Shown here in pieces: positions 1 through 64,000 of a DNA stretch of 64,000 nt. The stretch lies in NCBI RefSeq assembly GCF_001748385.1, contig NZ_BCLI01000004.1, positions 434,001 to 498,000 on the forward strand. The letters are read 5' to 3'. The stretch is from Vulcanisaeta thermophila. GTDB taxonomy: Archaea; Thermoproteota; Thermoprotei; Thermoproteales; Thermocladiaceae. Positions within the stretch are counted from its first letter, which is position 1. Every line of letters starts with the position of its first letter. The notes beneath the pieces are model-generated. The model saw only the letters and a program-made list of their open reading frames with translations. It did not search any database and was not told the origin of the DNA. A program made the translations under genes and the position numbers.

Positions 1-242
1 TATACGTCTAATTCAGCATTATAGGGCCTTAGGATTCTCGACTCGGATCTAATGTATTGAGGCCCAAACCTAGCACCCACATAAAACGTTGCGCCACCAT
101 CAAATGGAACACCAAGAAATACCCCTAGAACATTATTATCCCTCAGATTCCTAGTGAATGGGAGCCTCGCGAATGTTATTATTTGAGTAAAACGTGGGGA
201 TTTGAGTGCATCTATGGGCCGGCCTGGTTCCCAGGATGCCAT
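1..242 (-). CDS. Ureohydrolase (agmatinase / formimidoylglutamase family), N-terminal part
   Basis: The first 80 codons of a minus-strand gene whose 3' end lies outside the window. Starting at ATG 242 the frame is open and contains GVPFDGGATFYVGARFGP, the N-terminal signature of the arginase/agmatinase/formimidoylglutamase superfamily (GVPfDgG...pGaRfGP). These enzymes are Mn-dependent amidinohydrolases; the metal ligands lie further downstream and are not visible. The start is only 4 nt after the stop codon of the upstream transporter, so the two form an operon. Urocanase lies divergently next door, so formimidoylglutamase (hutG, last step of histidine breakdown) is a reasonable guess. Agmatinase or guanidinobutyrase cannot be excluded. 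The family call is secure; the substrate is not. Confidence 0.8.
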   Translation of the reverse strand, partial: MASWEPGRPIDALKSPRFTQIITFARLPFTRNLRDNNVLGVFLGVPFDGGATFYVGARFGPQYIRSESRILRPYNAELDV

Positions 243-246
243 GTTT

Positions 247-1495
247 TCACTCACGTCTCCTTAGTACGAGGTACACGGCCATTAGATAACTTATGATCAT
301 TAGTACGGATCCAATCACCATGTTTATGGTAATGGCGGGTAGCCAAGGACCTGGCTCTGTGGATGCCCCAGCCATGAGTGTGGTTATTATTGCTGCCCAG
401 GCCGCTAACCAGGTACCACCATTGTAACCTAGACCAGTTCCAGTGGATCTAACATTGGCTGGTAGAAGATCCCTAATGTAGACCTGCATAACCCCGACTG
501 GTAATACGGCTATGAAATCCCAGAGTAGTACGAGCCAACCATTATAGCCAATTAATATCCCGTACATTGTTGGGTATATTAGTATTAGGAGTATCAGTGC
601 CGTTACCAGTAGGGCTTTCCTGGAACCTCCCAGTAAATCCACAAGTACACCACCAAACACACTACCCGCCGCATCACTGGCTGAAAGCACGGTTAGTATT
701 AACCCAGCTAGTGCGGCTGAGTAGCCTAGAACATCCTGTAGTATGAAGGGTGATGGTTCAAGCATAACGTAGTACTCATAGAGGAATCCCATTGTTGCAA
801 GGAGGATGGTTATCATTGGTAGCCAGTAATTCCTGAATAGAACCTTATATGGACTCTTAACCCTCTCCGCTCTCTCCCATTCTGGGGATTCGGTTAAGAA
901 TCTTCCTCTAAATATAAAGGCTACTACAGTTGTTATTATGCCGCTCCAGAACACTATTCTCCAACCTATGGTAGTCATCGCACTACTGGGTAAGTATGTT
1001 GCAACTATGGTGTACGTAAAGGTGACACCGAAGACACCCAAATCAAAACCAGCCTGCATAATGCCACTGGCAAGTCCCCTCCACTTAGTGACACTCTCCA
1101 CACTCATAATACCACTTGCTGAGTACTCCCCACCAAGGAAGAAGCCCACCGCAAACCTTAATAAGAGAAGGAGTATTATAGCGGCTATCCCAGCCTGGGC
1201 ATAGGTTGGTAAAAAGCCCGTTAGGAAACTAGCCATTCCAGCGCCTAACATGGTTATGTAAAGTACGTAACGCCTGCCCAATTTATCGGCTAAATCACCA
1301 AAATATACCACCAAGTGGCCTAACAGCTAAAGATAAACTGAATGCTGCCAGCGTTGCCAACATTGATCCCAGGGCACCTAGTTCACTAAAGAATACCTCC
1401 CTTATGACCGGTGCTACAAAGCTATATGCTATAAAGTCATAGGCGTCCAATCCCCAACCAAGCATGGAGCCAACCGCATTACGCCAATTAAACAT
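247..1495 (-). pseudogene. MFS metabolite:H+ symporter, frameshifted
   Basis: One MFS transporter is split over two frames. The 5' part (start ATG 1495) reads GWGLDAYDFIAYSFVAP in helix 1 and ends in RPLGGIFW then stop. The 3' part continues in another frame with GDLADKLGRRYVLY. Joining them rebuilds the MFS loop 2-3 signature RPLGG-IFFG-D-x-A-D-K-x-G-R-R, typical of the metabolite:H+ symporter group with about 12 helices. The break lies at a run of four T (minus strand, 1300-1303). Two extra T would restore the family motif at exact length, so a 2-nt loss in a T tract or a sequencing error is likely; programmed slippage is possible. It sits between a urocanase promoter and a ureohydrolase gene, suggesting histidine, urocanate or a guanidino compound as substrate (inference). 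Confidence 0.8.
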
Positions 1496-1602
1496 TACCT
1501 GTACATTATTATGTTCCTATTTCACTTGTAAAATTATACTAATCTATTTTTAAGCCTTACATTATGATAATACTTATAAGCTTAGGATCAAAAGGCAATG
1601 TA

Positions 1603-3456
1603 ATGTCGGTACCCCAGAGGTACAGGGGTAGGCCTATTGAGGAGCTTATATCCTCGGGTTATTATGATCCCGAAACCAGGACTGTGCGTGCTATTAAGGG
1701 TCATGAGCTCCATGTACATAGCCGTGACTGGCAGTTGGAGGGTCCCCTACGGATGTTGTTTCATGTTCTTGATCCCGAGGTGGCCAAGGATCCTAAGAAC
1801 CTGGTTGTCTATGGTGGTACTGGCAAGGCTGCCAGGTCTTGGGAGGATTTTGAGGCCATTGTTGATGCGTTACTCACCATGGATAGTGAGGATACGTTGG
1901 TTATACAAAGTGGGCAGCCCGTGGCTATTTTCAAGACTGATAAGAGGGCCCCTAGGATTGTCATGAGCAATGCCATGCTTGTCCCCAAGTGGGCTGATTG
2001 GAAGATTTTCTGGGAGCTTGAGGCTAAGGGTCTAATTAGCTTTCATCAAATGACCGCTGGCTGCTGGGCCTACATTGGCACCCAGGGTATTCTTCAGGGC
2101 ACATACGAGACCATTGGCTATGCGGCCGATAGGCACTTCGGTGGCTCCCTTGAGGGTAGGTTGGTGGTCTCGGCGGGGCTGGGTAACATGGGTGGTGCCC
2201 AGCCCCTGGCAATAAAGATGCTTGGTGGCGTAGCCCTGATTGCGGATGTGGATCCCCGGATGATTAAGAGGATGATTGACACGGGCTACTTGGATACGTG
2301 GACTGACAACCTGGACAGGGCCATTGACATGGCCCTTGAGGCTAAGGAGAAGAGGCAGGCCACAAGTATTGGCGTCCTGGCCAATGCGGTGGACCTACTG
2401 GAGAGACTCGTTAAGGATAACATAGTCCCTGACATCCTCACGGACCAAACCCCAGCCCATGACCCACTTTCCTACGTTCCCCAGGGACTCACTGTGGAGC
2501 AGGCGGAGCAGTTGAGGAGAAGTGACCCTGAGAGGTACATTATTATGGCTAAGGAAACCATGAAGAGGCATGTGCAGTTAATGCTCGAGCTTCAGAGGAG
2601 GGGTGCGGTGACCTTTGAGTACGGTAATAACCTGAGGAAGCAGGCGTATGATGCCGGTGTTGAGGATGCCTTCAAGATACCGGGCCAGATGGAGTTCCTA
2701 AGGCCCATGTTTGAGGAGGGGCGTGGACCCTTCAGGTGGACCAGCCTGGTGGGTGACCCCAACGACATCTATAAACTGGATGATGTATTACTGACATTGT
2801 TTGAGAATAGGAATCCGAGGCTTGCCAGGTGGATTAAGAATGCCCATAGGTACGTTAAGTTCCAGGGATTACCAGCCAGGGTTGTTTACCTGGGCTATGG
2901 TGAGAGGGCATTGTTTGGTAAGATGGTTAGTGAGATGGTTAGGAGGGGCGAGTTAAGTGGGCCCATTTGGTTCGGCCGTGATCACCTGGACAGTGGTTCC
3001 GTGGCCTCGCCCTACAGGGAGACCGAGGGAATGCTTGACGGTAGCGACGCGATTGGTGACTGGCCCATACTCAACTACGCCCTGAACACGGCGGTTGGCG
3101 CAACCTGGACCTGCTTCCACCATGGTGGTGGCGTGGGCATTGGCTACGCCATACACGCGGGCTTCGGTATGGTGGTTGACGGCACCGAACTTGCGGAGGA
3201 GAAGGCGCTCAAGGTCTTCACGGTAGATCCAGGCATAGGTGTTGTTAGGCATGCCCATGCAGGCTACCCCAAGTCGCTCATGGTGGCTAGGGAGAAGGGA
3301 ATTAGGATACCCATAATTGATAGGTTGGAGGAGAAGAGCAAGCGCGTCATTGAGGAGGCGTTCAGGGAGGGTAGAATAACGAAGTACACCTACGATAGGG
3401 TTAAGAAGGATCTTGAGGAGTACGAGGCCAGGAAGCAGAATTATAGGGCATATTAA
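1603..3456 (+). CDS. hutU: Urocanate hydratase (urocanase)
   Basis: Converts urocanate to imidazolone propionate in histidine degradation, using tightly bound NAD+. Family motifs are clear: FQSGQPVAIFKT-type N-terminal segment, HQMTAGCWAYIGTQGI, the nucleotide loop GLGNMGGAQPLA near residue 200, FQGLPARVVYLGYG at 420-433, and the long block around GRDHLDSGSVASPYRETE and FHHGGGVGIGYAIHAG. Length (617 aa from this start) is somewhat above the usual 550-560 aa. The start at 1603 is chosen because a TATA box (CTTATAAG, 1573-1580) lies 27 nt upstream; the longer frame from 1564 would contain that TATA box. In the family signature FQGLPxRICW the Cys is replaced by Val (V428). Divergent from the transporter/ureohydrolase operon. 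Confidence 0.93.
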   Translation: MSVPQRYRGRPIEELISSGYYDPETRTVRAIKGHELHVHSRDWQLEGPLRMLFHVLDPEVAKDPKNLVVYGGTGKAARSWEDFEAIVDALLTMDSEDTLVIQSGQPVAIFKTDKRAPRIVMSNAMLVPKWADWKIFWELEAKGLISFHQMTAGCWAYIGTQGILQGTYETIGYAADRHFGGSLEGRLVVSAGLGNMGGAQPLAIKMLGGVALIADVDPRMIKRMIDTGYLDTWTDNLDRAIDMALEAKEKRQATSIGVLANAVDLLERLVKDNIVPDILTDQTPAHDPLSYVPQGLTVEQAEQLRRSDPERYIIMAKETMKRHVQLMLELQRRGAVTFEYGNNLRKQAYDAGVEDAFKIPGQMEFLRPMFEEGRGPFRWTSLVGDPNDIYKLDDVLLTLFENRNPRLARWIKNAHRYVKFQGLPARVVYLGYGERALFGKMVSEMVRRGELSGPIWFGRDHLDSGSVASPYRETEGMLDGSDAIGDWPILNYALNTAVGATWTCFHHGGGVGIGYAIHAGFGMVVDGTELAEEKALKVFTVDPGIGVVRHAHAGYPKSLMVAREKGIRIPIIDRLEEKSKRVIEEAFREGRITKYTYDRVKKDLEEYEARKQNYRAY

Positions 3457-3495
3457 TAAGGCCTTGGTGTAAAAACTAAATTAAATAATTCCCAC

Positions 3496-4656
3496 ATGGA
3501 TCCTGTGGGTAGGTGCTTAATCTGTGGGCGTGATGGGATAATAACTAACTCCATCGGCGCCTGTGTTAACTGCCTTAGGGAGAGGCCTGCCGATGCATTG
3601 GCTATTGTTAGGAGGTTTAGGGCTAAGTGGAGGTTGAGTGTGGGTTTGCCCATCGCACCCCCCAGGGAGGGTGATTATCACTGCCATGTATGTGTAAACG
3701 AGTGCTCTATACCAAGGGGCTCCAGGGGCTTTTGTGGTGTGTGGGTTAATGATGGTAAGTTAAGGCCCCTGGGTGGCCAGGGTAGGCTTGTATTGATGAC
3801 TTACCTGGATCCATTACCAACGAACTGTGTAGCCACACCAGTATGCCCGGCCGTGGGTAGGGGCTACCCCAGGTTTTCCAGGTATAAACATGGTGAGTAC
3901 GGTCTCTTTAACCTGGCGGTTTTCATGGGTGGTTGTGATCTTGATTGTCTGTTTTGTCAGAATTACGAGCATAAGATCTGGATAGCGGGTGGTAAGGTAA
4001 GGGGCCGATTAAGGAGTGTGGGTGTCGAGGAGTTGGTTAAGGAGGCCCTGAACCCAGAAGTCCCCTGCATATGCTACTTCGGTGGTGATCCAACGCCACA
4101 CACACCAATGTTGATCATGGCCTCGAGGAGGATACTCACCGAGAGCGAGAGATTGGGCCAGGGTGTTAAGAGGATTTGTTGGGAGACCAATGGTCTCGTT
4201 AACCCAGTCATCATGAGGGAAATGGCTAGGCTTAGCTTAGTGAGTGGTGGTATTGTTAAGATTGATTGGAAGGCATGGACACCAAGCGTCTACGAGGCAT
4301 TAACTGGGGTTGATGGTGAGAAAGCCCTTGAGAGGCTGAAGGTCAATACTAGGATAGTGGCTGAGATGGCGCGGGAGAGGGATGAGCCGCCATTACTGGT
4401 GGTGAGTATACTTCTGGTCCCTGGTTATATAGATGAGCATGAGGTGAGCGGTATCGCTAATTACGTGGCAGGTTTAATGAGGGAGTTCAGCGTCAATATA
4501 CCTATAGTACTACTTGCCTTTCACCCAGATCACCTCATGAGGGACCTACCACCCACTAGTCTTAGGCATATGATGAGCGCCGTTGATGTAGTTAAGTCCG
4601 CTGGCATCAGGGAGGTGTATGTGGGAAATGAGTGGTTACTCGGTGATTACTACTAA
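3496..4656 (+). CDS. Radical SAM protein, PflA/AmrS-like (COG1180 type)
   Basis: A 386-aa radical SAM protein with the cluster motif CDLDCLFCQN (CX3CX2C) near residue 150, as in pyruvate-formate-lyase-activating enzymes and the AmmeMemoRadiSam radical SAM subunit. The N-terminus carries extra cysteines: CLIC and CVNC near residues 8-25 (zinc-ribbon-like), then CHVCVNECSI and GFCGVW before the core, as in AmrS proteins. No Memo or AMMECR1 gene is visible nearby, so the substrate is unknown. It starts 40 nt after hutU and may be co-transcribed, or use its own weak TATA (TTAATAAGG over the hutU stop). Function beyond radical SAM chemistry is not inferable. Confidence 0.8.
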   Translation: MDPVGRCLICGRDGIITNSIGACVNCLRERPADALAIVRRFRAKWRLSVGLPIAPPREGDYHCHVCVNECSIPRGSRGFCGVWVNDGKLRPLGGQGRLVLMTYLDPLPTNCVATPVCPAVGRGYPRFSRYKHGEYGLFNLAVFMGGCDLDCLFCQNYEHKIWIAGGKVRGRLRSVGVEELVKEALNPEVPCICYFGGDPTPHTPMLIMASRRILTESERLGQGVKRICWETNGLVNPVIMREMARLSLVSGGIVKIDWKAWTPSVYEALTGVDGEKALERLKVNTRIVAEMARERDEPPLLVVSILLVPGYIDEHEVSGIANYVAGLMREFSVNIPIVLLAFHPDHLMRDLPPTSLRHMMSAVDVVKSAGIREVYVGNEWLLGDYY

Positions 4657-4664
4657 TGACCGTT

Positions 4665-4686
4665 CCCCAGGTGCGCCTAGGGTTTT
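4665..4686 (+). terminator. Candidate hairpin terminator after radical SAM gene
   Basis: Directly after the radical SAM stop codon, CCC-C-AGG and CCT-A-GGG arms pair around a TGCG loop (4665-4682, one mismatch), followed by TTTT. The rest of the stretch up to 4948 is A/T-rich and shows no frame, C/D box or tRNA that I can recognise. Confidence 0.35.
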
Positions 4687-4948
4687 ACTCCTGGCGTTAA
4701 GGTGGTAATTATGTATGACTTGTTTAATGAGACCCTAGTAATGCTGTAGATCACAGGAGATATGGGCCTCCCTTAATAAAGTTTGATAGGTGTAATTCAA
4801 CTTCCTATCCTTATTAAGTCTTTACTCTTTATCTTGGCTCCATATAGAATAACACATAATTGATACCTCTATATGTTATACACGGGTTATACAAAGTCCT
4901 TAACCGTCACTTAATGCGTTCTCTTAGTCTTTATTCACTAATTCTTCT

Positions 4949-6076
4949 TCACGTTATTGATAGCCCAAATAGCGTATGCGCGGCTGTGCCTAGGGCATAT
5001 GTGGCTCCTGCAGCTCCTAGGGATAGTGCTATGTTTAGGGCTATGGTCCTCATAACCTTACCACTACCTGATATTGCCGTGATCAACCCACTTATTCCCT
5101 GGGCTATGGCTACGAGTATTATTGATATGAATAACGAGTACACATTACCTATTAGGTGGCCCAGTAATGGGAATGGTGCTATCACCAGTAATGCGCCTAT
5201 TAAGTAGAAAATACCCGTGTAAAGCGCTGACCTGCCGGGGCTTTCAAGGGCCTCCTCTAAATAACCAATCTCACCGGCCGCGGTTATTTTCTTACTAACG
5301 TTTAGGTCCGTGGATATCATGGAGGCGACCTCCTGGGCCTCACCCTCATTTAGGCCCATACTCACCAGGGCATTCTTAACCCTCCTGGACCTATCCTCCA
5401 CGTCCAGGTTCTCAAGCTCAATATCCAACTTGGATAGCTTAGTCTCCCTAATATCCTGCTGGGCCTTAGTGGACATGTAGGCTCCCACGGCCATGGATAA
5501 CGTGCCCGCGGCCCCCACGATCAACCCAGCCAGTGTTATGAGTATTGGGTTAACCACCACGGGCGCTAAACCAGCCACAGCGGCCAGCACCTCCACTAAC
5601 CCGTCACTCATCCCATACATTGCATCCCTAATGTTCTCAATGAGGCCCTCAAACCTACTCCCCACCTCCCTAAACACCTCCTCATGGGCCACCTCGTCGA
5701 GTAGTATCTCCCTGAGTCTATCCGTGAGTGGCCCCAGGGCCCTCCTCCTAACGGCCTCTCCATACCTCCTAATAGCCTCCACCTCAGCGCTCTCCCTAAG
5801 CTTTACTAGGAAGCCCAGCCCAAGGAGCCTCCTTATAACTACTGAGTAGGAGACCATGAATTTAGAGGGTTTGATGTTACTAACGTCTAGATTCATGGCC
5901 CTGGCAACCTCACTCCAGAACTTGGCGTGTTGGGTCTCGTAATTGGATAGTTTGATTAACTCCTCCTTAAGCCTCGGGTCCTTCTCCACATTGGCCAACG
6001 CTTTATAGATCTCGGCATCCGTTAACTCATCCCTATAGTACTCAATAACCTCATCAGGACTTACGCTAAACTGCAT
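4949..6076 (-). CDS. Ferritin-like (rubrerythrin-type) / VIT1 fusion membrane protein
   Basis: An N-terminal four-helix diiron domain (about 150 aa, with ligand motifs such as NYETQHAKFW and DEVAHEEVF, ExxH type) is fused to a C-terminal VIT1/CCC1-family membrane domain with several hydrophobic helices (DGLVEVLAAVAGLA, TLSMAVGAYMSTKAQ). The same order is found in bacterial MbfA, a membrane-bound ferritin that exports iron; iron or manganese transport with oxidation at the membrane is the likely role. The start is set at ATG 6076 (MQFSVSPDEV) because a strong TATA box (6097-6105) lies 25 nt upstream, inside the longer frame that begins at 6109. It follows the nitrilase gene by 43 nt but has this promoter of its own. 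Confidence 0.85.
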   Translation of the reverse strand: MQFSVSPDEVIEYYRDELTDAEIYKALANVEKDPRLKEELIKLSNYETQHAKFWSEVARAMNLDVSNIKPSKFMVSYSVVIRRLLGLGFLVKLRESAEVEAIRRYGEAVRRRALGPLTDRLREILLDEVAHEEVFREVGSRFEGLIENIRDAMYGMSDGLVEVLAAVAGLAPVVVNPILITLAGLIVGAAGTLSMAVGAYMSTKAQQDIRETKLSKLDIELENLDVEDRSRRVKNALVSMGLNEGEAQEVASMISTDLNVSKKITAAGEIGYLEEALESPGRSALYTGIFYLIGALLVIAPFPLLGHLIGNVYSLFISIILVAIAQGISGLITAISGSGKVMRTIALNIALSLGAAGATYALGTAAHTLFGLSIT

Positions 6077-6119
6077 TGGTGAGGTGCGACTTGGGGTTTT
6101 ATAAACCATCTGCCTTCAA

Positions 6120-6911
6120 TCAATACCCGGTAATACTCACCCTCACATTGGCGTGTGCGTTGCTCAGCAGGTCCTCTATGTAGCCCCTCCTCTGCCTTGC
6201 GTAATTCACCTCAGCACTACTCAGTGTTACGTTCCAGGCACCCTCAACGCCCGTGGGGGCCAGGAGTGGGTACGTGCCATTGGGGCTTGCAACGAATGAG
6301 CCGCCCACCACATTGCGCCCGTCTGGGTATTTATACCCCGTGCCCATCGAGGCAACGTAGTAGGCTGAGTTCTCGAAGGCCCTCACCAGGCCAAGGGATC
6401 GCCAGAAGTTAACCCTGTCCTCACTTATGCTGCTTGGGTTTGCTATTACGTGAACCCCGTACCTAGCCAACGCCCTTGTGATTTCCGGGTACATGGCATC
6501 GACACATATCACGCAGCCAATGAGCCAACCATGCATTTCCACAATGCCAAGCCTATCACCACCACTAACCCTCAACCTCTCCCCAGTGGCCCTTGATGGG
6601 AATATCTTCTCTGAGTAGTTAATTAGGCCCTTGGCCCCGACCATGGGGCATATACTCTTCACCCTACCGTTCACGTCAACGTAGGCGGAGCCGCCAATTA
6701 CTAGGGCGTTTAACTCACGGGCTATAACGCTTAACTCATCAACGTACTCGTGAAATTCACCCTCTGTGAGTGCCCTTATGCCTATCCAATTCTCTGGTAG
6801 GACTATTAGGTCCGCCTCAGCATTGATAACACTCCTGAGCCAATTAACCCCCTCCCGTAAGTCATCGAATCTCCTCGTTTGTGTCACTAATACCCTCAAC
6901 TCATCCCTCAT
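6120..6911 (-). CDS. Carbon-nitrogen hydrolase (nitrilase superfamily)
   Basis: A 263-aa protein of the nitrilase/amidase superfamily. The Glu-Lys-Cys triad is visible: Glu in LIVLPENWIG near residue 41, Lys in NYSEKIFPS near 108, and Cys in GCVICVDAMYPE near 140. Such enzymes hydrolyse amides, nitriles or carbamoyl compounds; the substrate cannot be read from sequence, and family members include omega-amidase and N-carbamoyl hydrolases. A TATA-like element (GGCTTAATTC, about 6933-6942) lies about 27 nt upstream of ATG 6911, suggesting a leaderless mRNA. The upstream intergenic region contains a C/D sRNA gene and a GC-rich structured element. Confidence 0.85.
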   Translation of the reverse strand: MRDELRVLVTQTRRFDDLREGVNWLRSVINAEADLIVLPENWIGIRALTEGEFHEYVDELSVIARELNALVIGGSAYVDVNGRVKSICPMVGAKGLINYSEKIFPSRATGERLRVSGGDRLGIVEMHGWLIGCVICVDAMYPEITRALARYGVHVIANPSSISEDRVNFWRSLGLVRAFENSAYYVASMGTGYKYPDGRNVVGGSFVASPNGTYPLLAPTGVEGAWNVTLSSAEVNYARQRRGYIEDLLSNAHANVRVSITGY

Positions 6912-6954
6912 TATGTGGTAAGGCTTTTAACCTGAATTAAGCCTTTTAGCGTGA

Positions 6955-7016
6955 CCGCGCAGAGGGGACCGAGGGGTCCTCAATGAAGGTGCGCGGCTTG
7001 TCCCCCGCCTTTCATT
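6955..7016. other. GC-rich self-complementary element, possible structured RNA
   Basis: Perfect arms CCGCGCA (6955-6961) and TGCGCGG (6990-6996) enclose a second hairpin GGACC-gagg-GGTCC (6966-6979). A competing helix can form between AATGAAGG (6982-6989) and CCTTTCATT (7008-7016). It lies between nitrilase and the 3' side of elp3, in a locally GC-rich patch. I do not recognise an RNA family and found no C/D boxes in it. Confidence 0.35.
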
Positions 7017-7028
7017 GTTAATGGTATT

Positions 7029-7084
7029 ACCCTCAGCCACCTCCTTCTATCCTCATAACTCGGTTAGCCGCCTTCATCACTTAG
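7029..7084 (-). ncRNA. C/D box sRNA candidate (elp3 3' side)
   Basis: On the minus strand: box C GTGATGA (7080-7074), a 10-nt spacer/guide AGGCGGCTAA, D' CCGA (7063-7060, one deviation from CTGA), 3 nt, C' ATGAGGA (7056-7050), a 13-nt guide TAGAAGGAGGTGG, and box D CTGA (7036-7033). A TATA-like CTTAATAAT (about 7106-7114), inside the last codons of elp3, lies 26-30 nt upstream of box C, as expected for an independent promoter. The D guide would target CCACCUCCUUCUA, methylating the C five nt in; the target RNA is not identified here. Confidence 0.7.
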
Positions 7085-7101
7085 GATGTCTATTCTAGTC
7101 C

Positions 7102-8610
7102 TTAGTCAATTATTAAGTTTTCACTCAACTCGTCAATGAAGCCCCTGCTGAGGATGTTCCTTTTTAGGTTTTTGAACATGTAGAAGGAGCCTGGGTACTT
7201 GCGGTAACCCAACTCCCTGTAGTACTCCCTAACCCCAACCCCCGAGATTACGAACATCCTGTGGGCATTGAACTCCCCCAGCGCTATGTGCTCCGCCTCG
7301 GCCATTAACGCCCTACCAAGGCCCTTATGCTGCCACCAGATGTTCTCCACAGCCTTACTACCCACGGGTAACTCAGGGCCGTAGACATGGAGCTCCCGAA
7401 TCAGGGCTGCCCTACCAATCCTAATCTCGGGCCTATGGGCGTTGTCACTGGGTATCCTTAGTCTAAGTATTCCGTAGAGCGTGTCCTCATCATCCACAAC
7501 CTCCAGGAACACCTCATGACCGCCGGACGCCTCGTAGTCAACCCTGTTAATCCTCAACTCCCTGGGGCTTGGTATTAAGCCCCTCTTAACGTACCTGTGC
7601 CCCACCTCACGGCACCTAATCTCCACGCACCTCAAGCCCTCCCTCTCCATCTCCCTGAGAACCACTTCCCTCATATTGCCAATCCTCGGGCCATCAACCA
7701 CCCAGTGCAGTGGTATGTCCCTGCCAAACCTCATAACCCTCACCCACCTGGGTATTGATGCCATTATCCTAGTCAACAACCAGCGCCAGGTCTCTGCATC
7801 GTAACTCCTGTACTCACCCCTCAACCACTGGTTGTGTAGTTCTGTGCCTCTGACAACGAATGTGGGGTAGACCTTCACGCAATCGGGCATGAAGGATGGG
7901 TCGCTGAATATCGTCCTCACCATCTCCAGGTCACGCTCTGGGGTTGAGCCTGGGAGCCCGGGCATTATGTGGTAGCACACCTTGTATGCGGCGTCCTTGA
8001 GGTACTGCGTGGCCTCAATCACCTCCTTAACACCGTGCCCACGCCTCACGCGTTTGAGTACGTCATCGTAGATGGACTGAACGCCAATCTCAACCCTGGT
8101 GGTCCCGAGCCTAAGGAGTAGGTCTATGTGCCTTGGCCTTGCGAAGTCCGGCCTTGTCTCTATGGTTAGCGCCACCACCCTAACCCTGGCCCCCTCATTA
8201 CGCCTTTGCTCAAGCTCAATGTCTGGGTTGTCCACGGAACCCCCTGGGTATGGGTAGTCATTGATCGCCTTGTACGCATTGCCCACGAACCAAAGTTGGT
8301 ACTCAATGGGTAGTGCGGTGAATGTGCCGCCCATTATTATCAGCTCCACCTTGGACACTGGGTGACCCAGGGCTTCGTACTGCCTTAGCCTAGCCATTAC
8401 CTGTTTATACGGGTCGTAATTCAGCGGCGCCGCCCTAAGGACCACGGGTGAGTCGGGTAGGTATGACTTTGGTGTATTCGTTACCTTACCCCCTGGGCAG
8501 TATGTGCAGTTGAATGGGCACGAGACAGGCTGGACCATTATAGCCACTGGGGAGACCCCGGAAATGGTCCTCGTGGGCTTAACCCTATCAACGAGCCTGT
8601 TAATTCCCAC
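7102..8610 (-). CDS. elp3: Elongator-like tRNA U34 acyltransferase (radical SAM + GNAT)
   Basis: Archaeal Elp3 (502 aa), which modifies the wobble uridine C5 of tRNA (cm5U-type) using SAM and acetyl-CoA. The radical SAM motif CPFNCTYCPGG lies near residue 31; the family blocks IIMGGTFTALP, YNTRP-like TIETRPDFA and TRVEIGVQSIYDDVL follow. The C-terminal GNAT domain shows WWQHKGLGRALM (acetyl-CoA loop) and GVREYYRELGYRKYPGSFYM. The start is a GTG at 8610, with a TATA element (TTAATAAG, about 8632-8639) 26 nt upstream, implying a leaderless mRNA. The short divergent promoter region is shared with the XPD gene. Confidence 0.93.
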   Translation of the reverse strand: MGINRLVDRVKPTRTISGVSPVAIMVQPVSCPFNCTYCPGGKVTNTPKSYLPDSPVVLRAAPLNYDPYKQVMARLRQYEALGHPVSKVELIIMGGTFTALPIEYQLWFVGNAYKAINDYPYPGGSVDNPDIELEQRRNEGARVRVVALTIETRPDFARPRHIDLLLRLGTTRVEIGVQSIYDDVLKRVRRGHGVKEVIEATQYLKDAAYKVCYHIMPGLPGSTPERDLEMVRTIFSDPSFMPDCVKVYPTFVVRGTELHNQWLRGEYRSYDAETWRWLLTRIMASIPRWVRVMRFGRDIPLHWVVDGPRIGNMREVVLREMEREGLRCVEIRCREVGHRYVKRGLIPSPRELRINRVDYEASGGHEVFLEVVDDEDTLYGILRLRIPSDNAHRPEIRIGRAALIRELHVYGPELPVGSKAVENIWWQHKGLGRALMAEAEHIALGEFNAHRMFVISGVGVREYYRELGYRKYPGSFYMFKNLKRNILSRGFIDELSENLIID

Positions 8611-8690
8611 TGCCTCGATTTATAAAGCCAGCTTATTAACCCTACCTCAAATGTATGGTTTTTAAGCGGGTAGTCACGTGTATTGTTGAG

Positions 8691-10550
8691 GTGGGCTTTG
8701 AGTCATTGATCAGGAAGTACTTCCCGTATGGAGAGTTCCGTAGGTGGCAGTGGGAGATAGCCAGGACTATATATGAGGCATTAAGCACTGGTAGGGTGGC
8801 CCTTATAGAGGCGCCCACTGGGGTTGGGAAAACAGCCAGCGCATTAGCCGCAGCCCTGGCATACTCCGAGGAGTCTAGCAGCAAGGTTCTATTCCTAATA
8901 AAGACTAAGAACGAGGCCCAGGCACCCATTAGGGAACTCAGTAAACTTAGGGAGAGGGGTTTGGACGTGGACTACGTCATCATTAGGAACAGGCCTGACA
9001 TGTGCTGCATAGCCAGCAGTAAAAAACTGCCCTATGAGGAGTTCCTTGAGGAGTGCAGGTTACTGAGGAGCAGGGGTGAGTGCGAGTACTACATTAACTC
9101 CAGGAAGGCAAACCTAAACAACGTCATGAGGATTGTACTGGATAACACGGGCAACGCCACATCCTACACGAAAACCCTATGCTCAATGGCGCTCTGCCCC
9201 TACGAGGCATCCAGGGAGTACCTACGCAATTCCAGGGTGGGCATAATGACGTATTACTACGTATTCAGCATGAACAAGCCAGAATCGGTTAATGTGGACC
9301 TGGGGAATTCCGTATTAATCATTGACGAGGCTCATAACCTGCCCGACTCCATAAGCTCCCTAAACTCCACCTCCCTATCACTAATCTCGATCAACGCTTC
9401 GATAGCGGAGGTTAAGAAGTTCGTGGATGACGATGAACTGAAGGCAAGAACCCTCAGGATACTCAAGGGCCTTCAGACATACATGACGAAGGTAAGCGAG
9501 GTTCTTGAGAGTGAGACCATGGTATCCCTAGAGCTGGGTGATGTGCTTCAATTCTTCGAGGACTTCCAGGCAGTGGTGGATTCGTACTATGAGATAATTA
9601 GGAAGAAGAGGATGGGTGGTGTCACCATACCATACACACCCCTATCCAGGGTTATGGAGTTCCACAGGGCATTGCTGAGCAAGGTTGGGGGCTTTGGGAT
9701 ATTCCTCGTTAGGGATGAGCAGGGGGTTTCGCTAACGTACAAGTGCATTGATCCCTCAATAATAAGCGGGCCCATTCTCAATAAGGTGGGTGGCGCCGTT
9801 CTAATGAGTGGCACATTACCCCCAAGGGACTACATAGTGAGTATGCTTGGGATTACCAGGGATGTGGAGGAGTTTAGGGTTGGTTTTAGGGATTACGTGA
9901 GTTCCGAGAATTACGAGATTTACGTACTAGACACAGTAACCACGAGGTACGTAGAGAGGGATGAGGAAGAGTTTTCGAACATAGCCAATGCGCTGGCCCA
10001 GGTATACATGAATTACAATCTTAACAAGGCAATACTGGCAATCTTCCCATCATACGCAGTGCTAAAGTCCGTTAGGAAGTACCTACCTCCCGGCATTAAT
10101 TATGTAATGGAGTTGGGAACCACGTCAATAGACGAGGTACTTAGTAAGCTCAGGGATTCTAAGAAGATCCTCATAATGGCTGTTGCCGGTGGTAAGCTTG
10201 TGGAGGGTGTGGAGTATAGGCTGGGTAATGAGAACCTCCTGGGCATGGTCATAATCGTGGGGGTCCCATACCCAGAACCCAGTGATTACCTGGACTCGGT
10301 AATGGAGATACTGGCCGCCAGGCTTAATGATAGGAGGATGGCTTGGGAACTTACCTACCAATGGCCAGCCATTGTACGTATTAAGCAGGCCGTGGGTAGG
10401 GCGTTTAGGTCTGAGAGTGATAGGGCCATAATAATATTAATGGATAGGAGGTTTAGGGATGCGAGGCTTTATAAAATATTCAACGAGTACTTCGGCAAAT
10501 ACAACATAATAAGTGACCTAAATTCATTAATCAACAGGATAAGGTTCTAG
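8691..10550 (+). CDS. xpd: XPD/Rad3-family Fe-S DNA helicase
   Basis: Superfamily 2 DNA helicase of the XPD/Rad3 type (5'-3' unwinding, DNA repair). Walker A is EAPTGVGKTAS, Walker B is LIIDEAHNLPD (DEAH), and motif VI is KQAVGRAFRS. Four cysteines between motifs Ia and II (CCIAS, EECRLL, ECEYY, TLCSMALCPYEAS) fit the 4Fe-4S domain. The start is placed at GTG 8691 because a TATA-like GTTTTTAAGC (8659-8668) lies 27 nt before it; the longer frame from ATG 8655 overlaps this element. The protein would then begin with GFESLIRKYFPYGEFRRWQ, matching the family N-terminus. The end overlaps the convergent Pro-rich gene by 4 nt. Confidence 0.9.
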   Translation: MGFESLIRKYFPYGEFRRWQWEIARTIYEALSTGRVALIEAPTGVGKTASALAAALAYSEESSSKVLFLIKTKNEAQAPIRELSKLRERGLDVDYVIIRNRPDMCCIASSKKLPYEEFLEECRLLRSRGECEYYINSRKANLNNVMRIVLDNTGNATSYTKTLCSMALCPYEASREYLRNSRVGIMTYYYVFSMNKPESVNVDLGNSVLIIDEAHNLPDSISSLNSTSLSLISINASIAEVKKFVDDDELKARTLRILKGLQTYMTKVSEVLESETMVSLELGDVLQFFEDFQAVVDSYYEIIRKKRMGGVTIPYTPLSRVMEFHRALLSKVGGFGIFLVRDEQGVSLTYKCIDPSIISGPILNKVGGAVLMSGTLPPRDYIVSMLGITRDVEEFRVGFRDYVSSENYEIYVLDTVTTRYVERDEEEFSNIANALAQVYMNYNLNKAILAIFPSYAVLKSVRKYLPPGINYVMELGTTSIDEVLSKLRDSKKILIMAVAGGKLVEGVEYRLGNENLLGMVIIVGVPYPEPSDYLDSVMEILAARLNDRRMAWELTYQWPAIVRIKQAVGRAFRSESDRAIIILMDRRFRDARLYKIFNEYFGKYNIISDLNSLINRIRF

Positions 10551-11263
10551 CCACTCTCACCCTCCTCACTCTCCTCCTCACCGGCCTCCTCCTGAGGCTT
10601 TGGTTGAGGTGCCTGCTGCGGTGGTTGTGCGGCACGCCCAGCCTCTGAAGGCTGCTGTGGTGATTGTGGCGGTGGTGGGGGTTGTGGGGGTATGTACTGT
10701 GGCGGTGATTGCGGTGGCAAGTATCTTGGTCCATACAGTGTCTGTGGCGGCGGTGGTGATGGTGGTGCCTGGGTTGATGGTTGTGGCCTTGCGTACCTAG
10801 TTATGTAATTAATTATGCTATCCTGGTTCACATTTAATTGGTACATGACCACGAAAGCCACTATTAATGATGCTGCCAGGGCTATTAATGATGCCATGAA
10901 TACCAGTGGGAAGTAGGGCATGTAGACGTCGCTTGATGATGGGAAGAGCACTATAGCCGTGACCATGGTTACAATGGCTATTAGGGCTAGGGGTACACCG
11001 ACGTAAAGCGCGATCTTACTAGGGCTTAGTGTCACTTCTCTAATCCTTGGCTGCGGTGGGTTTTGCGAGGGCTGTGTTGGTTGTTGCTGTGGTGGGGGTG
11101 GTGGATATTGTGGGTATCTTGGCCCGTACGGTGGTTGTGCGTAAGGTGGGGGTTGTGGGGGTATGTACTGCGGTGGTGGGGGTGGTGGGTATCGTGGAGG
11201 TGGTGCCCTATAAGGTGAGTATTGCCTTGCTCCCTGCTTCTCCTCGGGCTTCCTTTCGCTCAT
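10547..11263 (-). CDS. Proline/glutamine-rich two-helix membrane protein
   Basis: No known family recognised. The 238-aa protein has two low-complexity arms of Pro, Gln, Tyr and Ser (repeats such as PPQYIPPQPPP in both arms) flanking about 90 ordinary residues with two membrane helices (IALYVGVPLALIAIVTMV and a second around FMASLIALAASLIVAFVV). The C-terminus is acidic (EEAGEEESEEGESG). The start at ATG 11263 avoids overlap with topA and fits a TATA box near 11288-11299; an upstream in-frame extension crosses the topA start and is unlikely. The repetition of the same motif on both sides of a hairpin-like membrane unit suggests a surface or scaffold role, but this is inference. Confidence 0.6.
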   Translation of the reverse strand: MSERKPEEKQGARQYSPYRAPPPRYPPPPPPQYIPPQPPPYAQPPYGPRYPQYPPPPPQQQPTQPSQNPPQPRIREVTLSPSKIALYVGVPLALIAIVTMVTAIVLFPSSSDVYMPYFPLVFMASLIALAASLIVAFVVMYQLNVNQDSIINYITRYARPQPSTQAPPSPPPPQTLYGPRYLPPQSPPQYIPPQPPPPPQSPQQPSEAGRAAQPPQQAPQPKPQEEAGEEESEEGESG

Positions 11264-11330
11264 ATAAATACTACCCCCTAATGCAGTGATTAATTTATAA
11301 ATGTTTTTGTAACAATCATTCCCAGTATCA

Positions 11331-13169
11331 ATGGCAATCGATGTATTGGTCGTTGCGGAGAAGGACTCCGTGGCTAGGGCCATAGCCCATTACCTGGCAC
11401 AGGGAGTTGTTAATAGGAGGCTTATTTACGGTGTTAAGACATACTGGTTCATGAGGAATGGAGCTCAATGGGTTAGTATTGGTTTGAGGGGTCATGTTAT
11501 GAATATGGACTTCCCAGTGGAGTTGAATCAATGGCATTCCGTGGAGCCTGGCAAACTTCTTGATGTAGAGCCCATTCTGGTGATTAGGGAGGAGAATGTG
11601 AATTATGCCAGGGCATTGATGAAGTTAGCCTCAGGGGTGAAAACGGTGATACTTGCCCTGGACGCGGATTCCGAGGGTGAGGCCATAGCCTATGAGGCCC
11701 TGTTCATAATAAAGAATGTGAACCCCAGGGCAACCTTTAAGAGGGCGTTATTCTCGGCTGTGACAAAGCAGGAAATAACCAGGGCATTTAATGACCTGAG
11801 GGAATTAAACCCAGGATTGGCAAAGAGAGTCTTCACTAGGATGGCACTGGACTTAACACTGGGTGCCGTGTTCACGAGGGCATTAACGCTGAGTGTGGAG
11901 AGGCTCGATAGGAACGTACTCCCTAGGGGCAGCTTTCTAAGTTATGGCCCATGCCAGACGCCAGTCCTTAACCTGGTGGTTCAAAGGGCCCTGGAGAGGG
12001 AGAACTTTAAGCCCGAGAAGTACTACGTGGTGTTAATTGAGGTTCGTAAGGGTGGGAATAGCGTTCAATTAACCCTAAACCAGGAAATTAAGGATAAGGC
12101 TACGGCACAGTCCATCGTTAATTCCGTGAGGTCCGAGGGAAAGGGCGTGGTGACCAAGGCCTTGTATAGGGAGGGGACCCTGGATCCACCGGTACCGTTA
12201 GACACCATAGAGCTTGAGAGGAGGGCCAGTAGGTTCTTTAATATTAGGTCCAAGGCCGCCCTGGACATTGCGGAGGAGCTCTATAGGCATGGCTTAATTT
12301 CATACCCAAGGACTGAGACCACGATATACCCACAATCGCTTGATCTTAAGGGTGTCCTTAATGACCTGTTAGGTAGTGATTATGGGGATTACGTTAGGCA
12401 GTTATTGAGTAAGCCTTTGAAGCCCACGAGGGGTGACTCAGACGATGGCGCACACCCACCCATATACCCCACCTCAGGAGCCACCAAGGAGAAGGTACTT
12501 AGGCTATTCAAGAATGAGAGGTACTGGAGAATATACGACCTGGTGGTTAGGCACTTCCTGGCAACCCTAAGCCCACCAGCCACTGTGGAGAGGCAGGAGT
12601 TGAGTGTTAGGGTTGGTAAGTATGAGTTCAGAACCAATGGGTTAAAGATAGTAAACCCCGGTTATCTCATCATCTACCCATTCGAAAAACCCAGCGAGAG
12701 GGTTTTACCAAGATTCTCACAGGGCGAGGAGGTAATCATTTCCAGAGCTTGGCTTGAGGAGAAGGAGACGGAGCCGCCACCGTACCTATCCGAGTCGGAG
12801 CTCCTTAGGCTCATGAAGAAGTACGGTATTGGAACCGACGCGACAATGCAGGATCACATACACACGAACATAGTGAGGGGGTACTTCAGGGTGCGTAATA
12901 AACAATGCATACCCACACCACTGGGTAAAGCCGTCATTGGCATACTGAGCAGCGTGGGCAAGGAATTAATAGACCCCTGGTTCAGAGCGAGAATGGAGAA
13001 GTCACTCATGGAAATAACAAGAGGTCACCTAAAGCCCGAGGATGTATTGATAACTTTTAAGAATAAGGCCCGCAATATATATAAGGAATTCATGGCTAAT
13101 AATAAGAGCATCGGAGAATCATTAATCAAGGCCCTAAAGGATAGCCTGGGTAAGGGTAAGGGGGCTTAG
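11331..13169 (+). CDS. topA: DNA topoisomerase type IA
   Basis: Relaxes negatively supercoiled DNA by single-strand passage. The 612-aa protein has an N-terminal TOPRIM domain (LVVAEKDSVARAIA with catalytic Glu; ALDADSEGEAIAYE with the DxD-type acidic pair), the family block SYGPCQTPVLNLVV, and the active-site tyrosine in GLISYPRTETTIYP near residue 325. DDGAHPPIYPT and KYGIGTDATMQDHI follow as in archaeal Topo I/III-like enzymes. No C-terminal zinc fingers are present. It is convergent with the HEPN-like gene, overlapping 4 nt. Confidence 0.93.
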   Translation: MAIDVLVVAEKDSVARAIAHYLAQGVVNRRLIYGVKTYWFMRNGAQWVSIGLRGHVMNMDFPVELNQWHSVEPGKLLDVEPILVIREENVNYARALMKLASGVKTVILALDADSEGEAIAYEALFIIKNVNPRATFKRALFSAVTKQEITRAFNDLRELNPGLAKRVFTRMALDLTLGAVFTRALTLSVERLDRNVLPRGSFLSYGPCQTPVLNLVVQRALERENFKPEKYYVVLIEVRKGGNSVQLTLNQEIKDKATAQSIVNSVRSEGKGVVTKALYREGTLDPPVPLDTIELERRASRFFNIRSKAALDIAEELYRHGLISYPRTETTIYPQSLDLKGVLNDLLGSDYGDYVRQLLSKPLKPTRGDSDDGAHPPIYPTSGATKEKVLRLFKNERYWRIYDLVVRHFLATLSPPATVERQELSVRVGKYEFRTNGLKIVNPGYLIIYPFEKPSERVLPRFSQGEEVIISRAWLEEKETEPPPYLSESELLRLMKKYGIGTDATMQDHIHTNIVRGYFRVRNKQCIPTPLGKAVIGILSSVGKELIDPWFRARMEKSLMEITRGHLKPEDVLITFKNKARNIYKEFMANNKSIGESLIKALKDSLGKGKGA

Positions 13170-13537
13170 GGACCTAGGTGCGGTACATTATGGGTGACCA
13201 TAAAGAGTGCAGTATTAACTAGGTTCCTCATATTGTCAATCTCCCGCATCACAAGCTCATGATCACAAGTCATGCCTAAGCACCTCGTTAGTAAGTCCCT
13301 ATACCTCCTAATCTCGTTACTAAACTGGTGCAAGTTCAGGGACTCAAGAACCTCCACAAGATCCGCACCCCTTATGTAAATACCCCTAGACATAAGCACA
13401 CTCTGCACCGCCCTTTCCAATGCACTCAAGCCGAGCATTAACGTCTCAATACCATCCCCACCTGACATGGCCTTACTCCATGCCTCGGCGAGTATGGATT
13501 TAGCCATATTTATGTGCTCTATAGGTTCCCGGGACAC
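13166..13537 (-). CDS. Small helical protein, HEPN-like
   Basis: A 123-aa all-helical protein. The segment LGLSALERAVQSVLMSRGI followed by a spacer and DLVEVLESL resembles HEPN domains (ALExAhxAhLxxxGh...hxxLhxxh), but the RxxxxH motif of HEPN ribonucleases is not evident near the end (MRNLVNTALF). It may be a HEPN half of a nucleotidyltransferase pair or unrelated; no MNT partner is adjacent. The start is GTG 13537; Met at 13507 is an alternative. The upstream 238 nt is A/T-rich and carries two perfect inverted repeats. Confidence 0.45.
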   Translation of the reverse strand: MSREPIEHINMAKSILAEAWSKAMSGGDGIETLMLGLSALERAVQSVLMSRGIYIRGADLVEVLESLNLHQFSNEIRRYRDLLTRCLGMTCDHELVMREIDNMRNLVNTALFMVTHNVPHLGP

Positions 13538-13623
13538 GGAAAAATACTATATTTACCCTATTTTTAAAGATACCTTCGTATATTTATATTATTAATAATC
13601 AATGAACGGCATAAACATAACCC

Positions 13624-13640
13624 ATGTAAATCATTTACAT
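13624..13640. repeat. Perfect inverted repeat, 8 bp arms
   Basis: ATGTAAAT-C-ATTTACAT in the A/T-rich stretch between the TenA-like and HEPN-like genes. It may be a regulator site; it is about 90 nt upstream of the HEPN-like start. The hexamer TTACAT/ATGTAA recurs in the operator-like palindrome at 21435. Confidence 0.5.
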
Positions 13641-13665
13641 AGGCACGGTAGCACTATTTTACGTT

Positions 13666-13683
13666 TTTACAGGGTGCTGTAAA
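13666..13683. repeat. Perfect inverted repeat, 7 bp arms
   Basis: TTTACAG-GGTG-CTGTAAA, 26 nt after the previous palindrome and in the same intergenic region. It could be a hairpin 3' of the upstream TenA-like gene or a protein-binding site. Confidence 0.45.
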
Positions 13684-13775
13684 TATTATTTAGCTACCAA
13701 TGCACGTGTTAATAGAAAATTCATCATAAATACTCGTGAATTGTTTAATAATGTTTAGTCAGCTCATAATGGGAC

Positions 13776-14432
13776 TTACCTTAGGGAGTAAATGGAGTCC
13801 CAGAACATTTTTTCATATGCCTGCACCACCCTGGCCATACTCCTCATTCTCTTAACCCTTACATTATCCGTTAGGCAACTGCTTATTACGCTTAATGTCT
13901 CGCCCTCCAGCTCATCAAAGGGCCCTTTAAATGCGTCAAAGAAACCAGTTTCCTTAATACCGTACTTACTACTCAACGCTCTACCAAGCCTATACACCAC
14001 GTTCCCCCAAACGGGTATGTTCACTATTAATACAAATGCGAATTCACAGGGCTCCGCATAATTAGCGAGCCAGGACAGGTAGTGCGTGTAGGCAATGGCC
14101 TCTGGGGCTACGTTAACCGTAACTGGATCGTCTTCGGTAATCCCCAATTCCCTCATTAGCTTCCTTAATTCAAGGAGGGCTCCGTAGTCTCCGTCCAGGA
14201 ATTTCTTCATAAGTATTAATTCCTGCATATTCTTAGCCCTACTCATGGCTATGGCTATAGACCTGAGGTCATGATTCACGATGTACCACTGATTTACGAC
14301 AAAGGCTCTTATAGCGTTCATACTCAACGTTCCGTTCTCGGCGTCCCTAATCAGTGGGTGGTTTATTATTGAGTTATTCAAGGGTTCCAATTCACCCCTT
14401 ACGTTATTCAGGAATTCCCTCGCATCCATCAC
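13776..14432 (-). CDS. TenA-family protein without the catalytic Cys (TenA_E-like)
   Basis: A 218-aa member of the TenA/PqqC helical fold. Family traits: NHPLIRDAENGTLS, VNQWYIVNHDLRSIA, ending in YEKMFWDSIYSL. Thiaminase II-type TenA proteins carry an active Cys in a block like LLPCYWxY; here the matching segment reads VLIVNIPVWGNVVY, with no Cys, as in the group often called TenA_E. Its role in thiamine salvage is therefore uncertain; PqqC-like chemistry is another option. It is divergent from a Cys-containing TenA, with an 11-bp inverted repeat between the two promoters. Its TATA box is ACTTAAATAAAA (about 14450-14461). Confidence 0.75.
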   Translation of the reverse strand: MMDAREFLNNVRGELEPLNNSIINHPLIRDAENGTLSMNAIRAFVVNQWYIVNHDLRSIAIAMSRAKNMQELILMKKFLDGDYGALLELRKLMRELGITEDDPVTVNVAPEAIAYTHYLSWLANYAEPCEFAFVLIVNIPVWGNVVYRLGRALSSKYGIKETGFFDAFKGPFDELEGETLSVISSCLTDNVRVKRMRSMARVVQAYEKMFWDSIYSLR

Positions 14433-14473
14433 TCACTGTGTTTATGCTGTTTTATTTAAGTGTTATTATTTTA

Positions 14474-14503
14474 TAATAAGGATTTAATTGGTAATCCTTA
14501 TTA
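14474..14503. promoter_or_regulatory. 11-bp perfect inverted repeat between divergent tenA promoters
   Basis: TAATAAGGATT (14474-14484) and AATCCTTATTA (14493-14503) with an 8-nt spacer. The right arm overlaps the likely TATA box (CTTATTAA, centre about 14501) of the plus-strand tenA, and the left arm lies about 15 nt from the TATA box of the minus-strand TenA-like gene. This placement is what a shared repressor site would need. Confidence 0.65.
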
Positions 14504-14526
14504 ACAACCCAGTTCCCCACTCATTA

Positions 14527-15192
14527 ATGGGTTTGACTGATGAGTTGAGGGCCAGGGTTTACGATATTTGGAGGGCCATTTTAACGCACCCATTCGTTGT
14601 GGAGTTGTTCAGGGGTACCCTACCCCTTGAGAAGTTTAGGTTCTACGTGATCCAAGACTATAACTACCTAATCACACTTACCAAGTGCCAAGCACTCATT
14701 GCGTCTAAGTTTGATGACCCTGCCCTGATGAGGGAGGTTTTGGAGCTTGCCCTGGCCGACGTGTCCACGGAGCTTGAGAACTACAATAAATTACTGAGCA
14801 GGCTTGGTTTAAGCCTTGAGTATGTAGTTAAGGTGAGGCCCAGCCCCACGAACACGGCCTACATGAACTACCTCCTCTCCACATGCTCCCTGGGTAGTGC
14901 CTGGGAGGGCCTCGTGGCCATACTACCCTGTTACTGGACATACCTAGAAATAGCCCAGTCCCACGTTGATGATTTACGTGGGAACCCTATGGATGTTTAC
15001 CGTGAATGGGCCATGGTTTACCTCAGCAGTGAGTATAGGGGGATTGTTGAGAGGCTTAGGAGGATTATTGATGAGCATGGGGATTACCTGGGCAGGGATT
15101 TTGACAAGCTCCTCTCCATATTTAGGCAGGCCTCGGTTTATGAGTACATGTTCTGGGACATGGCTTATAGGCAGGAGGGCTGGCCTATTTAA
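14527..15192 (+). CDS. tenA: TenA family thiaminase II / aminopyrimidine aminohydrolase
   Basis: A 221-aa TenA protein, which in thiamine salvage hydrolyses aminomethyl-pyrimidine to HMP. The catalytic Cys block ILPCYWTYLEIA is present, as are YVIQDYNYLITLTK near the N-terminus and the C-terminal EYMFWDMAYR with the conserved Glu. The start ATG 14527 is preferred over the TTG at 14488, because the TATA-like CTTATTAA lies 26 nt before 14527. It overlaps the convergent radical SAM-TRAM gene by 8 nt. With YjbQ at 51 kb it is a second thiamine-related family in the window. Confidence 0.88.
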   Translation: MGLTDELRARVYDIWRAILTHPFVVELFRGTLPLEKFRFYVIQDYNYLITLTKCQALIASKFDDPALMREVLELALADVSTELENYNKLLSRLGLSLEYVVKVRPSPTNTAYMNYLLSTCSLGSAWEGLVAILPCYWTYLEIAQSHVDDLRGNPMDVYREWAMVYLSSEYRGIVERLRRIIDEHGDYLGRDFDKLLSIFRQASVYEYMFWDMAYRQEGWPI

Positions 15193-16288
15193 TGATTAAC
15201 TCTCCAATGTATATGTTATGGTCATTCTCAATAACCCTAACCCTAACCGTGCTGTTGATGAGCAACTCCTCGAGTTCGGGCTTGGCTACCACAGTTATTA
15301 CCCTGTCATAAACCACGTCATTCCTGAGGGGCTTAACAACCCCCAGGAACTCACCGCGGATCAGCCCCCTGCTTATAATGTGCACCTTAACCTCCTCATT
15401 AACCTTAAAGGGCCTGGGTAGTTCGGGGGCTTTATGTATGTTCATTTCCTCATTACTCATGGTCAACCTAACGCCTAACTCCACCTCCCACCTCCTCAAC
15501 TCCCTCCAGAACTCACCCCAGGGCATAACCCTAACCTTGACCTTCCTACCCCTCTTATGCGGTATGTACTTCTGAATGAGAACGGGTGGTAACTTACCCA
15601 TGCCCAACCCAGCATTGCGCGCCCACGTTATTAATTCCCTCACATCCTCATCATTAATCCCAGGTAACCACACTGGTGATGCGATCACATTTATTCCCAG
15701 GTCAAGGGCCGTCCTGGCAAGCTCCATCACCCTCTTCACGTCGTACCAGGAAGTCCCGGAGAGATACCTGGCCCTCTCGGGGTTTAGTGTGTCAATGCTT
15801 AGGTTGATCCTATCAAGACCCACGTTCGCTAATTCCCTGAGTTTATCCTCAGTGAGCATATAGAGCCTCGTTTGCATTGAGACCACGGAGACGCCCCTAA
15901 TGGACTTGGCGCCCTTAATCAATTCCGTGAGGTGTGGGTAAACGCCAGGCTCGCCCATCCCGTCAATGTGCACCTCAACGTCATTAACGCCCTTAAACCT
16001 CACCACATCCTCCAGAGCGCCCAATAACGTGCCAGGCTCCACGGTGAACTCGGCCCACCTATTTCTTGACCTGGGCCCTGCATTGACTGAGCAGTAAATG
16101 CATGACAGGGGGCATAGGCTTGTGGGCCTTACTTCAATGACGTTGGTCCCTCGATCAACAATGCCAAAGGCCAGTGTGCCCACCTGAGGCACCTCATCAC
16201 CCACCTTAACCACAACCCTCCTTCTCTCCAACTCCCTCAGTGTTATCCTCCATGCGCTCTCGTTATGCTCCCCCACGGGTAATTCCAA
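15185..16288 (-). CDS. Radical SAM protein with C-terminal TRAM domain (COG2100)
   Basis: A 367-aa archaeal radical SAM protein. The cluster motif is CPLSCIYCSV (CX3CX2C) near residue 58; IDGMGEPGVYPHL and DRINLSIDTLNPERARYLSG are typical core blocks. The last 60 residues (VNEEVKVHIISRGLIRGE... to YIGELII) form a TRAM-like beta-barrel, usually an RNA-binding module as in MiaB and TrmA. An RNA-modifying role is therefore plausible but the substrate is unknown. The start is TTG 16288, with TATA (GTTTAAAATA, centre about 16312) 24 nt before it. The same A/T block also serves the divergent HTH gene. Confidence 0.82.
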   Translation of the reverse strand: MELPVGEHNESAWRITLRELERRRVVVKVGDEVPQVGTLAFGIVDRGTNVIEVRPTSLCPLSCIYCSVNAGPRSRNRWAEFTVEPGTLLGALEDVVRFKGVNDVEVHIDGMGEPGVYPHLTELIKGAKSIRGVSVVSMQTRLYMLTEDKLRELANVGLDRINLSIDTLNPERARYLSGTSWYDVKRVMELARTALDLGINVIASPVWLPGINDEDVRELITWARNAGLGMGKLPPVLIQKYIPHKRGRKVKVRVMPWGEFWRELRRWEVELGVRLTMSNEEMNIHKAPELPRPFKVNEEVKVHIISRGLIRGEFLGVVKPLRNDVVYDRVITVVAKPELEELLINSTVRVRVIENDHNIYIGELIIK

Positions 16289-16338
16289 CTCTTTAAAGAC
16301 ATAGGTATTTTAAACTCTAGTGGGTCAGTTCCCCGAGG

Positions 16339-17013
16339 ATGATTAGGGTAAATGTTGGTAGTGGCGGCATGGAGCTGCTGCGGATAAACACAAAGTCAGT
16401 GGTTATACTGCCCGTTGAGTCCTTCAACACGTTGGTGAGTAATGATATTAGGTTGAAAATAATGAATCTACTGAGTAGGGGCCCCATGACCGTCACCACA
16501 ATAGCCCATGAACTGGGTATGCTGAAGGGCGTTGCGCATAGGCATGTTAAGATCCTCAAGGACAACGGCTGGGTAAGGATACTCACCGAGGAGGAGGTCA
16601 GGGCCCTTGGGCTTAATAGGGAGGCCAATAGGATTTACTATGCGCCATCGGCCATCGTGTTCCTAAGCTATAGGCTTGAGGATGTGGGGCGCACCGTTAG
16701 GATAGTGGTCCCAGCAAGCTACAGCGCCTTCGTGGATCTCCGCGGTGGTAAATTCATACTAATGATGCCATCAGCGACCACGCACTGCGCCTCACAATGC
16801 CCAACGCACGAGCTATGCCTTGACTGGGTTAAGAGGATTGCCAAGCAGTACCACGTGGTTGTGGATAGTGATGATGCTGGTGAGGCCCTGGTGCAATTAT
16901 ACACGCAGTTAGTCCTTAAGGAGTTGAGGATGCAGATGATGAGCAGTGTAATGTCGCTGGAAAGTTCAAAGTTGAACTCCATCTACATAAAGCATGCAAA
17001 ACTGGTCCTTTAA
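16339..17013 (+). CDS. ArsR-like winged-helix regulator with Cys-cluster C-terminal domain
   Basis: Residues 30-100 form a winged helix (RLKIMNLLSRGPMTVTTIAHELGM, then RHVKILKDNGWVRI, YYAPS). The C-terminal half has C150, C154 and C160 in HCASQCPTHELC, followed by a helical segment DWVKRIAKQYHVVV...GEALVQLYTQLVLKEL. The regulator at 51803-52414 has the same arrangement (C139, C142, C148; CPx4C), and the following residues align, so this is one family. A metal, Fe-S or redox ligand set is plausible. The start ATG 16339 has TATA (TATTTTAAAC, about 16305-16314) 26-28 nt upstream. The end is 1 nt from the convergent neighbour. Confidence 0.75.
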   Translation: MIRVNVGSGGMELLRINTKSVVILPVESFNTLVSNDIRLKIMNLLSRGPMTVTTIAHELGMLKGVAHRHVKILKDNGWVRILTEEEVRALGLNREANRIYYAPSAIVFLSYRLEDVGRTVRIVVPASYSAFVDLRGGKFILMMPSATTHCASQCPTHELCLDWVKRIAKQYHVVVDSDDAGEALVQLYTQLVLKELRMQMMSSVMSLESSKLNSIYIKHAKLVL

Positions 17014-17014
17014 C

Positions 17015-17746
17015 TCACACGGGCAGGTTGACACTAACGAGGTAAGAGAGCCCATCCCTAATTCTCAGGCTATACACATCATACCACCTCCCCAGGGCTG
17101 GGTAGTACCTACGCAGCCTCAACTCCCCAGAACCCCTAATTACCATGCCAACCTGCGGAAAACCCAGTGGAACCGAGACATCGGCACATGGGTTGAAGAT
17201 CAAGGACCAATTACCCAGGGTTAACTCACTAATACACTTCCAAGTGGTTAGGTCCCAGCACCTTAATGAGTCATTAATTAAGTAAAGGGCTAGGTACTCA
17301 TCCGCAAAGAGCACCCTGACCCTTAAACCCATGGACTTAATAATCCTAGGCACCTCCGCATTACCCACCTTCCCAATGTCATCTCTCATAAGCCTCACTA
17401 AAACCACCAAAGCTTCCCCCTCGCTCATACTGAATACCGCATTAATCCCATGGATGTCCCATGAAACCCTGACCTCGCACACCCCCAGTGGGTTCATTAT
17501 GTACATGCCGTAGATACCATCGTGAAGTCTCACCAGGTACCGAGAACTGGATTTCAAGGTGCATGGGGTGGTCAGGGTCACCCTGGTTCCACTTAGTACG
17601 TATTCACCTGGTCCCAGGGTGAGTGCATTATTGTCAACTAGGTCTTTAACGGAGTCCAGCGGCACCACGCATGCATGGACTATGAACTTGTCATAGCACA
17701 CCCTGAAGTCCCTAAGTATCCTCTCAATATCATCATTACCGAGCAT
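17015..17746 (-). CDS. Protein of unknown function
   Basis: A 243-aa protein with no family I recognise. It is beta-rich by eye, has six Cys scattered without a spacing motif, and no membrane helix or signal peptide. It is convergent with the Cys-cluster HTH gene (1 nt apart) and divergent from RNase Z. An A/T-rich block at about 17761-17772 can serve as its promoter. Codon use resembles the neighbours, so it is probably a real native gene. Confidence 0.6.
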   Translation of the reverse strand: MLGNDDIERILRDFRVCYDKFIVHACVVPLDSVKDLVDNNALTLGPGEYVLSGTRVTLTTPCTLKSSSRYLVRLHDGIYGMYIMNPLGVCEVRVSWDIHGINAVFSMSEGEALVVLVRLMRDDIGKVGNAEVPRIIKSMGLRVRVLFADEYLALYLINDSLRCWDLTTWKCISELTLGNWSLIFNPCADVSVPLGFPQVGMVIRGSGELRLRRYYPALGRWYDVYSLRIRDGLSYLVSVNLPV

Positions 17747-17816
17747 TCCCTAGCTTGTTAATTTAATTAATACCACTTTTTTATTTTTAAATACTCAGTA
17801 GCACGTGATACTGCCT

Positions 17817-18734
17817 ATGAACGTTAAGGTGACGTTCCTCGGGACCGGTGCGGGAACACCAGGTAAGGGTAGGTTTCTACCCTCGATACTTGTTGATGAC
17901 GGCCCAAGGAAGATACTAATGGATGCGGGTGAGGGGGCGCAGTATAGGCTTAATGAGCTTGGTATAAGCCCCCTTAGAATAACGCACATATTAATAACGC
18001 ACCTTCACGGTGACCACGTATTCGGACTGCCAGGGCTCCTCGCAACCATGGCCCTGCTGGACAGGAGGACTGAGTTAACATTGATAGGACCAGTGGGCAT
18101 TGCCAGCATGGTTAAGGGCCTTGCGGAGTTCATCGATGGTTCCCAATTCCCCCTCAGGATAATAGAGTTAAGTGATGAGGAGGGTGAGGCCTACGTTGAC
18201 GGAGACTTCTCAATACGTTACGCCCTAGCAAGGCATAGTATAACTGATTATGCATACACATTGGTATGGAGAACAGCCGTGGGTAAGTTCAACCCAGAGA
18301 GGGCCATGAAGATGGAGATACCCGTTAATTACTGGAAGAGGTTGCAGATGGGGGAGCCCGTGTTATTACCTGACGGTAGGGTTATTAATCCCCAGGACGT
18401 TGTTGATGTTAGGTCCTCAGGGATCCTAAAGATCGTCTATACAGGGGACACGGCACCCACGGAGAGGGTAATCAACCTGGCGAAGGATGCCCAGTTACTC
18501 ATTCACGACTCCACATTCTCAGCAAGTGAGGATGCCGAGGTTGTGTGGAGGCAGGGCCACTCCAGGTCTGTGGATGCCGCCAGGGTGGCTAGGGATGCCA
18601 ACGTGGGGGAGTTGGTGCTCACGCACATAAGCAATAGGTACGCAGACCCGAACACCCTGGCTTGGGAGGCCGCGGAGGTGTTTCCACAGGTCATCGCCGC
18701 CAGGGATTTATTAACCATCGAGGTCCAGGGTTAA
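17817..18734 (+). CDS. rnz: Ribonuclease Z (tRNA 3' processing)
   Basis: Endonuclease that removes tRNA 3' trailers. The metallo-beta-lactamase motif is THLHGDHVFGLPGLL near residue 62; DAGEGAQYRL (motif I region), YTGDTAPTE (motif IV Asp) and HSTF-like HDSTFSASE with LVLTHISNRY (C-terminal His) are all present. Length 305 aa is normal. ATG 17817 is chosen because the TATA box TTTTTAAATA (17784-17793) lies 28 nt upstream; the GTG at 17805 would precede the expected transcript start. It overlaps the convergent ksgA end by 4 nt. Confidence 0.93.
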   Translation: MNVKVTFLGTGAGTPGKGRFLPSILVDDGPRKILMDAGEGAQYRLNELGISPLRITHILITHLHGDHVFGLPGLLATMALLDRRTELTLIGPVGIASMVKGLAEFIDGSQFPLRIIELSDEEGEAYVDGDFSIRYALARHSITDYAYTLVWRTAVGKFNPERAMKMEIPVNYWKRLQMGEPVLLPDGRVINPQDVVDVRSSGILKIVYTGDTAPTERVINLAKDAQLLIHDSTFSASEDAEVVWRQGHSRSVDAARVARDANVGELVLTHISNRYADPNTLAWEAAEVFPQVIAARDLLTIEVQG

Positions 18735-19576
18735 TGAACCAACCTATCCAGTTCATCCCTAAACTCCATCAGGGACTTCGCGATCCTAACGATCTCGTTA
18801 ATTGATAGATCGCGAATCCTAGTCTCCATATTAACCCCACAATCCCCAACCCTCCTTATGGCCTCAGAACCCAGGTACTTACTCAAGACCCACCTAAGCT
18901 TCCTATTCCTATGCCTGAAAAGCACATTGGTTGTTAATTCCAGCATTTGGAGGTCATCAATGCACGGGGAGGTCCTGGTCAACTTCACAAGCGATGAGTA
19001 AACCTCGGGGCTTGGGTAAAAGGCATCCGGTGCATAGTCATTGATCCTGGTAATATTATACACGCACTGAACCACCACGCTCAACCTACCATAATCCTCA
19101 TCACCAGGCCTGCTCATGATCCTATTGGCAACCTCCCTCTGGATGGTTAGTAACGCCCCTGGAACCCCCTCCCTAATTATCCTCATTATTAACGGTGAGG
19201 TTATTGAGAAGGGTACGTTGGAAACCACGAAATCCACCTTGGGCCAGGGCATCCTAAGGGCATCACCACTAACAAGGGATACATTACCAACGCCCCTGAG
19301 CAGGTTCTCCGCATACCTGAGGAGCCTACCATCAACCTCGATACTAACCACCCTCGAAGCCACCCTGGCCAGGTAGTAGGTGAGTGTTCCAATGCCCGTA
19401 CCCACCTCAAGGACCTGTGAACCCACTGGGACATTATTAACCATGTCCCTTATAACCGCTGGGTCCACAACGAAGTGCTGACTTAGGCTTTTACGAAGCC
19501 TAACCCTAACCCTACTTACCAGTTTCATTAGGTCATCCCTGGTCAGTAGGTCAAGCTCCGGCAGTGGGTTTGGCAT
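18731..19576 (-). CDS. ksgA: 16S rRNA adenine N6,N6-dimethyltransferase
   Basis: KsgA/Dim1 dimethylates two adjacent adenines in the 3' hairpin of 16S rRNA. The 281-aa protein has RLRKSLSQHFVVDPAVI (family LGQHFL variant), VLEVGTGIGTLTYYLA (SAM motif I), SIEVDGRLL, and the catalytic motif as NVPF (usually NLPY; NxPF variants are tolerated), then YPSPEVYSSLVKLTR. In many archaea it sits beside L21e-rpoF-DUF655; here those genes are 40 kb away. Confidence 0.92.
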   Translation of the reverse strand: MPNPLPELDLLTRDDLMKLVSRVRVRLRKSLSQHFVVDPAVIRDMVNNVPVGSQVLEVGTGIGTLTYYLARVASRVVSIEVDGRLLRYAENLLRGVGNVSLVSGDALRMPWPKVDFVVSNVPFSITSPLIMRIIREGVPGALLTIQREVANRIMSRPGDEDYGRLSVVVQCVYNITRINDYAPDAFYPSPEVYSSLVKLTRTSPCIDDLQMLELTTNVLFRHRNRKLRWVLSKYLGSEAIRRVGDCGVNMETRIRDLSINEIVRIAKSLMEFRDELDRLVH

Positions 19577-19628
19577 TTAGTTGTGGCTTGGGTGATTAAC
19601 TTTAAAACTATAATTTTAAGGGTGCCCA

Positions 19629-20207
19629 ATGAGTAACCCCTGGAATCTGGCGGGTATTGTGGATTCAATACTCAACATACCCAGGGTGGGGTGGGTTCAA
19701 AGGGGTGTTCCCCATGGCATTGCTGAGACCGTGGGGGACCACATACTACTAACTAGTTACCTGGCAATGGTCATGTGCAGGGAGTTAATGAACAATGGGG
19801 TGTCGGTTGATTTGGGTAAGTGCTTAATCATGGCTTTAATACACGATGCTCATGAAGCCATAGTGGGCAATGTGGGTAATAACGTAAGGTCATCAATTCC
19901 AGGTTGGTATGAGGTCGAAGCAGCCGCATTCAATAGCCTTGGCCTGCCCAGGGAGTTCATGGACATATTCAGGGAGTATAGGTATGGTGCGAGTACCGAG
20001 GGTCTAATCACGCAGTTGGCTGATAAGATGGCCACGTTAATAAGGGCATGCCTATACTCAAGGCGTGGTTATGATGTTAGGGAGTTAGTGGTGAGTTACA
20101 GGGACTCCGTCAATAAGGCGTTCAATGCCCTCCAGGATAATGTGCGAAGAATACTCAGGGATTTTGTGGACATGGCTTTAAGGTGTGATTATGGTACCAA
20201 CCCCTGA
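19629..20207 (+). CDS. HD-domain hydrolase (YfbR / 5'-deoxynucleotidase-like)
   Basis: A 192-aa HD phosphohydrolase. Metal-binding motifs are visible: ETVGDHILLTS (first His), ALIHDAHEAIVGN (HD pair plus the EAxxG block) and QLADKMATLI (last Asp). It resembles COG1896 proteins that dephosphorylate dNMPs. TATA (ACTTTAAAAC, centre about 19603) is 26 nt upstream of ATG 19629. The last 30 nt overlap the end of the convergent UMP kinase gene, an unusually long tail overlap for this window. Confidence 0.82.
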   Translation: MSNPWNLAGIVDSILNIPRVGWVQRGVPHGIAETVGDHILLTSYLAMVMCRELMNNGVSVDLGKCLIMALIHDAHEAIVGNVGNNVRSSIPGWYEVEAAAFNSLGLPREFMDIFREYRYGASTEGLITQLADKMATLIRACLYSRRGYDVRELVVSYRDSVNKAFNALQDNVRRILRDFVDMALRCDYGTNP

Positions 20208-20855
20208 ACCGCCCCTTACGAAGTTAACCAGGTTATTTGGTGATGAGCAGCTAATCACGTATATGGTTATGCCACCCCTCCTGGCAATGCTCAGGGCCCA
20301 TGGATCCAGCAGGTCGTAAGTACCCGCTATGGTCCTGGACCTAAGCATATCCATTAACTCGCCGGCGCTTATACGTTCAATCCTCCTAGCACTTGGATCA
20401 ATCCTGGGGTCGCTTGTGTACACAGCATCAATATTTGCACAGTCAACCACGTACTTAAAGCCAAGGTACTCAGCGGTTAGTAGGGCCACGGTAGCCGTGG
20501 ACTGGCCAGGTTGGAACCCACCAATTATCACTAACCTGCCCGTGGACCAGGCCTTGAAAGTATCCTCAAGATTACCTGGTATCACTAGGTAGGAAATGTC
20601 ACTTAGTATTGACGCCAGTAGCAGCGCGTTTAGGCGGCTCACGGCTATGCCTATGGTGTCGAGCAGGGACTCATTAACCCCGGCCCTCCTGGCAACACCT
20701 ATGTAATGCCTAGCCAGTGACCCGCCACCAGTCACCACAACCATTCTATAACCCTCAACCCACAAATCCCTGATTATCCTGGCGTGGTTGAGTAGTAGTT
20801 CCTCATTATCAAATACATGCCCACTCATCTTAAGTACAAAGGGCCCCTTTAACAT
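20178..20855 (-). CDS. pyrH: UMP kinase, archaeal type
   Basis: Amino-acid-kinase-fold enzyme that phosphorylates UMP to UDP. The glycine loop VVTGGGSLARHYIGVARRAGV, GGFQPGQSTATVALLTAEYL and VDCANIDAVYTSDPRIDPSARR (substrate/ATP loops) match archaeal PyrH; length 225 aa is normal. ATG 20855 is preferred over GTG 20864 from the TATA spacing. It lies 24 nt downstream of an uncharacterised gene on the same strand. Confidence 0.9.
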   Translation of the reverse strand: MLKGPFVLKMSGHVFDNEELLLNHARIIRDLWVEGYRMVVVTGGGSLARHYIGVARRAGVNESLLDTIGIAVSRLNALLLASILSDISYLVIPGNLEDTFKAWSTGRLVIIGGFQPGQSTATVALLTAEYLGFKYVVDCANIDAVYTSDPRIDPSARRIERISAGELMDMLRSRTIAGTYDLLDPWALSIARRGGITIYVISCSSPNNLVNFVRGGSGVGTIITP

Positions 20856-20879
20856 CAACGACACTGGGTTATTAATAAT

Positions 20880-21425
20880 TTAAGCCTTAACACCCCGTGG
20901 GGCGTCCATTAACGCATTTATAAAGCCCTGAATCACGTAGCCAGGTAATTTGTAACTACCTACATTAATAACGTCCCCGTTCACCGCAGCCCCATTACAA
21001 ACCCTATTGAGGAGTTCCACATTCTCACTAATTAATTCCCTCACATCATCAAAGAAGTCCGTACCCACTAACGGAGTCATTATTGAGTCAATGGTGCAGT
21101 CATTGTTGTACCATTCCATGAAGGATTTCAACGTAACCAGTAAATTCTCAAACTCGCTCACGCTCATTCTCCTACCATTAACGAGTAGGTACACCTCGGT
21201 CCTGAGGAATTTCCTGTTCACGTAAACCTTGACCTTACCCAAATCGCACTCCCTCCTCTCATCAATGCAGCGCTTAACCTCGCTCTCAATATTAATGATA
21301 TCCAGCAATTCCGACTTACCCTCATACTCACGTTTACAGGTGCAGTAATGCATTATTAAGTTAATGAACCTGGATTTATACTCCTCAATCAATGCCTTAA
21401 TAACCTCATCATGATAGCGGGACAT
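20880..21425 (-). CDS. Protein of unknown function, upstream of UMP kinase
   Basis: A 181-aa soluble protein with no recognised family, rich in charged helices, with Cys in CTCKREYEGK, KRCIDERREC and ADCTID-like positions. The start ATG 21425 (MSRYHDEVIKAL) is chosen because a TATA-like AATTTAATAAG lies 29 nt upstream. A perfect palindrome (21435-21450) sits exactly between TATA and start, so the gene looks tightly regulated. It may be co-transcribed with pyrH. Confidence 0.55.
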   Translation of the reverse strand: MSRYHDEVIKALIEEYKSRFINLIMHYCTCKREYEGKSELLDIINIESEVKRCIDERRECDLGKVKVYVNRKFLRTEVYLLVNGRRMSVSEFENLLVTLKSFMEWYNNDCTIDSIMTPLVGTDFFDDVRELISENVELLNRVCNGAAVNGDVINVGSYKLPGYVIQGFINALMDAPRGVKA

Positions 21426-21434
21426 TGATTCCCC

Positions 21435-21450
21435 ATTACATAAATGTAAT
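21435..21450. promoter_or_regulatory. Perfect palindrome between TATA box and start codon
   Basis: ATTACAT-AA-ATGTAAT. It occupies the TSS region of the minus-strand gene starting at 21425, between its TATA element (about 21448-21459) and the ATG: a typical archaeal repressor site position. The same hexamer half-site (TTACAT/ATGTAA) occurs in opposite order at 13624-13640. Confidence 0.6.
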
Positions 21451-21478
21451 TTAATAAGTATTGCCCTAATTGATTTAA

Positions 21479-21661
21479 TTACTCGGCACGTCCTATAGCC
21501 TTCCTGACGGTTTTCCCAGAGGGGCACCTAAATAGCCCTATTATGACTCCCCTCCTACCCTTGGGCGCCAGCATCCAAACCTTTACGGGCTTAAGCTTCA
21601 CAACCTGCCCATCACACTCAACATCATACTCCTTCTCCAGGTAACTTGAGAGTTCCGCCAT
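21479..21661 (-). CDS. Cren7-like chromatin protein, diverged
   Basis: A 60-aa basic protein. The segment [18 protein letters not shown] closely matches the core of Cren7 (KVWALAPKGRKGVKIGLF), the crenarchaeal SH3-like DNA-bending protein. The C-terminus is shorter and different ([16 protein letters not shown]), and the N-terminus is acidic ([17 protein letters not shown]) instead of lysine-rich. It may therefore be a specialised paralogue with altered DNA binding. A TATA-like TTTAATAAG lies about 30 nt upstream of ATG. Confidence 0.75.
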
Positions 21662-22006
21662 CAGGGTATTAATTATTCAATTCTTATTAAATAATCACCA
21701 CCATGCTTATGGGCATAATCATGAATATTGATTCTCTTTTTACGCATGTATACTAATAATGCGGTGCATAAATACATGGTTAAGTTTCGTGCAAAGATCA
21801 ATAATTAAATGTGAAATTTAGGTGCCTACGCACGGGGTGTATGTATGGTGTTGTCGTTAATAGGCTCCTGTGATTTAGCGGCGCAATGATTTAAAGCCTG
21901 GGGGTTAGTTAATCATGGTGATTAGGGGTCCCAAGCGCTGATCATGGTTAATGATGAGTAGAATAATGCTTATATATAAAAATGATGATGCAGCACCCCG
22001 ATCTTC
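21662..22006. other. Intergenic stretch, promoters only
   Basis: A 345-nt A/T-rich gap between the divergent Cren7-like and Rieske genes. It holds their TATA boxes (CTTATATATAAAA at about 21969-21981 is a strong one for the Rieske gene). One CTGA (21938-21941) and one ATGATGA (21951-21957) resemble sRNA boxes, but box C is poor and no final box D exists. I see no coding frame, tRNA or repeat. Confidence 0.5.
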
Positions 22007-22348
22007 ATGTGGAAGAGGGTTACCATACTAGTTAAGGTTTTTGATAGGAGGAATTCCGTGATAACGTGGGTCGATAATAAACCCATACTAATTGTTAAGT
22101 ACGGCAATGAGTACTACGGAATGCACGCAATATGCGCCCACATGGGCTGTGCATTACTGACTGATGTTGAGGGTTACGTGGCTACATGCCCAGCCCACGG
22201 GGCTAAGTATGATGTACGCACCGGGGAAATGATAGAGAAGCCCCAGGTACGCCCTGAGGCACCCTGTGAGTATGAGAAGCTCTCCGTGCCGTTAAAGACG
22301 TATAAGGTTAGGGTCACCCAGGACGGGTTCCTGGAAGTTGATGTTTGA
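22007..22348 (+). CDS. Rieske [2Fe-2S] ferredoxin-like protein
   Basis: A 113-aa soluble Rieske protein. Cluster ligands are in CAHMGC (Cys-x-His) and CPAHGAKYD (Cys-x2-His); spacing fits dioxygenase-type ferredoxins rather than bc1 subunits, and there is no membrane anchor. It probably donates electrons to an oxygenase or reductase that is not visible nearby. The TATA box is about 30 nt upstream of ATG 22007. The next gene follows after 38 nt with its own TATA-like sequence. Confidence 0.9.
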   Translation: MWKRVTILVKVFDRRNSVITWVDNKPILIVKYGNEYYGMHAICAHMGCALLTDVEGYVATCPAHGAKYDVRTGEMIEKPQVRPEAPCEYEKLSVPLKTYKVRVTQDGFLEVDV

Positions 22349-22386
22349 GGAAACATTTTTAATTAGTCATTAAAATCACCACCGCT

Positions 22387-23376
22387 GTGTCCCTTAGGGT
22401 TGTGATTTACGGTGTGGGTCCCATTGGTCAATTAATAACCAGGGCCGCTTACGAGAAGGGCTTCGAGATAGTGGGCGCCATTGACATAGACCCTGGCAAG
22501 GTGGGTAAGGACCTGGGTGAGGTGGCTGGTCTAGGTAGGGCCCTGGGCGTTAAGATAGAGAGTGATGCCGATAAGGTACTAAGGGAGGGTAAGCCTGACG
22601 TGGTGCTGCACTCCACGGGTAGCTTCCTGGACAGGGTTTACCCACAGCTAGTTAAGGCCATTAGGGTTGGGTCTGACGTAATCTCCACATGCGAAACTCT
22701 CGCATGGCCATGGTACAGGTACCCAGAGCTTGCCGAGTTACTGGATAATTACGCTAGGAATAATGACGTAACCATACTGGGCGCCGGTGTTAACCCAGGG
22801 TTTGTATTTGATGCATTACCCTCAGTGCTCTCCACAACGATAATAAGGCTTGATAGGCTTACCGTAGTGAGGTCGCTGGATGCCTCCAAGAGGAGGTACT
22901 CATTCCAGAAGAAGATAGGGCTAGGAATGAGCCCCGAGCAGTTCAGGGAGGCCCTAGCCAGGGGTGAAATAACGTCACACGTGGGCTTTGCGGAGTCCGT
23001 GCTACTCACGGCAAGCATAATGGGCCTTAGGCTCGATAAGGTTGAGGAGGACCAGGAGCCTGTGATAGCGGATGCTAATTACGAAACCCAGTACTTCAGG
23101 ATAAGCCCTGGCCAGGTCAGGGGCGTTATTGGCCATGGTAGTGGCTTCGTAAATGGTAAGGAGGTAATTAGGGTTGAGCTTAGGGCGTGCGTGGGTTGTG
23201 AGGATTATGAGGAGGTGAGGCTTGAGGGCGAGCCCTCAATTACCTGGAGGAGCACGGGAACCCCCGGGGACCCAGCCACAGCAGCCGTGATCGTTAACCT
23301 GGCACCTAGGATTATAAATGAAAGGCCTGGGTTAATAACGCTTAAGGACTTAATCAACTATGCATACACCGCCTAG
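22387..23376 (+). CDS. DapB-like dehydrogenase (2,4-diaminopentanoate dehydrogenase family)
   Basis: A 329-aa NAD(P)-binding protein. The Rossmann motif is VIYGVGPIGQLITRAAYEKG, then DIDPGKVGKDLGEVAGLG, VLHSTGSF and GAGVNPGF. This matches the dihydrodipicolinate-reductase-related group that includes 2,4-diaminopentanoate dehydrogenase (ornithine fermentation). True DapB enzymes are about 250 aa, so a lysine-pathway role is unlikely. The start is GTG 22387, with a TATA-like TTTTTAAT about 28 nt upstream. The natural substrate here is unknown. Confidence 0.75.
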   Translation: MSLRVVIYGVGPIGQLITRAAYEKGFEIVGAIDIDPGKVGKDLGEVAGLGRALGVKIESDADKVLREGKPDVVLHSTGSFLDRVYPQLVKAIRVGSDVISTCETLAWPWYRYPELAELLDNYARNNDVTILGAGVNPGFVFDALPSVLSTTIIRLDRLTVVRSLDASKRRYSFQKKIGLGMSPEQFREALARGEITSHVGFAESVLLTASIMGLRLDKVEEDQEPVIADANYETQYFRISPGQVRGVIGHGSGFVNGKEVIRVELRACVGCEDYEEVRLEGEPSITWRSTGTPGDPATAAVIVNLAPRIINERPGLITLKDLINYAYTA

Positions 23377-23379
23377 GGC

Positions 23380-23601
23380 TTATGGGCCCTCAAAACCACA
23401 TACTGGGCATACGTAGGTGTTGCCCATCTTACGGCAGCGCTCACACCTCCAAATCTCAACCTTACCACAGTTAGGGCATAAGAAGCGGCTCGCTTTCTCA
23501 TAGGGCTTTATAGGCCTCCCGCATGAGCTGCAAATGGGTACACTGGGTCCATGAAGCACGGGCCTCGGCCTCTCAACCCTCGGTAATGTCATCGCCAGCA
23601 C
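23380..23601 (-). CDS. Small zinc-ribbon protein (COG2888 / HVO_2753-like)
   Basis: A 73-aa archaeal zinc-ribbon protein with four CPxC/CxxC pairs: CSSCGRPI, FLCPNCGKV, WRCERCRKM and YVCPVCGFEGP, the pattern of the conserved archaeal two-zinc-finger microproteins suspected to bind RNA. Met 4 may be the true start. Its end is 4 nt from the convergent dehydrogenase. Confidence 0.82.
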   Translation of the reverse strand: MLAMTLPRVERPRPVLHGPSVPICSSCGRPIKPYEKASRFLCPNCGKVEIWRCERCRKMGNTYVCPVCGFEGP

Positions 23602-23690
23602 ATTAACCCCCTCTCCTTTAAGCTTTTCTCTGGCCTCCTCCCCGCCCTGGGTGAGTAATCCTTTTTAATAATGCACAGCACTGTGGTCCA

Positions 23691-24557
23691 ATGAACTCGG
23701 ACAATGTAATGAATATAGTAATAATCGTGCTGGCATTGGTATTCGTAGCCGTCTTAACATACTTCGTACTTGCAAAGATCGTGGCCCCATTCAGCACACT
23801 TCATAGGGGTGCTACACTGATTGAGTCCCAATACCCGGGCATACTGGCCTGGCCCCCAACCTATGAATTAATAAACACAACATCAATACTCAAACTACTC
23901 AGCAACTATAGCCTTGTTTATGGACCCAATACAGCGCCCATAAAAATAGCCATACTGTTCAATCCACTAATCCCACCGGGCAGTAACTTCACAATCTCAA
24001 ATGTGAATTACATACTAAGCACATCGAGCTCGGGCTCTGTGCAGTACTACATATTATTCAATGTACTCTCATTCTCAGCCCCGGGCTACTCATCATCACC
24101 ATTAACCATAGCGGAGATCAACGTGGCATCCATAACATACTGCATATACAACACCATTAACAGGACAGCGGCGCTGGAGTTCCTCAATGACGTTAGCAAT
24201 TATGTCAGTGCCAATGAGACTTTGGTAACGAACCTAACAAGCACATCATTCCTACAGCAGTTCCTAACGGCCCATGGGTTCAACGTAAACACAACCACAT
24301 GCATTAGCAATTACGAAAGTAGGGTGATGAGTTACCAATCATATATTGGTTTAATACTTAATGCATATTACGTACCAACGTACGTGATACCCACGGAAAC
24401 GGGGCAAATACCCGTTAATGCGCCGGTACTCTTCATAATAGGTTATAACAACGTGACCCAATCAGCCGCTGATTCCCTCAATAATGTGGACCTGCCCCTG
24501 TTCATACATAACCTAGAGACCCAGGAGTTCATGTATAATTACCACCTAGGTGGTTAG
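23691..24557 (+). CDS. Membrane-anchored DsbA-like thioredoxin-fold protein lacking active cysteines
   Basis: A 288-aa protein with one N-terminal membrane helix (residues 7-30), so the rest probably faces outside. The block YGPNTAPIKIAILFNPLIPPG (77-97, counted from Met 1) resembles the DsbA start GPxxAPxxhxxFxdxxCPxC, but the CxxC position reads IPPG. A cis-Pro-like VPTYVIP (P229) follows after a helical insert, as in DsbA. Many N-glycosylation sequons (NxS/T) fit an extracellular protein. The only Cys are C151 and C204, far from the motif. It is probably a non-redox chaperone or binding domain (inference). TATA CTTTTTAATAATG is about 28 nt upstream. Confidence 0.6.
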   Translation: MNSDNVMNIVIIVLALVFVAVLTYFVLAKIVAPFSTLHRGATLIESQYPGILAWPPTYELINTTSILKLLSNYSLVYGPNTAPIKIAILFNPLIPPGSNFTISNVNYILSTSSSGSVQYYILFNVLSFSAPGYSSSPLTIAEINVASITYCIYNTINRTAALEFLNDVSNYVSANETLVTNLTSTSFLQQFLTAHGFNVNTTTCISNYESRVMSYQSYIGLILNAYYVPTYVIPTETGQIPVNAPVLFIIGYNNVTQSAADSLNNVDLPLFIHNLETQEFMYNYHLGG

Positions 24558-25106
24558 TGACGATATTAAACCCTTAAGTGCCGTTATCTCCCAGTACTCG
24601 ATCTCGGCAGCTATGAATAATAGGGTAACGGCGATTAGGTAGTACACTAGGTAGGTTATGATGTCGTCCTTAGTAACGCTCCTCCTGAATATACCCATTG
24701 TTAGGCTTATGGAACCCATCACGGAGAATGCGTAGGCCATTACCTCCACAATGCCATGTGGGAAGAAGAGGGTCACCACTAAAGCCGCCAGGAGGCCCAG
24801 GGGTGAGCTTAGTGTGAAGTATATGAATGTGCCCAGGAAAAACCCCGTGAAGGATAATGACCCTACGAATGCCAGGGGGCCCAGGACTGGTATTACCATT
24901 AACGTGGCAATTAGTAGGTTGTGCGTGAAGACATCAATTGGCGAGGCTGCGGCCACTTTTATCCCGCTCGCTATTTCATTAACGAGGGCTCTGGGTATTA
25001 GGTATGGGCCCACGTAGTAACCAAGCACTGATGAGATTATTACTATGATTATGGCAGCTACGTACGCTATTAATACGCGCCTAATACTCACCTTAATCCC
25101 CGCCAT
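24546..25106 (-). CDS. SpoIIM/DUF95-family membrane protein
   Basis: A 186-aa protein with four to five membrane helices. The block LFFPHGIVEVMAYAFSVMG (a PHGxxE motif) and the early PIDVFTHNLLIATLMVIPVLG segment are typical of the SpoIIM (DUF95) family, whose archaeal function is unknown. TATA (GCTTTATAAACC) lies about 28 nt upstream of ATG 25106. It overlaps the convergent DsbA-like gene end by 12 nt; a C/D sRNA gene lies just upstream on the same strand. Confidence 0.78.
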   Translation of the reverse strand: MAGIKVSIRRVLIAYVAAIIIVIISSVLGYYVGPYLIPRALVNEIASGIKVAAASPIDVFTHNLLIATLMVIPVLGPLAFVGSLSFTGFFLGTFIYFTLSSPLGLLAALVVTLFFPHGIVEVMAYAFSVMGSISLTMGIFRRSVTKDDIITYLVYYLIAVTLLFIAAEIEYWEITALKGLISSLTT

Positions 25107-25162
25107 ACCCTAGTCATTGATGGTTGGTTTATAAAGCTGTGGTACAGGTTAGGAGGGCCTTC

Positions 25163-25220
25163 TTAATCAGCGTTCAAATCCCTCCTCACCTGTCAGAACA
25201 TCCCTCCTATCCTCACCCAG
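25163..25220 (-). ncRNA. C/D box sRNA, predicted guide for tRNA C56 2'-O-methylation
   Basis: Minus strand: box C GTGAGGA (25216-25210), 13-nt guide TAGGAGGGATGTT, D' CTGA (25196-25193), CAG spacer, C' GTGAGGA (25189-25183), 12-nt guide GGGATTTGAACG, box D CTGA (25170-25167). A TATA-like AAGGTTTAAG (25250-25241) puts the start about 4-5 nt before box C. The D guide pairs with CGUUCAAAUCCC, a tRNA T-arm (GUUCAAAUCC); the fifth nt from box D pairs with the C of UUC, that is C56. Thermoproteales such as Pyrobaculum are known to make Cm56 with an sRNA instead of aTrm56. C and C' are both GTGAGGA, replacing the U-U pair of the kink-turn by G-U. Confidence 0.88.
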
Positions 25221-25253
25221 GGTATTAATGACCAGGAGCTCTTAAACCTTACC

Positions 25254-25883
25254 TCACCTTCTACCGGCGGACTCGAGCAACCTATTAATGACTACCCTCC
25301 TCACGAACTCCTCCCTCTCATCCTCATCAAGCTTCAACCTAACGAAGGCCTGATTCTCAATTAGCCTGGGCAGTATCACGTTGTCTATGGCGTTGACCAT
25401 CCTCTGGTACTCCTTAACCCTACTCAGCAATGTGTAGAACAAATTCTCCAGGTTTATCATTTCAGAGAGTACCTTGAAGTTACTGTAGATTCCGTAAATG
25501 GCGCTGTCAAGTTCCGGGGGTGCCGCAAAGATGCCGTAGTTAGGTGATGTTATGCCCCGGAACTCAACACCCCTAAATTTAATACCCTCCATGGTTAAAT
25601 CCACAAACTCAGCACTAACCGTGGGCTTAATGGTCTCGCTCAGCTTACCAAGCTCCTCAAGGCTCATCTTTGAAATGGCAACCTTCAGTATTGCTGATGT
25701 CTTGCTTAGTTCATCGTATACGTTCTTCCTGGCCTCCTCAAGCCTTGGTATTATTGTCCTTATCCTCTGTATGGTTGCGTTCCTCGCATCCTCAACGGTC
25801 TTCTTAATACTTCGGTAAAGCCTCTCCTGATTCCTCAGCCTTAGTAATGTTAGTCTTGATGGTATGGGCTTCTCGAATGCCAT
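25254..25883 (-). CDS. atpD: A/V-type ATP synthase subunit D
   Basis: Central-stalk subunit D of the archaeal A1A0 ATP synthase (209 aa). It has the long N- and C-terminal helices expected; PSRLTLLRLRNQERLY at the start and VKEYQRMVNAIDNVILPRL followed by LDEDEREEFVRRVVI at the end match the family signature. The other ATP synthase genes are not in the window. TATA (CTTTTAAATAACC) is about 28 nt before ATG 25883. Confidence 0.88.
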   Translation of the reverse strand: MAFEKPIPSRLTLLRLRNQERLYRSIKKTVEDARNATIQRIRTIIPRLEEARKNVYDELSKTSAILKVAISKMSLEELGKLSETIKPTVSAEFVDLTMEGIKFRGVEFRGITSPNYGIFAAPPELDSAIYGIYSNFKVLSEMINLENLFYTLLSRVKEYQRMVNAIDNVILPRLIENQAFVRLKLDEDEREEFVRRVVINRLLESAGRR

Positions 25884-25980
25884 TTATGCTATGGAGCACG
25901 TGGTTATTTAAAAGATTTATTTCATTGGGGCTTACGGTAAACGCTTATTAATAGTAGGTAATACGTTGATTAGGCCATTA

Positions 25981-26784
25981 ATGCCCAGGGTTAGCCAAAG
26001 CGAGGCCTGGAGGAGGGTTAGGGATGTGATTGAGAAGAGTGACTTGGTACTCGAGGTTATCGACGCCAGGGACCCCCTGGAAACCAGGAATGAGGATGTG
26101 GAGAAACTAGCCAGGAGGCTTGGAAAGCCCGTTATAATAGCCATGAACAAGGCCGACCTAGTCCCCATAGACGTACTCCGTGAATGGAAGCAATACCTCG
26201 GTAGGGATTACCCCACGGTATTCCTAAGCGCCAAGAATAGGCTGGGGACCAGGAAGTTGATAGTGGCCATTAGGGACCACGCGCCCAGGATACCCGTGAC
26301 CACCTCCGTGGTTGGTTACCCAAACGTGGGCAAGTCAACAATAATAAATTACCTCAAGGGTAAGCATGTGGCTGAGACAAGCCCAATGCCCGGTTGGACC
26401 ATTGGGGAGCAGATTGTTAGGGCTAAGACCTGGCTCATCGTTATTGACACACCGGGCGTTGTGCCTGTTGATGAGCAGAAGGATGAGGCATTACTCGTGA
26501 TAAAGGGGGCCATTGACCCATCGAGCATCGAGGATCCCGTGGTGCCGGCGTTAAAGTTAATAATGAGGATTAAGAGGTTCAATCCCAGGGCGTTCATGGA
26601 GAGGTATGGTATTGACTCTGAGGATCCCGAGGAATTACTAAACCTAATTGGTAAGAAGAGGGGTTTCCTACTCAGGGGTGGTAAGGTTAATTTGAGGGAG
26701 GCCGCGGCAAGCGTTATTAGGGATTGGATAATGGGCAAGCTGGTTTATTATTACAGACCAAGTGAGGTGGTGAGTAATGCGTAG
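25981..26784 (+). CDS. Circularly permuted ribosome-assembly GTPase (YlqF/Nog2 type)
   Basis: A 267-aa GTPase with motif order G4-G5-G1-G3, as in YlqF/RbgA and NOG2: NKADLVP (G4, about residue 55), SAKNRLG (G5), VVGYPNVGKSTIINYL (G1, about 110), and IDTPGVVP (G3). Such proteins help assemble the large ribosomal subunit. ATG 25981 (MPRVSQSEAWRR) is preferred over the TTG at 25966. The downstream gene starts 8 nt before its end, so the two are translationally coupled. Confidence 0.9.
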   Translation: MPRVSQSEAWRRVRDVIEKSDLVLEVIDARDPLETRNEDVEKLARRLGKPVIIAMNKADLVPIDVLREWKQYLGRDYPTVFLSAKNRLGTRKLIVAIRDHAPRIPVTTSVVGYPNVGKSTIINYLKGKHVAETSPMPGWTIGEQIVRAKTWLIVIDTPGVVPVDEQKDEALLVIKGAIDPSSIEDPVVPALKLIMRIKRFNPRAFMERYGIDSEDPEELLNLIGKKRGFLLRGGKVNLREAAASVIRDWIMGKLVYYYRPSEVVSNA

Positions 26785-27658
26785 TGGTAAGGGTAAGAGG
26801 ATGATACCGCTGGTCGTAAAGCCCAGCGTGAGGCCCATTAAGTACTACGATGTGGTTGGTGATGTGATGGTGGAATTTATGAGGAATAGGAGGGTGGCCA
26901 TAATACAGCAAACGAACACAGAGGCTAGGTTAATAACCAGGGTTAGGCATGAGGATGGAACACCACTACCAATAATAATAAATGATAAGGAGGAGTTGAT
27001 AAGGTACGTTAAATCCGGCGGCATAGACTTCATGACATCCATAGGCAACGCCACATCAAAAAACGCGGACACACTAATAATAGATATAAAGGGCGGTAGA
27101 AAGGCCTGGCTCACCATTGAGGGGTTAAGGGCCATGAACATAGCCATCATGGCAGTTAAGGCAGTTTTTGAGGGTCTGGGCCTTAGTAATAACGTGGTGG
27201 TCTTTGACGGTATGAATGGGTTTAAGGTAATAAGTAAGTTGTCCAGTGAGGTTGGTGATGATGTGATACAGGGATTTATTAGAATCGTAACCGAAGGCGT
27301 GCCCAGGGGTTTGAAGGGGATTGAGGTCTTCAGGAGTTATGAGGACGATATAATAATTGGGGGTAACACAATGATTAAGGTTAGGATGTTTAGGGTCCCC
27401 CTATCACTACACTGGTCCACTAAATTATCTGCAATACCCATAACCGATGTGGAATCCTTCCTATCCAAAAACGCGGACCCATCAAATGTGGTCATGAGCA
27501 TGAGCCTAATGCGGAAGCTCCTTGAACCGCTAAGTCGCTTGAATCCTGTGGACTCCCTTTTGGATTTCGTGGGTAAGCTACGTGTTGATGATGTTGATGT
27601 TATTTACAAAATAAAGCACATGGTCAAGGCCTCCCTGGCTTCATTGATGAGAAATTGA
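26777..27658 (+). CDS. Archaeo-eukaryotic primase (AEP) superfamily-like protein, motifs degenerate
   Basis: A 293-aa protein resembling primase small subunit / LigD polymerase-type AEP domains: RPIKYYDVVGDVMVEFMRNR with IIQQTNTEARLITR at the N-terminus, a motif I-like strand LIIDIKGG (100-107) followed by helix and VVFDGMNGFKVIS (141-153, the place of SGxGxH), and RVPLSLHWSTKLSAIPI (206-222, compare PxSLHxKTGLxxxPI). Motif I has one Asp (D103) followed by IK where catalytic AEPs have a second acid, and the motif II His is replaced. It may be inactive or use other residues. It overlaps the upstream GTPase by 8 nt. The family call rests on pattern similarity only. Confidence 0.5.
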   Translation: MRSGKGKRMIPLVVKPSVRPIKYYDVVGDVMVEFMRNRRVAIIQQTNTEARLITRVRHEDGTPLPIIINDKEELIRYVKSGGIDFMTSIGNATSKNADTLIIDIKGGRKAWLTIEGLRAMNIAIMAVKAVFEGLGLSNNVVVFDGMNGFKVISKLSSEVGDDVIQGFIRIVTEGVPRGLKGIEVFRSYEDDIIIGGNTMIKVRMFRVPLSLHWSTKLSAIPITDVESFLSKNADPSNVVMSMSLMRKLLEPLSRLNPVDSLLDFVGKLRVDDVDVIYKIKHMVKASLASLMRN

Positions 27659-27704
27659 TAGAGAAAAACTTATAATCACTTAAGCTGTTTTGGCGTGATT
27701 AATT

Positions 27705-28328
27705 ATGAGAAAATCATTAATTGCGATGATTGTAATTGGTATAGTGATAATTATAATGTCAAGCTTAAGAATAATTGTACCAATAGTCAATGATGTCACC
27801 ATACCAAATCTAAGGTATACCATAAACGTGACACCAGGCATGAACTTAATCATAAATGGCATCAATGGGTCCCTTAGTATCCGCGTGGTTAAGGGTTACC
27901 AAGGGATTATAAGTACCCTGGACCTATTCGCACCCCTATTTGCATTCATGGGAATACTAATGATCCTCATAACATTCCTACTCAGGGGTAAGAACCTGGA
28001 CTTCTCGAACCCTCTATTCTTCACGGTGATGATTATGGTAACAGCATCACTACTGCTCTCACTACCGCTCCCACTGCCCGTTTATGTTCAGGACGGTTCA
28101 TCCACAGCCTACATATTAATTGGAGTAAACGCTTACGTGGGCTTCGCCTCCCTAGTTTACCTAATGGGTGGGGTTTTATTACTATTCAATTCCAGGTTTT
28201 ATAACCAAGAGGGTGAGTTGGTGGGTCCCTACCTGGATATTGATCAACTCGCAAGTTTAACAATAAGGTTAAAAGAGGAGGGAAAGACTGAGGGGTTAAA
28301 CGGCGAGGATGAGGAGACAGAGAAATGA
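27705..28328 (+). CDS. Membrane protein of unknown function
   Basis: A 207-aa protein with an N-terminal hydrophobic helix (residues 4-28), an external-looking domain of about 45 residues, three further membrane helices, and a charged C-terminal tail (EEGKTEGLNGEDEETEK). No family recognised. It overlaps the next gene by 20 nt and follows the AEP-like gene by 46 nt, with a TATA-like ACTTATAATC in between. Confidence 0.55.
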   Translation: MRKSLIAMIVIGIVIIIMSSLRIIVPIVNDVTIPNLRYTINVTPGMNLIINGINGSLSIRVVKGYQGIISTLDLFAPLFAFMGILMILITFLLRGKNLDFSNPLFFTVMIMVTASLLLSLPLPLPVYVQDGSSTAYILIGVNAYVGFASLVYLMGGVLLLFNSRFYNQEGELVGPYLDIDQLASLTIRLKEEGKTEGLNGEDEETEK

Positions 28329-28491
28329 GGGTGGCGTAGGGAGGAACGCCAGCGTCATATGCTTCTTCTGCTTAAAGAAAACCAGTAACTACCACATAGT
28401 CACCTACGAAGCTAAGGAATTGGGTATGAAATTCAGGGTATACGCATGCGATGAATGCTATAGGAAGATCCTGGGTGGGCGTTCTACTTAA
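28309..28491 (+). CDS. Small zinc-finger protein
   Basis: A 60-aa protein with two CxxC pairs, ICFFCLKK and ACDECYRK, 29-30 residues apart, fitting one zinc site. It overlaps the membrane protein gene by 20 nt and the convergent nuclease gene by 8 nt. The ATG at 28309 follows a purine-rich GAGGATGAGG stretch, suggesting translational coupling. Confidence 0.55.
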   Translation: MRRQRNEGGVGRNASVICFFCLKKTSNYHIVTYEAKELGMKFRVYACDECYRKILGGRST

Positions 28492-29167
28492 TCCTGTGCC
28501 AGGACACCCTAATAACCATTATCGAGCCCATTAGTGAATCAAGGGCTGAGATGAACGAGTTAAGTTGGTAAATACTAACTATGGGAACCCCGCTCATGAA
28601 TTGCGTATTAGCCCTGTGCCAGGTAATCACAACAGGCACCAGCACTGCCTCACCCCAGTCAACCCCAATCCTACTCATGAGAACCTCGGGCTCCCTAGCC
28701 ACGCCCTCAACCTTCATAATGTGCCTATTAACAATCGACGACAACCTACCACCCACGTACTTATGCCTCTTGGCCTCGATGAGAAGCACCAGAGGCCTCC
28801 TATGGGCGACTACATCGAACTCATACCTAGAACCACCCACTGGCACCCTGAGCCTATTGAAAACCCTGAATCCCCACTCATTGAGTATGAGGCTTATTAG
28901 GCCCTCGAAGGCATCCCAGGATATGTACCTGGAAGCCCCCTCCAAATCAATGGCATGGCCCCTGTTAAGGAGGTACTTGATCAGGGCTGGTATGGAAACC
29001 TTAACCCTGTAATTACCACCCACCACCTCCACAATCCCATCATTAATCAACTGATTAAGGAACTCCATAGCCAGGGTATCGCCGACCCCAGCAAGCCTCT
29101 TCATGGAATCCAGGGTGAAAACGCCCCCACTACTTAGAATCAATAATGCCCTGACCAAGTTGTTCAC
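28484..29167 (-). CDS. Winged-helix / restriction-endonuclease-like (PD-(D/E)xK) fusion
   Basis: A 227-aa protein. Residues 1-60 look like a winged helix (ALLILSSGGVFTLDSMKRLAG...FLNQLINDGIVEVVGGNYRV). Residues 85-190 carry a PD-(D/E)xK nuclease core: RYEFDVVAHRRPLVLLIEAKRHK gives the Asp and ExK in the right order after a beta hairpin. This core is found in archaeal Holliday-junction-resolvase-like and Mrr-like nucleases. A DNA repair or defence role is possible. No methylase or helicase partner is adjacent. Confidence 0.65.
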   Translation of the reverse strand: MNNLVRALLILSSGGVFTLDSMKRLAGVGDTLAMEFLNQLINDGIVEVVGGNYRVKVSIPALIKYLLNRGHAIDLEGASRYISWDAFEGLISLILNEWGFRVFNRLRVPVGGSRYEFDVVAHRRPLVLLIEAKRHKYVGGRLSSIVNRHIMKVEGVAREPEVLMSRIGVDWGEAVLVPVVITWHRANTQFMSGVPIVSIYQLNSFISALDSLMGSIMVIRVSWHRIK

Positions 29168-29213
29168 AGCGTGAGTGTGGGGTAAGGGTTAATAACTCTA
29201 AATCCATGTGCAT

Positions 29214-29272
29214 TATGATGATGAATCTTCAGCGGCGATTGAGTGGGTGATATGAGGGTCAGTGTCTGATTG
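29214..29272 (+). ncRNA. C/D box sRNA candidate, weaker
   Basis: Plus strand: C ATGATGA (29218-29224), 14-nt spacer/guide, D' TTGA (29239-29242), GTGG, C' GTGATAT (29247-29253, imperfect), 12-nt guide GAGGGTCAGTGT, D CTGA (29266-29269). A TATA-like GGTTAATAACTC (about 29187-29198) lies 25-30 nt before box C. The imperfect D' and C' lower confidence. It lies between the nuclease gene start and the gapN end. Confidence 0.45.
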
Positions 29273-29276
29273 CGAG

Positions 29277-30779
29277 TTACTCATAGGTAATTACTATCGT
29301 CTTAAGCTCCGTCACATCCTCAACACTGAAGCCCACGCCCTCACGCCCCATGCCCGACTCCTTAACACCACCGAAGGGGAAGAGCCCAAGGCCATGCCTG
29401 GGGAAGTCGTTTATCGTGACCTCACCAGCCTCTATGGACCTGGCAACCCTCCACAGGGTGTTTATGTCCTTACCAAAAACCGCGGCGTCAAGCCCGTAAA
29501 TTACCTCATTAGCCACCTCTATGGCCTCGTCCACGGACTTAACCCTTATTATGGGTATCACAGGGCCGAAAGTCTCCTCAAGGGCTAACCTAGCCCTCCT
29601 ACTCACGTTATCAATCACCGTGGGCTCATGGTAAGTTAGCCAGTAGGACCCACCGTAGATTAACTTACCACCCTTAATCAAGGCATCATCAACCATGGAG
29701 TGAACCCTCTCCACAGCATTACTATCAATCAGCGGGCCAACCCTAACCTTGGGATCCCTGGGATCCCCCACGATCCAGCCCTCCACCTCCTTGGTTATGT
29801 AATTGATGAGTTCATCAGCCACGTTGTCCATGACCACCACGCGACTAATGGCGTCACAACGCTGCCCCGAGAGCCTCAGGGCGCCGGTGACTATCTTCCT
29901 AGCCGCATTCCTTAAGTCGGCATCCTCAAGGACTATAGCAGGGGCCTTACCACCGAGTTCCAGCTGAAGCCTCTTTAAACCAGCCATCCTCATGACCCTC
30001 TGCCCCGTGTCAGTACTACCCGTGAGCGTCACGGCCCTAACCAGTGGATGCGACACCATGGCGTCGCCCACGGTAGCCCCAGGCCCTGTTACCAGGGCGA
30101 AGTAATTACCAAGCCCGGCATACTCAATGGCCTTGGCTATTAACACGCCGGTTATTGGTGTGTAGGATGATGGTTTAAGCACCACGGGGTCGCCTGCCAG
30201 CAATGCCGTGGCCACCTTAACCATGGATGTGAAGAGTGGGTAATTGAATGGCGCAATGGCGGCAACAACCCCAATGGGCTCCCTAACCACTATGGCATAC
30301 TTATTCTCAGTGCCCTGCCCATAATCACCGGGTATACCCACATTAAGCAGCCTGCCCAGGTCCTGGTGGATTATCCTCAACCTGGTTATTGTTGATTGAA
30401 CCTCACCCTCAGCCTCAGCCACGGGCTTACCACCCTCCACTATGAGAACATCCCTAAACAACGCCCTGTACTCCTCAATAAACTCAGCAACTTTGATGAG
30501 TAGGTCAGCGCGCTTGTGGGCGGGCATGGACCTCAGGGACTGCCAATTCCTATGGAGTAACTCAATGGCTGAGTTAACATGCTCCACCCCCATCTTATTA
30601 ACGTAACCAATGACCTCACCATTAATTGGTGATTTAACGGGCATGTAATTACCAAAGTCTATCCAGGAACCCGCAATAAACGCCTTAAAAACACCGAACT
30701 TACTCATCGCATTACCAAACTCCCTGGGGAACTCGGGGAGCATCACTGGCCCCATTAACTCAATCTTAAGTTCACGCAT
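29277..30779 (-). CDS. gapN: Non-phosphorylating glyceraldehyde-3-phosphate dehydrogenase (GAPN)
   Basis: Oxidises glyceraldehyde-3-phosphate directly to 3-phosphoglycerate in the archaeal modified EMP pathway, as in Thermoproteus tenax. The 500-aa aldehyde dehydrogenase has PFNYPLFTSMVKVATALLAG, LTGSTDTGQRVM, the Glu block LQLELGGKAPAIVLEDAD and the catalytic Cys in LSGQRCDAISRV, the GAPN-type form of this motif. It is divergent from a four-CBS protein across a 104-nt promoter region. The shared region suggests, but does not show, a regulatory link. Confidence 0.9.
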   Translation of the reverse strand: MRELKIELMGPVMLPEFPREFGNAMSKFGVFKAFIAGSWIDFGNYMPVKSPINGEVIGYVNKMGVEHVNSAIELLHRNWQSLRSMPAHKRADLLIKVAEFIEEYRALFRDVLIVEGGKPVAEAEGEVQSTITRLRIIHQDLGRLLNVGIPGDYGQGTENKYAIVVREPIGVVAAIAPFNYPLFTSMVKVATALLAGDPVVLKPSSYTPITGVLIAKAIEYAGLGNYFALVTGPGATVGDAMVSHPLVRAVTLTGSTDTGQRVMRMAGLKRLQLELGGKAPAIVLEDADLRNAARKIVTGALRLSGQRCDAISRVVVMDNVADELINYITKEVEGWIVGDPRDPKVRVGPLIDSNAVERVHSMVDDALIKGGKLIYGGSYWLTYHEPTVIDNVSRRARLALEETFGPVIPIIRVKSVDEAIEVANEVIYGLDAAVFGKDINTLWRVARSIEAGEVTINDFPRHGLGLFPFGGVKESGMGREGVGFSVEDVTELKTIVITYE

Positions 30780-30883
30780 TAACCATGCATTTAATGACCC
30801 TTTGATAAGTCTTTGGGTATTGAGGGTTCACCGGGTTTAATAGGTGGTAATGTTTATACGCCTAGTTAGTACTACTTAATTTA

Positions 30884-31645
30884 ATGATTGTTAAGGAGTT
30901 AATGACGGGCACGGTAATAACCCTACCACACAATGCAGAGTTGCTCACGGCGGTGGACCTGATGGTTAAGCATGGATTTAGGCACATACCGATAATCGAG
31001 GGTGAAATCAAAGTACTAACTGCACTGGGCATAATCAATGCATTAATTAATAACGGCGCAAACTCGCTAAGGGACCCCGTGGGTAAGTACGGAAGCGATA
31101 AGTTCCTGAGGATAACCATGAATGAGGACGCGTCCAAGGTTATTAAGGGGTTGATGATGGTGGATATTGACGTAGCCCTGGTATTTAGCGGCAATGAGTT
31201 GATGGGCATTGTAACAAGGCGCGATGTGGTTAATAAACTACCCGAGAACTTAATACCCAACCTGAGGGTTCATGAAGTGGCTAATAAAAACCCTGTGTGC
31301 GTGCGTGAGGATGCATCGATACTTGATGCCATGAGGACCATGGTTAGTCACGGAATCAGGAGGCTCCTGGTAACCGAGGGGGAGAAGCTCGTTGGTATAT
31401 TATCGGTGAAGGACGTGCTCAATCACGTAAATAAGCAATATAGGCTCAGGGGGCAGGTGGACTTCGGAATCCCAGTTTCTAGGGTTATGAGCCACAACCC
31501 AATAACCATAGACAGCGCCGCATCATTACTGGACGCCGTTAGGGTGATGCGTAGGAATAACATTGGTTCATTACCAGTGACCGAGAAGAGTAGATTACTC
31601 GGCTTAATCACCGAGTACGACATCGTGAGTAGGGTGACAATTTAA
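30884..31645 (+). CDS. Protein with four CBS domains
   Basis: A 253-aa protein made only of four CBS repeats: MTGTVITLPHNAELLTAVDLMVKHGFRHIPII; a degenerate second; KNPVCVREDASILDAMRTMVSHGIRRLLV; and HNPITIDSAASLLDAVRVMRRNNIGSLPV, each followed by the LxGhxxxxDhh strand-helix unit. Such proteins bind adenine nucleotides or SAM and act as energy sensors. TATA TGTTTATACG (about 30851-30860) lies 28 nt upstream of ATG 30884. Confidence 0.9.
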   Translation: MIVKELMTGTVITLPHNAELLTAVDLMVKHGFRHIPIIEGEIKVLTALGIINALINNGANSLRDPVGKYGSDKFLRITMNEDASKVIKGLMMVDIDVALVFSGNELMGIVTRRDVVNKLPENLIPNLRVHEVANKNPVCVREDASILDAMRTMVSHGIRRLLVTEGEKLVGILSVKDVLNHVNKQYRLRGQVDFGIPVSRVMSHNPITIDSAASLLDAVRVMRRNNIGSLPVTEKSRLLGLITEYDIVSRVTI

Positions 31646-31676
31646 TTTTCAATTTTAACGGCTGATATTAAAATGC

Positions 31677-32306
31677 TCACTTACCCTCGAGGGTCTCCTT
31701 AATGAGTGTTGATAATTCCGCGGATAAATCCTTAACCTTACCCCTAACCCTGCTCATTAAATCCTGGTAGTAATTATTGCCGTGGGAGTCTATGATCACG
31801 GTTAACGGGCCGAAGTTCTCCACCTCCAGAACCCACATGGCCTCGGCAGCACCTAGGTCTAGCCAATGAACATCAACAACCCTCTTAATGGCCTGAGCCG
31901 CCAGGACACCGGCGCCCCCTGTGAATATGGCGTAGGCCGCCTTGAATTTCTTCATGGCCTCGGTGGTCTTTGGGCCCATGCCACCCTTACCAATGACCAG
32001 CTTAACCCCGAGCTTCTCGATGACCTCCGCCTCGAACTCCTCCATCCTGGCCGATGTCGTGGGTCCCATGCTTATTATCTTCCAGGTATTACCCTGCTTA
32101 AGGGCCACAGGCCCTGCGTGGTAGATAACGCCCCCCTTTAGGTCAACGGGTAGCTTCTCACCCCTCCTTAGGTACTCGATTATCCTCACGTGCGCGGAAT
32201 CCCTGGCGCTAACTATGATTCCGCTGACGTAGATCGTATCACCAACCTTAAGCTTAACTATATCCTCATCACTAATCGGGGTGCGTAGGTAATAGGTGGA
32301 CGACAT
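31677..32306 (-). CDS. Fumarate hydratase class I, beta subunit
   Basis: C-terminal (beta) half of a two-subunit class I fumarase / tartrate dehydratase (209 aa). KLKVGDTIYVSGIIVSARDSAHVRI, IYHAGPVALK, ISMGPTTSARMEEFE and VIGKGGMGPKT are family motifs. ATG 32306 (MSSTYYLRTPIS) is preferred because a TATA-like CTAATATAATT lies 25-30 nt upstream. The alpha subunit is encoded divergently rather than in the same operon. Confidence 0.9.
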   Translation of the reverse strand: MSSTYYLRTPISDEDIVKLKVGDTIYVSGIIVSARDSAHVRIIEYLRRGEKLPVDLKGGVIYHAGPVALKQGNTWKIISMGPTTSARMEEFEAEVIEKLGVKLVIGKGGMGPKTTEAMKKFKAAYAIFTGGAGVLAAQAIKRVVDVHWLDLGAAEAMWVLEVENFGPLTVIIDSHGNNYYQDLMSRVRGKVKDLSAELSTLIKETLEGK

Positions 32307-32412
32307 ACAAGTACCATAATCATGAATAATTATATTAGTTTTTCCCTCCACACGCACAATCAGTGATTATGGTACAAATACTTAAATAAAGGCATTTCGG
32401 TGAGGTACATGT

Positions 32413-33291
32413 ATGGCGGACCTTGAATCCGTAATTAAGGAGGCCGCTAAGGCCATAATAAGAATGGCCAGTGTCTCACCGGCGGATGACGTGGTTAATG
32501 CCCTTAGGAATGCCGTTAAGATCGAGGTCCACGAGCCTAGTAAGGTCCAGTTAAACGCCATATTAACCAATATTGAGATGGCGAATAAGTACAACTCAGC
32601 TGTGTGCCAGGATACCGGTGTCCCCACGTTCTTCATAAAACTCGGCGATGGGTTCCCAGTGAGATCCAGGTTATTCTCAATATTGACGGAGGCCGTTAGG
32701 GAGGTAACCAGGGAATTACCACTGCGTTCAAACTCCGTGGACCCAACAACGGATAGGAATTCAGGCGATAATACGGGCATTGGGATACCCGTCTTCGATG
32801 TGGAGCTATTCGATGGTAACTACCTAGAGATGGTTTACACACCCAAGGGTGGCGGTACCGAGTTACCAAGCAAAGCCTTCGTGGTGCCGCCCGGCACAGC
32901 CTGGGAGAAACTACCCGAGCTCGTCCTGAACGCAGTTGTTGATGCGGGCCCAATGCCATGCCCACCCGTAATAGTGGGTATTGGGATTGGGCCCTCAGTC
33001 GATGTGGCTGCGAAACTGGCCAAGAAGGCCGCGGTTTTGAGGCCGGTGGGTTCCAGGAACCCCAATGAGAAGATTGCCAAGATAGAGACAGCGTTGTTAG
33101 ATGCCATTAATAAACTAGGCATTGGGGCCCATGGAACGGGAGGGACTGTGACGGCATTGGACGTGCACATAGAGTATTCATACAGGCACCCAGCCACCTT
33201 CGCCATAGGCATTGTCTTCTCATGCTGGGCAACCAGGAGGGCGAGGGCCGTGGTTTACCCAGATGGGAAGTATGAGGTGAAGCCCCTGTAA
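32413..33291 (+). CDS. Fumarate hydratase class I, alpha subunit
   Basis: N-terminal (alpha) half of class I fumarase (292 aa), which carries the catalytic 4Fe-4S cluster of the TCA-cycle enzyme. The three ligand Cys are visible in SAVCQDTGVP, GPMPCPPVI and VFSCWATRR. The spacing matches TtdA/FumA alpha chains. TATA (ACTTAAATAAAGG, centre about 32388) is 25 nt upstream of ATG 32413. Divergent from the beta subunit across 106 nt. Confidence 0.92.
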   Translation: MADLESVIKEAAKAIIRMASVSPADDVVNALRNAVKIEVHEPSKVQLNAILTNIEMANKYNSAVCQDTGVPTFFIKLGDGFPVRSRLFSILTEAVREVTRELPLRSNSVDPTTDRNSGDNTGIGIPVFDVELFDGNYLEMVYTPKGGGTELPSKAFVVPPGTAWEKLPELVLNAVVDAGPMPCPPVIVGIGIGPSVDVAAKLAKKAAVLRPVGSRNPNEKIAKIETALLDAINKLGIGAHGTGGTVTALDVHIEYSYRHPATFAIGIVFSCWATRRARAVVYPDGKYEVKPL

Positions 33292-33396
33292 TAATGTATA
33301 GTCAGGTATATAGGCATAAAAATAAACTAAATAAAACGCATAAAACACATGAACACCTAAACAACCCTTTTTAACAAAACCAACCCAGTCGGCACA

Positions 33397-34410
33397 ATGA
33401 GTGATGTGTACGATGTTATAGTAATCGGCGCGGGGATAGCGGGGCTAAGCGCCGCTGTTTACACCTCAAGGCAGGGGTTAAGGACGCTCGTCATAAGTAA
33501 GGACATTGGTGGGCAGTTATCCCTCACAGACGAGATACAGAACTACCCCGGTTTCCTGAGCATTGGTGGTCTTGAACTTGTTAGGAAGGTGGAGCAGCAG
33601 GCAAGGACCTTCGGTGCTGAGTTGGTTTTTGATGAGGTGGTTAAGCTGGATAAGGACTCGGATGGTTTGTTTGTAATAAGCACGGCTAGTGGTGATGAGT
33701 ATAAGAGTATAGCCGTGATCCTGGCATTCGGAAAAACACCAAGGGATTTAGGGGTACCTGGGGAGCAGGAGCTTAAGGGCAAGGGTGTTAGTTACTGTAC
33801 CATATGCGACGCGGCACTTTACAAGGGGCAGGACGTGGCTCTCGTCTCATGGGGTGAGCCGGCCTATGAGGCTGCGGAGATCCTGATGGGCGTTGTTAAT
33901 AGGTTCTACTGGGTGTTCCCGGGTAGTAAGCCTGTCCCTGATGATGAGTTCATGGGCATGGTGATTAATAGCGGCAAGGCCGTGTTACTGCCAAACCATG
34001 AGGTTTTGGAGATAAGGGGTAAGGGTAGGGTTGAGTCGGTAGTGGTTAGGGATAGGGTTAGTAAGGAGGTTAAGGAGATACCCGTGAAGGCGGTCTTCAT
34101 AGAGATTGGTTACGTGGCCAAGACGGACTTCGTTAAGCACCTGGTAAAGCTAAATGAGAAGGGTGAGATAATAATTGATGAGTACGGTAGAACAAGCACC
34201 GAGGGATTATTCGCAGCCGGCGATGTCTGCGTGACGCCCTATAAGCAGGCCATAATAGCCGCCGCACAAGGCGTCATAGCGGCGTTGACAGCCTACTCCT
34301 ACGTAATGAGTAAGAAGGGTAAGGAGGCCAGGGTAACGGCGGATTGGAGGAAAATAAACATACCGGGCAGGGAGGAGGGTAAGAGGAAGGGATTAAAGAT
34401 CAGCATTTAA
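33397..34410 (+). CDS. trxB: Thioredoxin reductase-like flavoprotein, NADPH site degenerate
   Basis: A 337-aa flavoprotein of the TrxB family: FAD loop VIVIGAGIAGLSAAVYTSRQG, redox pair SYCTICDAALYKGQ near residue 133, and C-terminal GLFAAGDVCVTPYKQAIIAAAQG. The NADPH domain is abnormal: the GGGxSAxEEA loop reads VSWGEPAYEAAE and the HRR motif that grips the 2'-phosphate is absent (WVFPGSKP). The Thermoplasma acidophilum enzyme, which does not use NADPH, lacks the same features. An extra basic C-terminal tail is present. TATA CCTTTTTAAC lies 27 nt upstream. Confidence 0.85.
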   Translation: MSDVYDVIVIGAGIAGLSAAVYTSRQGLRTLVISKDIGGQLSLTDEIQNYPGFLSIGGLELVRKVEQQARTFGAELVFDEVVKLDKDSDGLFVISTASGDEYKSIAVILAFGKTPRDLGVPGEQELKGKGVSYCTICDAALYKGQDVALVSWGEPAYEAAEILMGVVNRFYWVFPGSKPVPDDEFMGMVINSGKAVLLPNHEVLEIRGKGRVESVVVRDRVSKEVKEIPVKAVFIEIGYVAKTDFVKHLVKLNEKGEIIIDEYGRTSTEGLFAAGDVCVTPYKQAIIAAAQGVIAALTAYSYVMSKKGKEARVTADWRKINIPGREEGKRKGLKISI

Positions 34411-34524
34411 CTCTCATTATAACGCAGTAACCCTTAACCTTAACCATGCGCATAAAACCCTAGCAATCACTAAATACTGTAAGTGTTTTAAGGTGCCACA
34501 TTAATACATCATGGCGACTAGGCA

Positions 34525-35670
34525 TTGATTGACGATGCCGAAGTATTCCTTGAGGAATGCCCAGCATCACCCCTCGGCCACATCCTAGCCCTGAGGAGTC
34601 ATACTGATGGGACGGACACCGATATAACCCACCTTAACGCAGACTCGCCGAATGACGTTAGCATTTACATAACCCACTCATGCAACCTAAGGTGCGCTCA
34701 CTGCTACTTATCCGCAGGTAAGCCGCTTAAACGTGAGCTAACCGTCAATGAGTGGCTTATTGTGCTGGATAAACTGAGGGAGTTAGGTGTCAGGATTATT
34801 TACATTATAGGTGGTGAACCATCACTATTAATAAAGAGGGGGTTGCTCACGATCATTAGGTATGCCCGTGAATTAGGGTTCTACGTATCCATGAGCACCA
34901 ACGGTACGTTGATTAATAGGGATGCCGCAATGAAGCTTAGGGAGGCTGGTTTAAGTCAGGTTCAGGTGAGTATTGATGGGCCAAACCCTGCGGTTAATGA
35001 CGCAATTAGGGGCGTTGGTTCATTCAATGCGGCAATTAAGGCAATAGGCTTCCTTAAGGAGGCTGGCATAGCCGTTTCACTATCGTACACGGTAATGTCG
35101 AGCAATGCGTACTACGTTAGCGACATGGTGAGACTCGCTGAGAGGCTGGGCATACCCGTAATAACATTCATTAAGGTTCAGGGTTTTGGTAGGGCCAGTG
35201 AGAATAGGCTAGGTTTAAGTGATGAGGAGGCTAGGTACGTTGTCAATGAGTTAATGAGAATTAAGACCAATGTTAAGATAATCCTAAACGGATTTAGATG
35301 GTACCTGGATGATGTAATTAGAGGTTATCAAAGGGCTAAGGACAGGTTAAGGAAACTGGGCATAATCGAGTATTCAACATGCCCAGCTGGTAGGAGTAGG
35401 TTCGTAATCGACTCCAACGGTGATGTCTATGGGTGTGAATTGCTCATGCACAGGGAATTTTATGAAGGTAATGCATTGAGCGATGACTTAAGATCCATAT
35501 GGAGGAATGGGTTTAAGGCGTTTAGAGATAGAAAATACATTAACATAGCCCCGTGTAATAAATGCCCATTAGCCGACTTATGCAATTCAAGCTGTCCAGC
35601 GAGGGCATTTGCAGCGGGGGGGAGTGTTAATTTAAGGGATCCTCAATGTAACATAACCCTCCCACACTAA
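34525..35670 (+). CDS. Radical SAM/SPASM protein
   Basis: A 381-aa protein with the radical SAM motif CNLRCAHCY near residue 53 and a C-terminal SPASM domain binding extra Fe-S clusters (STCPAGRSRFVIDSNGDVYGC, then CNKCPLADLCNSSCPA and a final C). SPASM enzymes mature peptides, heme-like cofactors or sulfatases; no precursor peptide was seen. The start is unclear: the TATA-based transcript start (about 34513) falls at an ATG (34511) out of frame by one base, followed by a stop after five codons. TTG 34525 is the in-frame start given. Confidence 0.8.
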   Translation: MIDDAEVFLEECPASPLGHILALRSHTDGTDTDITHLNADSPNDVSIYITHSCNLRCAHCYLSAGKPLKRELTVNEWLIVLDKLRELGVRIIYIIGGEPSLLIKRGLLTIIRYARELGFYVSMSTNGTLINRDAAMKLREAGLSQVQVSIDGPNPAVNDAIRGVGSFNAAIKAIGFLKEAGIAVSLSYTVMSSNAYYVSDMVRLAERLGIPVITFIKVQGFGRASENRLGLSDEEARYVVNELMRIKTNVKIILNGFRWYLDDVIRGYQRAKDRLRKLGIIEYSTCPAGRSRFVIDSNGDVYGCELLMHREFYEGNALSDDLRSIWRNGFKAFRDRKYINIAPCNKCPLADLCNSSCPARAFAAGGSVNLRDPQCNITLPH

Positions 35671-35696
35671 TCAACAATTTTTCAATCCCCACCTAA

Positions 35697-35775
35697 GCAG
35701 TCCATCGTATCATCACGCACCCACTCACATCAAGAGACATCCCAATCTTCCTGGACTGCGTGGTATTTTACCACG
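35697..35775. other. Structured intergenic element, possible ncRNA
   Basis: GCAGTCCA (35697-35704) pairs perfectly with TGGACTGC (35752-35759), and directly next to it CGTGGTA-TTT-TACCACG (35759-35775) forms a 7-bp hairpin. Two adjoining perfect helices in 79 nt, in a 200-nt gap between the SPASM gene and a transporter gene, suggest a folded RNA on either strand. No C/D boxes with correct spacing are present. Confidence 0.4.
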
Positions 35776-35872
35776 TATCTATGCACAGTGGGAGGGGCAT
35801 GAAGTATAGAGGAGGGTTGATACTTAATCCTCGTGCAATAATACTTTAAAGTGTGCATTACTATTAATACCA

Positions 35873-36694
35873 ATGAATTTACTACTCAATTCACTGATAC
35901 TATTTGCCTCGGCGTTCGTGATATCATTCATAGCGTCCCAGGGAGGGATAAGTGGTGCCTTCCTTATGGTCCCCATACAAATATACGTGCTGGGTACTGG
36001 GATGCCCGTTGTTAGTTCCACCAATTACCTCTATAACATAATAGGCATCCCACTGGCCATTTACCGGTACATCAGGGAGGGTAGGCTGTTACGTCCATTA
36101 TTCCTATCATTGGCAATCCCCACGTGCATAGGCGCCGTGTTGGGTAGTTACATCAGGGTTGTACGCCTTTATTCATACGAGTCCTTTAGATACATAGTGG
36201 CCTTTGTGCTCCTGGCCCTATCCATAAACCTACTGATCACGCTACCCAGGTTTAGAGGGAACGTGAATGTTAAGTTACTAGAAAGTAGTTGGTACAGGAT
36301 TTCCCTTAGGTATGATGATAGTGGCACCACCTGCTCATTTAGTCCAGTCAAAACGCTTTGGGTGCCGTTCCTGGTGGGGATTGTGAGTGGCATGTATGGC
36401 ATTGGGGGCGCGGCTTTCCTCTCACCAATCCTCATGGGGGTCTATGGATTACCTGCCTACATAACAACGGGCTCTACATTGGCCAGCGACCTCGTGGTCT
36501 CCATGGTCACCGCAGGAACATACACAGTGCTTGGCGTTGCGCCAAACCTCCTCATAGGCATCCCAATGGGTATTGGAGGACTAATGGGTATGTACCTGGG
36601 TACTAGGGTGCAGCGCAGAATCCCTGAACGCATTGTTAGGTTGATTGTGTCCCTGGTTTCGCTCATTACGGGTGTTTTACAGGTAGTACTATAA
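35873..36694 (+). CDS. TauE/SafE-family sulfite/organosulfonate exporter-like protein
   Basis: A 273-aa protein with about eight membrane helices in two repeats: IASQGGISGAFLMVPIQIYVLG and the second GMYGIGGAAFLSPILMGVYGLP, the duplicated TauE motif. The family moves sulfur-containing anions across the membrane. TATA (TACTTTAAAG, centre about 35846) is 27 nt upstream of ATG. It overlaps the convergent L19e gene end by 6 nt. Confidence 0.85.
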   Translation: MNLLLNSLILFASAFVISFIASQGGISGAFLMVPIQIYVLGTGMPVVSSTNYLYNIIGIPLAIYRYIREGRLLRPLFLSLAIPTCIGAVLGSYIRVVRLYSYESFRYIVAFVLLALSINLLITLPRFRGNVNVKLLESSWYRISLRYDDSGTTCSFSPVKTLWVPFLVGIVSGMYGIGGAAFLSPILMGVYGLPAYITTGSTLASDLVVSMVTAGTYTVLGVAPNLLIGIPMGIGGLMGMYLGTRVQRRIPERIVRLIVSLVSLITGVLQVVL

Positions 36695-37153
36695 CTTACT
36701 TAGTTGTTCAGGCTTAACTATGTTACTGCTTATGAGGTATGCCTTGAGGCTGGCCACGCTGTCGAACCTACCACCCTTAATCTGCAGGTACAAAATCCTC
36801 CAGGTCTTCGTGTCTATTATCCCCCTATGCTTGAGCATGTTTATGAACCTCCTCTGAGCCCTAACCCTACCCATCCAAGCCTCCTTGGGATCTAGCCTAG
36901 CCTTCTTGGTGCCCTTTCTACTGCCCACGCCCCTCCTCCTACCCCTTTTCCTCTTCTCATGGAGCTCACGCCACCTACCCCTACTATTGCCCTTGGCATA
37001 CTCAGCGTATATTAAGCCCTCCTTTATCAACGACCTCACATCAGCCCTTGTGGTGACCTCCTCAAGCCTATCAAAAGCCTCTGGGCTCACCTTAACCCTG
37101 GACTCTCCAACACCGAGCAACTCAGCGGCTAATTTCTTAACATTAACCATCAA
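36689..37153 (-). CDS. rpl19e: 50S ribosomal protein L19e
   Basis: A 154-aa basic protein of the large ribosomal subunit. KLAAELLGVGESRVKVSP, DVRSLIKEGLI, the basic stretch HEKRKRGRRRGVGSRKG and TWRILYLQIKGGRFDSVASLKAYL are L19e signatures. In many archaea L19e and L18 are neighbours in the large ribosomal operon; here they are on opposite strands with an alcohol dehydrogenase gene between. Met 2 may be the true start. Confidence 0.93.
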   Translation of the reverse strand: MMVNVKKLAAELLGVGESRVKVSPEAFDRLEEVTTRADVRSLIKEGLIYAEYAKGNSRGRWRELHEKRKRGRRRGVGSRKGTKKARLDPKEAWMGRVRAQRRFINMLKHRGIIDTKTWRILYLQIKGGRFDSVASLKAYLISSNIVKPEQLSKL

Positions 37154-37203
37154 CGTAACGCATAACCAAGTCCCCTTTTAAACTTTAAGTTGCGCCTTCC
37201 CCC

Positions 37204-38220
37204 TCACGGTGTTAGTAAGACCTTGCCCACCCTATCCTCGCCACCGAACATTATATCGAAGGCCCTCCTAACCTCCTCAAGCCTCAATCTAGCGTGTATT
37301 GGGGCCTTAAACCTACGCCTACTCAGTAGGTCCAGTAGTAGTTTCAACTCCCTCCTGGTACCGCCTGTGGAACCTATTACTGAGGCCTCTGTTGAGTATA
37401 GTGAGGGTAGGCTCAGGGTAACCTCACCACCAGTCAATGCGCCCGCGGTAACCCACTTACCCAATTTACCAACGAGGCTAAAGCTGATCCTCCACGTGGC
37501 CTGCCCCACGGCATCAACCACTAGATCCGCACCAAGCCCATTACTAAGCTCACTCACTAATTTACTGACTTCATCTGGTGTTGTTACGAAGTCAGCGCCC
37601 AAATCCATCAACGCACCCCTCACCTTATCAGCCCTCCTACTCACAGCCACAACAGTGGCCCCAGCCATCTTAGCAAACTGGACAGCGTATGAACCCACGT
37701 TACCCGTCGCGCCAAAGACCACCACCAAGTCCCCCGGCGAGACCCCAGCCCTAGTTACCACCATGTGCCACGCCGTCAATGCACCAACAGGCAAGGTAGC
37801 CGCCTCATCCAGGTTAACCCCACTGGGCACCCTTATTGCATTAGCCGCAGGAACCACTGCGTATTCAGCAAACCCTCCCTGGGTTGCCACACCAATGAGT
37901 TTACCATTTACGCAAGCCTCCTCATGGCCCATGAGGCAGTACTTGCATGTACCATCAAAAAGCCTATTATATACCACGACGGCATCGCCAACGCCCAGGT
38001 CCTTAACGTTAACGCCCACCTCCTCAATGATACCCGCAAACTCAGCCCCTGGTATGTGGGGCATGGGTGTCCCTCCCCTGTTGATTGTGAAGTAATCCAC
38101 TGGATTCACACCTGCGTACTTAACCCTTATCAGTACCTCGTTTGGCCCTGGCCTTGGGTTCTCAACCTCCGCCACCCGTATGTTTTCAATTCCAGGTTTA
38201 TCGAAAACCACAGCCCTCAT
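37204..38220 (-). CDS. Medium-chain alcohol dehydrogenase / quinone reductase-like
   Basis: A 338-aa MDR-family oxidoreductase. The N-terminal VKYAGVNPVDYF and PHIPGAEFAGIIEEVG resemble quinone-oxidoreductase-type members (no catalytic zinc Cys), while CKYCLMGHEEAC retains three Cys of the structural zinc lobe. The NADP-binding loop is VVVFGATGNVGSYAVQFAK. The substrate is not inferable. ATG 38220 (MRAVVFDKPG) is chosen since TATA ACATTTAAATGG lies about 28 nt upstream. It sits between ribosomal protein genes on the other reading direction. Confidence 0.85.
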   Translation of the reverse strand: MRAVVFDKPGIENIRVAEVENPRPGPNEVLIRVKYAGVNPVDYFTINRGGTPMPHIPGAEFAGIIEEVGVNVKDLGVGDAVVVYNRLFDGTCKYCLMGHEEACVNGKLIGVATQGGFAEYAVVPAANAIRVPSGVNLDEAATLPVGALTAWHMVVTRAGVSPGDLVVVFGATGNVGSYAVQFAKMAGATVVAVSRRADKVRGALMDLGADFVTTPDEVSKLVSELSNGLGADLVVDAVGQATWRISFSLVGKLGKWVTAGALTGGEVTLSLPSLYSTEASVIGSTGGTRRELKLLLDLLSRRRFKAPIHARLRLEEVRRAFDIMFGGEDRVGKVLLTP

Positions 38221-38326
38221 ACCAATACCCAACACCCACGGCCATTTAAATGTCTTGCTTTTGACTTCGTGAATCCCGCATCGATGGGTTAAGTTTAATA
38301 AATGCTCCCACTACCCATCAACAATC

Positions 38327-38971
38327 ATGGCCAGGAGCGGTAGGTATAAGGTTAAGTTTAGGAGGCGCCGTGAGGGTAAGACCAATTATTATAAGCGTAG
38401 GGAGATGATCAAGAGTGGTAGGCCAAGGCTTGTCATACGCAGGACCGGTCAATACATAATAGCCGAGGTTGTGGTGGCGAAGCCCATGGGTGATGAGGTT
38501 GTGGCCTACGCAACCACCAAGGAATTAACGGGGTTTGGATGGAAGGGAGGCACCAAAAACACACCAGCGGCTTACCTACTGGGCCTAATGATTGGTTATA
38601 AGGCATTGTTGAAGGGCGTTAAGGAGGCCATTGCGGACATAGGACTCCACAGACCAGTCAAGGGCGCCAGGGTATTCGCGGTGGTTAAGGGTGCGGTGGA
38701 TGCTGGGCTTAACGTGCCCCATGGCGAGGATATACTGCCCGACGAGGATAGGTTAGTGGGTAAGCACATTGCTGAGTATGCGTCGAAATTGAAGTCTCAA
38801 AACGAAGATGTATTTAAGGCCAGGTTTTCCAGGTACTTAGCCAATAACCTGGACCCCACGGACCTGCCCAAGCATTTCGAGGAGGTTAGGGATAGGATAA
38901 GAAATTACTTCATGAAGTGGTTTAAGAAATTAAATATTGAATTACCACAGGCTCAATCCCCGGAGGAGTAA
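38327..38971 (+). CDS. rpl18: 50S ribosomal protein L18
   Basis: A 214-aa archaeal L18 (uL18), which binds 5S rRNA. GRYKVKFRRRREGKTNYYKRREMI, RPRLVIRRTGQYIIAEVV and GARVFAVVKGAVDAGLNVPHGEDILP are family motifs; the length matches archaeal/eukaryal L5-type forms. TATA (AAGTTTAATAAATG) is about 28 nt upstream of ATG 38327. It appears monocistronic. Confidence 0.95.
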   Translation: MARSGRYKVKFRRRREGKTNYYKRREMIKSGRPRLVIRRTGQYIIAEVVVAKPMGDEVVAYATTKELTGFGWKGGTKNTPAAYLLGLMIGYKALLKGVKEAIADIGLHRPVKGARVFAVVKGAVDAGLNVPHGEDILPDEDRLVGKHIAEYASKLKSQNEDVFKARFSRYLANNLDPTDLPKHFEEVRDRIRNYFMKWFKKLNIELPQAQSPEE

Positions 38972-39080
38972 TTAGGTTAACCACGTAATCCTAAACGAGA
39001 TCCTAAACCCACGAAGCCAGTTATTGTGGATTAAGCACTACGCAATGCTTATAAACTAGTTATAATGGGTCAATAAAGGG

Positions 39081-40427
39081 GTGATTGGTATAGCCACGAC
39101 AATGGGGATTAGGCTCTCTAGGGTGCACTACGTGATATTCACAAGCTACGCCTTCACATTCCTAATATGGGGCTTCGTAACCACTAGCGGCGTAATGACA
39201 CTAAGCTACTTCTCCAACTATATACCCAAGTGGTTGCTACCGGTATCGGCAGCCCTTGGCCCATTATTCCTAATGATTGGTAATATGGTGATGGGTAGGT
39301 TAGCGGATATTGTGGGTAGGAGGGGGATTTACGTGGTCACCATGACCCTGTACACCCTGGGGCTCATCGGCATGGCCCTCTCACTATATCTAAGTAACTC
39401 ATTACCCACATACACAGTATTCCCAGTATTCCTCGCATCATACGCGCTGGCTGAGTTTGGCGTTGGTGGTGAGGAGCCACCGGCGCTGGCTGGGATTACC
39501 GAGTTAATGCCCCCTAGGTATAGGGGTTCCATGCTCGTGTTAATAACGAACTTCGATAACGTGGGCGCCCTAGTGGCAGCCGCCATACTGTACCTGGCAC
39601 TCTTGAGGAATGCCTCCATATCCGCCATATGGACCATGATAGGCTCGGCACTCTTTGTAATACTGGTGGCCGTGGTTATTAGGTTGGTCACCCCTGAATC
39701 CGTGAGGTGGATGGCGAGTAGGGGGAGGGTGGATGAGGCCCTTAGGTTAGCGAGGGAGAGGGGCCTTGAGTATGCCATGTCTGAGGAGGGCACGGTCAAC
39801 GTTAGGTTCCCACCCACCTGGTTCAGGGTTTTGGTCTTATCAATCCTGGGCTTCACCCAATTGTCTACCTACGGCTTAATGGCATTCTACATAATATACC
39901 TACCCTCACTACCCTTCAGTAGCAACGCCATATTCCAATCCCTGGTAATAGTATGGGCTAACCTGGGCGCGTCCCTGGCGGGGCTCGTGGGTTTAGTAAT
40001 TGATAGGTTTAGTAGGAGGTCATTCACCCTATTCTCATATCTCGGGGGGCTGGTGACCATGATACCCATATTCCTAATATATGGGTTAGCCCTTAAACCC
40101 CTCTACGCATCATTACCCATATTTTACACGCTGCTATTCATCAACATGGCCTTTAGCGAGTTTGGTTGGGCGGTTAGGGTGTTGCTGGAGCCTGAGTTAT
40201 TCCCGACCAGGGTGAGGGCCACTTGGATAGGCATTGTTAGGTTAATTGCCTGGGCAGTCTACATAGCCCTAATCTACTACTTACTGGCCTCAGCAAGCCC
40301 ATTCACGTACTTACTGGCGAACACGGTACTCTACGTACTGGGTGCTGCGGCGGCAACCCTGTGGTTCATTAGGGGTGTGGAGACCAGGGGATTACCAGTG
40401 AGTGCCCTAGACAGGGCGGCTGGGTGA
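39081..40427 (+). CDS. MFS transporter
   Basis: A 448-aa transporter with 12 predicted helices. Signature loops are MGRLADIVGRRGIYV (loop 2-3), LMPPRYRGSML (loop 4-5 region), and VIDRFSRRSFT and FPTRVRATW in the C-half, the sugar/aromatic-acid type of MFS. The substrate is unknown. The start is GTG 39081, with TATA GCTTATAAAC (about 39048-39057) 28 nt upstream; ATG 39102 is an alternative. The stop codon TGA overlaps an ATG that opens a decayed gene. Confidence 0.85.
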   Translation: MIGIATTMGIRLSRVHYVIFTSYAFTFLIWGFVTTSGVMTLSYFSNYIPKWLLPVSAALGPLFLMIGNMVMGRLADIVGRRGIYVVTMTLYTLGLIGMALSLYLSNSLPTYTVFPVFLASYALAEFGVGGEEPPALAGITELMPPRYRGSMLVLITNFDNVGALVAAAILYLALLRNASISAIWTMIGSALFVILVAVVIRLVTPESVRWMASRGRVDEALRLARERGLEYAMSEEGTVNVRFPPTWFRVLVLSILGFTQLSTYGLMAFYIIYLPSLPFSSNAIFQSLVIVWANLGASLAGLVGLVIDRFSRRSFTLFSYLGGLVTMIPIFLIYGLALKPLYASLPIFYTLLFINMAFSEFGWAVRVLLEPELFPTRVRATWIGIVRLIAWAVYIALIYYLLASASPFTYLLANTVLYVLGAAAATLWFIRGVETRGLPVSALDRAAG

Positions 40428-40770
40428 TGGGGATGGGTTTACTCGAGGAGCCTAAGGAGAGGACGCCCTGGAGCGAGCATGTGGATCATGAGTTCGTAAG
40501 GTAAATGTCCGTGGACAAGTGCAGAACTGAGATGAATTATGTGAATTATAACTACATGAGGCGCTTGATATACCGGCCCGAGCGTAGTTAAGGAGATTCC
40601 CAATCACATGGGCACCGTACACGGTTGATTACTACGAGGTCAAGCTTAAAATGCCTAAAAGCCTTAACTTGCCATACAGGGCCTGGGTCTCATTCTACAC
40701 ATCCGAGGGTTACAGGAGGGTGGATGTGGTAACCAACGCAATAAACTTGCTAGATATTGATATCAATTAA
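40427..40770 (+). pseudogene. Decayed gene remnant after MFS transporter
   Basis: An ATG overlapping the MFS stop (TGATG) opens a 25-codon frame (MGMGLLEEPKERTPW...) ending at 40504. Further on, an open stretch in another frame (40588-40770) reads like real protein (RFPITWAPYTVDYYEV... to NAINLLDIDIN) but has no valid start near its beginning. Together they look like the head and tail of a gene broken by frameshifts and deletion. The original family is not recognised. It probably encoded a partner of the transporter. Confidence 0.4.
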
Positions 40771-40801
40771 GCCCTACCCATATTTAGAGGGGGCGTAAAC
40801 T

Positions 40802-40837
40802 TTGAAATTACTTCTGGAGCGCAGCTCTGAATTTCAA
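40802..40837. repeat. Imperfect long hairpin
   Basis: TTGAAATT (40802-40809) and AATTTCAA (40830-40837) enclose an inner GAGC-GCA-GCTC hairpin (40817-40827). It may be a terminator, an operator or the scar of a small mobile element. Confidence 0.45.
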
Positions 40838-40863
40838 GGGGTTATGAGTGGGTAAATTAAGTA

Positions 40864-40903
40864 AATAATCAATGTAATTAATTTAAAAATAATCAATATA
40901 ATT
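40864..40903 (+). repeat. Two near-identical 16-nt direct repeats
   Basis: AATAATCAATGTAATT (40864-40879) and AATAATCAATATAATT (40888-40903) differ at one base and are 24 nt apart. A perfect inverted repeat GATTAAT...ATTAATC (40918-40940) follows. The whole 40771-41037 gap is A/T-rich and otherwise empty except for the promoter of the next gene (TATA near 40975-40986). It looks like a regulatory array. Confidence 0.5.
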
Positions 40904-41037
40904 CAAGAAATTCCCTGGATTAATGAATAAAGAATTAATCTGACCCACGTGGTTCTTAAATTTTGAGGTGAAAAGATTTTTAAGTACTCGTAATACTGAT
41001 CTTACGTCCTAACTACCCCACCTAGAGGTGCTGTCTT

Positions 41038-41982
41038 ATGAACGCTAAGCGTTACTTGGCACTGGCGTTGCTCTCGTCAGCCCTGTGGGGAGTAACGTAC
41101 CCACTAACCTACATAGCCCTTAGACTAACTAATGCCGTGTGGCTCATAACGCTCACCTACCTAATCACCGTACTCATCTTAACACCCTATGTATTCCTTC
41201 GGGGACTCCATACACGGTCCTTAATGTGGGGTTTACTCCTGTCCTTAATTAATTACCCCATGGTTTACCTGTACACTGTGTTCTCAGGGGATATGGGTGG
41301 CTTTGCATCCTTCCTGAGCTCCCTGTACATAGTCCCATTGATAATTATTGAGTACTTTAGAACCAGGAGGTTGAACCTTAGGTACCTATCCTCATCTGCA
41401 TTAATGCTCCTGGGGCTCTACGCACTCTATGGGGTGGAGAATCAGGGGATGATACTCCTAGCCCTACCACTACTGATACTCAATCTCGCGTACCTAATCT
41501 ACCTGGAGTTCCTTGGTGATTATGATGAGGCTAGCCTAATGCTTGGTCAATCCGTGGGGACCCTGGCGTTATCAATGGCATGGGTTAAGTACATGGACTA
41601 CCCCATGGTTATAACACCATGGGTCATTTCGTACTCAATAGCCCTATCCCTACTAAATACAATGGCCAATATACTCTACGTAATGGCCATTAGGAGGGTT
41701 GGCACGGTTAGTACATCGCTAGCGTCCTCCATGGAGATTACGACATCCATGGTGGTGTCCATACCCATAGAGCCCCTGCCCCCCAATTACATTGCGTGGA
41801 TCCTACTGATCCTCTCACTCATGGTCCTGTTACTACCAGCAATTAATCCCTTCAGTGATGGGTGTGATCTGGGTATGGAATTACAGGAGGATGTTGACAT
41901 CAATTGGCAGCACATTGATGAGCCGGGTATGATTTCCTTACCCAGTGTTGATGTGTTTCATGGGGGTGGTTCGGTGATATAG
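41038..41982 (+). CDS. EamA/DMT-family transporter
   Basis: A 314-aa protein with about ten membrane helices arranged as two EamA repeats (LLSSALWGVTYPLTYIALRL near the start; SLASSMEITTSMVVSIPIEPL in the second repeat). The family exports or imports metabolites. A hydrophilic C-terminal tail of about 45 residues (DGCDLGMELQEDVD...) is unusual. Upstream lies a repeat-rich region; a purine-rich AGAGGTG precedes the ATG by about 7 nt. Confidence 0.8.
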   Translation: MNAKRYLALALLSSALWGVTYPLTYIALRLTNAVWLITLTYLITVLILTPYVFLRGLHTRSLMWGLLLSLINYPMVYLYTVFSGDMGGFASFLSSLYIVPLIIIEYFRTRRLNLRYLSSSALMLLGLYALYGVENQGMILLALPLLILNLAYLIYLEFLGDYDEASLMLGQSVGTLALSMAWVKYMDYPMVITPWVISYSIALSLLNTMANILYVMAIRRVGTVSTSLASSMEITTSMVVSIPIEPLPPNYIAWILLILSLMVLLLPAINPFSDGCDLGMELQEDVDINWQHIDEPGMISLPSVDVFHGGGSVI

Positions 41983-41989
41983 CTAATGC

Positions 41990-43291
41990 TTAAGGTTCTA
42001 TCCTGAAGCGATCCCTTGGGTATAGAACAACCTCCCTAATATTCTCACGCTTAAGGAGCACCATCATCAACCTGTAAAGTCCCATGCCCCAACCAGCATG
42101 TGGTGGCATTCCATAGTCATAAACCATTAGGTGGCTTGCAAAGTTGTCGGGGTTCAATCCCCTCTTCCTCAGCGCCTCGATTAGCATTTCCTTTTCATGA
42201 ATTCTACTACTGCCGGAGGCTATCTCGAGCCCATTTATAACCAGGTCAAAGGACTCGCTGATTTTGGGATCCTGATCCAGGGGTTTTGTGTAGAATGCCC
42301 TTAGGTCTGTGGGGAAGTGTATTATGAAGAATGGTTCCCCAATCTCCTCACTAAGTATTTCCATTCCGGCCTTGGGCACATCATCGCCCCAATTAACCTT
42401 TAACCCCCTCTTCTCAAGGATGTCAAGGGCCTCATCATAGGTTATCTTCTTGAAGGGCTTCTTGGGGATTCTCACCTCGATATTGTTCTTTCTCAATTCC
42501 CCACCAAAGTACTTATTGACCCTATCGTAGACATTGACTATTACGTCCTCGAGAATCCCCATAACGTCCATGTAGTTGGCAAAGGCCTCCTCAATATCCA
42601 CTGATATGAATTCATTGAGGTGGTAATTCGTATTATGCTTCTCAGCCCTATACGCAGGCGCTATTTCAAATACCCTCTCGAGGCTCGCGGTTAATTCCTC
42701 CTTGTACAACTGGGGGCTTTGTGCGAGGTAGGCAATTCTTTCGAAGTACTGTACCGTGAATAACTCCGCACCGCCCTCGGTGCTCGTGACTATTATCTTG
42801 GGTGTGAAGACCTCTATGAAGCCATGATTGTAAAGGGTCTCCCTAATGCCCCTTAAAACCTCACTCTCCACCCTGAATATGAAGGAGTTCTCGGGTCTCT
42901 TCAAATCAATGGATCTATACGTAAGCCTAGTATCTAAGTCCGTCTCCACATTACCCCATATGTCCAGTGGCAGTGGCTTTGACTTGGCAACCACGTGCAG
43001 TTCCTCTGGGTATATCTCCACGCCTGCCCTGGCAATCCTACTGGCCTTGACCACGCCCTTAACGACCACGGCATCCTCCTTACCCAGTGTGGGTATGATG
43101 TTCCATACAGGGTCTGGAGTGACCCCCTTCTTCGCAGTTACCTGTATGAATCCCTCCCTATCCCTGATCACTATGAACTTAACACCACCGAGGTCCCTAA
43201 CCTCCCAAACCCACCCGGCCACGGTCACCTCCTTACCATCTAACTCGGCGGTTACTTCCCTGGTCCAGTGGGTTTTCCTGGGGAAACTCAC
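41990..43291 (-). CDS. aspS: Aspartyl-tRNA synthetase
   Basis: Class II synthetase (433 aa, archaeal short type without the bacterial insertion). The N-terminal OB fold (VTVAGWVWEVRDLGGVKFIVIRDREG) binds the anticodon; motif 2 is EIAPAYRAEKHNTNYHLNEF and motif 3 is HAGWGMGLYRLMM. Archaeal enzymes of this type often also charge tRNA-Asn, but discrimination cannot be judged safely here. The start is GTG 43291, with TATA TGTATATAAAGG about 27 nt upstream. Confidence 0.95.
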   Translation of the reverse strand: MSFPRKTHWTREVTAELDGKEVTVAGWVWEVRDLGGVKFIVIRDREGFIQVTAKKGVTPDPVWNIIPTLGKEDAVVVKGVVKASRIARAGVEIYPEELHVVAKSKPLPLDIWGNVETDLDTRLTYRSIDLKRPENSFIFRVESEVLRGIRETLYNHGFIEVFTPKIIVTSTEGGAELFTVQYFERIAYLAQSPQLYKEELTASLERVFEIAPAYRAEKHNTNYHLNEFISVDIEEAFANYMDVMGILEDVIVNVYDRVNKYFGGELRKNNIEVRIPKKPFKKITYDEALDILEKRGLKVNWGDDVPKAGMEILSEEIGEPFFIIHFPTDLRAFYTKPLDQDPKISESFDLVINGLEIASGSSRIHEKEMLIEALRKRGLNPDNFASHLMVYDYGMPPHAGWGMGLYRLMMVLLKRENIREVVLYPRDRFRIEP

Positions 43292-43380
43292 GATTTAGCA
43301 CAGTCACTATGCCTTTATATACATTTCATACCAGGGTGGTAATGGGTGCGTTGAACAACCTGACTAAGGCATTCCCTGAC

Positions 43381-43896
43381 TTAGTACCTGGTTATCTCAA
43401 CCCTAATGTTACTACCACTAATTTGGCTAAGAACCTTGGCCAACTCACTGGGTCTGAAGGGGAGCCTCTTTAATTCCTGCCTTGATATCCTCACCACGGT
43501 CTCCGTGGTCCCATCGGGCAGCCAGGACGTGGATACTGTAAGTATCCTAGCGGGTGATGCCAGTTGTGTGGCTAGCTCGTTTATGTTTACGCCCTTCTCA
43601 ACCACCTTAACCCTCTTATCAAACCTCCTCTCCAGTTCATGCTCCAGTTGCTGGATCACAACCCTTGGTAGTGACTTAATACCCTTAAGAACCACTATCA
43701 ATAGGTTGCCTATTTCGTAGGACTTCACGTACTCCACATCCTTAAGCTCCTCACCCAACTTACCACTCGATATTTCTAACAATGCATCACTAACATCAAC
43801 ATCGAGCATGGAATACTCCCCACTATCCAGCAATGATTGGCACTTGCTGCAAAACACCCTTGTTTTCACGCAGAAGGTGCAGAACGGGATTCTCAT
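43381..43896 (-). CDS. NusA-like KH protein with N-terminal zinc finger
   Basis: A 171-aa archaeal protein resembling the NusA-related KH proteins of Thermoproteales. The N-terminus CTFCVKTRVFCSKC gives two CxxC pairs for zinc; the rest forms two KH-like units (LLIVVLKGIKSLPRVVIQQLEHELERRF; LAKVLSQISGSNIRVEI). It probably binds RNA in transcription or translation. It lies 89 nt downstream of the aspS promoter region on the same strand side. Confidence 0.65.
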   Translation of the reverse strand: MRIPFCTFCVKTRVFCSKCQSLLDSGEYSMLDVDVSDALLEISSGKLGEELKDVEYVKSYEIGNLLIVVLKGIKSLPRVVIQQLEHELERRFDKRVKVVEKGVNINELATQLASPARILTVSTSWLPDGTTETVVRISRQELKRLPFRPSELAKVLSQISGSNIRVEITRY

Positions 43897-43961
43897 TCAT
43901 TATGGTCAATGGGGTTAAGGTTAATAAGCCTTTTGGTTCCGTCCTTTTACAATGGACATGC

Positions 43962-45812
43962 TTAAACAACACTGGGTACCGACGCCCTCCTCATCATTAG
44001 GTAAGCCCTCAGGTACTCTGCGTGGCTCCATAGGAGGGGTACTACGGACGTTGGTGAGCCATCAAAGGGGCTCACCTGCTCGGGCAGTAGGTTAGTGGGG
44101 GTCTTCACCTTATGAACCCAATTAATGAGTTCCCTAGCCCTCTGCAGGTCACCCTTTGCTGCGTAGTACTCAGCAACCCAGAGTGTGGTGATTATCCATG
44201 GATTACCGGGTATACCGCTGTAATCGCCGGGCACCCTCATGTAGTAATCATTCTCATAACGCGCCACACCCCCTATGGTCCTGACCCATAACTTATTGAT
44301 TACCATGTTCACCGTACTCTCCAGTATGGGCTCGAACGCGTCGAAAACCTCGAATAGGAACACACCCATTATGCTTGAGTCCACGGTCTTGTCCACATTA
44401 ACCATCTTACCATCATCCACATTAATCATCCTATAGAATACACCACGCTCTCTATCAAACAGGTAATTCCTAATACCCTCCCTAACCTCAATGGCAGCCT
44501 TCTCCCACTTATCGGCGTTTTCATACTCACCAAGGGCCTTGGCCAGGTTACTGGCGGCAATGAGGCCAGCGTATACTGAGGCTGCCGTGTACGTGTGAAC
44601 CCCAAGCCTCTCCTCCCAGGGATCAAAGCTCTCCAGGGGGAGGCCCAGTTTTGAATCCCTGAAGTTTGTCATGAAGTCCGCGGCCCTTGTGATCACGTCA
44701 TACACATCCCTAAGCAGGTCATAATCCCTGGTCTTTAGGAAGTACTTCCAGAAGGCGAAAACCACCGTGGCAGTCTCATCCTCCTGAATATTCAACGCCC
44801 TCTTACTCCTAATGGTCCAGGGGTGCCACGTGGAGCCCCAGGTACCACTTGGGTTGTACTTTTGGAAGAGGAACCCCTCGTCCCCAAAGAGTTTGAATAT
44901 GTACTCATAGAACCTCTTGGTGAATGTGTGGTAACCAGCCATGTCCAGGGCCATGGCCACGAAGGCCGCGTCCCTGGGCCACACATACGCGTACGTGTCC
45001 AGGTTGAACTTCATTACCGAGGTGTCGAGGGAGGCCGGTATGGAACCATTAACACCCATGTGGCTGAGTAAAACCGCTAAGCTCTGCATGGCCAGTTCAT
45101 CATCAGCATACTCGGAGGTTATGTTATTCCAGTAATTCAGGGACCTTGTGAAGTACGTCTTCACGTGATCCCTGAGGTTGAGTATTAACCTCATGACGTT
45201 CCTGTACGAATCACCCGCCACAATGAAGTACCAAAACTCTGGGTATGCTATGGATACTGCGGATGCAACGGAGCCCTGGGCAATGGGGTTCTTACTAAGA
45301 ATTCCATCCTCACAGTCGGGAAGCACCACGTTAAGGTCCCTCCTGCCTGTCGTGTACTCATAAATTTCGTGAGTGCTCGCAATGCCGAACCACGTATTGC
45401 CCTTGTAATGAAATACCGCATCCAGGGAGCTATCGTAAAACGCGGTATCCCCAATCTCATAACCCTCAAGCCTAAAGTCGTGGTAGAATATGACCCTAAC
45501 AAGCCCAGGACCCTTTATCGACACGTGCCTCACCAACGCTGGTCTCGATATTAAGACCGTGTCCTCCATGTTAATCTCAAGGCCGTCCCAATGGGCCTTG
45601 AGCCAGGCTCTCGAACCACTGAGCCTAATCTCCTTATCGCGTATGCCCTCAAGCCAGGTGAACTTACCATCATGCCAGAGACCCACCTTGAAGTGGCCAT
45701 TGTATGAGTGATTATGGCGTTGCCCGAGTAATGGGTAGTAAATGTCCCTAATGTAGTAATTCTCATCGTAGAGAACCGCCAGGGAGCCATTACTCAGGAC
45801 CACACTCCTCAT
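43962..45812 (-). CDS. Glucoamylase / trehalase-type glycoside hydrolase family 15
   Basis: A 616-aa GH15 enzyme that releases glucose from alpha-glucans or cleaves trehalose. An N-terminal beta domain (residues 1-240) precedes the (alpha/alpha)6 barrel with YVWPRDAAFVAMALDMAGY, GSTWHPW, the general acid in ESFDPWEERLGVHTYTA and the general base region NLLPEQVSPFDG. No signal peptide, so it is probably intracellular and acts on glycogen or trehalose. TATA CTTTTTAAGG is about 27 nt upstream of ATG 45812. Confidence 0.9.
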   Translation of the reverse strand: MRSVVLSNGSLAVLYDENYYIRDIYYPLLGQRHNHSYNGHFKVGLWHDGKFTWLEGIRDKEIRLSGSRAWLKAHWDGLEINMEDTVLISRPALVRHVSIKGPGLVRVIFYHDFRLEGYEIGDTAFYDSSLDAVFHYKGNTWFGIASTHEIYEYTTGRRDLNVVLPDCEDGILSKNPIAQGSVASAVSIAYPEFWYFIVAGDSYRNVMRLILNLRDHVKTYFTRSLNYWNNITSEYADDELAMQSLAVLLSHMGVNGSIPASLDTSVMKFNLDTYAYVWPRDAAFVAMALDMAGYHTFTKRFYEYIFKLFGDEGFLFQKYNPSGTWGSTWHPWTIRSKRALNIQEDETATVVFAFWKYFLKTRDYDLLRDVYDVITRAADFMTNFRDSKLGLPLESFDPWEERLGVHTYTAASVYAGLIAASNLAKALGEYENADKWEKAAIEVREGIRNYLFDRERGVFYRMINVDDGKMVNVDKTVDSSIMGVFLFEVFDAFEPILESTVNMVINKLWVRTIGGVARYENDYYMRVPGDYSGIPGNPWIITTLWVAEYYAAKGDLQRARELINWVHKVKTPTNLLPEQVSPFDGSPTSVVPLLWSHAEYLRAYLMMRRASVPSVV

Positions 45813-45867
45813 CAAAGGTGTTTAGGTCTTGTTCCTTAAAAAGCATTACTAAGCCTTTGGTGAGGCT

Positions 45868-47049
45868 TTAAACGCGCATTACGACCACAGTGGATGCCTG
45901 CATCAGATCTCCCCATGCATGCGCCAAGCCAGTATAAACGGGCTTCTTAACCTGCCTCTTACCAGCCTTCCCAACCAACTGCCAGTAAATCTCGGCAACC
46001 TTCATAACACCAGCCGCGGCGATGGGATTACCCACACCCAGGAGGCCGCCGGATGGGTTGATAGGTAAATCCCCATCCCTCTGGGTAACGCCCTCCCTAG
46101 TCAGTATGGGTGCCTCGCACTTCTTAGCCAGTCCCAGCCCCTCCATGTGGTGGAGCTCCTTGTAGTCGAATGGGTCGTAGACCTCGGCCACGTCAATCTC
46201 CCTCCTTGGGTTTGTGATACCGGCCATTCTGTACGCCATCTGAGCGGCCACGTTGGCGTACTCTGGGAATGCCAGGTCCCTGTTGGTCCATGACGTGGTG
46301 TCCAGGGCCCAGCCCACCCCGTCAATCCACACGGGCGTGTCCGTTTGCCTCCTGGCCACGTCCTCACTAGCCACTACAAAGGCCGCTGCGCCATCACTCA
46401 CTGGGGATATGTCAAGGAGCTGGACGGGCCACACAAGGACCTCACTCTTTAGTACGTCCTCCACGGTTATGTTGGCAGCCACCTGGGCTGCGGGGTGGTC
46501 CAGCGCATTCCTCTTATTCTTCACGCTCACCAGGGCTATGTCCTCCTTAGACGCGTGGCACTTGTACATGTACCTGTGCATCTCCATTGCAAAGATCCAA
46601 ATGAGGTTTGGCTGCAGTGGTACCTCAGTAACGGGGTCCCATATGTACCTAAACACGGCCTGCGGGTGTGGTATATCCGCACTGCTCATCTTCTCCTCGG
46701 CAACCGCCAGCACAGTCCTACAATGCCCACTGGCCACGTGCCACCACGCGGCTATGGGCACCATGACCCCGGTGGCGCCCCCAACGAAAACCCTCATGGT
46801 TGGTTTACCCACACCGCCAGCCCCATCCGCCAGGTACTCACCCTTCATGTGAACCCCATCAAAGGTGTCAGGTGCGCTTCCAATGACCACGCAGTCAATA
46901 TCCTTGAGGGTGAGCCCAGCCTCATCCAAGGCCTGCTTAGCCGCTATCCAGGCCAGCTCCTTCGGGGTTTCGAGCATTCTCCTCCTGAATAACGTAATCC
47001 CCGCACCAATGACCGCCGGCCTGTGTTTTACATATATGTTGCGTGGCAT
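45868..47049 (-). CDS. Thiolase-fold protein lacking canonical catalytic residues (paralogue 1)
   Basis: A 393-aa protein of the SCP-x/thiolase superfamily: PAVIGAGITLFRRR, AKQALDEAGLTLKDIDCVV, NPSGGLLGVGNP. The nucleophile block (usually CASG) reads VGGATGVM, with Gly instead of Cys; GHPxGxTG reads GNPIAAAG, with Asn instead of His. It cannot work as a standard thiolase; Ltp2-type aldolases or accessory subunits share such losses. ATG 47049 has its own TATA (CTTAATAATTCC, centre 47076) 27 nt upstream. The longer frame to 47199 runs into the upstream paralogue and is not used. Confidence 0.85.
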   Translation of the reverse strand: MPRNIYVKHRPAVIGAGITLFRRRMLETPKELAWIAAKQALDEAGLTLKDIDCVVIGSAPDTFDGVHMKGEYLADGAGGVGKPTMRVFVGGATGVMVPIAAWWHVASGHCRTVLAVAEEKMSSADIPHPQAVFRYIWDPVTEVPLQPNLIWIFAMEMHRYMYKCHASKEDIALVSVKNKRNALDHPAAQVAANITVEDVLKSEVLVWPVQLLDISPVSDGAAAFVVASEDVARRQTDTPVWIDGVGWALDTTSWTNRDLAFPEYANVAAQMAYRMAGITNPRREIDVAEVYDPFDYKELHHMEGLGLAKKCEAPILTREGVTQRDGDLPINPSGGLLGVGNPIAAAGVMKVAEIYWQLVGKAGKRQVKKPVYTGLAHAWGDLMQASTVVVMRV

Positions 47050-47095
47050 GTACCAATTATAATTCAAGGAATTATTAAGTATTAACCCCAGGTAA

Positions 47096-48250
47096 TTACC
47101 TACTAAGCACAGCCACCACGCTGGTGGTCGTGGGTACACCACGCCATGAGTGGACCACGGCCTTCTCAGCCTTACTAACCTGCATCCTACCCGCCTCACC
47201 CCTTAGCTGCAGCACCGCATCTATCAACCTAGCCAGGCCGTGGACCTCAAACGGGACACCCTCACCCAGCGCGCCGCCGCTTGGGTTCACAGGTATCAAA
47301 CCATCAATGTCGAACATCCCCTCGACCATGTACTTATGCGCCTCGCCCATTGGGGCCAGCTTCAACGCCTCTATAAATTGCAGCTCCTTGAAGCTATACC
47401 TATTATCCACCTCTGCGAAGCTTATCTCCTTGGCCGGGTCTTGGATACCAGCCATTTTGTAGGCTGCCTCGGCAGCCCTCATTGCATGCACTGGGAAGGA
47501 CCACTCGTGGAATTCCAGGGCTGGGTCCTCGGTTACCCAGTGAATCCCATCTAACCATATGGGCGTGTCCGTGTACCTACGCGCCACGTCCTCACTGGCC
47601 AGTACCACCACGGCCGCTGCGTCTGAGTACGGTGCAATGTCCAGTTTCGTGAGGGGTGATGCCACGTATGGCGCGTTCAATACGTCGTCCACCGTTATGT
47701 TAGCACCATAACTGGCCCTTTCATTCCTAAGGGCGTTCCTCTTATCCTTAGCAACCACGTAGGCCAGGGCCTCCCTGGGCACATTAAACCTCGCCATGTA
47801 TGACTGGGCCTCTAGGGCCGCCAATGCGTGGTAATTGGGTATGGCCAGGGGCCTCATGGTTATGGGGTCCATGGCGAAGAGCATCACATCATGTAGGTTC
47901 ACTATATCGCTGGGTTTGGCGTGGGACTCGGCAACAATCACGTCGAACTGCCCCGTCTTTATGAGCATGTAAGCACTAGCCACGCATTGAAGCCCATCAC
48001 CAGGAGTTGTGTAGACAGGCTTGAGCGTACCACCAATGGGCTCCGGCGCGAATTCATCAGCAATGGCTATCCCCTCCCAGAAGTCCTCCTGGCAGGAGGC
48101 GAAGGCGTCCACGTCAGTCCTTGGGTTAATGCCGCCCGCATCCTCGTATGCCCTCACGGCGGCCTCAAACATCATCTCCCTAAAGGATAATTCCTCAACC
48201 ATGGGCCTAAAACCATACCAACCAACACCAATTATTGCAACTCTCGTCAT
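47096..48250 (-). CDS. Thiolase-fold protein lacking canonical catalytic residues (paralogue 2)
   Basis: A 384-aa paralogue of the preceding gene: VAIIGVGWYGFRP, AYEDAGGINPRTDVDAF, then KDKRNALRNERASYGANITVDDVL and PVNPSGGALGEG, which align with the other copy. The Cys block reads PGDGLQCVAS (nucleophile position replaced), and GHP reads GVP. Both catalytic residues of thiolases are thus missing. The tandem arrangement suggests a heteromeric complex. ATG 48250 is preferred; TATA GCATTAAAATATG lies 26 nt upstream. Confidence 0.85.
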   Translation of the reverse strand: MTRVAIIGVGWYGFRPMVEELSFREMMFEAAVRAYEDAGGINPRTDVDAFASCQEDFWEGIAIADEFAPEPIGGTLKPVYTTPGDGLQCVASAYMLIKTGQFDVIVAESHAKPSDIVNLHDVMLFAMDPITMRPLAIPNYHALAALEAQSYMARFNVPREALAYVVAKDKRNALRNERASYGANITVDDVLNAPYVASPLTKLDIAPYSDAAAVVVLASEDVARRYTDTPIWLDGIHWVTEDPALEFHEWSFPVHAMRAAEAAYKMAGIQDPAKEISFAEVDNRYSFKELQFIEALKLAPMGEAHKYMVEGMFDIDGLIPVNPSGGALGEGVPFEVHGLARLIDAVLQLRGEAGRMQVSKAEKAVVHSWRGVPTTTSVVAVLSR

Positions 48251-48324
48251 AATGCAATTCCCCATCAACATATTTTAATGCATTACCCACCAATTTACTT
48301 ATTAAAACCAGGGTAATTAATGCT

Positions 48325-49083
48325 ATGATGAGGCTGGGCCTATTATTATTGATTGACTTAATTGTAGTTGTGGCAATGCAGTTAGCGGCCACTGTGCAGG
48401 ATATCAGGACGAGGGAGATCAGTGACTGGACCTGGATCGTTGGGGGCCTGGTCTCCGCACCCCTGGGCTTCTACGTGTCCTACGTGAGCCACGAGTTGGG
48501 GATTTACATTGCATCGGTGATTGTGGGCGCCGTACTGGCCCTGGCGATTTACTACACGGGCGCCATGGGCGGTGCTGATGCCAAGTCCCTGGCGGTTCTT
48601 TCAGCGTCGGTGCCAACCTACGTGGTTAGTAATCCCGCGGTTACGATCATAAACATAACGCCCCTATCCATACTCATCAACTCCCTAATAATAGCACTGG
48701 TGATTTACATACCGTACAACTTCCTGGTTAGCCTCAGGTACCTTGGTAATTGCAGGGCGTTAAGGGACATGGGCGCCGCTAAGTACCTCTACATACTCAT
48801 ACTAATGTGCGTACCGGCGCACCGAGTCCTTAGGAAACCCAGTAATTACTCCATATCCCAGGTGTTCGGTGATGGTGAGCCGAGGCCCCTGGTCTCCCTG
48901 GGTATTCGTACCGAGGACCCAACAGCAGTGGTTGGGGATTGGTTGTCCAAGGGTTACATTGACGTGGACACACCAATACTGGTTACCTACCACATACCCT
49001 TCATACTACCCATAACCCTAGGGCTTGTGATTTACCTGGCACTTCACATGAATTTCCTAACCCTGGCATTATCGTTACTTTAG
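48325..49083 (+). CDS. Archaeal prepilin peptidase (PibD/FlaK-like, A24)
   Basis: A 252-aa membrane aspartic protease that removes class III signal peptides from archaellin and pilin precursors. The two catalytic Asp are in VQDIRTREISDW (residue about 26) and AMGGADAK (GxGD-like), at the cytoplasmic ends of helices. About six helices are predicted. A 50-residue soluble loop (KPSNYSISQVFGDGEPRP...) before the last helix is longer than in minimal forms. No pilin genes are nearby. TATA ACTTATTAAAACC is about 25 nt upstream. Confidence 0.85.
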   Translation: MMRLGLLLLIDLIVVVAMQLAATVQDIRTREISDWTWIVGGLVSAPLGFYVSYVSHELGIYIASVIVGAVLALAIYYTGAMGGADAKSLAVLSASVPTYVVSNPAVTIINITPLSILINSLIIALVIYIPYNFLVSLRYLGNCRALRDMGAAKYLYILILMCVPAHRVLRKPSNYSISQVFGDGEPRPLVSLGIRTEDPTAVVGDWLSKGYIDVDTPILVTYHIPFILPITLGLVIYLALHMNFLTLALSLL

Positions 49084-49119
49084 GTTAAGGTTTTTATTAC
49101 ACCCTTTACAACAGGGTCT

Positions 49120-50406
49120 GTGGGTTTTGACGAGAATGAGCTAAAGCCCGTTAGGGGGATGAGGGATTTAACGCCCGAGGAGTACTACCCAATGCTCCAG
49201 GTTTTTGAGAGGCTCTCCAGGGTTGCCGAGTCCTTCGGCTACATGAGGGTTGAGACACCGGCCCTGGAGCACTACGAGATCCTGAAGGCTAAGGCTGGTG
49301 AGGACGTGATAAACGAGATATACTACTTCAGGGATAAGGCTGGTAGGGAGTTGGGCCTTAGGTTCGACATGACGGTGCCCGTGGCCAGGGTCGTTTCCTA
49401 CAGGGTTGACATACCGAAACCCATTAGGTGGTACTACATAACCAAGGTTTGGCGCTACGATGAGCCACAGCACGGTAGGTATAGGGAGTTCCACCAATTC
49501 GGTATTGAGTTCATAGGCTCCGCAAGCCCCAGGGCGGATGCCGAGGTCATAGCCCTGGGCATTGAGTCCCTAAGGGCGGTGGGGCTTGGGGACTTCCAAA
49601 TTAGGGTTAATGATAGGAGGGTCATGGATCAATTACTAGGTAGGTTGGGCATACCCGAGGGCGTGAAGCCCAGCGTGCTTAGGGTAATGGATAAGAGGGG
49701 CAAGGTTAGTGATGAGGAATTAATAAGGCTACTTACGGACCTGGGGCTCGGCACAGAGACCGCCCATGAGGTCATGAGGATTGCAAACACCCTTGAGAGC
49801 TTTGATAAGGTCCTGGATGTGATGAGGGAATTCGGGGTGGGTGGTGAGCTCGAGGGCTTTTACACGGAATTGATGAAGTACCTGGAAATGTACGGCGCCC
49901 TAAAGTACATGTACCTGGACATGGGCATTGTGAGGGGCCTTGATTACTACACTGGACTTGTCTTTGAGATGTACGTACCCGATTACAAACTGTCCGTAGG
50001 TGGTGGTGGTAGGTATGACAACCTAATCGAGGTATACAGTGGGCATAAGACGCCGGCCACAGGCTTCGCCATGGGCATTGAGAGGTTGGTGGAGGTTCTC
50101 ATGCAGAGGGGTGTGCTTAACCGTGGGTCCCCAAGGCTCGATTACTACGTGTACATGGTGGGTAATGACGATAAACTACTGGGGATTGGTTATAAATTGG
50201 CTTTGAAACTTAGGTCACAGGGGTTCAAGGTGGTCATTGACACTGGGGAGAAGAGCCTGAGGGCCGCCCTGGAGTACGCCTCTAAGTTGGGTATTAAGTA
50301 CTTCGTGATTGTGGGTCCCAGGGAGGTTTCCCAGGGCCTCGTTAAGGTTAGGGATATGGACACGTGGCAGGAGAGCACGGTACCCCTGAGCCAGTTCTCC
50401 CCCTGA
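49120..50406 (+). CDS. hisS: Histidyl-tRNA synthetase
   Basis: Class II synthetase (428 aa). PVRGMRDLTPEEYYPM, LRFDMTVPVARVV, the motif 2 block RYREFHQFGIEFIG, the histidine-specific GLDYYTGLVFEMYV and GGGGRYDNLIEVYSG, and FAMGIERLV (motif 3) are all present; the C-terminal anticodon domain begins near YYVYMVG. The start is GTG 49120, 25 nt after TATA GTTTTTATTAC. The bifunctional-nuclease gene follows 50 nt downstream with its own TATA. Confidence 0.95.
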   Translation: MGFDENELKPVRGMRDLTPEEYYPMLQVFERLSRVAESFGYMRVETPALEHYEILKAKAGEDVINEIYYFRDKAGRELGLRFDMTVPVARVVSYRVDIPKPIRWYYITKVWRYDEPQHGRYREFHQFGIEFIGSASPRADAEVIALGIESLRAVGLGDFQIRVNDRRVMDQLLGRLGIPEGVKPSVLRVMDKRGKVSDEELIRLLTDLGLGTETAHEVMRIANTLESFDKVLDVMREFGVGGELEGFYTELMKYLEMYGALKYMYLDMGIVRGLDYYTGLVFEMYVPDYKLSVGGGGRYDNLIEVYSGHKTPATGFAMGIERLVEVLMQRGVLNRGSPRLDYYVYMVGNDDKLLGIGYKLALKLRSQGFKVVIDTGEKSLRAALEYASKLGIKYFVIVGPREVSQGLVKVRDMDTWQESTVPLSQFSP

Positions 50407-50456
50407 GTTGTAAATGTGACACAAAGCTAATAAGGGAGTTAATCTATCACTGTGTA

Positions 50457-50954
50457 ATGGTTAGGGAGGAGGATTCAGGTAATAAGGGATCCAAGTATCT
50501 AAAGGCTGATTTGTTGGATGTCCTCGAGATACCCGAGGAGGGTGTTGCGGTCATGCTCTTCACCACGGAGGAGTGGGAGGACAGGGTACTACCCATTAGG
50601 ATCGACCTCTCGGCATCCTTCTCAATAAAGAAGGCCCTGGGCTTAATATCCTTCCAGAGACCGTTGACCCACGACTTGCTTGTGGACCTCCTTAATAGAT
50701 TGGATGTGGTTGTTGAGAAGGTGACCATAGATGCCATGATAGACGGGGTTTACCTGGCCACGATATTCGTGAAGGACCAGAGAACCAACGAGACCTTCCA
50801 ACTGGACGCGAGGCCCAGCGATGCCACGGCAATTGCCGTGAGGGTTGGCGCACCAATATACGTGGCCGACCACCTGGTGGCCTATACCGAGCCGCTGGAT
50901 CGTTATAGGGAGTTGAGGGCTAGGTATGGCTTTAGCTTTGAGAAGGGTGGTTGA
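50457..50954 (+). CDS. Bifunctional nuclease family protein (DUF151)
   Basis: A 165-aa BFN/DUF151 protein: MLFTTEEWEDRVLPIRIDLSASFSIKKAL, RPLTHDLLVDLLNRL and the signature FQLDARPSDATAIAVRVGAPIYV. Characterised members show nuclease activity on DNA and RNA; the cellular role in archaea is unknown. ATG 50457 is preferred over 50364, which lies inside hisS: a TATA-like GCTAATAAGG lies about 26 nt before 50457. Confidence 0.85.
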   Translation: MVREEDSGNKGSKYLKADLLDVLEIPEEGVAVMLFTTEEWEDRVLPIRIDLSASFSIKKALGLISFQRPLTHDLLVDLLNRLDVVVEKVTIDAMIDGVYLATIFVKDQRTNETFQLDARPSDATAIAVRVGAPIYVADHLVAYTEPLDRYRELRARYGFSFEKGG

Positions 50955-50957
50955 GCA

Positions 50958-51368
50958 TCACTCACCCATGACCAAAACAACAACCCTCCTACTCCTGGGC
51001 CCGTCGAAGTCAGCAAGGAATAACTCCTGCCACGTGCCCCTAACCAACCTACCATTAATCACGGGGAATACGTAGAATTGCCTATATAGTGTGGTGAGTA
51101 AGTGGGCGTCAGCATTATTATCGATCATATTGTGGTGGTAATCCCCACTGGCCGGTACCAACCTCTCAAATAGGTTCGCATAGTCACGCCTGATATTTGG
51201 TTCATCCTCATTCGCAAATAGCCCCGCCGTGGCGTGGGGTAGGAAGACAAGTACGATACCATTCCTAACACCTGACTCCCTCACCACCCTCTCCACCTGA
51301 TCCGTTATGTTAACAATGTCCCTCCTCTGCCTCGTCTCTATTACCAACTCCCTACTCACAACATGCAT
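50958..51368 (-). CDS. YjbQ/UPF0047 family protein
   Basis: A 136-aa protein with the family motifs GIVLVFLPHATAGLFANEDEPN (HxTxGhxhNExE) and DYHHNMIDNNADAHLLTTLYRQ, plus GTWQELFLADFDGPR. Conserved His and Glu form a putative metal site. E. coli YjbQ has weak thiamine-phosphate-synthase activity, but the true role is unsettled. It is 3 nt from the convergent BFN gene and 13 nt after the roadblock gene, probably in one operon with it. Confidence 0.88.
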   Translation of the reverse strand: MHVVSRELVIETRQRRDIVNITDQVERVVRESGVRNGIVLVFLPHATAGLFANEDEPNIRRDYANLFERLVPASGDYHHNMIDNNADAHLLTTLYRQFYVFPVINGRLVRGTWQELFLADFDGPRSRRVVVLVMGE

Positions 51369-51381
51369 GTACTAACCCAAA

Positions 51382-51771
51382 TTAGGTCTTGGTTTTAAAT
51401 ATTAATTCATCCTTGATGATGTCTATGAATTTCTCAACCTCAAGGAGTGCCATACCAAGCACGGACTCATCGTAGGCCCTAACCACGGCCCCTACTATAA
51501 TGTTACCATACTTCTTAATAATTATGTACCCACTACGTGACTGAACCACCACGTGCATGGACTCATCATCCAGTAACTCCTTCATTATCCTATCACCCAC
51601 GGCGCTCAGTGACGCTATCATTGCAGCGACCTTGTCAGGGTCCACTGTGATCCTTGAGCTGTGGGCCATTAGTAAACCATCTGGGGATGCGAGGTATAAC
51701 CCACTTAGGGTGGTTGCCCTGTTGAGGAAGTCCTTGGTTAATTCCCTAAGCCTACTGTTCTCCTCAGACAT
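51382..51771 (-). CDS. Roadblock/LC7 domain protein
   Basis: A 129-aa single-domain roadblock/LC7 protein: LYLASPDGLLMAHSS, KVAAMIASLSAVGDRIMKEL, VVVQSRSGYIIIKKYGNIIVGAVV and a C-terminal helix. Such proteins work with small GTPases (MglA-like) or in membrane organisation; no GTPase is adjacent. ATG 51771 is chosen because TATA GAGTTTAAATTG is 27 nt upstream. That promoter lies inside or next to the end of the HTH gene, so transcription is partly independent. Confidence 0.85.
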   Translation of the reverse strand: MSEENSRLRELTKDFLNRATTLSGLYLASPDGLLMAHSSRITVDPDKVAAMIASLSAVGDRIMKELLDDESMHVVVQSRSGYIIIKKYGNIIVGAVVRAYDESVLGMALLEVEKFIDIIKDELIFKTKT

Positions 51772-51802
51772 TAATGTTTCAGTTTCACTAGGCAATTTAA
51801 AC

Positions 51803-52414
51803 TCAACTGTTGCTGTGCCTCGTGATCACTATCCTAGCCCTCCCAGTCCTTAAGCCCCTGGCCAACTCCCTAGTCACCAGGAACCTGAAAAGCTCAAGAT
51901 AGGCTTCACTGGGTTCGGTACCCCTCAGCTTAACACCATACTTACTAGCTAACCCCCTAACATTATCAACACAGGATTGCCTCAGGGGGCAGGACCTGCA
52001 GTAATCTCGCCTTGGCTCGCCACCTATTATGATGAGGCCATGCTCTGGGTCCAGGTAAGCACCCTCATTATTCAAAACCCTAATGCTTACATTATCATCG
52101 GCATCCACAGCATCATAAACCATGTAGACGGAAGCACCAAGCCTATACTCATTACGGTCATCCTTAACCAACCAACCACTGGATACTAACTTCCTAAGGT
52201 GCCTGGCAAGCTTACCCCTCTGCATCCCGAGGGTCCTCATAATATCCGTAAACTTAGTATGCCCACTCAACACGGTAAGTACTATCCTGGTGTTATTATC
52301 ATCGAACACCACCTCGAAATCCCTCCTCCTCATGAGCACATAATCACCACTAAGCACCCTATCACTCAACTTCCCAGGCACCACCACAAGCCTATCCCTA
52401 ATCTCAGCATTCAT
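51803..52414 (-). CDS. HTH regulator with Cys-cluster C-terminal domain
   Basis: A 203-aa protein. A winged helix (NTRIVLTVLSGHTKFTDIMRTLGM, then KLARHLRKLVSSGWLV) is followed by C139, C142 and C148 in DYCRSCPLRQSC and a helical tail (VDNVRGLASKYGVKL...EAYLELFRFLVTREL). The tail aligns with the regulator at 16339-17013, which has the same CPx4C spacing. The Cys may bind metal or an Fe-S cluster (inference). ATG 52414 is preferred: TATA GGTTTTTAAG lies 26-30 nt upstream, inside the longer frame from 52450. Confidence 0.75.
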   Translation of the reverse strand: MNAEIRDRLVVVPGKLSDRVLSGDYVLMRRRDFEVVFDDNNTRIVLTVLSGHTKFTDIMRTLGMQRGKLARHLRKLVSSGWLVKDDRNEYRLGASVYMVYDAVDADDNVSIRVLNNEGAYLDPEHGLIIIGGEPRRDYCRSCPLRQSCVDNVRGLASKYGVKLRGTEPSEAYLELFRFLVTRELARGLRTGRARIVITRHSNS

Positions 52415-52470
52415 TTCAAAGCCATTACCAGGGTTTTTCTTAAAAACCATTACCTGTTAACTCACTCCCA

Positions 52471-53037
52471 ATGCCCTTTAGGGAGTTTAGGAGGCTTGAG
52501 ATACCCGACGTAATACTCATAGAACCCGTGGTCTTCCCAGACCCAAGGGGATTCTTCGCAGAGCTTTACAAGAGGACGGACTTCCTAGCCGGCGGCGTCC
52601 CCTACGACTTCGTGCAGGTAAGCCTAAGCAAGTCAAGGAGGGGGGTGGTGAGGGGGTTACACTATCAGTTGAAGCCTTACGAGCAGGGTAAGTTGGTAAC
52701 CGTCATTAGGGGGCGCGTGGTGGATGTGGCCGTCGACATCAGGAGGGGCTCACCATGGTTTGGGAAGTACGTCATGGTGGAACTATCCGCAGAAAACCCA
52801 CGCCTCCTCTGGATACCCCCTGGATTCGCCCACGGATTCCAGGCACTCGAGGACGACACACTATTCCTCTACCTACAAACCAAGGAGTACAACCCACAGA
52901 GCGAGCGATGCATAGCCTGGAACGACCCAGAACTGGGCATCCCCTGGCCCATTAAGGAAGGCGTCATAGTCAGCGAGAAGGACTCCAAATGCCCACCATT
53001 GAGGAACGCCGAGACAAACTTCGAATACCCACTTTAA
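52471..53037 (+). CDS. rmlC: dTDP-4-dehydrorhamnose 3,5-epimerase
   Basis: A 188-aa cupin enzyme of dTDP-rhamnose synthesis. PRGFFAELYKR, VVRGLHYQ (catalytic His), GKLVTVIRGRVVDVAVDIRRGSPWFGKY and WIPPGFAHGFQALED are diagnostic. The other rml genes are not adjacent, which is unusual. The stop codon directly abuts box D of a minus-strand C/D sRNA gene. Confidence 0.93.
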   Translation: MPFREFRRLEIPDVILIEPVVFPDPRGFFAELYKRTDFLAGGVPYDFVQVSLSKSRRGVVRGLHYQLKPYEQGKLVTVIRGRVVDVAVDIRRGSPWFGKYVMVELSAENPRLLWIPPGFAHGFQALEDDTLFLYLQTKEYNPQSERCIAWNDPELGIPWPIKEGVIVSEKDSKCPPLRNAETNFEYPL

Positions 53038-53089
53038 TCAGCCCTCACACGCCTCATCAATGCTCAGTTGGTTTAGGTCTCTTCATTCT
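53036..53089 (-). ncRNA. C/D box sRNA (rmlC 3' side)
   Basis: Minus strand: box C ATGAAGA (53086-53080), 12-nt guide GACCTAAACCAA, D' CTGA (53067-53064), GCA spacer, C' TTGATGA (53060-53054), 12-nt guide GGCGTGTGAGGG, box D CTGA (53041-53038). A TATA-like GCCTTAAGC (53117-53109) gives a start about 1-3 nt before box C. Spacing is textbook (12-4-3-7-12-4). Targets would be UUGGUUUAGGUC (D') and CCCUCACACGCC (D, methylated at the fifth nt); neither RNA is in the window. Confidence 0.8.
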
Positions 53090-53276
53090 TCACATCTACT
53101 TAGAATTGCTTAAGGCTTTTCTTGGTCTCCATGATCTTATTTTTTAGGTTTTCCGTGATGTTTCTGCTAGATAAGTTTTGTCCTTTAATATATCTGTTTT
53201 TAAAGTTCTTATTGATCTATGTATTATAATAAAGGTTTAATATAAGTATGGCTTTAATATATAATATATTTTATAG

Positions 53277-53294
53277 TAATGTTTAAAAACATTA
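53277..53294. promoter_or_regulatory. 18-bp perfect palindrome at acyl-CoA dehydrogenase promoter
   Basis: TAATGTTT-AA-AAACATTA lies between a TATA box (ATTTTATAG, about 53268-53276) and the ATG at 53301. Bound protein would block the transcript start, so this is a good operator candidate for the acyl-CoA dehydrogenase/ligase pair. Confidence 0.65.
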
Positions 53295-53300
53295 TTGAAA

Positions 53301-54986
53301 ATGATCTTAGCAGTGAGTTGTATGGTGGCAGATAAAGAACTTAAATTTAGCGAGAATAGTTTAGATATATATGGTTTTTTATCGAATATCTATGGCATTA
53401 ATGTTTATGATGCTGATAAACCGTTACAAAGGGTTTTACAGTATTTTCTTGGTAAAATACCTTCTTTTCACGATCTAGGCGTATTTGCTGGTCGTGATTT
53501 GCTTGAAATTACGGATTACGTGGATAAGGTATCAAGACCTAGGCACATTATGTGGGATATTAATGGTAATAGGGTTGATAGGGTTTGGTTAAATCCTGCA
53601 GAGAAATGGGCTATTGAGAGATTAGTAATTGATTTTGGTATAAATAAACCTCCATACCATGGTGGTAGCTGGCATGAGCATTACGCAATGGGTTACTTAG
53701 TCTCGGACCCAGGTCTTTACTGTATAATTACGATAACTATTCAGACGGCTTACGCACTTTATAAGTATGGCAATGATGAATTAAGAAAGTACGTACCGAG
53801 ACTTATTGGTGATGAAACCCCTATTAATTTTGGCGCTACGTGGTTTACGGAAATTCAGGGAGGTAGCGATTTGGGTGCTAACACCACAACTGCTAAGAGA
53901 GATGGTGACATATGGAGACTCTATGGCGATAAATACTTCGCTAGCGGAGTTGGATTAGCTGATATTGCATTAACTTCAGCAAGACCGGAGGGCGGTAAGG
54001 CTGGTGCTAAGGGATTGGCATTGTTCGCTGTTCCTCGTTTGGATTCAAAGGGTAATCTTAATTTCATAGTTAGGAGATTAAAGGATAAGAGCGGTACGAA
54101 CTCCGTGCCTACCGGTGAAGTTGAGTTTCGCGGTAGTGAAGCTTACTTGATTGGTGACTTAAATAACGGTATTTACTATATAATGGAGGACTTAATGGTA
54201 TCGAGACTTGCTAATGCTGTTGGGTCTGTTGGTATTGCTAGGAAGGCGTATCTTGAGAGCTATGAGTATGCAAATAAGAGGAGGGCATTTGGTAAGTTTC
54301 TTATTGAGCATCCGTTAGTGATTAGGGACCTAATGGATATGGAAATAACAATCGAAGGCGCAACAGCATTAGTCTTTAAAGCAATAAACGAATTCGATAA
54401 GTCATGGCGCAATAGACCGCCATATAATGAGCGTTATCATTACGCTAGATTATTAACACACATTGCTAAGAATATCGCAGCCGATGCTGCAGCGTACGTG
54501 ACAAGGCTTGCTATGGAACTTCACGGAGGCATTGGGTTCCTTAGTGAATACCCTATTGAGAGGTGGCATAGGGAGGCATTGATAACGCCTATTTGGGAGG
54601 GTACAAGCAATATACAGGCATTAGACATGATTGAGGTAATTACCAAGAAGAATGCTCACATCACTATGCTTAATGACCTTGAAAATACTATGGCGGAAAT
54701 TAAGACGTACCACAGCATTGCCGAGTCTGCAATGAGCATTGTAAAAAACGTGCTTGAGACAGCATTTACGTTAAGTCCTTTGGAGATTGAGTTTAGAGCA
54801 AAAGACATATTATCATCATTAGGCTACGCAATTGCTGCGATAACCCTGGCACATATTGCGGAGAAATTGGGAATAGATAGATATGCAATAATTGCTGAAT
54901 TATACCTTGAGAAGTACTTACAGGGCAGCTATAAAGTTGGTTCATACGATTTAGGTAAAAAGATCATAGATATTGAGGAGGGGTGA
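53301..54986 (+). CDS. Acyl-CoA dehydrogenase, AidB-like
   Basis: A 561-aa flavoprotein of the acyl-CoA dehydrogenase family. FGATWFTEIQGGSDLGANTTTA (FAD/substrate loop), YANKRRAFGKFLIEHP, AMELHGGIGFLSEYPIERWHREALITPIWEGTSNIQALD with the catalytic-type Glu in IWEGTSN are present; the extra N-terminal segment and length resemble AidB-like enzymes. Codons are visibly richer in A/T than in the flanking genes, suggesting transfer from another lineage. ATG 53301 lies 28 nt after a TATA box. It is followed after 6 nt by an acyl-CoA ligase gene, forming a fatty or organic acid oxidation operon. Confidence 0.88.
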   Translation: MILAVSCMVADKELKFSENSLDIYGFLSNIYGINVYDADKPLQRVLQYFLGKIPSFHDLGVFAGRDLLEITDYVDKVSRPRHIMWDINGNRVDRVWLNPAEKWAIERLVIDFGINKPPYHGGSWHEHYAMGYLVSDPGLYCIITITIQTAYALYKYGNDELRKYVPRLIGDETPINFGATWFTEIQGGSDLGANTTTAKRDGDIWRLYGDKYFASGVGLADIALTSARPEGGKAGAKGLALFAVPRLDSKGNLNFIVRRLKDKSGTNSVPTGEVEFRGSEAYLIGDLNNGIYYIMEDLMVSRLANAVGSVGIARKAYLESYEYANKRRAFGKFLIEHPLVIRDLMDMEITIEGATALVFKAINEFDKSWRNRPPYNERYHYARLLTHIAKNIAADAAAYVTRLAMELHGGIGFLSEYPIERWHREALITPIWEGTSNIQALDMIEVITKKNAHITMLNDLENTMAEIKTYHSIAESAMSIVKNVLETAFTLSPLEIEFRAKDILSSLGYAIAAITLAHIAEKLGIDRYAIIAELYLEKYLQGSYKVGSYDLGKKIIDIEEG

Positions 54987-54992
54987 CGCGGA

Positions 54993-56564
54993 ATGGAGGG
55001 CTTAGGTATTGGGTTTACAGTACATAATGTCATAAGGAGAGCTGCAATACTATGCCCTGAGGTTGAGGTCGTCTGGGAGGGTAATAAGTATAATTATGGT
55101 GAAATATATAGACGAGTTATTTCGTTAGCAAATTCGTTATTATCCTTAGGCATATATAAAGGTACCGTTATAGGTTTAGTCGACTGGAATACATTACCAA
55201 TGTTTGAGCTGCATTACGCAGCAGCCATGATTGGTGCGATTGTTTATCCTGTAAATGTGAGACTACCTCCAGATCAGATAGCCTACACGATTAAAGTGGC
55301 TAATGTTGAGTGGTTATTCTATTCCAACGATTTTAAAGCTTTAAGCACATTAGTCAGCAAGGATAAGACTGTAGGGTTAAGCTCTGACTGCAATGCGAAG
55401 TATTGCTATAACGACTTAATTAGCAATAGGACCACTAAGGAACCGGAGATTGAGATCACCGGAAGAGATTACTTCTCAATATTATTCACATCAGGTACAA
55501 CCGGTCTTCCGAAGGCTGTTAGGTATACGCATGAAAAATTTATTCATGGCGCATTGGCTATAGCGTATCAACTTAGCATGTATAATACTCCAGCCAGTCT
55601 TCATCAGGGTGACGTAATAATGCCACTAATACCATTTTACCATATTCATTCATGGGGTAGTTTTATCCATGCTCCATATCTCTGCAGTAAGTACGTATTA
55701 ATGGGCAGGTTTACGCCTGATAAGGCATTAGCATTAATCGAGACTGAGAAAGTCACGTGGATAAATGCCGTTCCAACGATGATGTACATGATTATCGAGA
55801 CTGCAGAGAAGATGAATAAAATAAACGTACTACGTGGGTTAAAGGCGTTGGTTGGCGGCATGCCAATAACAAGCGGACTTGCCAAAAGGATGCATGATCT
55901 TGGTATAAGCTTCTCATCAATATACGGGGGAACTGATATGTTGGCCACATCAATATCATTAACTCCAAAGAGTTACAACTCAGTGGATGAACTTCTTGAT
56001 TACATAAGGTTAACGACACATCCCGTACCCTTTGTTGAAGTAAGAATTGTTGACCCAGTCACGGGTAAAGACGTAAACCCAGGTCAAATCGGTGAGGTTT
56101 GGATACGAGCTCCGTGGTTGCCTTATGAATATTATAAAGATCCTGATAAGACCAGGGAGAGTTATGTAGGTAGCTGGTTTAGGACAGGTGATGTTGGTAT
56201 ACTACTTAATGACGGTGGATTGAGAATACTCGATAGGCTTAAGGACGTGATCAAGAGCGGTGGTGAGTGGATTCCAACAAGCATTCTCGAGTCGATTATT
56301 TCGAATATACCAGGTGTTGACTTAGTGGCTGTGATTGGAAGACCCCATGAGCGGTGGGGTGAGAGACCGATAGCTGTTATAAAGCTTAAGGAGGGCTATA
56401 ATTTAACCAAAGAGCAAATATATGATGCATTAAATAAGGAAGTTAATGCCGGCAGGATACCTAAGTGGTGGGTACCTGATGATGTGATCTTTGTGAAGGA
56501 AATTCCATTAACGAGTACAGGTAAGATTGATAAGAAGGAATTGAAAAAGAATATACTCAGTTGA
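54993..56564 (+). CDS. AMP-forming acyl-CoA synthetase
   Basis: A 523-aa adenylate-forming enzyme that activates a carboxylic acid to its CoA thioester. FTSGTTGLPKAVRYTH is the P-loop; IPFYHIHSWG, SIYGGTDML, GSWFRTGDVG, RLKDVIKSGGEW (hinge) and STGKIDKKELKK (catalytic Lys) follow. It resembles medium-chain fatty acid ligases. A purine-rich GGAGGGGTGA precedes the ATG, as expected for an internal operon gene. A/T-rich codons match the upstream dehydrogenase. Confidence 0.93.
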   Translation: MEGLGIGFTVHNVIRRAAILCPEVEVVWEGNKYNYGEIYRRVISLANSLLSLGIYKGTVIGLVDWNTLPMFELHYAAAMIGAIVYPVNVRLPPDQIAYTIKVANVEWLFYSNDFKALSTLVSKDKTVGLSSDCNAKYCYNDLISNRTTKEPEIEITGRDYFSILFTSGTTGLPKAVRYTHEKFIHGALAIAYQLSMYNTPASLHQGDVIMPLIPFYHIHSWGSFIHAPYLCSKYVLMGRFTPDKALALIETEKVTWINAVPTMMYMIIETAEKMNKINVLRGLKALVGGMPITSGLAKRMHDLGISFSSIYGGTDMLATSISLTPKSYNSVDELLDYIRLTTHPVPFVEVRIVDPVTGKDVNPGQIGEVWIRAPWLPYEYYKDPDKTRESYVGSWFRTGDVGILLNDGGLRILDRLKDVIKSGGEWIPTSILESIISNIPGVDLVAVIGRPHERWGERPIAVIKLKEGYNLTKEQIYDALNKEVNAGRIPKWWVPDDVIFVKEIPLTSTGKIDKKELKKNILS

Positions 56565-56589
56565 TATTTACATTTAAATAAATAATGAT

Positions 56590-56603
56590 CAAACTTTAGT
56601 TTG
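56590..56603. terminator. Small palindrome after the acyl-CoA ligase
   Basis: CAAACT-TT-AGTTTG, 26 nt after the stop codon of the ligase gene. It could form a short hairpin at the end of the operon. The rest of the gap to 56801 is A/T-rich with no recognisable gene. Confidence 0.35.
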
Positions 56604-56801
56604 TGCTCATGAATAAAAATAATATAGCTAACAATACCCGGAGAAGCAGATTAACATGAGGTGAGATAAGCCGTTAGGGTATGGCAGAGATATTGAAGAA
56701 ACACCTTGTTAATCATCACCAATGTGCGGTAAGATTAAATAATGGGTAATTAATGCCTTATCAGGTGCTGAGTTGAACCCACGCTGATAAAATGAAGAGG
56801 C

Positions 56802-57446
56802 CTAAACCGACTGAGTCAGTACAATGGGGTTACCCACACCACCATAGTGCCTTAACCACTTATCCCTAAGGGCAATGCTTAGGCTGGGGTCCACGTGGGG
56901 CCTCACGGTCTTAATGAAACGTGCCAGGGAATTCCCCTCGTGGATGACTACGAAGATCCCATTCTCACTACGGAATACGTCCGAGGACACGCCAAGGAAC
57001 TTCAAAACCACCCTAATAACCTGCCCAAACCTGATGCTGGGCACCCTAATCATGAGGACCAGGTTTGGGGCATCAAGCCTGGGTTCTGGATCGAACAAAT
57101 CACCATTGAAGTCATAGAGCCCCCTCAACAACCTAACCCAATCCACGATCGTGAACATTAAAAGAGCCCTCAGGGGCCTCTCCCTAAGGGAGCTAAGCTC
57201 CTCACAGCCAGACCTAAGGGTTACGAAGCCACCCTCAACAACCACGCGAGGCTCAAGACCCTTAAGAAATCCCACGGCATCCTCAAAACCCTCAACAGCC
57301 CTCCACCTCAAACTACAGTCATTAATAAAGGCGCCAATAACGTAGGGATCCACAAAGCAAAACCTAACAAACACCTTATTACGCTTTACACTATCCCACG
57401 GACGAAGCAAAAACAGCATTGATAAAACACAGCAAAGACCAAACAA
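56802..57446 (-). CDS. Freestanding LAGLIDADG-like protein
   Basis: A 214-aa protein with two LAGLIDADG-like helices: VIGAFINDC (36-44) and LRGLYDFNG (107-115), 71 residues apart. The C-terminal half (VIRVVLKFLGV...IFVVIHEGNSLARFIKTVRPHVDP) follows the usual homing endonuclease beta-beta-alpha pattern. At the catalytic position the first helix keeps Asp (D43) and the second has Asn (N114), so activity may be altered. Start uncertain: TTG 57446 is the longest; a GTG codon near residue 20 is an alternative. It borders the A/T-rich island. Confidence 0.55.
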   Translation of the reverse strand: MFGLCCVLSMLFLLRPWDSVKRNKVFVRFCFVDPYVIGAFINDCSLRWRAVEGFEDAVGFLKGLEPRVVVEGGFVTLRSGCEELSSLRERPLRALLMFTIVDWVRLLRGLYDFNGDLFDPEPRLDAPNLVLMIRVPSIRFGQVIRVVLKFLGVSSDVFRSENGIFVVIHEGNSLARFIKTVRPHVDPSLSIALRDKWLRHYGGVGNPIVLTQSV

Positions 57447-57565
57447 TAAACAAACGTGCTCATAAAGTATTAACGTACTAAGTTGATACCTTAATACCTC
57501 CGTAAGGAATTAGAAAGCAGAATAAGATCCAAGATGGCTTCCCGAATAATACACTAATGTTGAAA

Positions 57566-57589
57566 ATCCCTAAGGGGGTAATTAGGGAT
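57566..57589. terminator. Inverted repeat at the 3' end of pus10
   Basis: ATCCCTAA (57566-57573) and TTAGGGAT (57582-57589), 8-nt spacer, spanning the stop codon of pus10. A transcription-end hairpin is plausible. Confidence 0.4.
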
Positions 57590-58829
57590 ATTCGTGATGT
57601 ATTAGGTCTATTTCTAGGGGTTTTGTCTCCGTGCCTAGGAATCCGGATATGCTGGGTTCCACGGAGCCCCAGTACCCGTGTATGAGGCCTCTCACGTTTA
57701 GGTTTGCCTGGCACCTTATTAGTAATTCCAGGGTGTTTGGAGTTATTAACCTGACGTTTATTTCGTAAACCATGCTAACCCTCCTCTTAACCCTCCTGCC
57801 CACCCTAATGAATTGATTCACCTGCCTATTCCTGAAGTAGTTGATTAATGAGTTAATGGCGTCTTGGTTCAGTGGGTCTCTTGTGAGGGCTAATGCCCTG
57901 TACACCACCGCTGAGTTCCTCACCTCGGACTTGAACCTGGATAGTTCGGACCTACCTATTACCAGGGGTTTTGTGATGCTTACACCTTGGTTATTTACCG
58001 CCTTAACCACATCCTCTGGGTTGGGTCTCCTCCTGGGGTTTACCACGCGTATTGCCAGGGGCTTCCCCTCACCGAGAACCCTCACCCCTGCCGAGTCCCT
58101 AATGCCGAAGTGGAGCTCGGTGTCATCGGCCTTAAAGAGCTCCCTCAACCCGTTGGTTATTGCGTTGGTGTCCAGCCTGGTCCTCGTGGTCTTCCTGTAC
58201 CTGGCCAGTATGTATATGGGTTCGAGTGTTACCTTCACATCGCCCGTGGATATGTCCAGTAGAACCTCCACATCAGGTCTCTCCCTGCTGAAGCCCTTGC
58301 CCACGGCCTCCATAACCCTCTTACCTAACTCCCTATTCAACTCCCTCTTGATGGACTCCGCGGTGGTTATGTTGAACTCGGAGGTTATGCCCAGCTCCCT
58401 CCTGAGGATCTCACTGGGTACCCTAGTCCCTACCCTGAAGGTTTTGTAATCCGCGTCTAAGCTCTTCAGGGCATTGACTATCCTGTCAACCCAGGTATCC
58501 ATGTTCCTGAACAACCCGCCGCATACGTAGCAGGGCTTTGCATCCACCTGGACACCCAGGGCCTTTAGGAGTTTTATGCTTGGTTCGTGACCGCTCAGGG
58601 CCAGTGTCCTTAGGTTCTCAATATCGACCTGTGTCAACCCCTCGTTGAGTATGTGTTGGTGTATTGCCATGTGTATGTAGTCTTTTATGGCCCTCCCCCT
58701 CTCCTCATTGCTCAACCCAAAGCCCAGCCTGGCGAAGAGCCTGCCGAGACAGTGATCGCAGAGTGGGTACTTCCTTAGGATTTCCAGGGACTTCTCAAGG
58801 GTCCCCGTTAACCAGGTGCTCACTGTCAA
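57582..58829 (-). CDS. pus10: tRNA pseudouridine synthase Pus10
   Basis: Makes pseudouridine 54 and/or 55 in the tRNA T-loop. The 415-aa protein has an N-terminal zinc/THUMP-like domain (CDHCLGRLFARLG, PCYVCGGLF), KTFRVGTRVP, and a catalytic domain with GIRDSAGVRVLGEGKPLAIRV; the Asp of that loop is the likely catalyst, though the usual Pus10 form (GREDxDVRxLGxGRPF) differs. It acts on the same T-loop as the C56 guide sRNA at 25.2 kb. It is followed on the same strand side by L21e upstream. Confidence 0.88.
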   Translation of the reverse strand: MTVSTWLTGTLEKSLEILRKYPLCDHCLGRLFARLGFGLSNEERGRAIKDYIHMAIHQHILNEGLTQVDIENLRTLALSGHEPSIKLLKALGVQVDAKPCYVCGGLFRNMDTWVDRIVNALKSLDADYKTFRVGTRVPSEILRRELGITSEFNITTAESIKRELNRELGKRVMEAVGKGFSRERPDVEVLLDISTGDVKVTLEPIYILARYRKTTRTRLDTNAITNGLRELFKADDTELHFGIRDSAGVRVLGEGKPLAIRVVNPRRRPNPEDVVKAVNNQGVSITKPLVIGRSELSRFKSEVRNSAVVYRALALTRDPLNQDAINSLINYFRNRQVNQFIRVGRRVKRRVSMVYEINVRLITPNTLELLIRCQANLNVRGLIHGYWGSVEPSISGFLGTETKPLEIDLIHHEYP

Positions 58830-58833
58830 TCCC

Positions 58834-59130
58834 TTACTGGGTTAGGGGTTTTATGTGGTCTGGCGTTGTTATTATGAGCTTCTTTTTATCACCAAGGTAG
58901 ACCTCTATCTCGTAAGCCCTGCCCCTCCTGCCCACTATGGTGCCCACCTTTCCCTGGTACCTCCTGTGCGGTGCTGTGGTTACGTATGTGGGGTCTATGT
59001 CTATTACCACCTTATCACCAACCCTGTACTCATAGAGCCACCTGGAAAGCCCTGGCCTACCCCTCTCCCTGGGGCCCTTACTCAGTAATTTCCTGCTCTT
59101 GTACCTAAGGCCGTGGGTTCGCTTTGGCAT
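58834..59130 (-). CDS. rpl21e: 50S ribosomal protein L21e
   Basis: A 98-aa basic ribosomal protein: HGLRYKSRKLLSKGPRERG, YRVGDKVVIDIDPTYV, PHRRYQGKVGTIVGRRGRAYEIEVYLGDKKK. It is immediately upstream of pus10 (4 nt) on the same strand and divergent from rpoF. The L21e-rpoF-DUF655 grouping is a conserved archaeal cluster, here with L21e inverted. Confidence 0.95.
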   Translation of the reverse strand: MPKRTHGLRYKSRKLLSKGPRERGRPGLSRWLYEYRVGDKVVIDIDPTYVTTAPHRRYQGKVGTIVGRRGRAYEIEVYLGDKKKLIITTPDHIKPLTQ

Positions 59131-59238
59131 GCAACCACATGGACGCTAAACCCCCTTTTAAAGGCTTACTTCCACACCATGCCACGGTTTAGGGTTTGCC
59201 CTGGGAAAGTTTAAATATGTGTCTTTAAATCAGGCTTT

Positions 59239-59577
59239 GTGGTTAGGAGAATTATTAATTCTGAAGACATTACCATGGCGGACGCTCTCAGGATATTGGA
59301 GGAGAAGGTGGTGGGCAAGGCACCCAGTGAGAGCGAGGTTTTGAGTAACACCCTCGACTACCTAAGGAAGTTCTCCAAGGTTGATGCCGAGAGGGCTAGG
59401 AAGCTCGTGGAGGAGTTAATGAAGAGGTTTGGGTTGGCCAGGTTAACGGCGATTCAGATAGTGGACATAATGCCCAAGACGGCGGATGAACTAAGGGTGA
59501 TCCTGGGGATGGAGAAGAGGGAGTTTAAGGATCAGGATGTTGAGGCCATGCTCGAACTACTGAGGGGCTCATCCTGA
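59239..59577 (+). CDS. rpoF: RNA polymerase subunit F (Rpb4)
   Basis: A 112-aa stalk subunit of archaeal RNA polymerase. The pattern MADALRILEE...SNTLDYLRKFSKVDAERARKLVEEL...TAIQIVDIMPKTADELRVIL matches RpoF. The GTG start at 59239 lies 25 nt after TATA (AGTTTAAATATG). The DUF655 gene follows after 10 nt. Confidence 0.92.
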   Translation: MVRRIINSEDITMADALRILEEKVVGKAPSESEVLSNTLDYLRKFSKVDAERARKLVEELMKRFGLARLTAIQIVDIMPKTADELRVILGMEKREFKDQDVEAMLELLRGSS

Positions 59578-59587
59578 GGGATTGGTA

Positions 59588-60151
59588 ATGCCCAGGAGGG
59601 AGGACTACGCATACATACTGGACACAATACCACCGGAGCAGATGATAATCAAGGACCCAACCCTCATTAGGAAGGGCTTCCCCAGGAATGAGACCTACGT
59701 GCAGGCAATTGGCGAGACATACTTCACACTCCTCGAGCTAACTCTCAAGCCCAACGTCACGGTGGACGTGGGGGAGAGGGTCTACATTGGCTCCGGGACC
59801 AGGGACAAGATTGATAAGATCGTGAGGAGGATAACATATGAGGAGTTGACAAGCGAGGCAAGAAATAACCTGGTGAGTATAGTTTCCATGATAGTGAAGT
59901 CCCAGGAGAGCAGGTTCGTGGACTTCTTCAATAAGGCGGGGCCCATAACCATAAAACTACACAGCCTGGAGCTCCTTAAGGGCATTGGTAAGAAGACCCT
60001 GTGGCAAATACTGGAGGAGAGGAGGAAGAAGCCCTTCCAATCCTTCGAGGACATAAAGAATAGGGTTGGTATTGACCCCGAGAAACTGATAATTGAAAGA
60101 ATACTCAGGGAGTTGCAGGGTAATGAGCAGTACAGGTTATTCGTGGACTAG
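59588..60151 (+). CDS. DUF655 RNA-binding-type protein
   Basis: A 187-aa conserved archaeal protein: DYAYILDTIPPEQM, an OB-like part (VTVDVGERVYIGSGTRDKIDKI) and a C-terminal helix-hairpin-helix (LELLKGIGKKTLWQILEERRKKPFQSFEDI). It is usually next to rpoF and ksgA, suggesting a role in RNA or ribosome maturation. ATG 59588 (MPRREDYAY) is preferred over TTG 59582. Confidence 0.9.
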   Translation: MPRREDYAYILDTIPPEQMIIKDPTLIRKGFPRNETYVQAIGETYFTLLELTLKPNVTVDVGERVYIGSGTRDKIDKIVRRITYEELTSEARNNLVSIVSMIVKSQESRFVDFFNKAGPITIKLHSLELLKGIGKKTLWQILEERRKKPFQSFEDIKNRVGIDPEKLIIERILRELQGNEQYRLFVD

Positions 60152-60195
60152 CCCATTTTTACCCTGGCGAGGATCACCACCGATTTTAATACCCG

Positions 60196-60594
60196 TCACC
60201 TAATCCTCACTATCTTACGCCGCCCCACAATATCCCAAACCTCAACCTCCTGCCCAGGCTCAAGCTTCTGCCTAAGATCCTCCTCAACCTGTGATGAGGG
60301 TACCTCGAACGTTGAGTAATCCCTCAGGTCCATCAACTGCCAGGATTCACCCACCTTAGCCACCACCTGGGCCACGAACTTCTGAATAATGGGGATCTCC
60401 ACCTGGGCGTCGGCAGGCACTATGAGGGTCCTCTTAACGTTATCAAAAACACCAACACCCACGATCCTCACCTTGGCTGAGCCATGCTTACCAGTCTTGC
60501 TCTTCTCAACCTCCACCACCTTGCATGGCTCACCATCAATCATCACATAGCTCCCCTCCTTTAGTTCACCCGCCTCCGCAGGTTTTGTACTCAT
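60196..60594 (-). CDS. eif5a: Translation factor aIF5A
   Basis: A 132-aa hypusine-containing factor that relieves ribosome stalling. The modification loop [16 protein letters not shown] carries the target Lys of [20 protein letters not shown] and [25 protein letters not shown] are typical. It is convergent with DUF655 and divergent from NAD kinase. Confidence 0.95.
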
Positions 60595-60711
60595 ACATGA
60601 CTGCCCTACTTAATAATTAAATAAGGTTTTCTCCTAATGGGTACGCCATCTTTAATTACGTCGTGCACCACCTGGGAAAATTATTTATTAATAATTACAC
60701 CCTAGATTGCG

Positions 60712-61512
60712 ATGAGGATACTGATATATGTTGGTAAATTTGAGGACATGCCCATAGCCAAGTTATTGGTTAACCGATTGAGGGAGAGCAACATTGAGGT
60801 GTTTGGCATGAGGGAGGAGGAGATTAAGGGGCTTAACGTACCCAAGTGGGACGAGTCCCCAGTGGACATGGCACTAGTCTTTGGCGGCGATGGAACAGTC
60901 CTGAAGTTCATACACGAGGTTGATGGTTCAGGGGAGATCCCAATACTCCACGTGGGTACTGGGCGCGTGAATTACCTCAGTGACTGCAGCACCAGGGAGG
61001 TACCCCAGATAGTGGATAGATTGACTAAGGGTGAGTACTACATTGAGGAGAGGCTCACGTTAAAGGCCGTGAGCGGGGACTTCACGTGCACAGCACTCAA
61101 TGAAGTACTGATGAAGGGTATTGACCCAGGTCACTTGATATCGGTGACTGTGATTGAGGAGGGTGGTGAGGAGATAATGAGGGCCAGGATGGATGGGGTC
61201 ATCGTGTCCACGCCCACGGGCTCCACGGCATACGCACTGGCTGCGGGAGGCCCCATGGTGGATCCCAGGCTCTCGGTTAAGCTCATCGTCCCCCTGGCCC
61301 CATTCTCAAGGGCCCTAGTCCCCATTGTGCACCCATTTGAGGTACCCATTAAGGTGATAACCAGCGAGGTCTCCTACGTAATATGCGACGGTGTTGTCTC
61401 CCAAAGGGGTGCAGAGGTTCGTATAGTACCTGGTGAGCGTAAGGTTAGGTTTGTGAGGACTAGGCATTATAATCCATATGAGAAGCTTTGGAGGAGGTTA
61501 TTCACACAATGA
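60712..61512 (+). CDS. nadK: NAD kinase
   Basis: Phosphorylates NAD to NADP (266 aa). The GGDGT motif is in LVFGGDGTVLKFIHEV, the NE/D-type motif is ALNEVLMK, and the third block is DGVIVSTPTGSTAYALAAGGPMVDP. TATA (ATTTATTAATAATT) is 26 nt upstream of ATG 60712. The stop codon overlaps the start of the PIN-domain gene (ATGA), so translation is coupled. Confidence 0.93.
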   Translation: MRILIYVGKFEDMPIAKLLVNRLRESNIEVFGMREEEIKGLNVPKWDESPVDMALVFGGDGTVLKFIHEVDGSGEIPILHVGTGRVNYLSDCSTREVPQIVDRLTKGEYYIEERLTLKAVSGDFTCTALNEVLMKGIDPGHLISVTVIEEGGEEIMRARMDGVIVSTPTGSTAYALAAGGPMVDPRLSVKLIVPLAPFSRALVPIVHPFEVPIKVITSEVSYVICDGVVSQRGAEVRIVPGERKVRFVRTRHYNPYEKLWRRLFTQ

Positions 61513-61880
61513 GCTCAGTGTACATACTTGACACGTCGGCAATCCTACACGTGAGGAATGCCTACGCACTAACCCAGTTGGGTACCCTAGTAACCACTAA
61601 CTACGTGGTGAATGAGTTACGGGATGCGAGGGCCCAGGTAATGCCCGAGGTATTGGGTATAATGGTTTATGAGGTGGGTGGGGATGAGATTAGGAGGGTT
61701 AGGGAGAGGTACCACATACCAAGGCTCCTGAGTGATGCGGACGTTTCACTAATAGCCCTAGCCCTCAAGCTCAGGGATTTGGACCCTGTGGTCGTTACTG
61801 ACGACTCATTATTAATAGCTTTCCTCAGGAGGTTGAATATAAAGTACAGGGTAGTGTTCCTACGCAGAAGGCGTCAGTAG
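61509..61880 (+). CDS. Nob1-like PIN domain endonuclease
   Basis: A 123-aa PIN protein: YILDTSAIL (first Asp), NYVVNELRD (Glu), LSDADVSLIALALKL (DADxxL, Nob1 style) and VVTDDSLLIAFLRRLNIKY (DD). Nob1 trims the 3' end of 16S rRNA. The usual C-terminal zinc ribbon of Nob1 is missing, so it might be separate or absent. ATG 61509 overlaps the nadK stop by 4 nt; it overlaps convergent L22 by 7 nt. Confidence 0.82.
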   Translation: MSSVYILDTSAILHVRNAYALTQLGTLVTTNYVVNELRDARAQVMPEVLGIMVYEVGGDEIRRVRERYHIPRLLSDADVSLIALALKLRDLDPVVVTDDSLLIAFLRRLNIKYRVVFLRRRRQ

Positions 61881-62428
61881 GGTTTTGGTTTCAACTTAAG
61901 GTGCTTGGGCACGTTGTCGGCGGGCAGCTCCACGCCCACTAGCTCTATGGATACTGTGTCCTGGAACCAGGGTGTGGATCTTCCGAAGGCCCTGGGCATG
62001 TAATTCCTGATCTTCCTGCCCTTATGAACAGCCGCGTGCACAATAACCACATTATCCACATTAAGGCCCCTGTAGGTGGCGTTATTCTCCAGGTTCTTAA
62101 GAACCTCCAGGTAGGCCTTGGCGACCTTAACGGGCCACTTGGCCACGGGCCACCCCTCCCATGGCGTTGTGTGGTGTGCCTGCTTCTTCGTGAACCTCCT
62201 GATTGGTACAGGTAGCTCGCCCTTGATTACCTTGTTCAGGTAATCCTCGGCCTGCTTTATGGTGAAGCCCCTAATGAACCTGGCCACCTCCACAGCCTTC
62301 TTCCAACTAATCCTATACTCATAACCCAACGCCTTGGCAATCTGATCCCCACTCACCTCAACTCCATACGTCTCCTTAACCCGTTTTATAATGCCCTCAG
62401 GCTTAACGGACCAATCAATCCTCGACAT
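61874..62428 (-). CDS. rpl22: 50S ribosomal protein L22
   Basis: A 184-aa archaeal uL22 lining the peptide exit tunnel: SWKKAVEVARFIRGFTIKQAEDYLNKVIKG, KWPVKVAKAYLEVLKNLENNA, NVVIVHAAVHKGRKIRNYMPRAFGRST. It lies outside the usual S19-L22-S3 operon, in a scattered arrangement as for L18 and L19e here. Confidence 0.95.
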   Translation of the reverse strand: MSRIDWSVKPEGIIKRVKETYGVEVSGDQIAKALGYEYRISWKKAVEVARFIRGFTIKQAEDYLNKVIKGELPVPIRRFTKKQAHHTTPWEGWPVAKWPVKVAKAYLEVLKNLENNATYRGLNVDNVVIVHAAVHKGRKIRNYMPRAFGRSTPWFQDTVSIELVGVELPADNVPKHLKLKPKPY

Positions 62429-62461
62429 CCCATGAAGCTAAGACCCAATATTTAAAAACAT

Positions 62462-63673
62462 TTACCTCCCAGGACCTTCGGAAATTGCCTTAACAAGCAA
62501 CGCATAAATAAGCCCTGCCCTCACGACATCGCCCAGCTCCACATACTCATCAGGACCATGGGACACCGATACACTACCTGGGCCGTACGTAACCGCATCC
62601 ACACCCCTCTGCTGGAAGTACCTAGTGTCCACGGGCCACCTTGAAATCACCACATTGGGCTTCACGCCCAATAATTCATTAATGATAATGCCTAACCTAC
62701 CCGCCAACTCACCCTGCGTGTTAATGCCGGGCTCTACTGCATTTACAACCTCAACCTCAACCTTAGACCTAACCTCATGCTTAATACTATCTATGAACTC
62801 CACCACCTCACTCACCGCTTCATCAACATGCTCTGTGGGTATTAACCTCCTATCCATGGAGAAGGCAAAGTAGCCAGGCACGGTGCTGTAACCATGACCA
62901 CCCCGCACAAGCCCACCTAGTGATACCGTGGCGTTCGCGTTCATGAATCTCCTGCTCTCAACCTTAGGCTTCAATTTCCTAATGATCTCACTAGCCACAA
63001 TCGCACAGTCCTCGAAGGCATTCACGCCAAGCCAGGGTGTTGATGCGTGGGCATCAATACCCCTACAGGTAATTAGGAGATGCACCACGCCCATACTCCC
63101 AACCCACACATTATCAAGCCCAGTGGGCTCCGCAACCAGGGCGTACCTGGGGACCTCCATGTTATTGATTAAGTAACCAACACCCGTGGCCCCACCCAAC
63201 TCCTCATCTGGTGTGAAGGAGGCCTCCGCACACCCGTCTATCCTCAATTCCTCAAGGAACCTAAACATCAGCAGCACGGCCGTAACCCCACCCTTATCAT
63301 CACTGGCACCCCTGCCATAAACCCTACCATTAACAACCCTGGGCTTGAAGGGCTCAGTCAGCATCCACCCATTACCTCCGGGAACCACGTCGTAATGCGC
63401 GTTGAAGTGAATGATGGGTTTACCAGCGCATGTACGGGCCAGCACCACGTAGCGTGGATACCCAGACCACTGGGGGTAGTTGCTGCGGACATAATCATCG
63501 GGCACTCTGATAACCTTAACAACAAGCCCAAGCCCGCTCAGTAACTCGCTTAGGTAGTTCGCGGCTTCCTCATAGTGACTCCCAGGGGGAGCCTCGGTCC
63601 TTATTGATATTAGTCTCGATAGGACCTCGGCAGCGAAGTCCACATGCTCCTTACGAATGAGTGAATTAATCAT
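62462..63673 (-). CDS. M20-family peptidase/deacylase (ArgE/DapE-like)
   Basis: A 403-aa zinc hydrolase. Metal and catalytic residues are in IHFNAHYDVVPGG (HxDxVPxG), GRGASDDKGGV, TPDEELGG (catalytic Glu pair), LVAEPTGLD and the last His in SVSHGPDEYVELGD. Related enzymes remove acyl groups from amino acids or desuccinylate DAP; the substrate is not inferable. It starts 2 nt after the glycosyltransferase stop codon on the same strand. Confidence 0.9.
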   Translation of the reverse strand: MINSLIRKEHVDFAAEVLSRLISIRTEAPPGSHYEEAANYLSELLSGLGLVVKVIRVPDDYVRSNYPQWSGYPRYVVLARTCAGKPIIHFNAHYDVVPGGNGWMLTEPFKPRVVNGRVYGRGASDDKGGVTAVLLMFRFLEELRIDGCAEASFTPDEELGGATGVGYLINNMEVPRYALVAEPTGLDNVWVGSMGVVHLLITCRGIDAHASTPWLGVNAFEDCAIVASEIIRKLKPKVESRRFMNANATVSLGGLVRGGHGYSTVPGYFAFSMDRRLIPTEHVDEAVSEVVEFIDSIKHEVRSKVEVEVVNAVEPGINTQGELAGRLGIIINELLGVKPNVVISRWPVDTRYFQQRGVDAVTYGPGSVSVSHGPDEYVELGDVVRAGLIYALLVKAISEGPGR

Positions 63674-63675
63674 AC

Positions 63676-64000
63676 TTAGTCCTGGACCAACTCCCTGTAC
63701 ACATTAAGTAGTTGGGCACCCACGGTGCTTGGTGAGTGCCTCTGCACAATCAACGCCTTAGCCCTGGCCCCCAGCTCCATTGCGTACTCAGGTGAGTCAA
63801 TGAGCTCCCTGGTGTTATCGAGGAAGCACTTAACATCATTAACATCACACACAATACCAGCATCCCCAATTATCTCGGGTATGGGATCCACATTGGACGC
63901 CACCACGGGTATCCCATAACTCATCGCCTCAAGCGCCGTGAAACCAAATGCATCACCCCTCGTGGGGAATAATAACACATCGAACTCAGCCATTAACTTT
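63676..64000 (-). CDS. Glycosyltransferase family 1/4, C-terminal part
   Basis: The last 107 codons of a gene that begins beyond the window. LLFPTRGDAFGFTALEAMSYGIPVVASNVDPIPEIIGDAGIV is the GT-B donor-binding signature (ExFGxxxLEAMAxGxPVV) with the conserved Glu. The frame stays open to the window edge, so the Met at 63993 is internal. Acceptor and sugar unknown. Confidence 0.88.
   Translation of the reverse strand, partial: KLMAEFDVLLFPTRGDAFGFTALEAMSYGIPVVASNVDPIPEIIGDAGIVCDVNDVKCFLDNTRELIDSPEYAMELGARAKALIVQRHSPSTVGAQLLNVYRELVQD

Follow-up and report, generated by a model that had tools for sequence, protein, structure and literature searches.

The 64,000-nt stretch of Vulcanisaeta DNA analysed here, referred to as the window, carries a predicted box C/D sRNA gene between atpD (PF01813) and a gene of the SpoIIM family (PF01944), the flanking genes lying on the same strand. 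The AtpD protein encoded next to it is closest to those of Vulcanisaeta species, at 77–81% identity. The features of the locus are listed below, with boxes, guides and spacer read directly from the sequence.

25241-25246, minus strand: TATA-like TTTAAG, 25–30 nt upstream of box C and directly past the atpD stop codon
25162-25221, minus strand: predicted box C/D sRNA, its ends placed about 5 nt past boxes C and D from box order and spacing and from 11 syntenic Vulcanisaeta copies
25167-25216, minus strand: span of all boxes, from C to D
25210-25216, minus strand: box C, GTGAGGA (RTGANGA in orthologues)
25197-25209, minus strand: D' guide TAGGAGGGATGTT, 13 nt
25193-25196, minus strand: box D', CTGA
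25190-25192, minus strand: D'-C' spacer CAG, 3 nt
25183-25189, minus strand: box C', GTGAGGA
25171-25182, minus strand: D guide GGGATTTGAACG, 12 nt, with positions 2-11 against tRNA nt 53-62 and position 5 opposite C56
25167-25170, minus strand: box D, CTGA, also seen in orthologues
25150-25157, minus strand: 3' element CCCTCCTA, complement of the D' guide, with a counterpart 3' of box D in 11/11 Vulcanisaeta copies

This anatomy is that of an archaeal box C/D sRNA, with the order C-D'-C'-D, guides of 10–14 nt and a short D'-C' spacer, and every element that the earlier note had described (the four boxes in order, guides of 13 and 12 nt and a 3-nt spacer) was recovered on the minus strand. A genome-wide search for the D'-C'-D pattern returned 18 matches, including the locus at 25167-25216, versus one for the reversed control. 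In an Rfam scan of the locus, C/D families were matched below threshold only, with 18.9 bits for sR2 (RF01139; gathering threshold 42) and 13.5 bits for sR3 (RF01133; gathering threshold 41); both share the C-D'-C'-D layout but carry guides unlike those found here. Elsewhere in the window, a further C/D sRNA candidate was observed at about 53038-53086 on the minus strand, consisting of a C box ATGAAGA, a guide GACCTAAACCAA, CTGA, TGATGA, a second guide GGCGTGTGAGGG and CTGA.

Boxes C and C' each deviate once from RUGAUGA (U5 to G). Their sequence, GTGAGGA, had been called a rare variant, which proved too strong: other C/D candidates of the same genome, as well as orthologues, contain RTGAAGA, ATGAGGA and TGAGGA, and the variant is better described as mild. 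Across 42 orthologues, box C has A (16 copies), T (15), C (9) or G (2) at position 5, and box D reads CTGA in 32, CGGA in 5, CAGA in 4 and CCGA in 1. Position 2 of box D was never other than T in the 15 copies with T at box C position 5, versus 10 of the 27 remaining copies (Fisher p = 0.007, relatedness ignored). In a k-turn, these two positions lie opposite each other (3b.3n), adjacent to the sheared G.A pairs. With regard to the promoter, the earlier proposal of a TATA-like element at the right distance gained support from TTTAAG and from an A+T maximum at -24 to -33 upstream of box C in the 42 orthologues, although the signal is modest in the single sequence. The A+T peak is consistent with a TATA box plus a predicted start a few nucleotides before box C.

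Pairing of the D guide with the tRNA T-arm

The D guide was compared with the 46 tRNA genes found with RF00005 in the Vulcanisaeta genome. The search for tRNAs with a matching T-arm, proposed in the earlier note, identified GTTC[AG]A[AG]TCC in all 46, and the guide pairs with 10–11 consecutive T-arm nucleotides in each of them, with at most one G.U pair. The paired stretch comprises guide positions 2-11 and nt 53-62 in every tRNA, and guide position 5, the fifth nucleotide upstream of box D, lies opposite C56 in 46/46 tRNAs, establishing the N+5 register on C56 that had been claimed. Over positions 2-12, pairing is perfect in 27/46 tRNAs and includes one wobble in 16/46; the remainder show a position-12 mismatch alone (1/46) or one wobble plus this mismatch (2/46).

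Opposite the G at guide position 1 lies G52 in 45 tRNAs and A52 in the remaining one. No tRNA among the 46 carries C at nt 52, so that position 1 never pairs and the 12-mer CGTTCAAATCCC given in the earlier note occurs in none of them; the complementarity it proposed thus holds for positions 2-11 and fails at position 1. A first nucleotide that never pairs is in keeping with reports that C/D guides are limited to 10 substrate nucleotides. Furthermore, the G at guide position 1 (25171, minus strand) is invariant in 42 orthologues despite facing G52 or A52 in the tRNAs of this genome. The mismatch appears to be maintained.

The D' guide and its 3' complement

The D' guide contains a core, GGAGGGATG, that is near-invariant in Vulcanisaeta. 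A search of 16S and 23S rRNA and of tRNAs yielded no convincing target site for this guide, the best having 9/10 pairs with wobbles or mismatches, and some early apparent matches to tRNA were antisense and were discarded. According to a review, one of the guides lacks a target in the tRNA-targeting sRNAs of Pyrobaculum (PMC7994747), a pattern that the target-less D' guide matches.

In addition, all 11 Vulcanisaeta copies (L103 to L113) carry a CCCTCCT-like element 8–15 nt 3' of box D, of which 7–9 nt are complementary to the D' guide. Both sides are altered in one Vulcanisaeta species (L111), with 9 pairs kept. A helix is predicted in 10 of the 11 copies even at 75°C, and in L113 the guide pairs with a second nearby complement instead. 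The other C/D candidates of the same genome lack a CCCTCC element and show complementarity to the D' guide of at most 6 nt; in other genera the element is not a rule, and it was rejected as a general trait there. The predicted helix encloses box D and excludes box C and, speculatively, could compete with k-turn formation. It is therefore conceivable, if rather doubtful, that the Vulcanisaeta D' guide has come to form a conserved hairpin with CCCTCCT, which could regulate how the Cm56 RNP assembles, either as a precursor switch or as a barrier at the 3' end.

Distribution of the sRNA and of aTrm56

In most archaea, C56 methylation is the task of one protein enzyme, aTrm56. A search of the 2.02 Mb genome, which is 99.8% complete, with the aTrm56 family (PF01994) returned no matches, and four archaeal controls did match. 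The absence postulated in the earlier note is thereby confirmed, and the same holds for all sampled members of the genus and for two families. In a survey of the class comprising 81 genomes, 44 from these two families (f1 and f3) and 37 others, aTrm56 was found in 0/44 genomes of the two families versus 34/37 of the others. The guide together with box D, GGATTTGAACGCNGA, shows the mirror image: exactly one copy is present in 42/44 genomes of the two families and none in the 37 others, and the reversed control of this pattern matched once across all 81 genomes. The two genomes of these families without the pattern are 54% and 76% complete. No genome among the 81 carries both aTrm56 and the guide, and none of the near-complete genomes of the two families carries neither, so that the two are mutually exclusive throughout the sample. 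A model trained on 29 orthologues retrieved no convincing copy from genomes outside the two families. The idea of a divergent Cm56 sRNA in aTrm56-carrying genomes was dropped, the matches being chance-like only. Outside the two families, the order is represented in the sample by one genome (G001), which has aTrm56 but no copy of the sRNA; the exchange would then postdate the divergence of G001. The simplest reading would be a single exchange in the common ancestor of the two families.

Conservation of the RNA itself follows the same lineage. The D guide and the C of box D do not vary among 29 diverse aligned copies, in which the D' guides diverge, and GGATTTGAACG is invariant in 42 genomes. 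With boxes retained in every orthologue extracted and exactly one guide plus D in each of 42 genomes, a tRNA-like antisense 12-mer in intergenic DNA with fortuitous C/D-like boxes is a practically negligible explanation that conservation already refutes, even though the T-arm sequence is common and its complement is present at every tRNA gene. A further alternative considered was that the conserved element is the 3' UTR of atpD or a leader of the SpoIIM-family gene and no independent RNA gene. In Vulcanisaeta the element does always lie between these genes, with atpD upstream and the SpoIIM homologue downstream in 11/11 copies. However, in other genera no AtpD or SpoIIM homologue was found beside the sRNA in the surrounding DNA examined, so that only the RNA is conserved, and the guide is unchanged despite its different genomic location. 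Furthermore, one TATA-like signal precedes the sRNA and another, at about 25127-25134, lies ~21 nt before the ATG of the SpoIIM-family gene, which suggests a leaderless mRNA for the latter. A UTR or leader is accordingly very improbable.

Interpretation and comparison with known systems

The interval is very probably a minus-strand box C/D guide sRNA with its own promoter, directing ribose methylation of C56 in place of aTrm56. As a functional prediction from sequence, the C56-guiding C/D sRNA put forward in the earlier note is supported by the T-arm match in 46/46 tRNAs and by the absence of aTrm56. We infer that the sRNA would be transcribed from the minus strand by this promoter and would assemble with L7Ae, Nop5 and archaeal fibrillarin, the last of which is encoded in the genome (E 1.2e-101). 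In practically every tRNA or pre-tRNA of the cell, the D guide would then base-pair with nt 53-62 and fibrillarin would methylate the ribose of C56, such that the guide-RNA route would stand in for the stand-alone SPOUT enzyme. Points against this reading are the departures from RUGAUGA and CUGA, seen in boxes C and C' and, for some orthologues, also in box D, the D' half, for which no target was identified, and the sub-threshold Rfam match. The unusual C and D boxes of some orthologues (D = CGGA or CAGA) could weaken RNP activity, and would be compatible with an sRNA that binds T-arms mainly as a folding chaperone or a quality-control antisense RNA rather than for C56 methylation. Nevertheless, the exact N+5 register on C56 is invariant in 42 genomes, the perfect anti-correlation with aTrm56 would be expected only if the sRNA replaces methylation, and Cm56 made by a C/D RNP has been reported for Pyrobaculum aerophilum; a chaperone or antisense role is therefore unlikely, with a small residual probability.

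Altogether, the guide RNA and its distribution indicate that a guide RNA took over from a protein enzyme throughout two families, in 44 sampled genomes. This offers a clean case for how protein-only and RNA-guided routes of modification take each other's place, as well as a natural system in which to ask why Cm56 is indispensable. In addition, a conserved guide with a never-pairing first nucleotide is now available for study.

Compared with aTrm56 (a SPOUT methyltransferase; PF01994, COG1303), the Vulcanisaeta sRNA has the same predicted product, Cm56, but would reach it by an RNA-guided route, whereas aTrm56 is a protein-only enzyme, missing from this genome and from 44/44 genomes of the two families. 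The closest parallel is Pyrobaculum aerophilum, in which, as Renalier et al. reportedly described in 2005, a C/D sRNA guides tRNA Cm56. Reviews attribute Cm56 in this organism, the only one they name for guide-RNA Cm56, to L7Ae, Nop5 and fibrillarin with a C/D RNA and not to Trm56 (PMC7912444, PMC5372735, PMC6313347). None of the papers retrieved gives a description of the sRNA in Vulcanisaeta. Herein, a known mechanism is thus extended by a case well supported at the sequence level, the main addition being the lineage-wide mirror distribution. The guide-RNA principle is the same in both organisms, with a C/D sRNP in place of aTrm56 for Cm56, and both families of the order that lack aTrm56 contain RNAs with this guide. 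In contrast to the P. aerophilum sRNA, as known here through reviews, the Vulcanisaeta copies lie at a genomic position of their own, differ in the D' guide, carry RTGARGA C boxes and sometimes CAGA or CGGA D boxes, and are followed on the 3' side by a complement of the D' guide.
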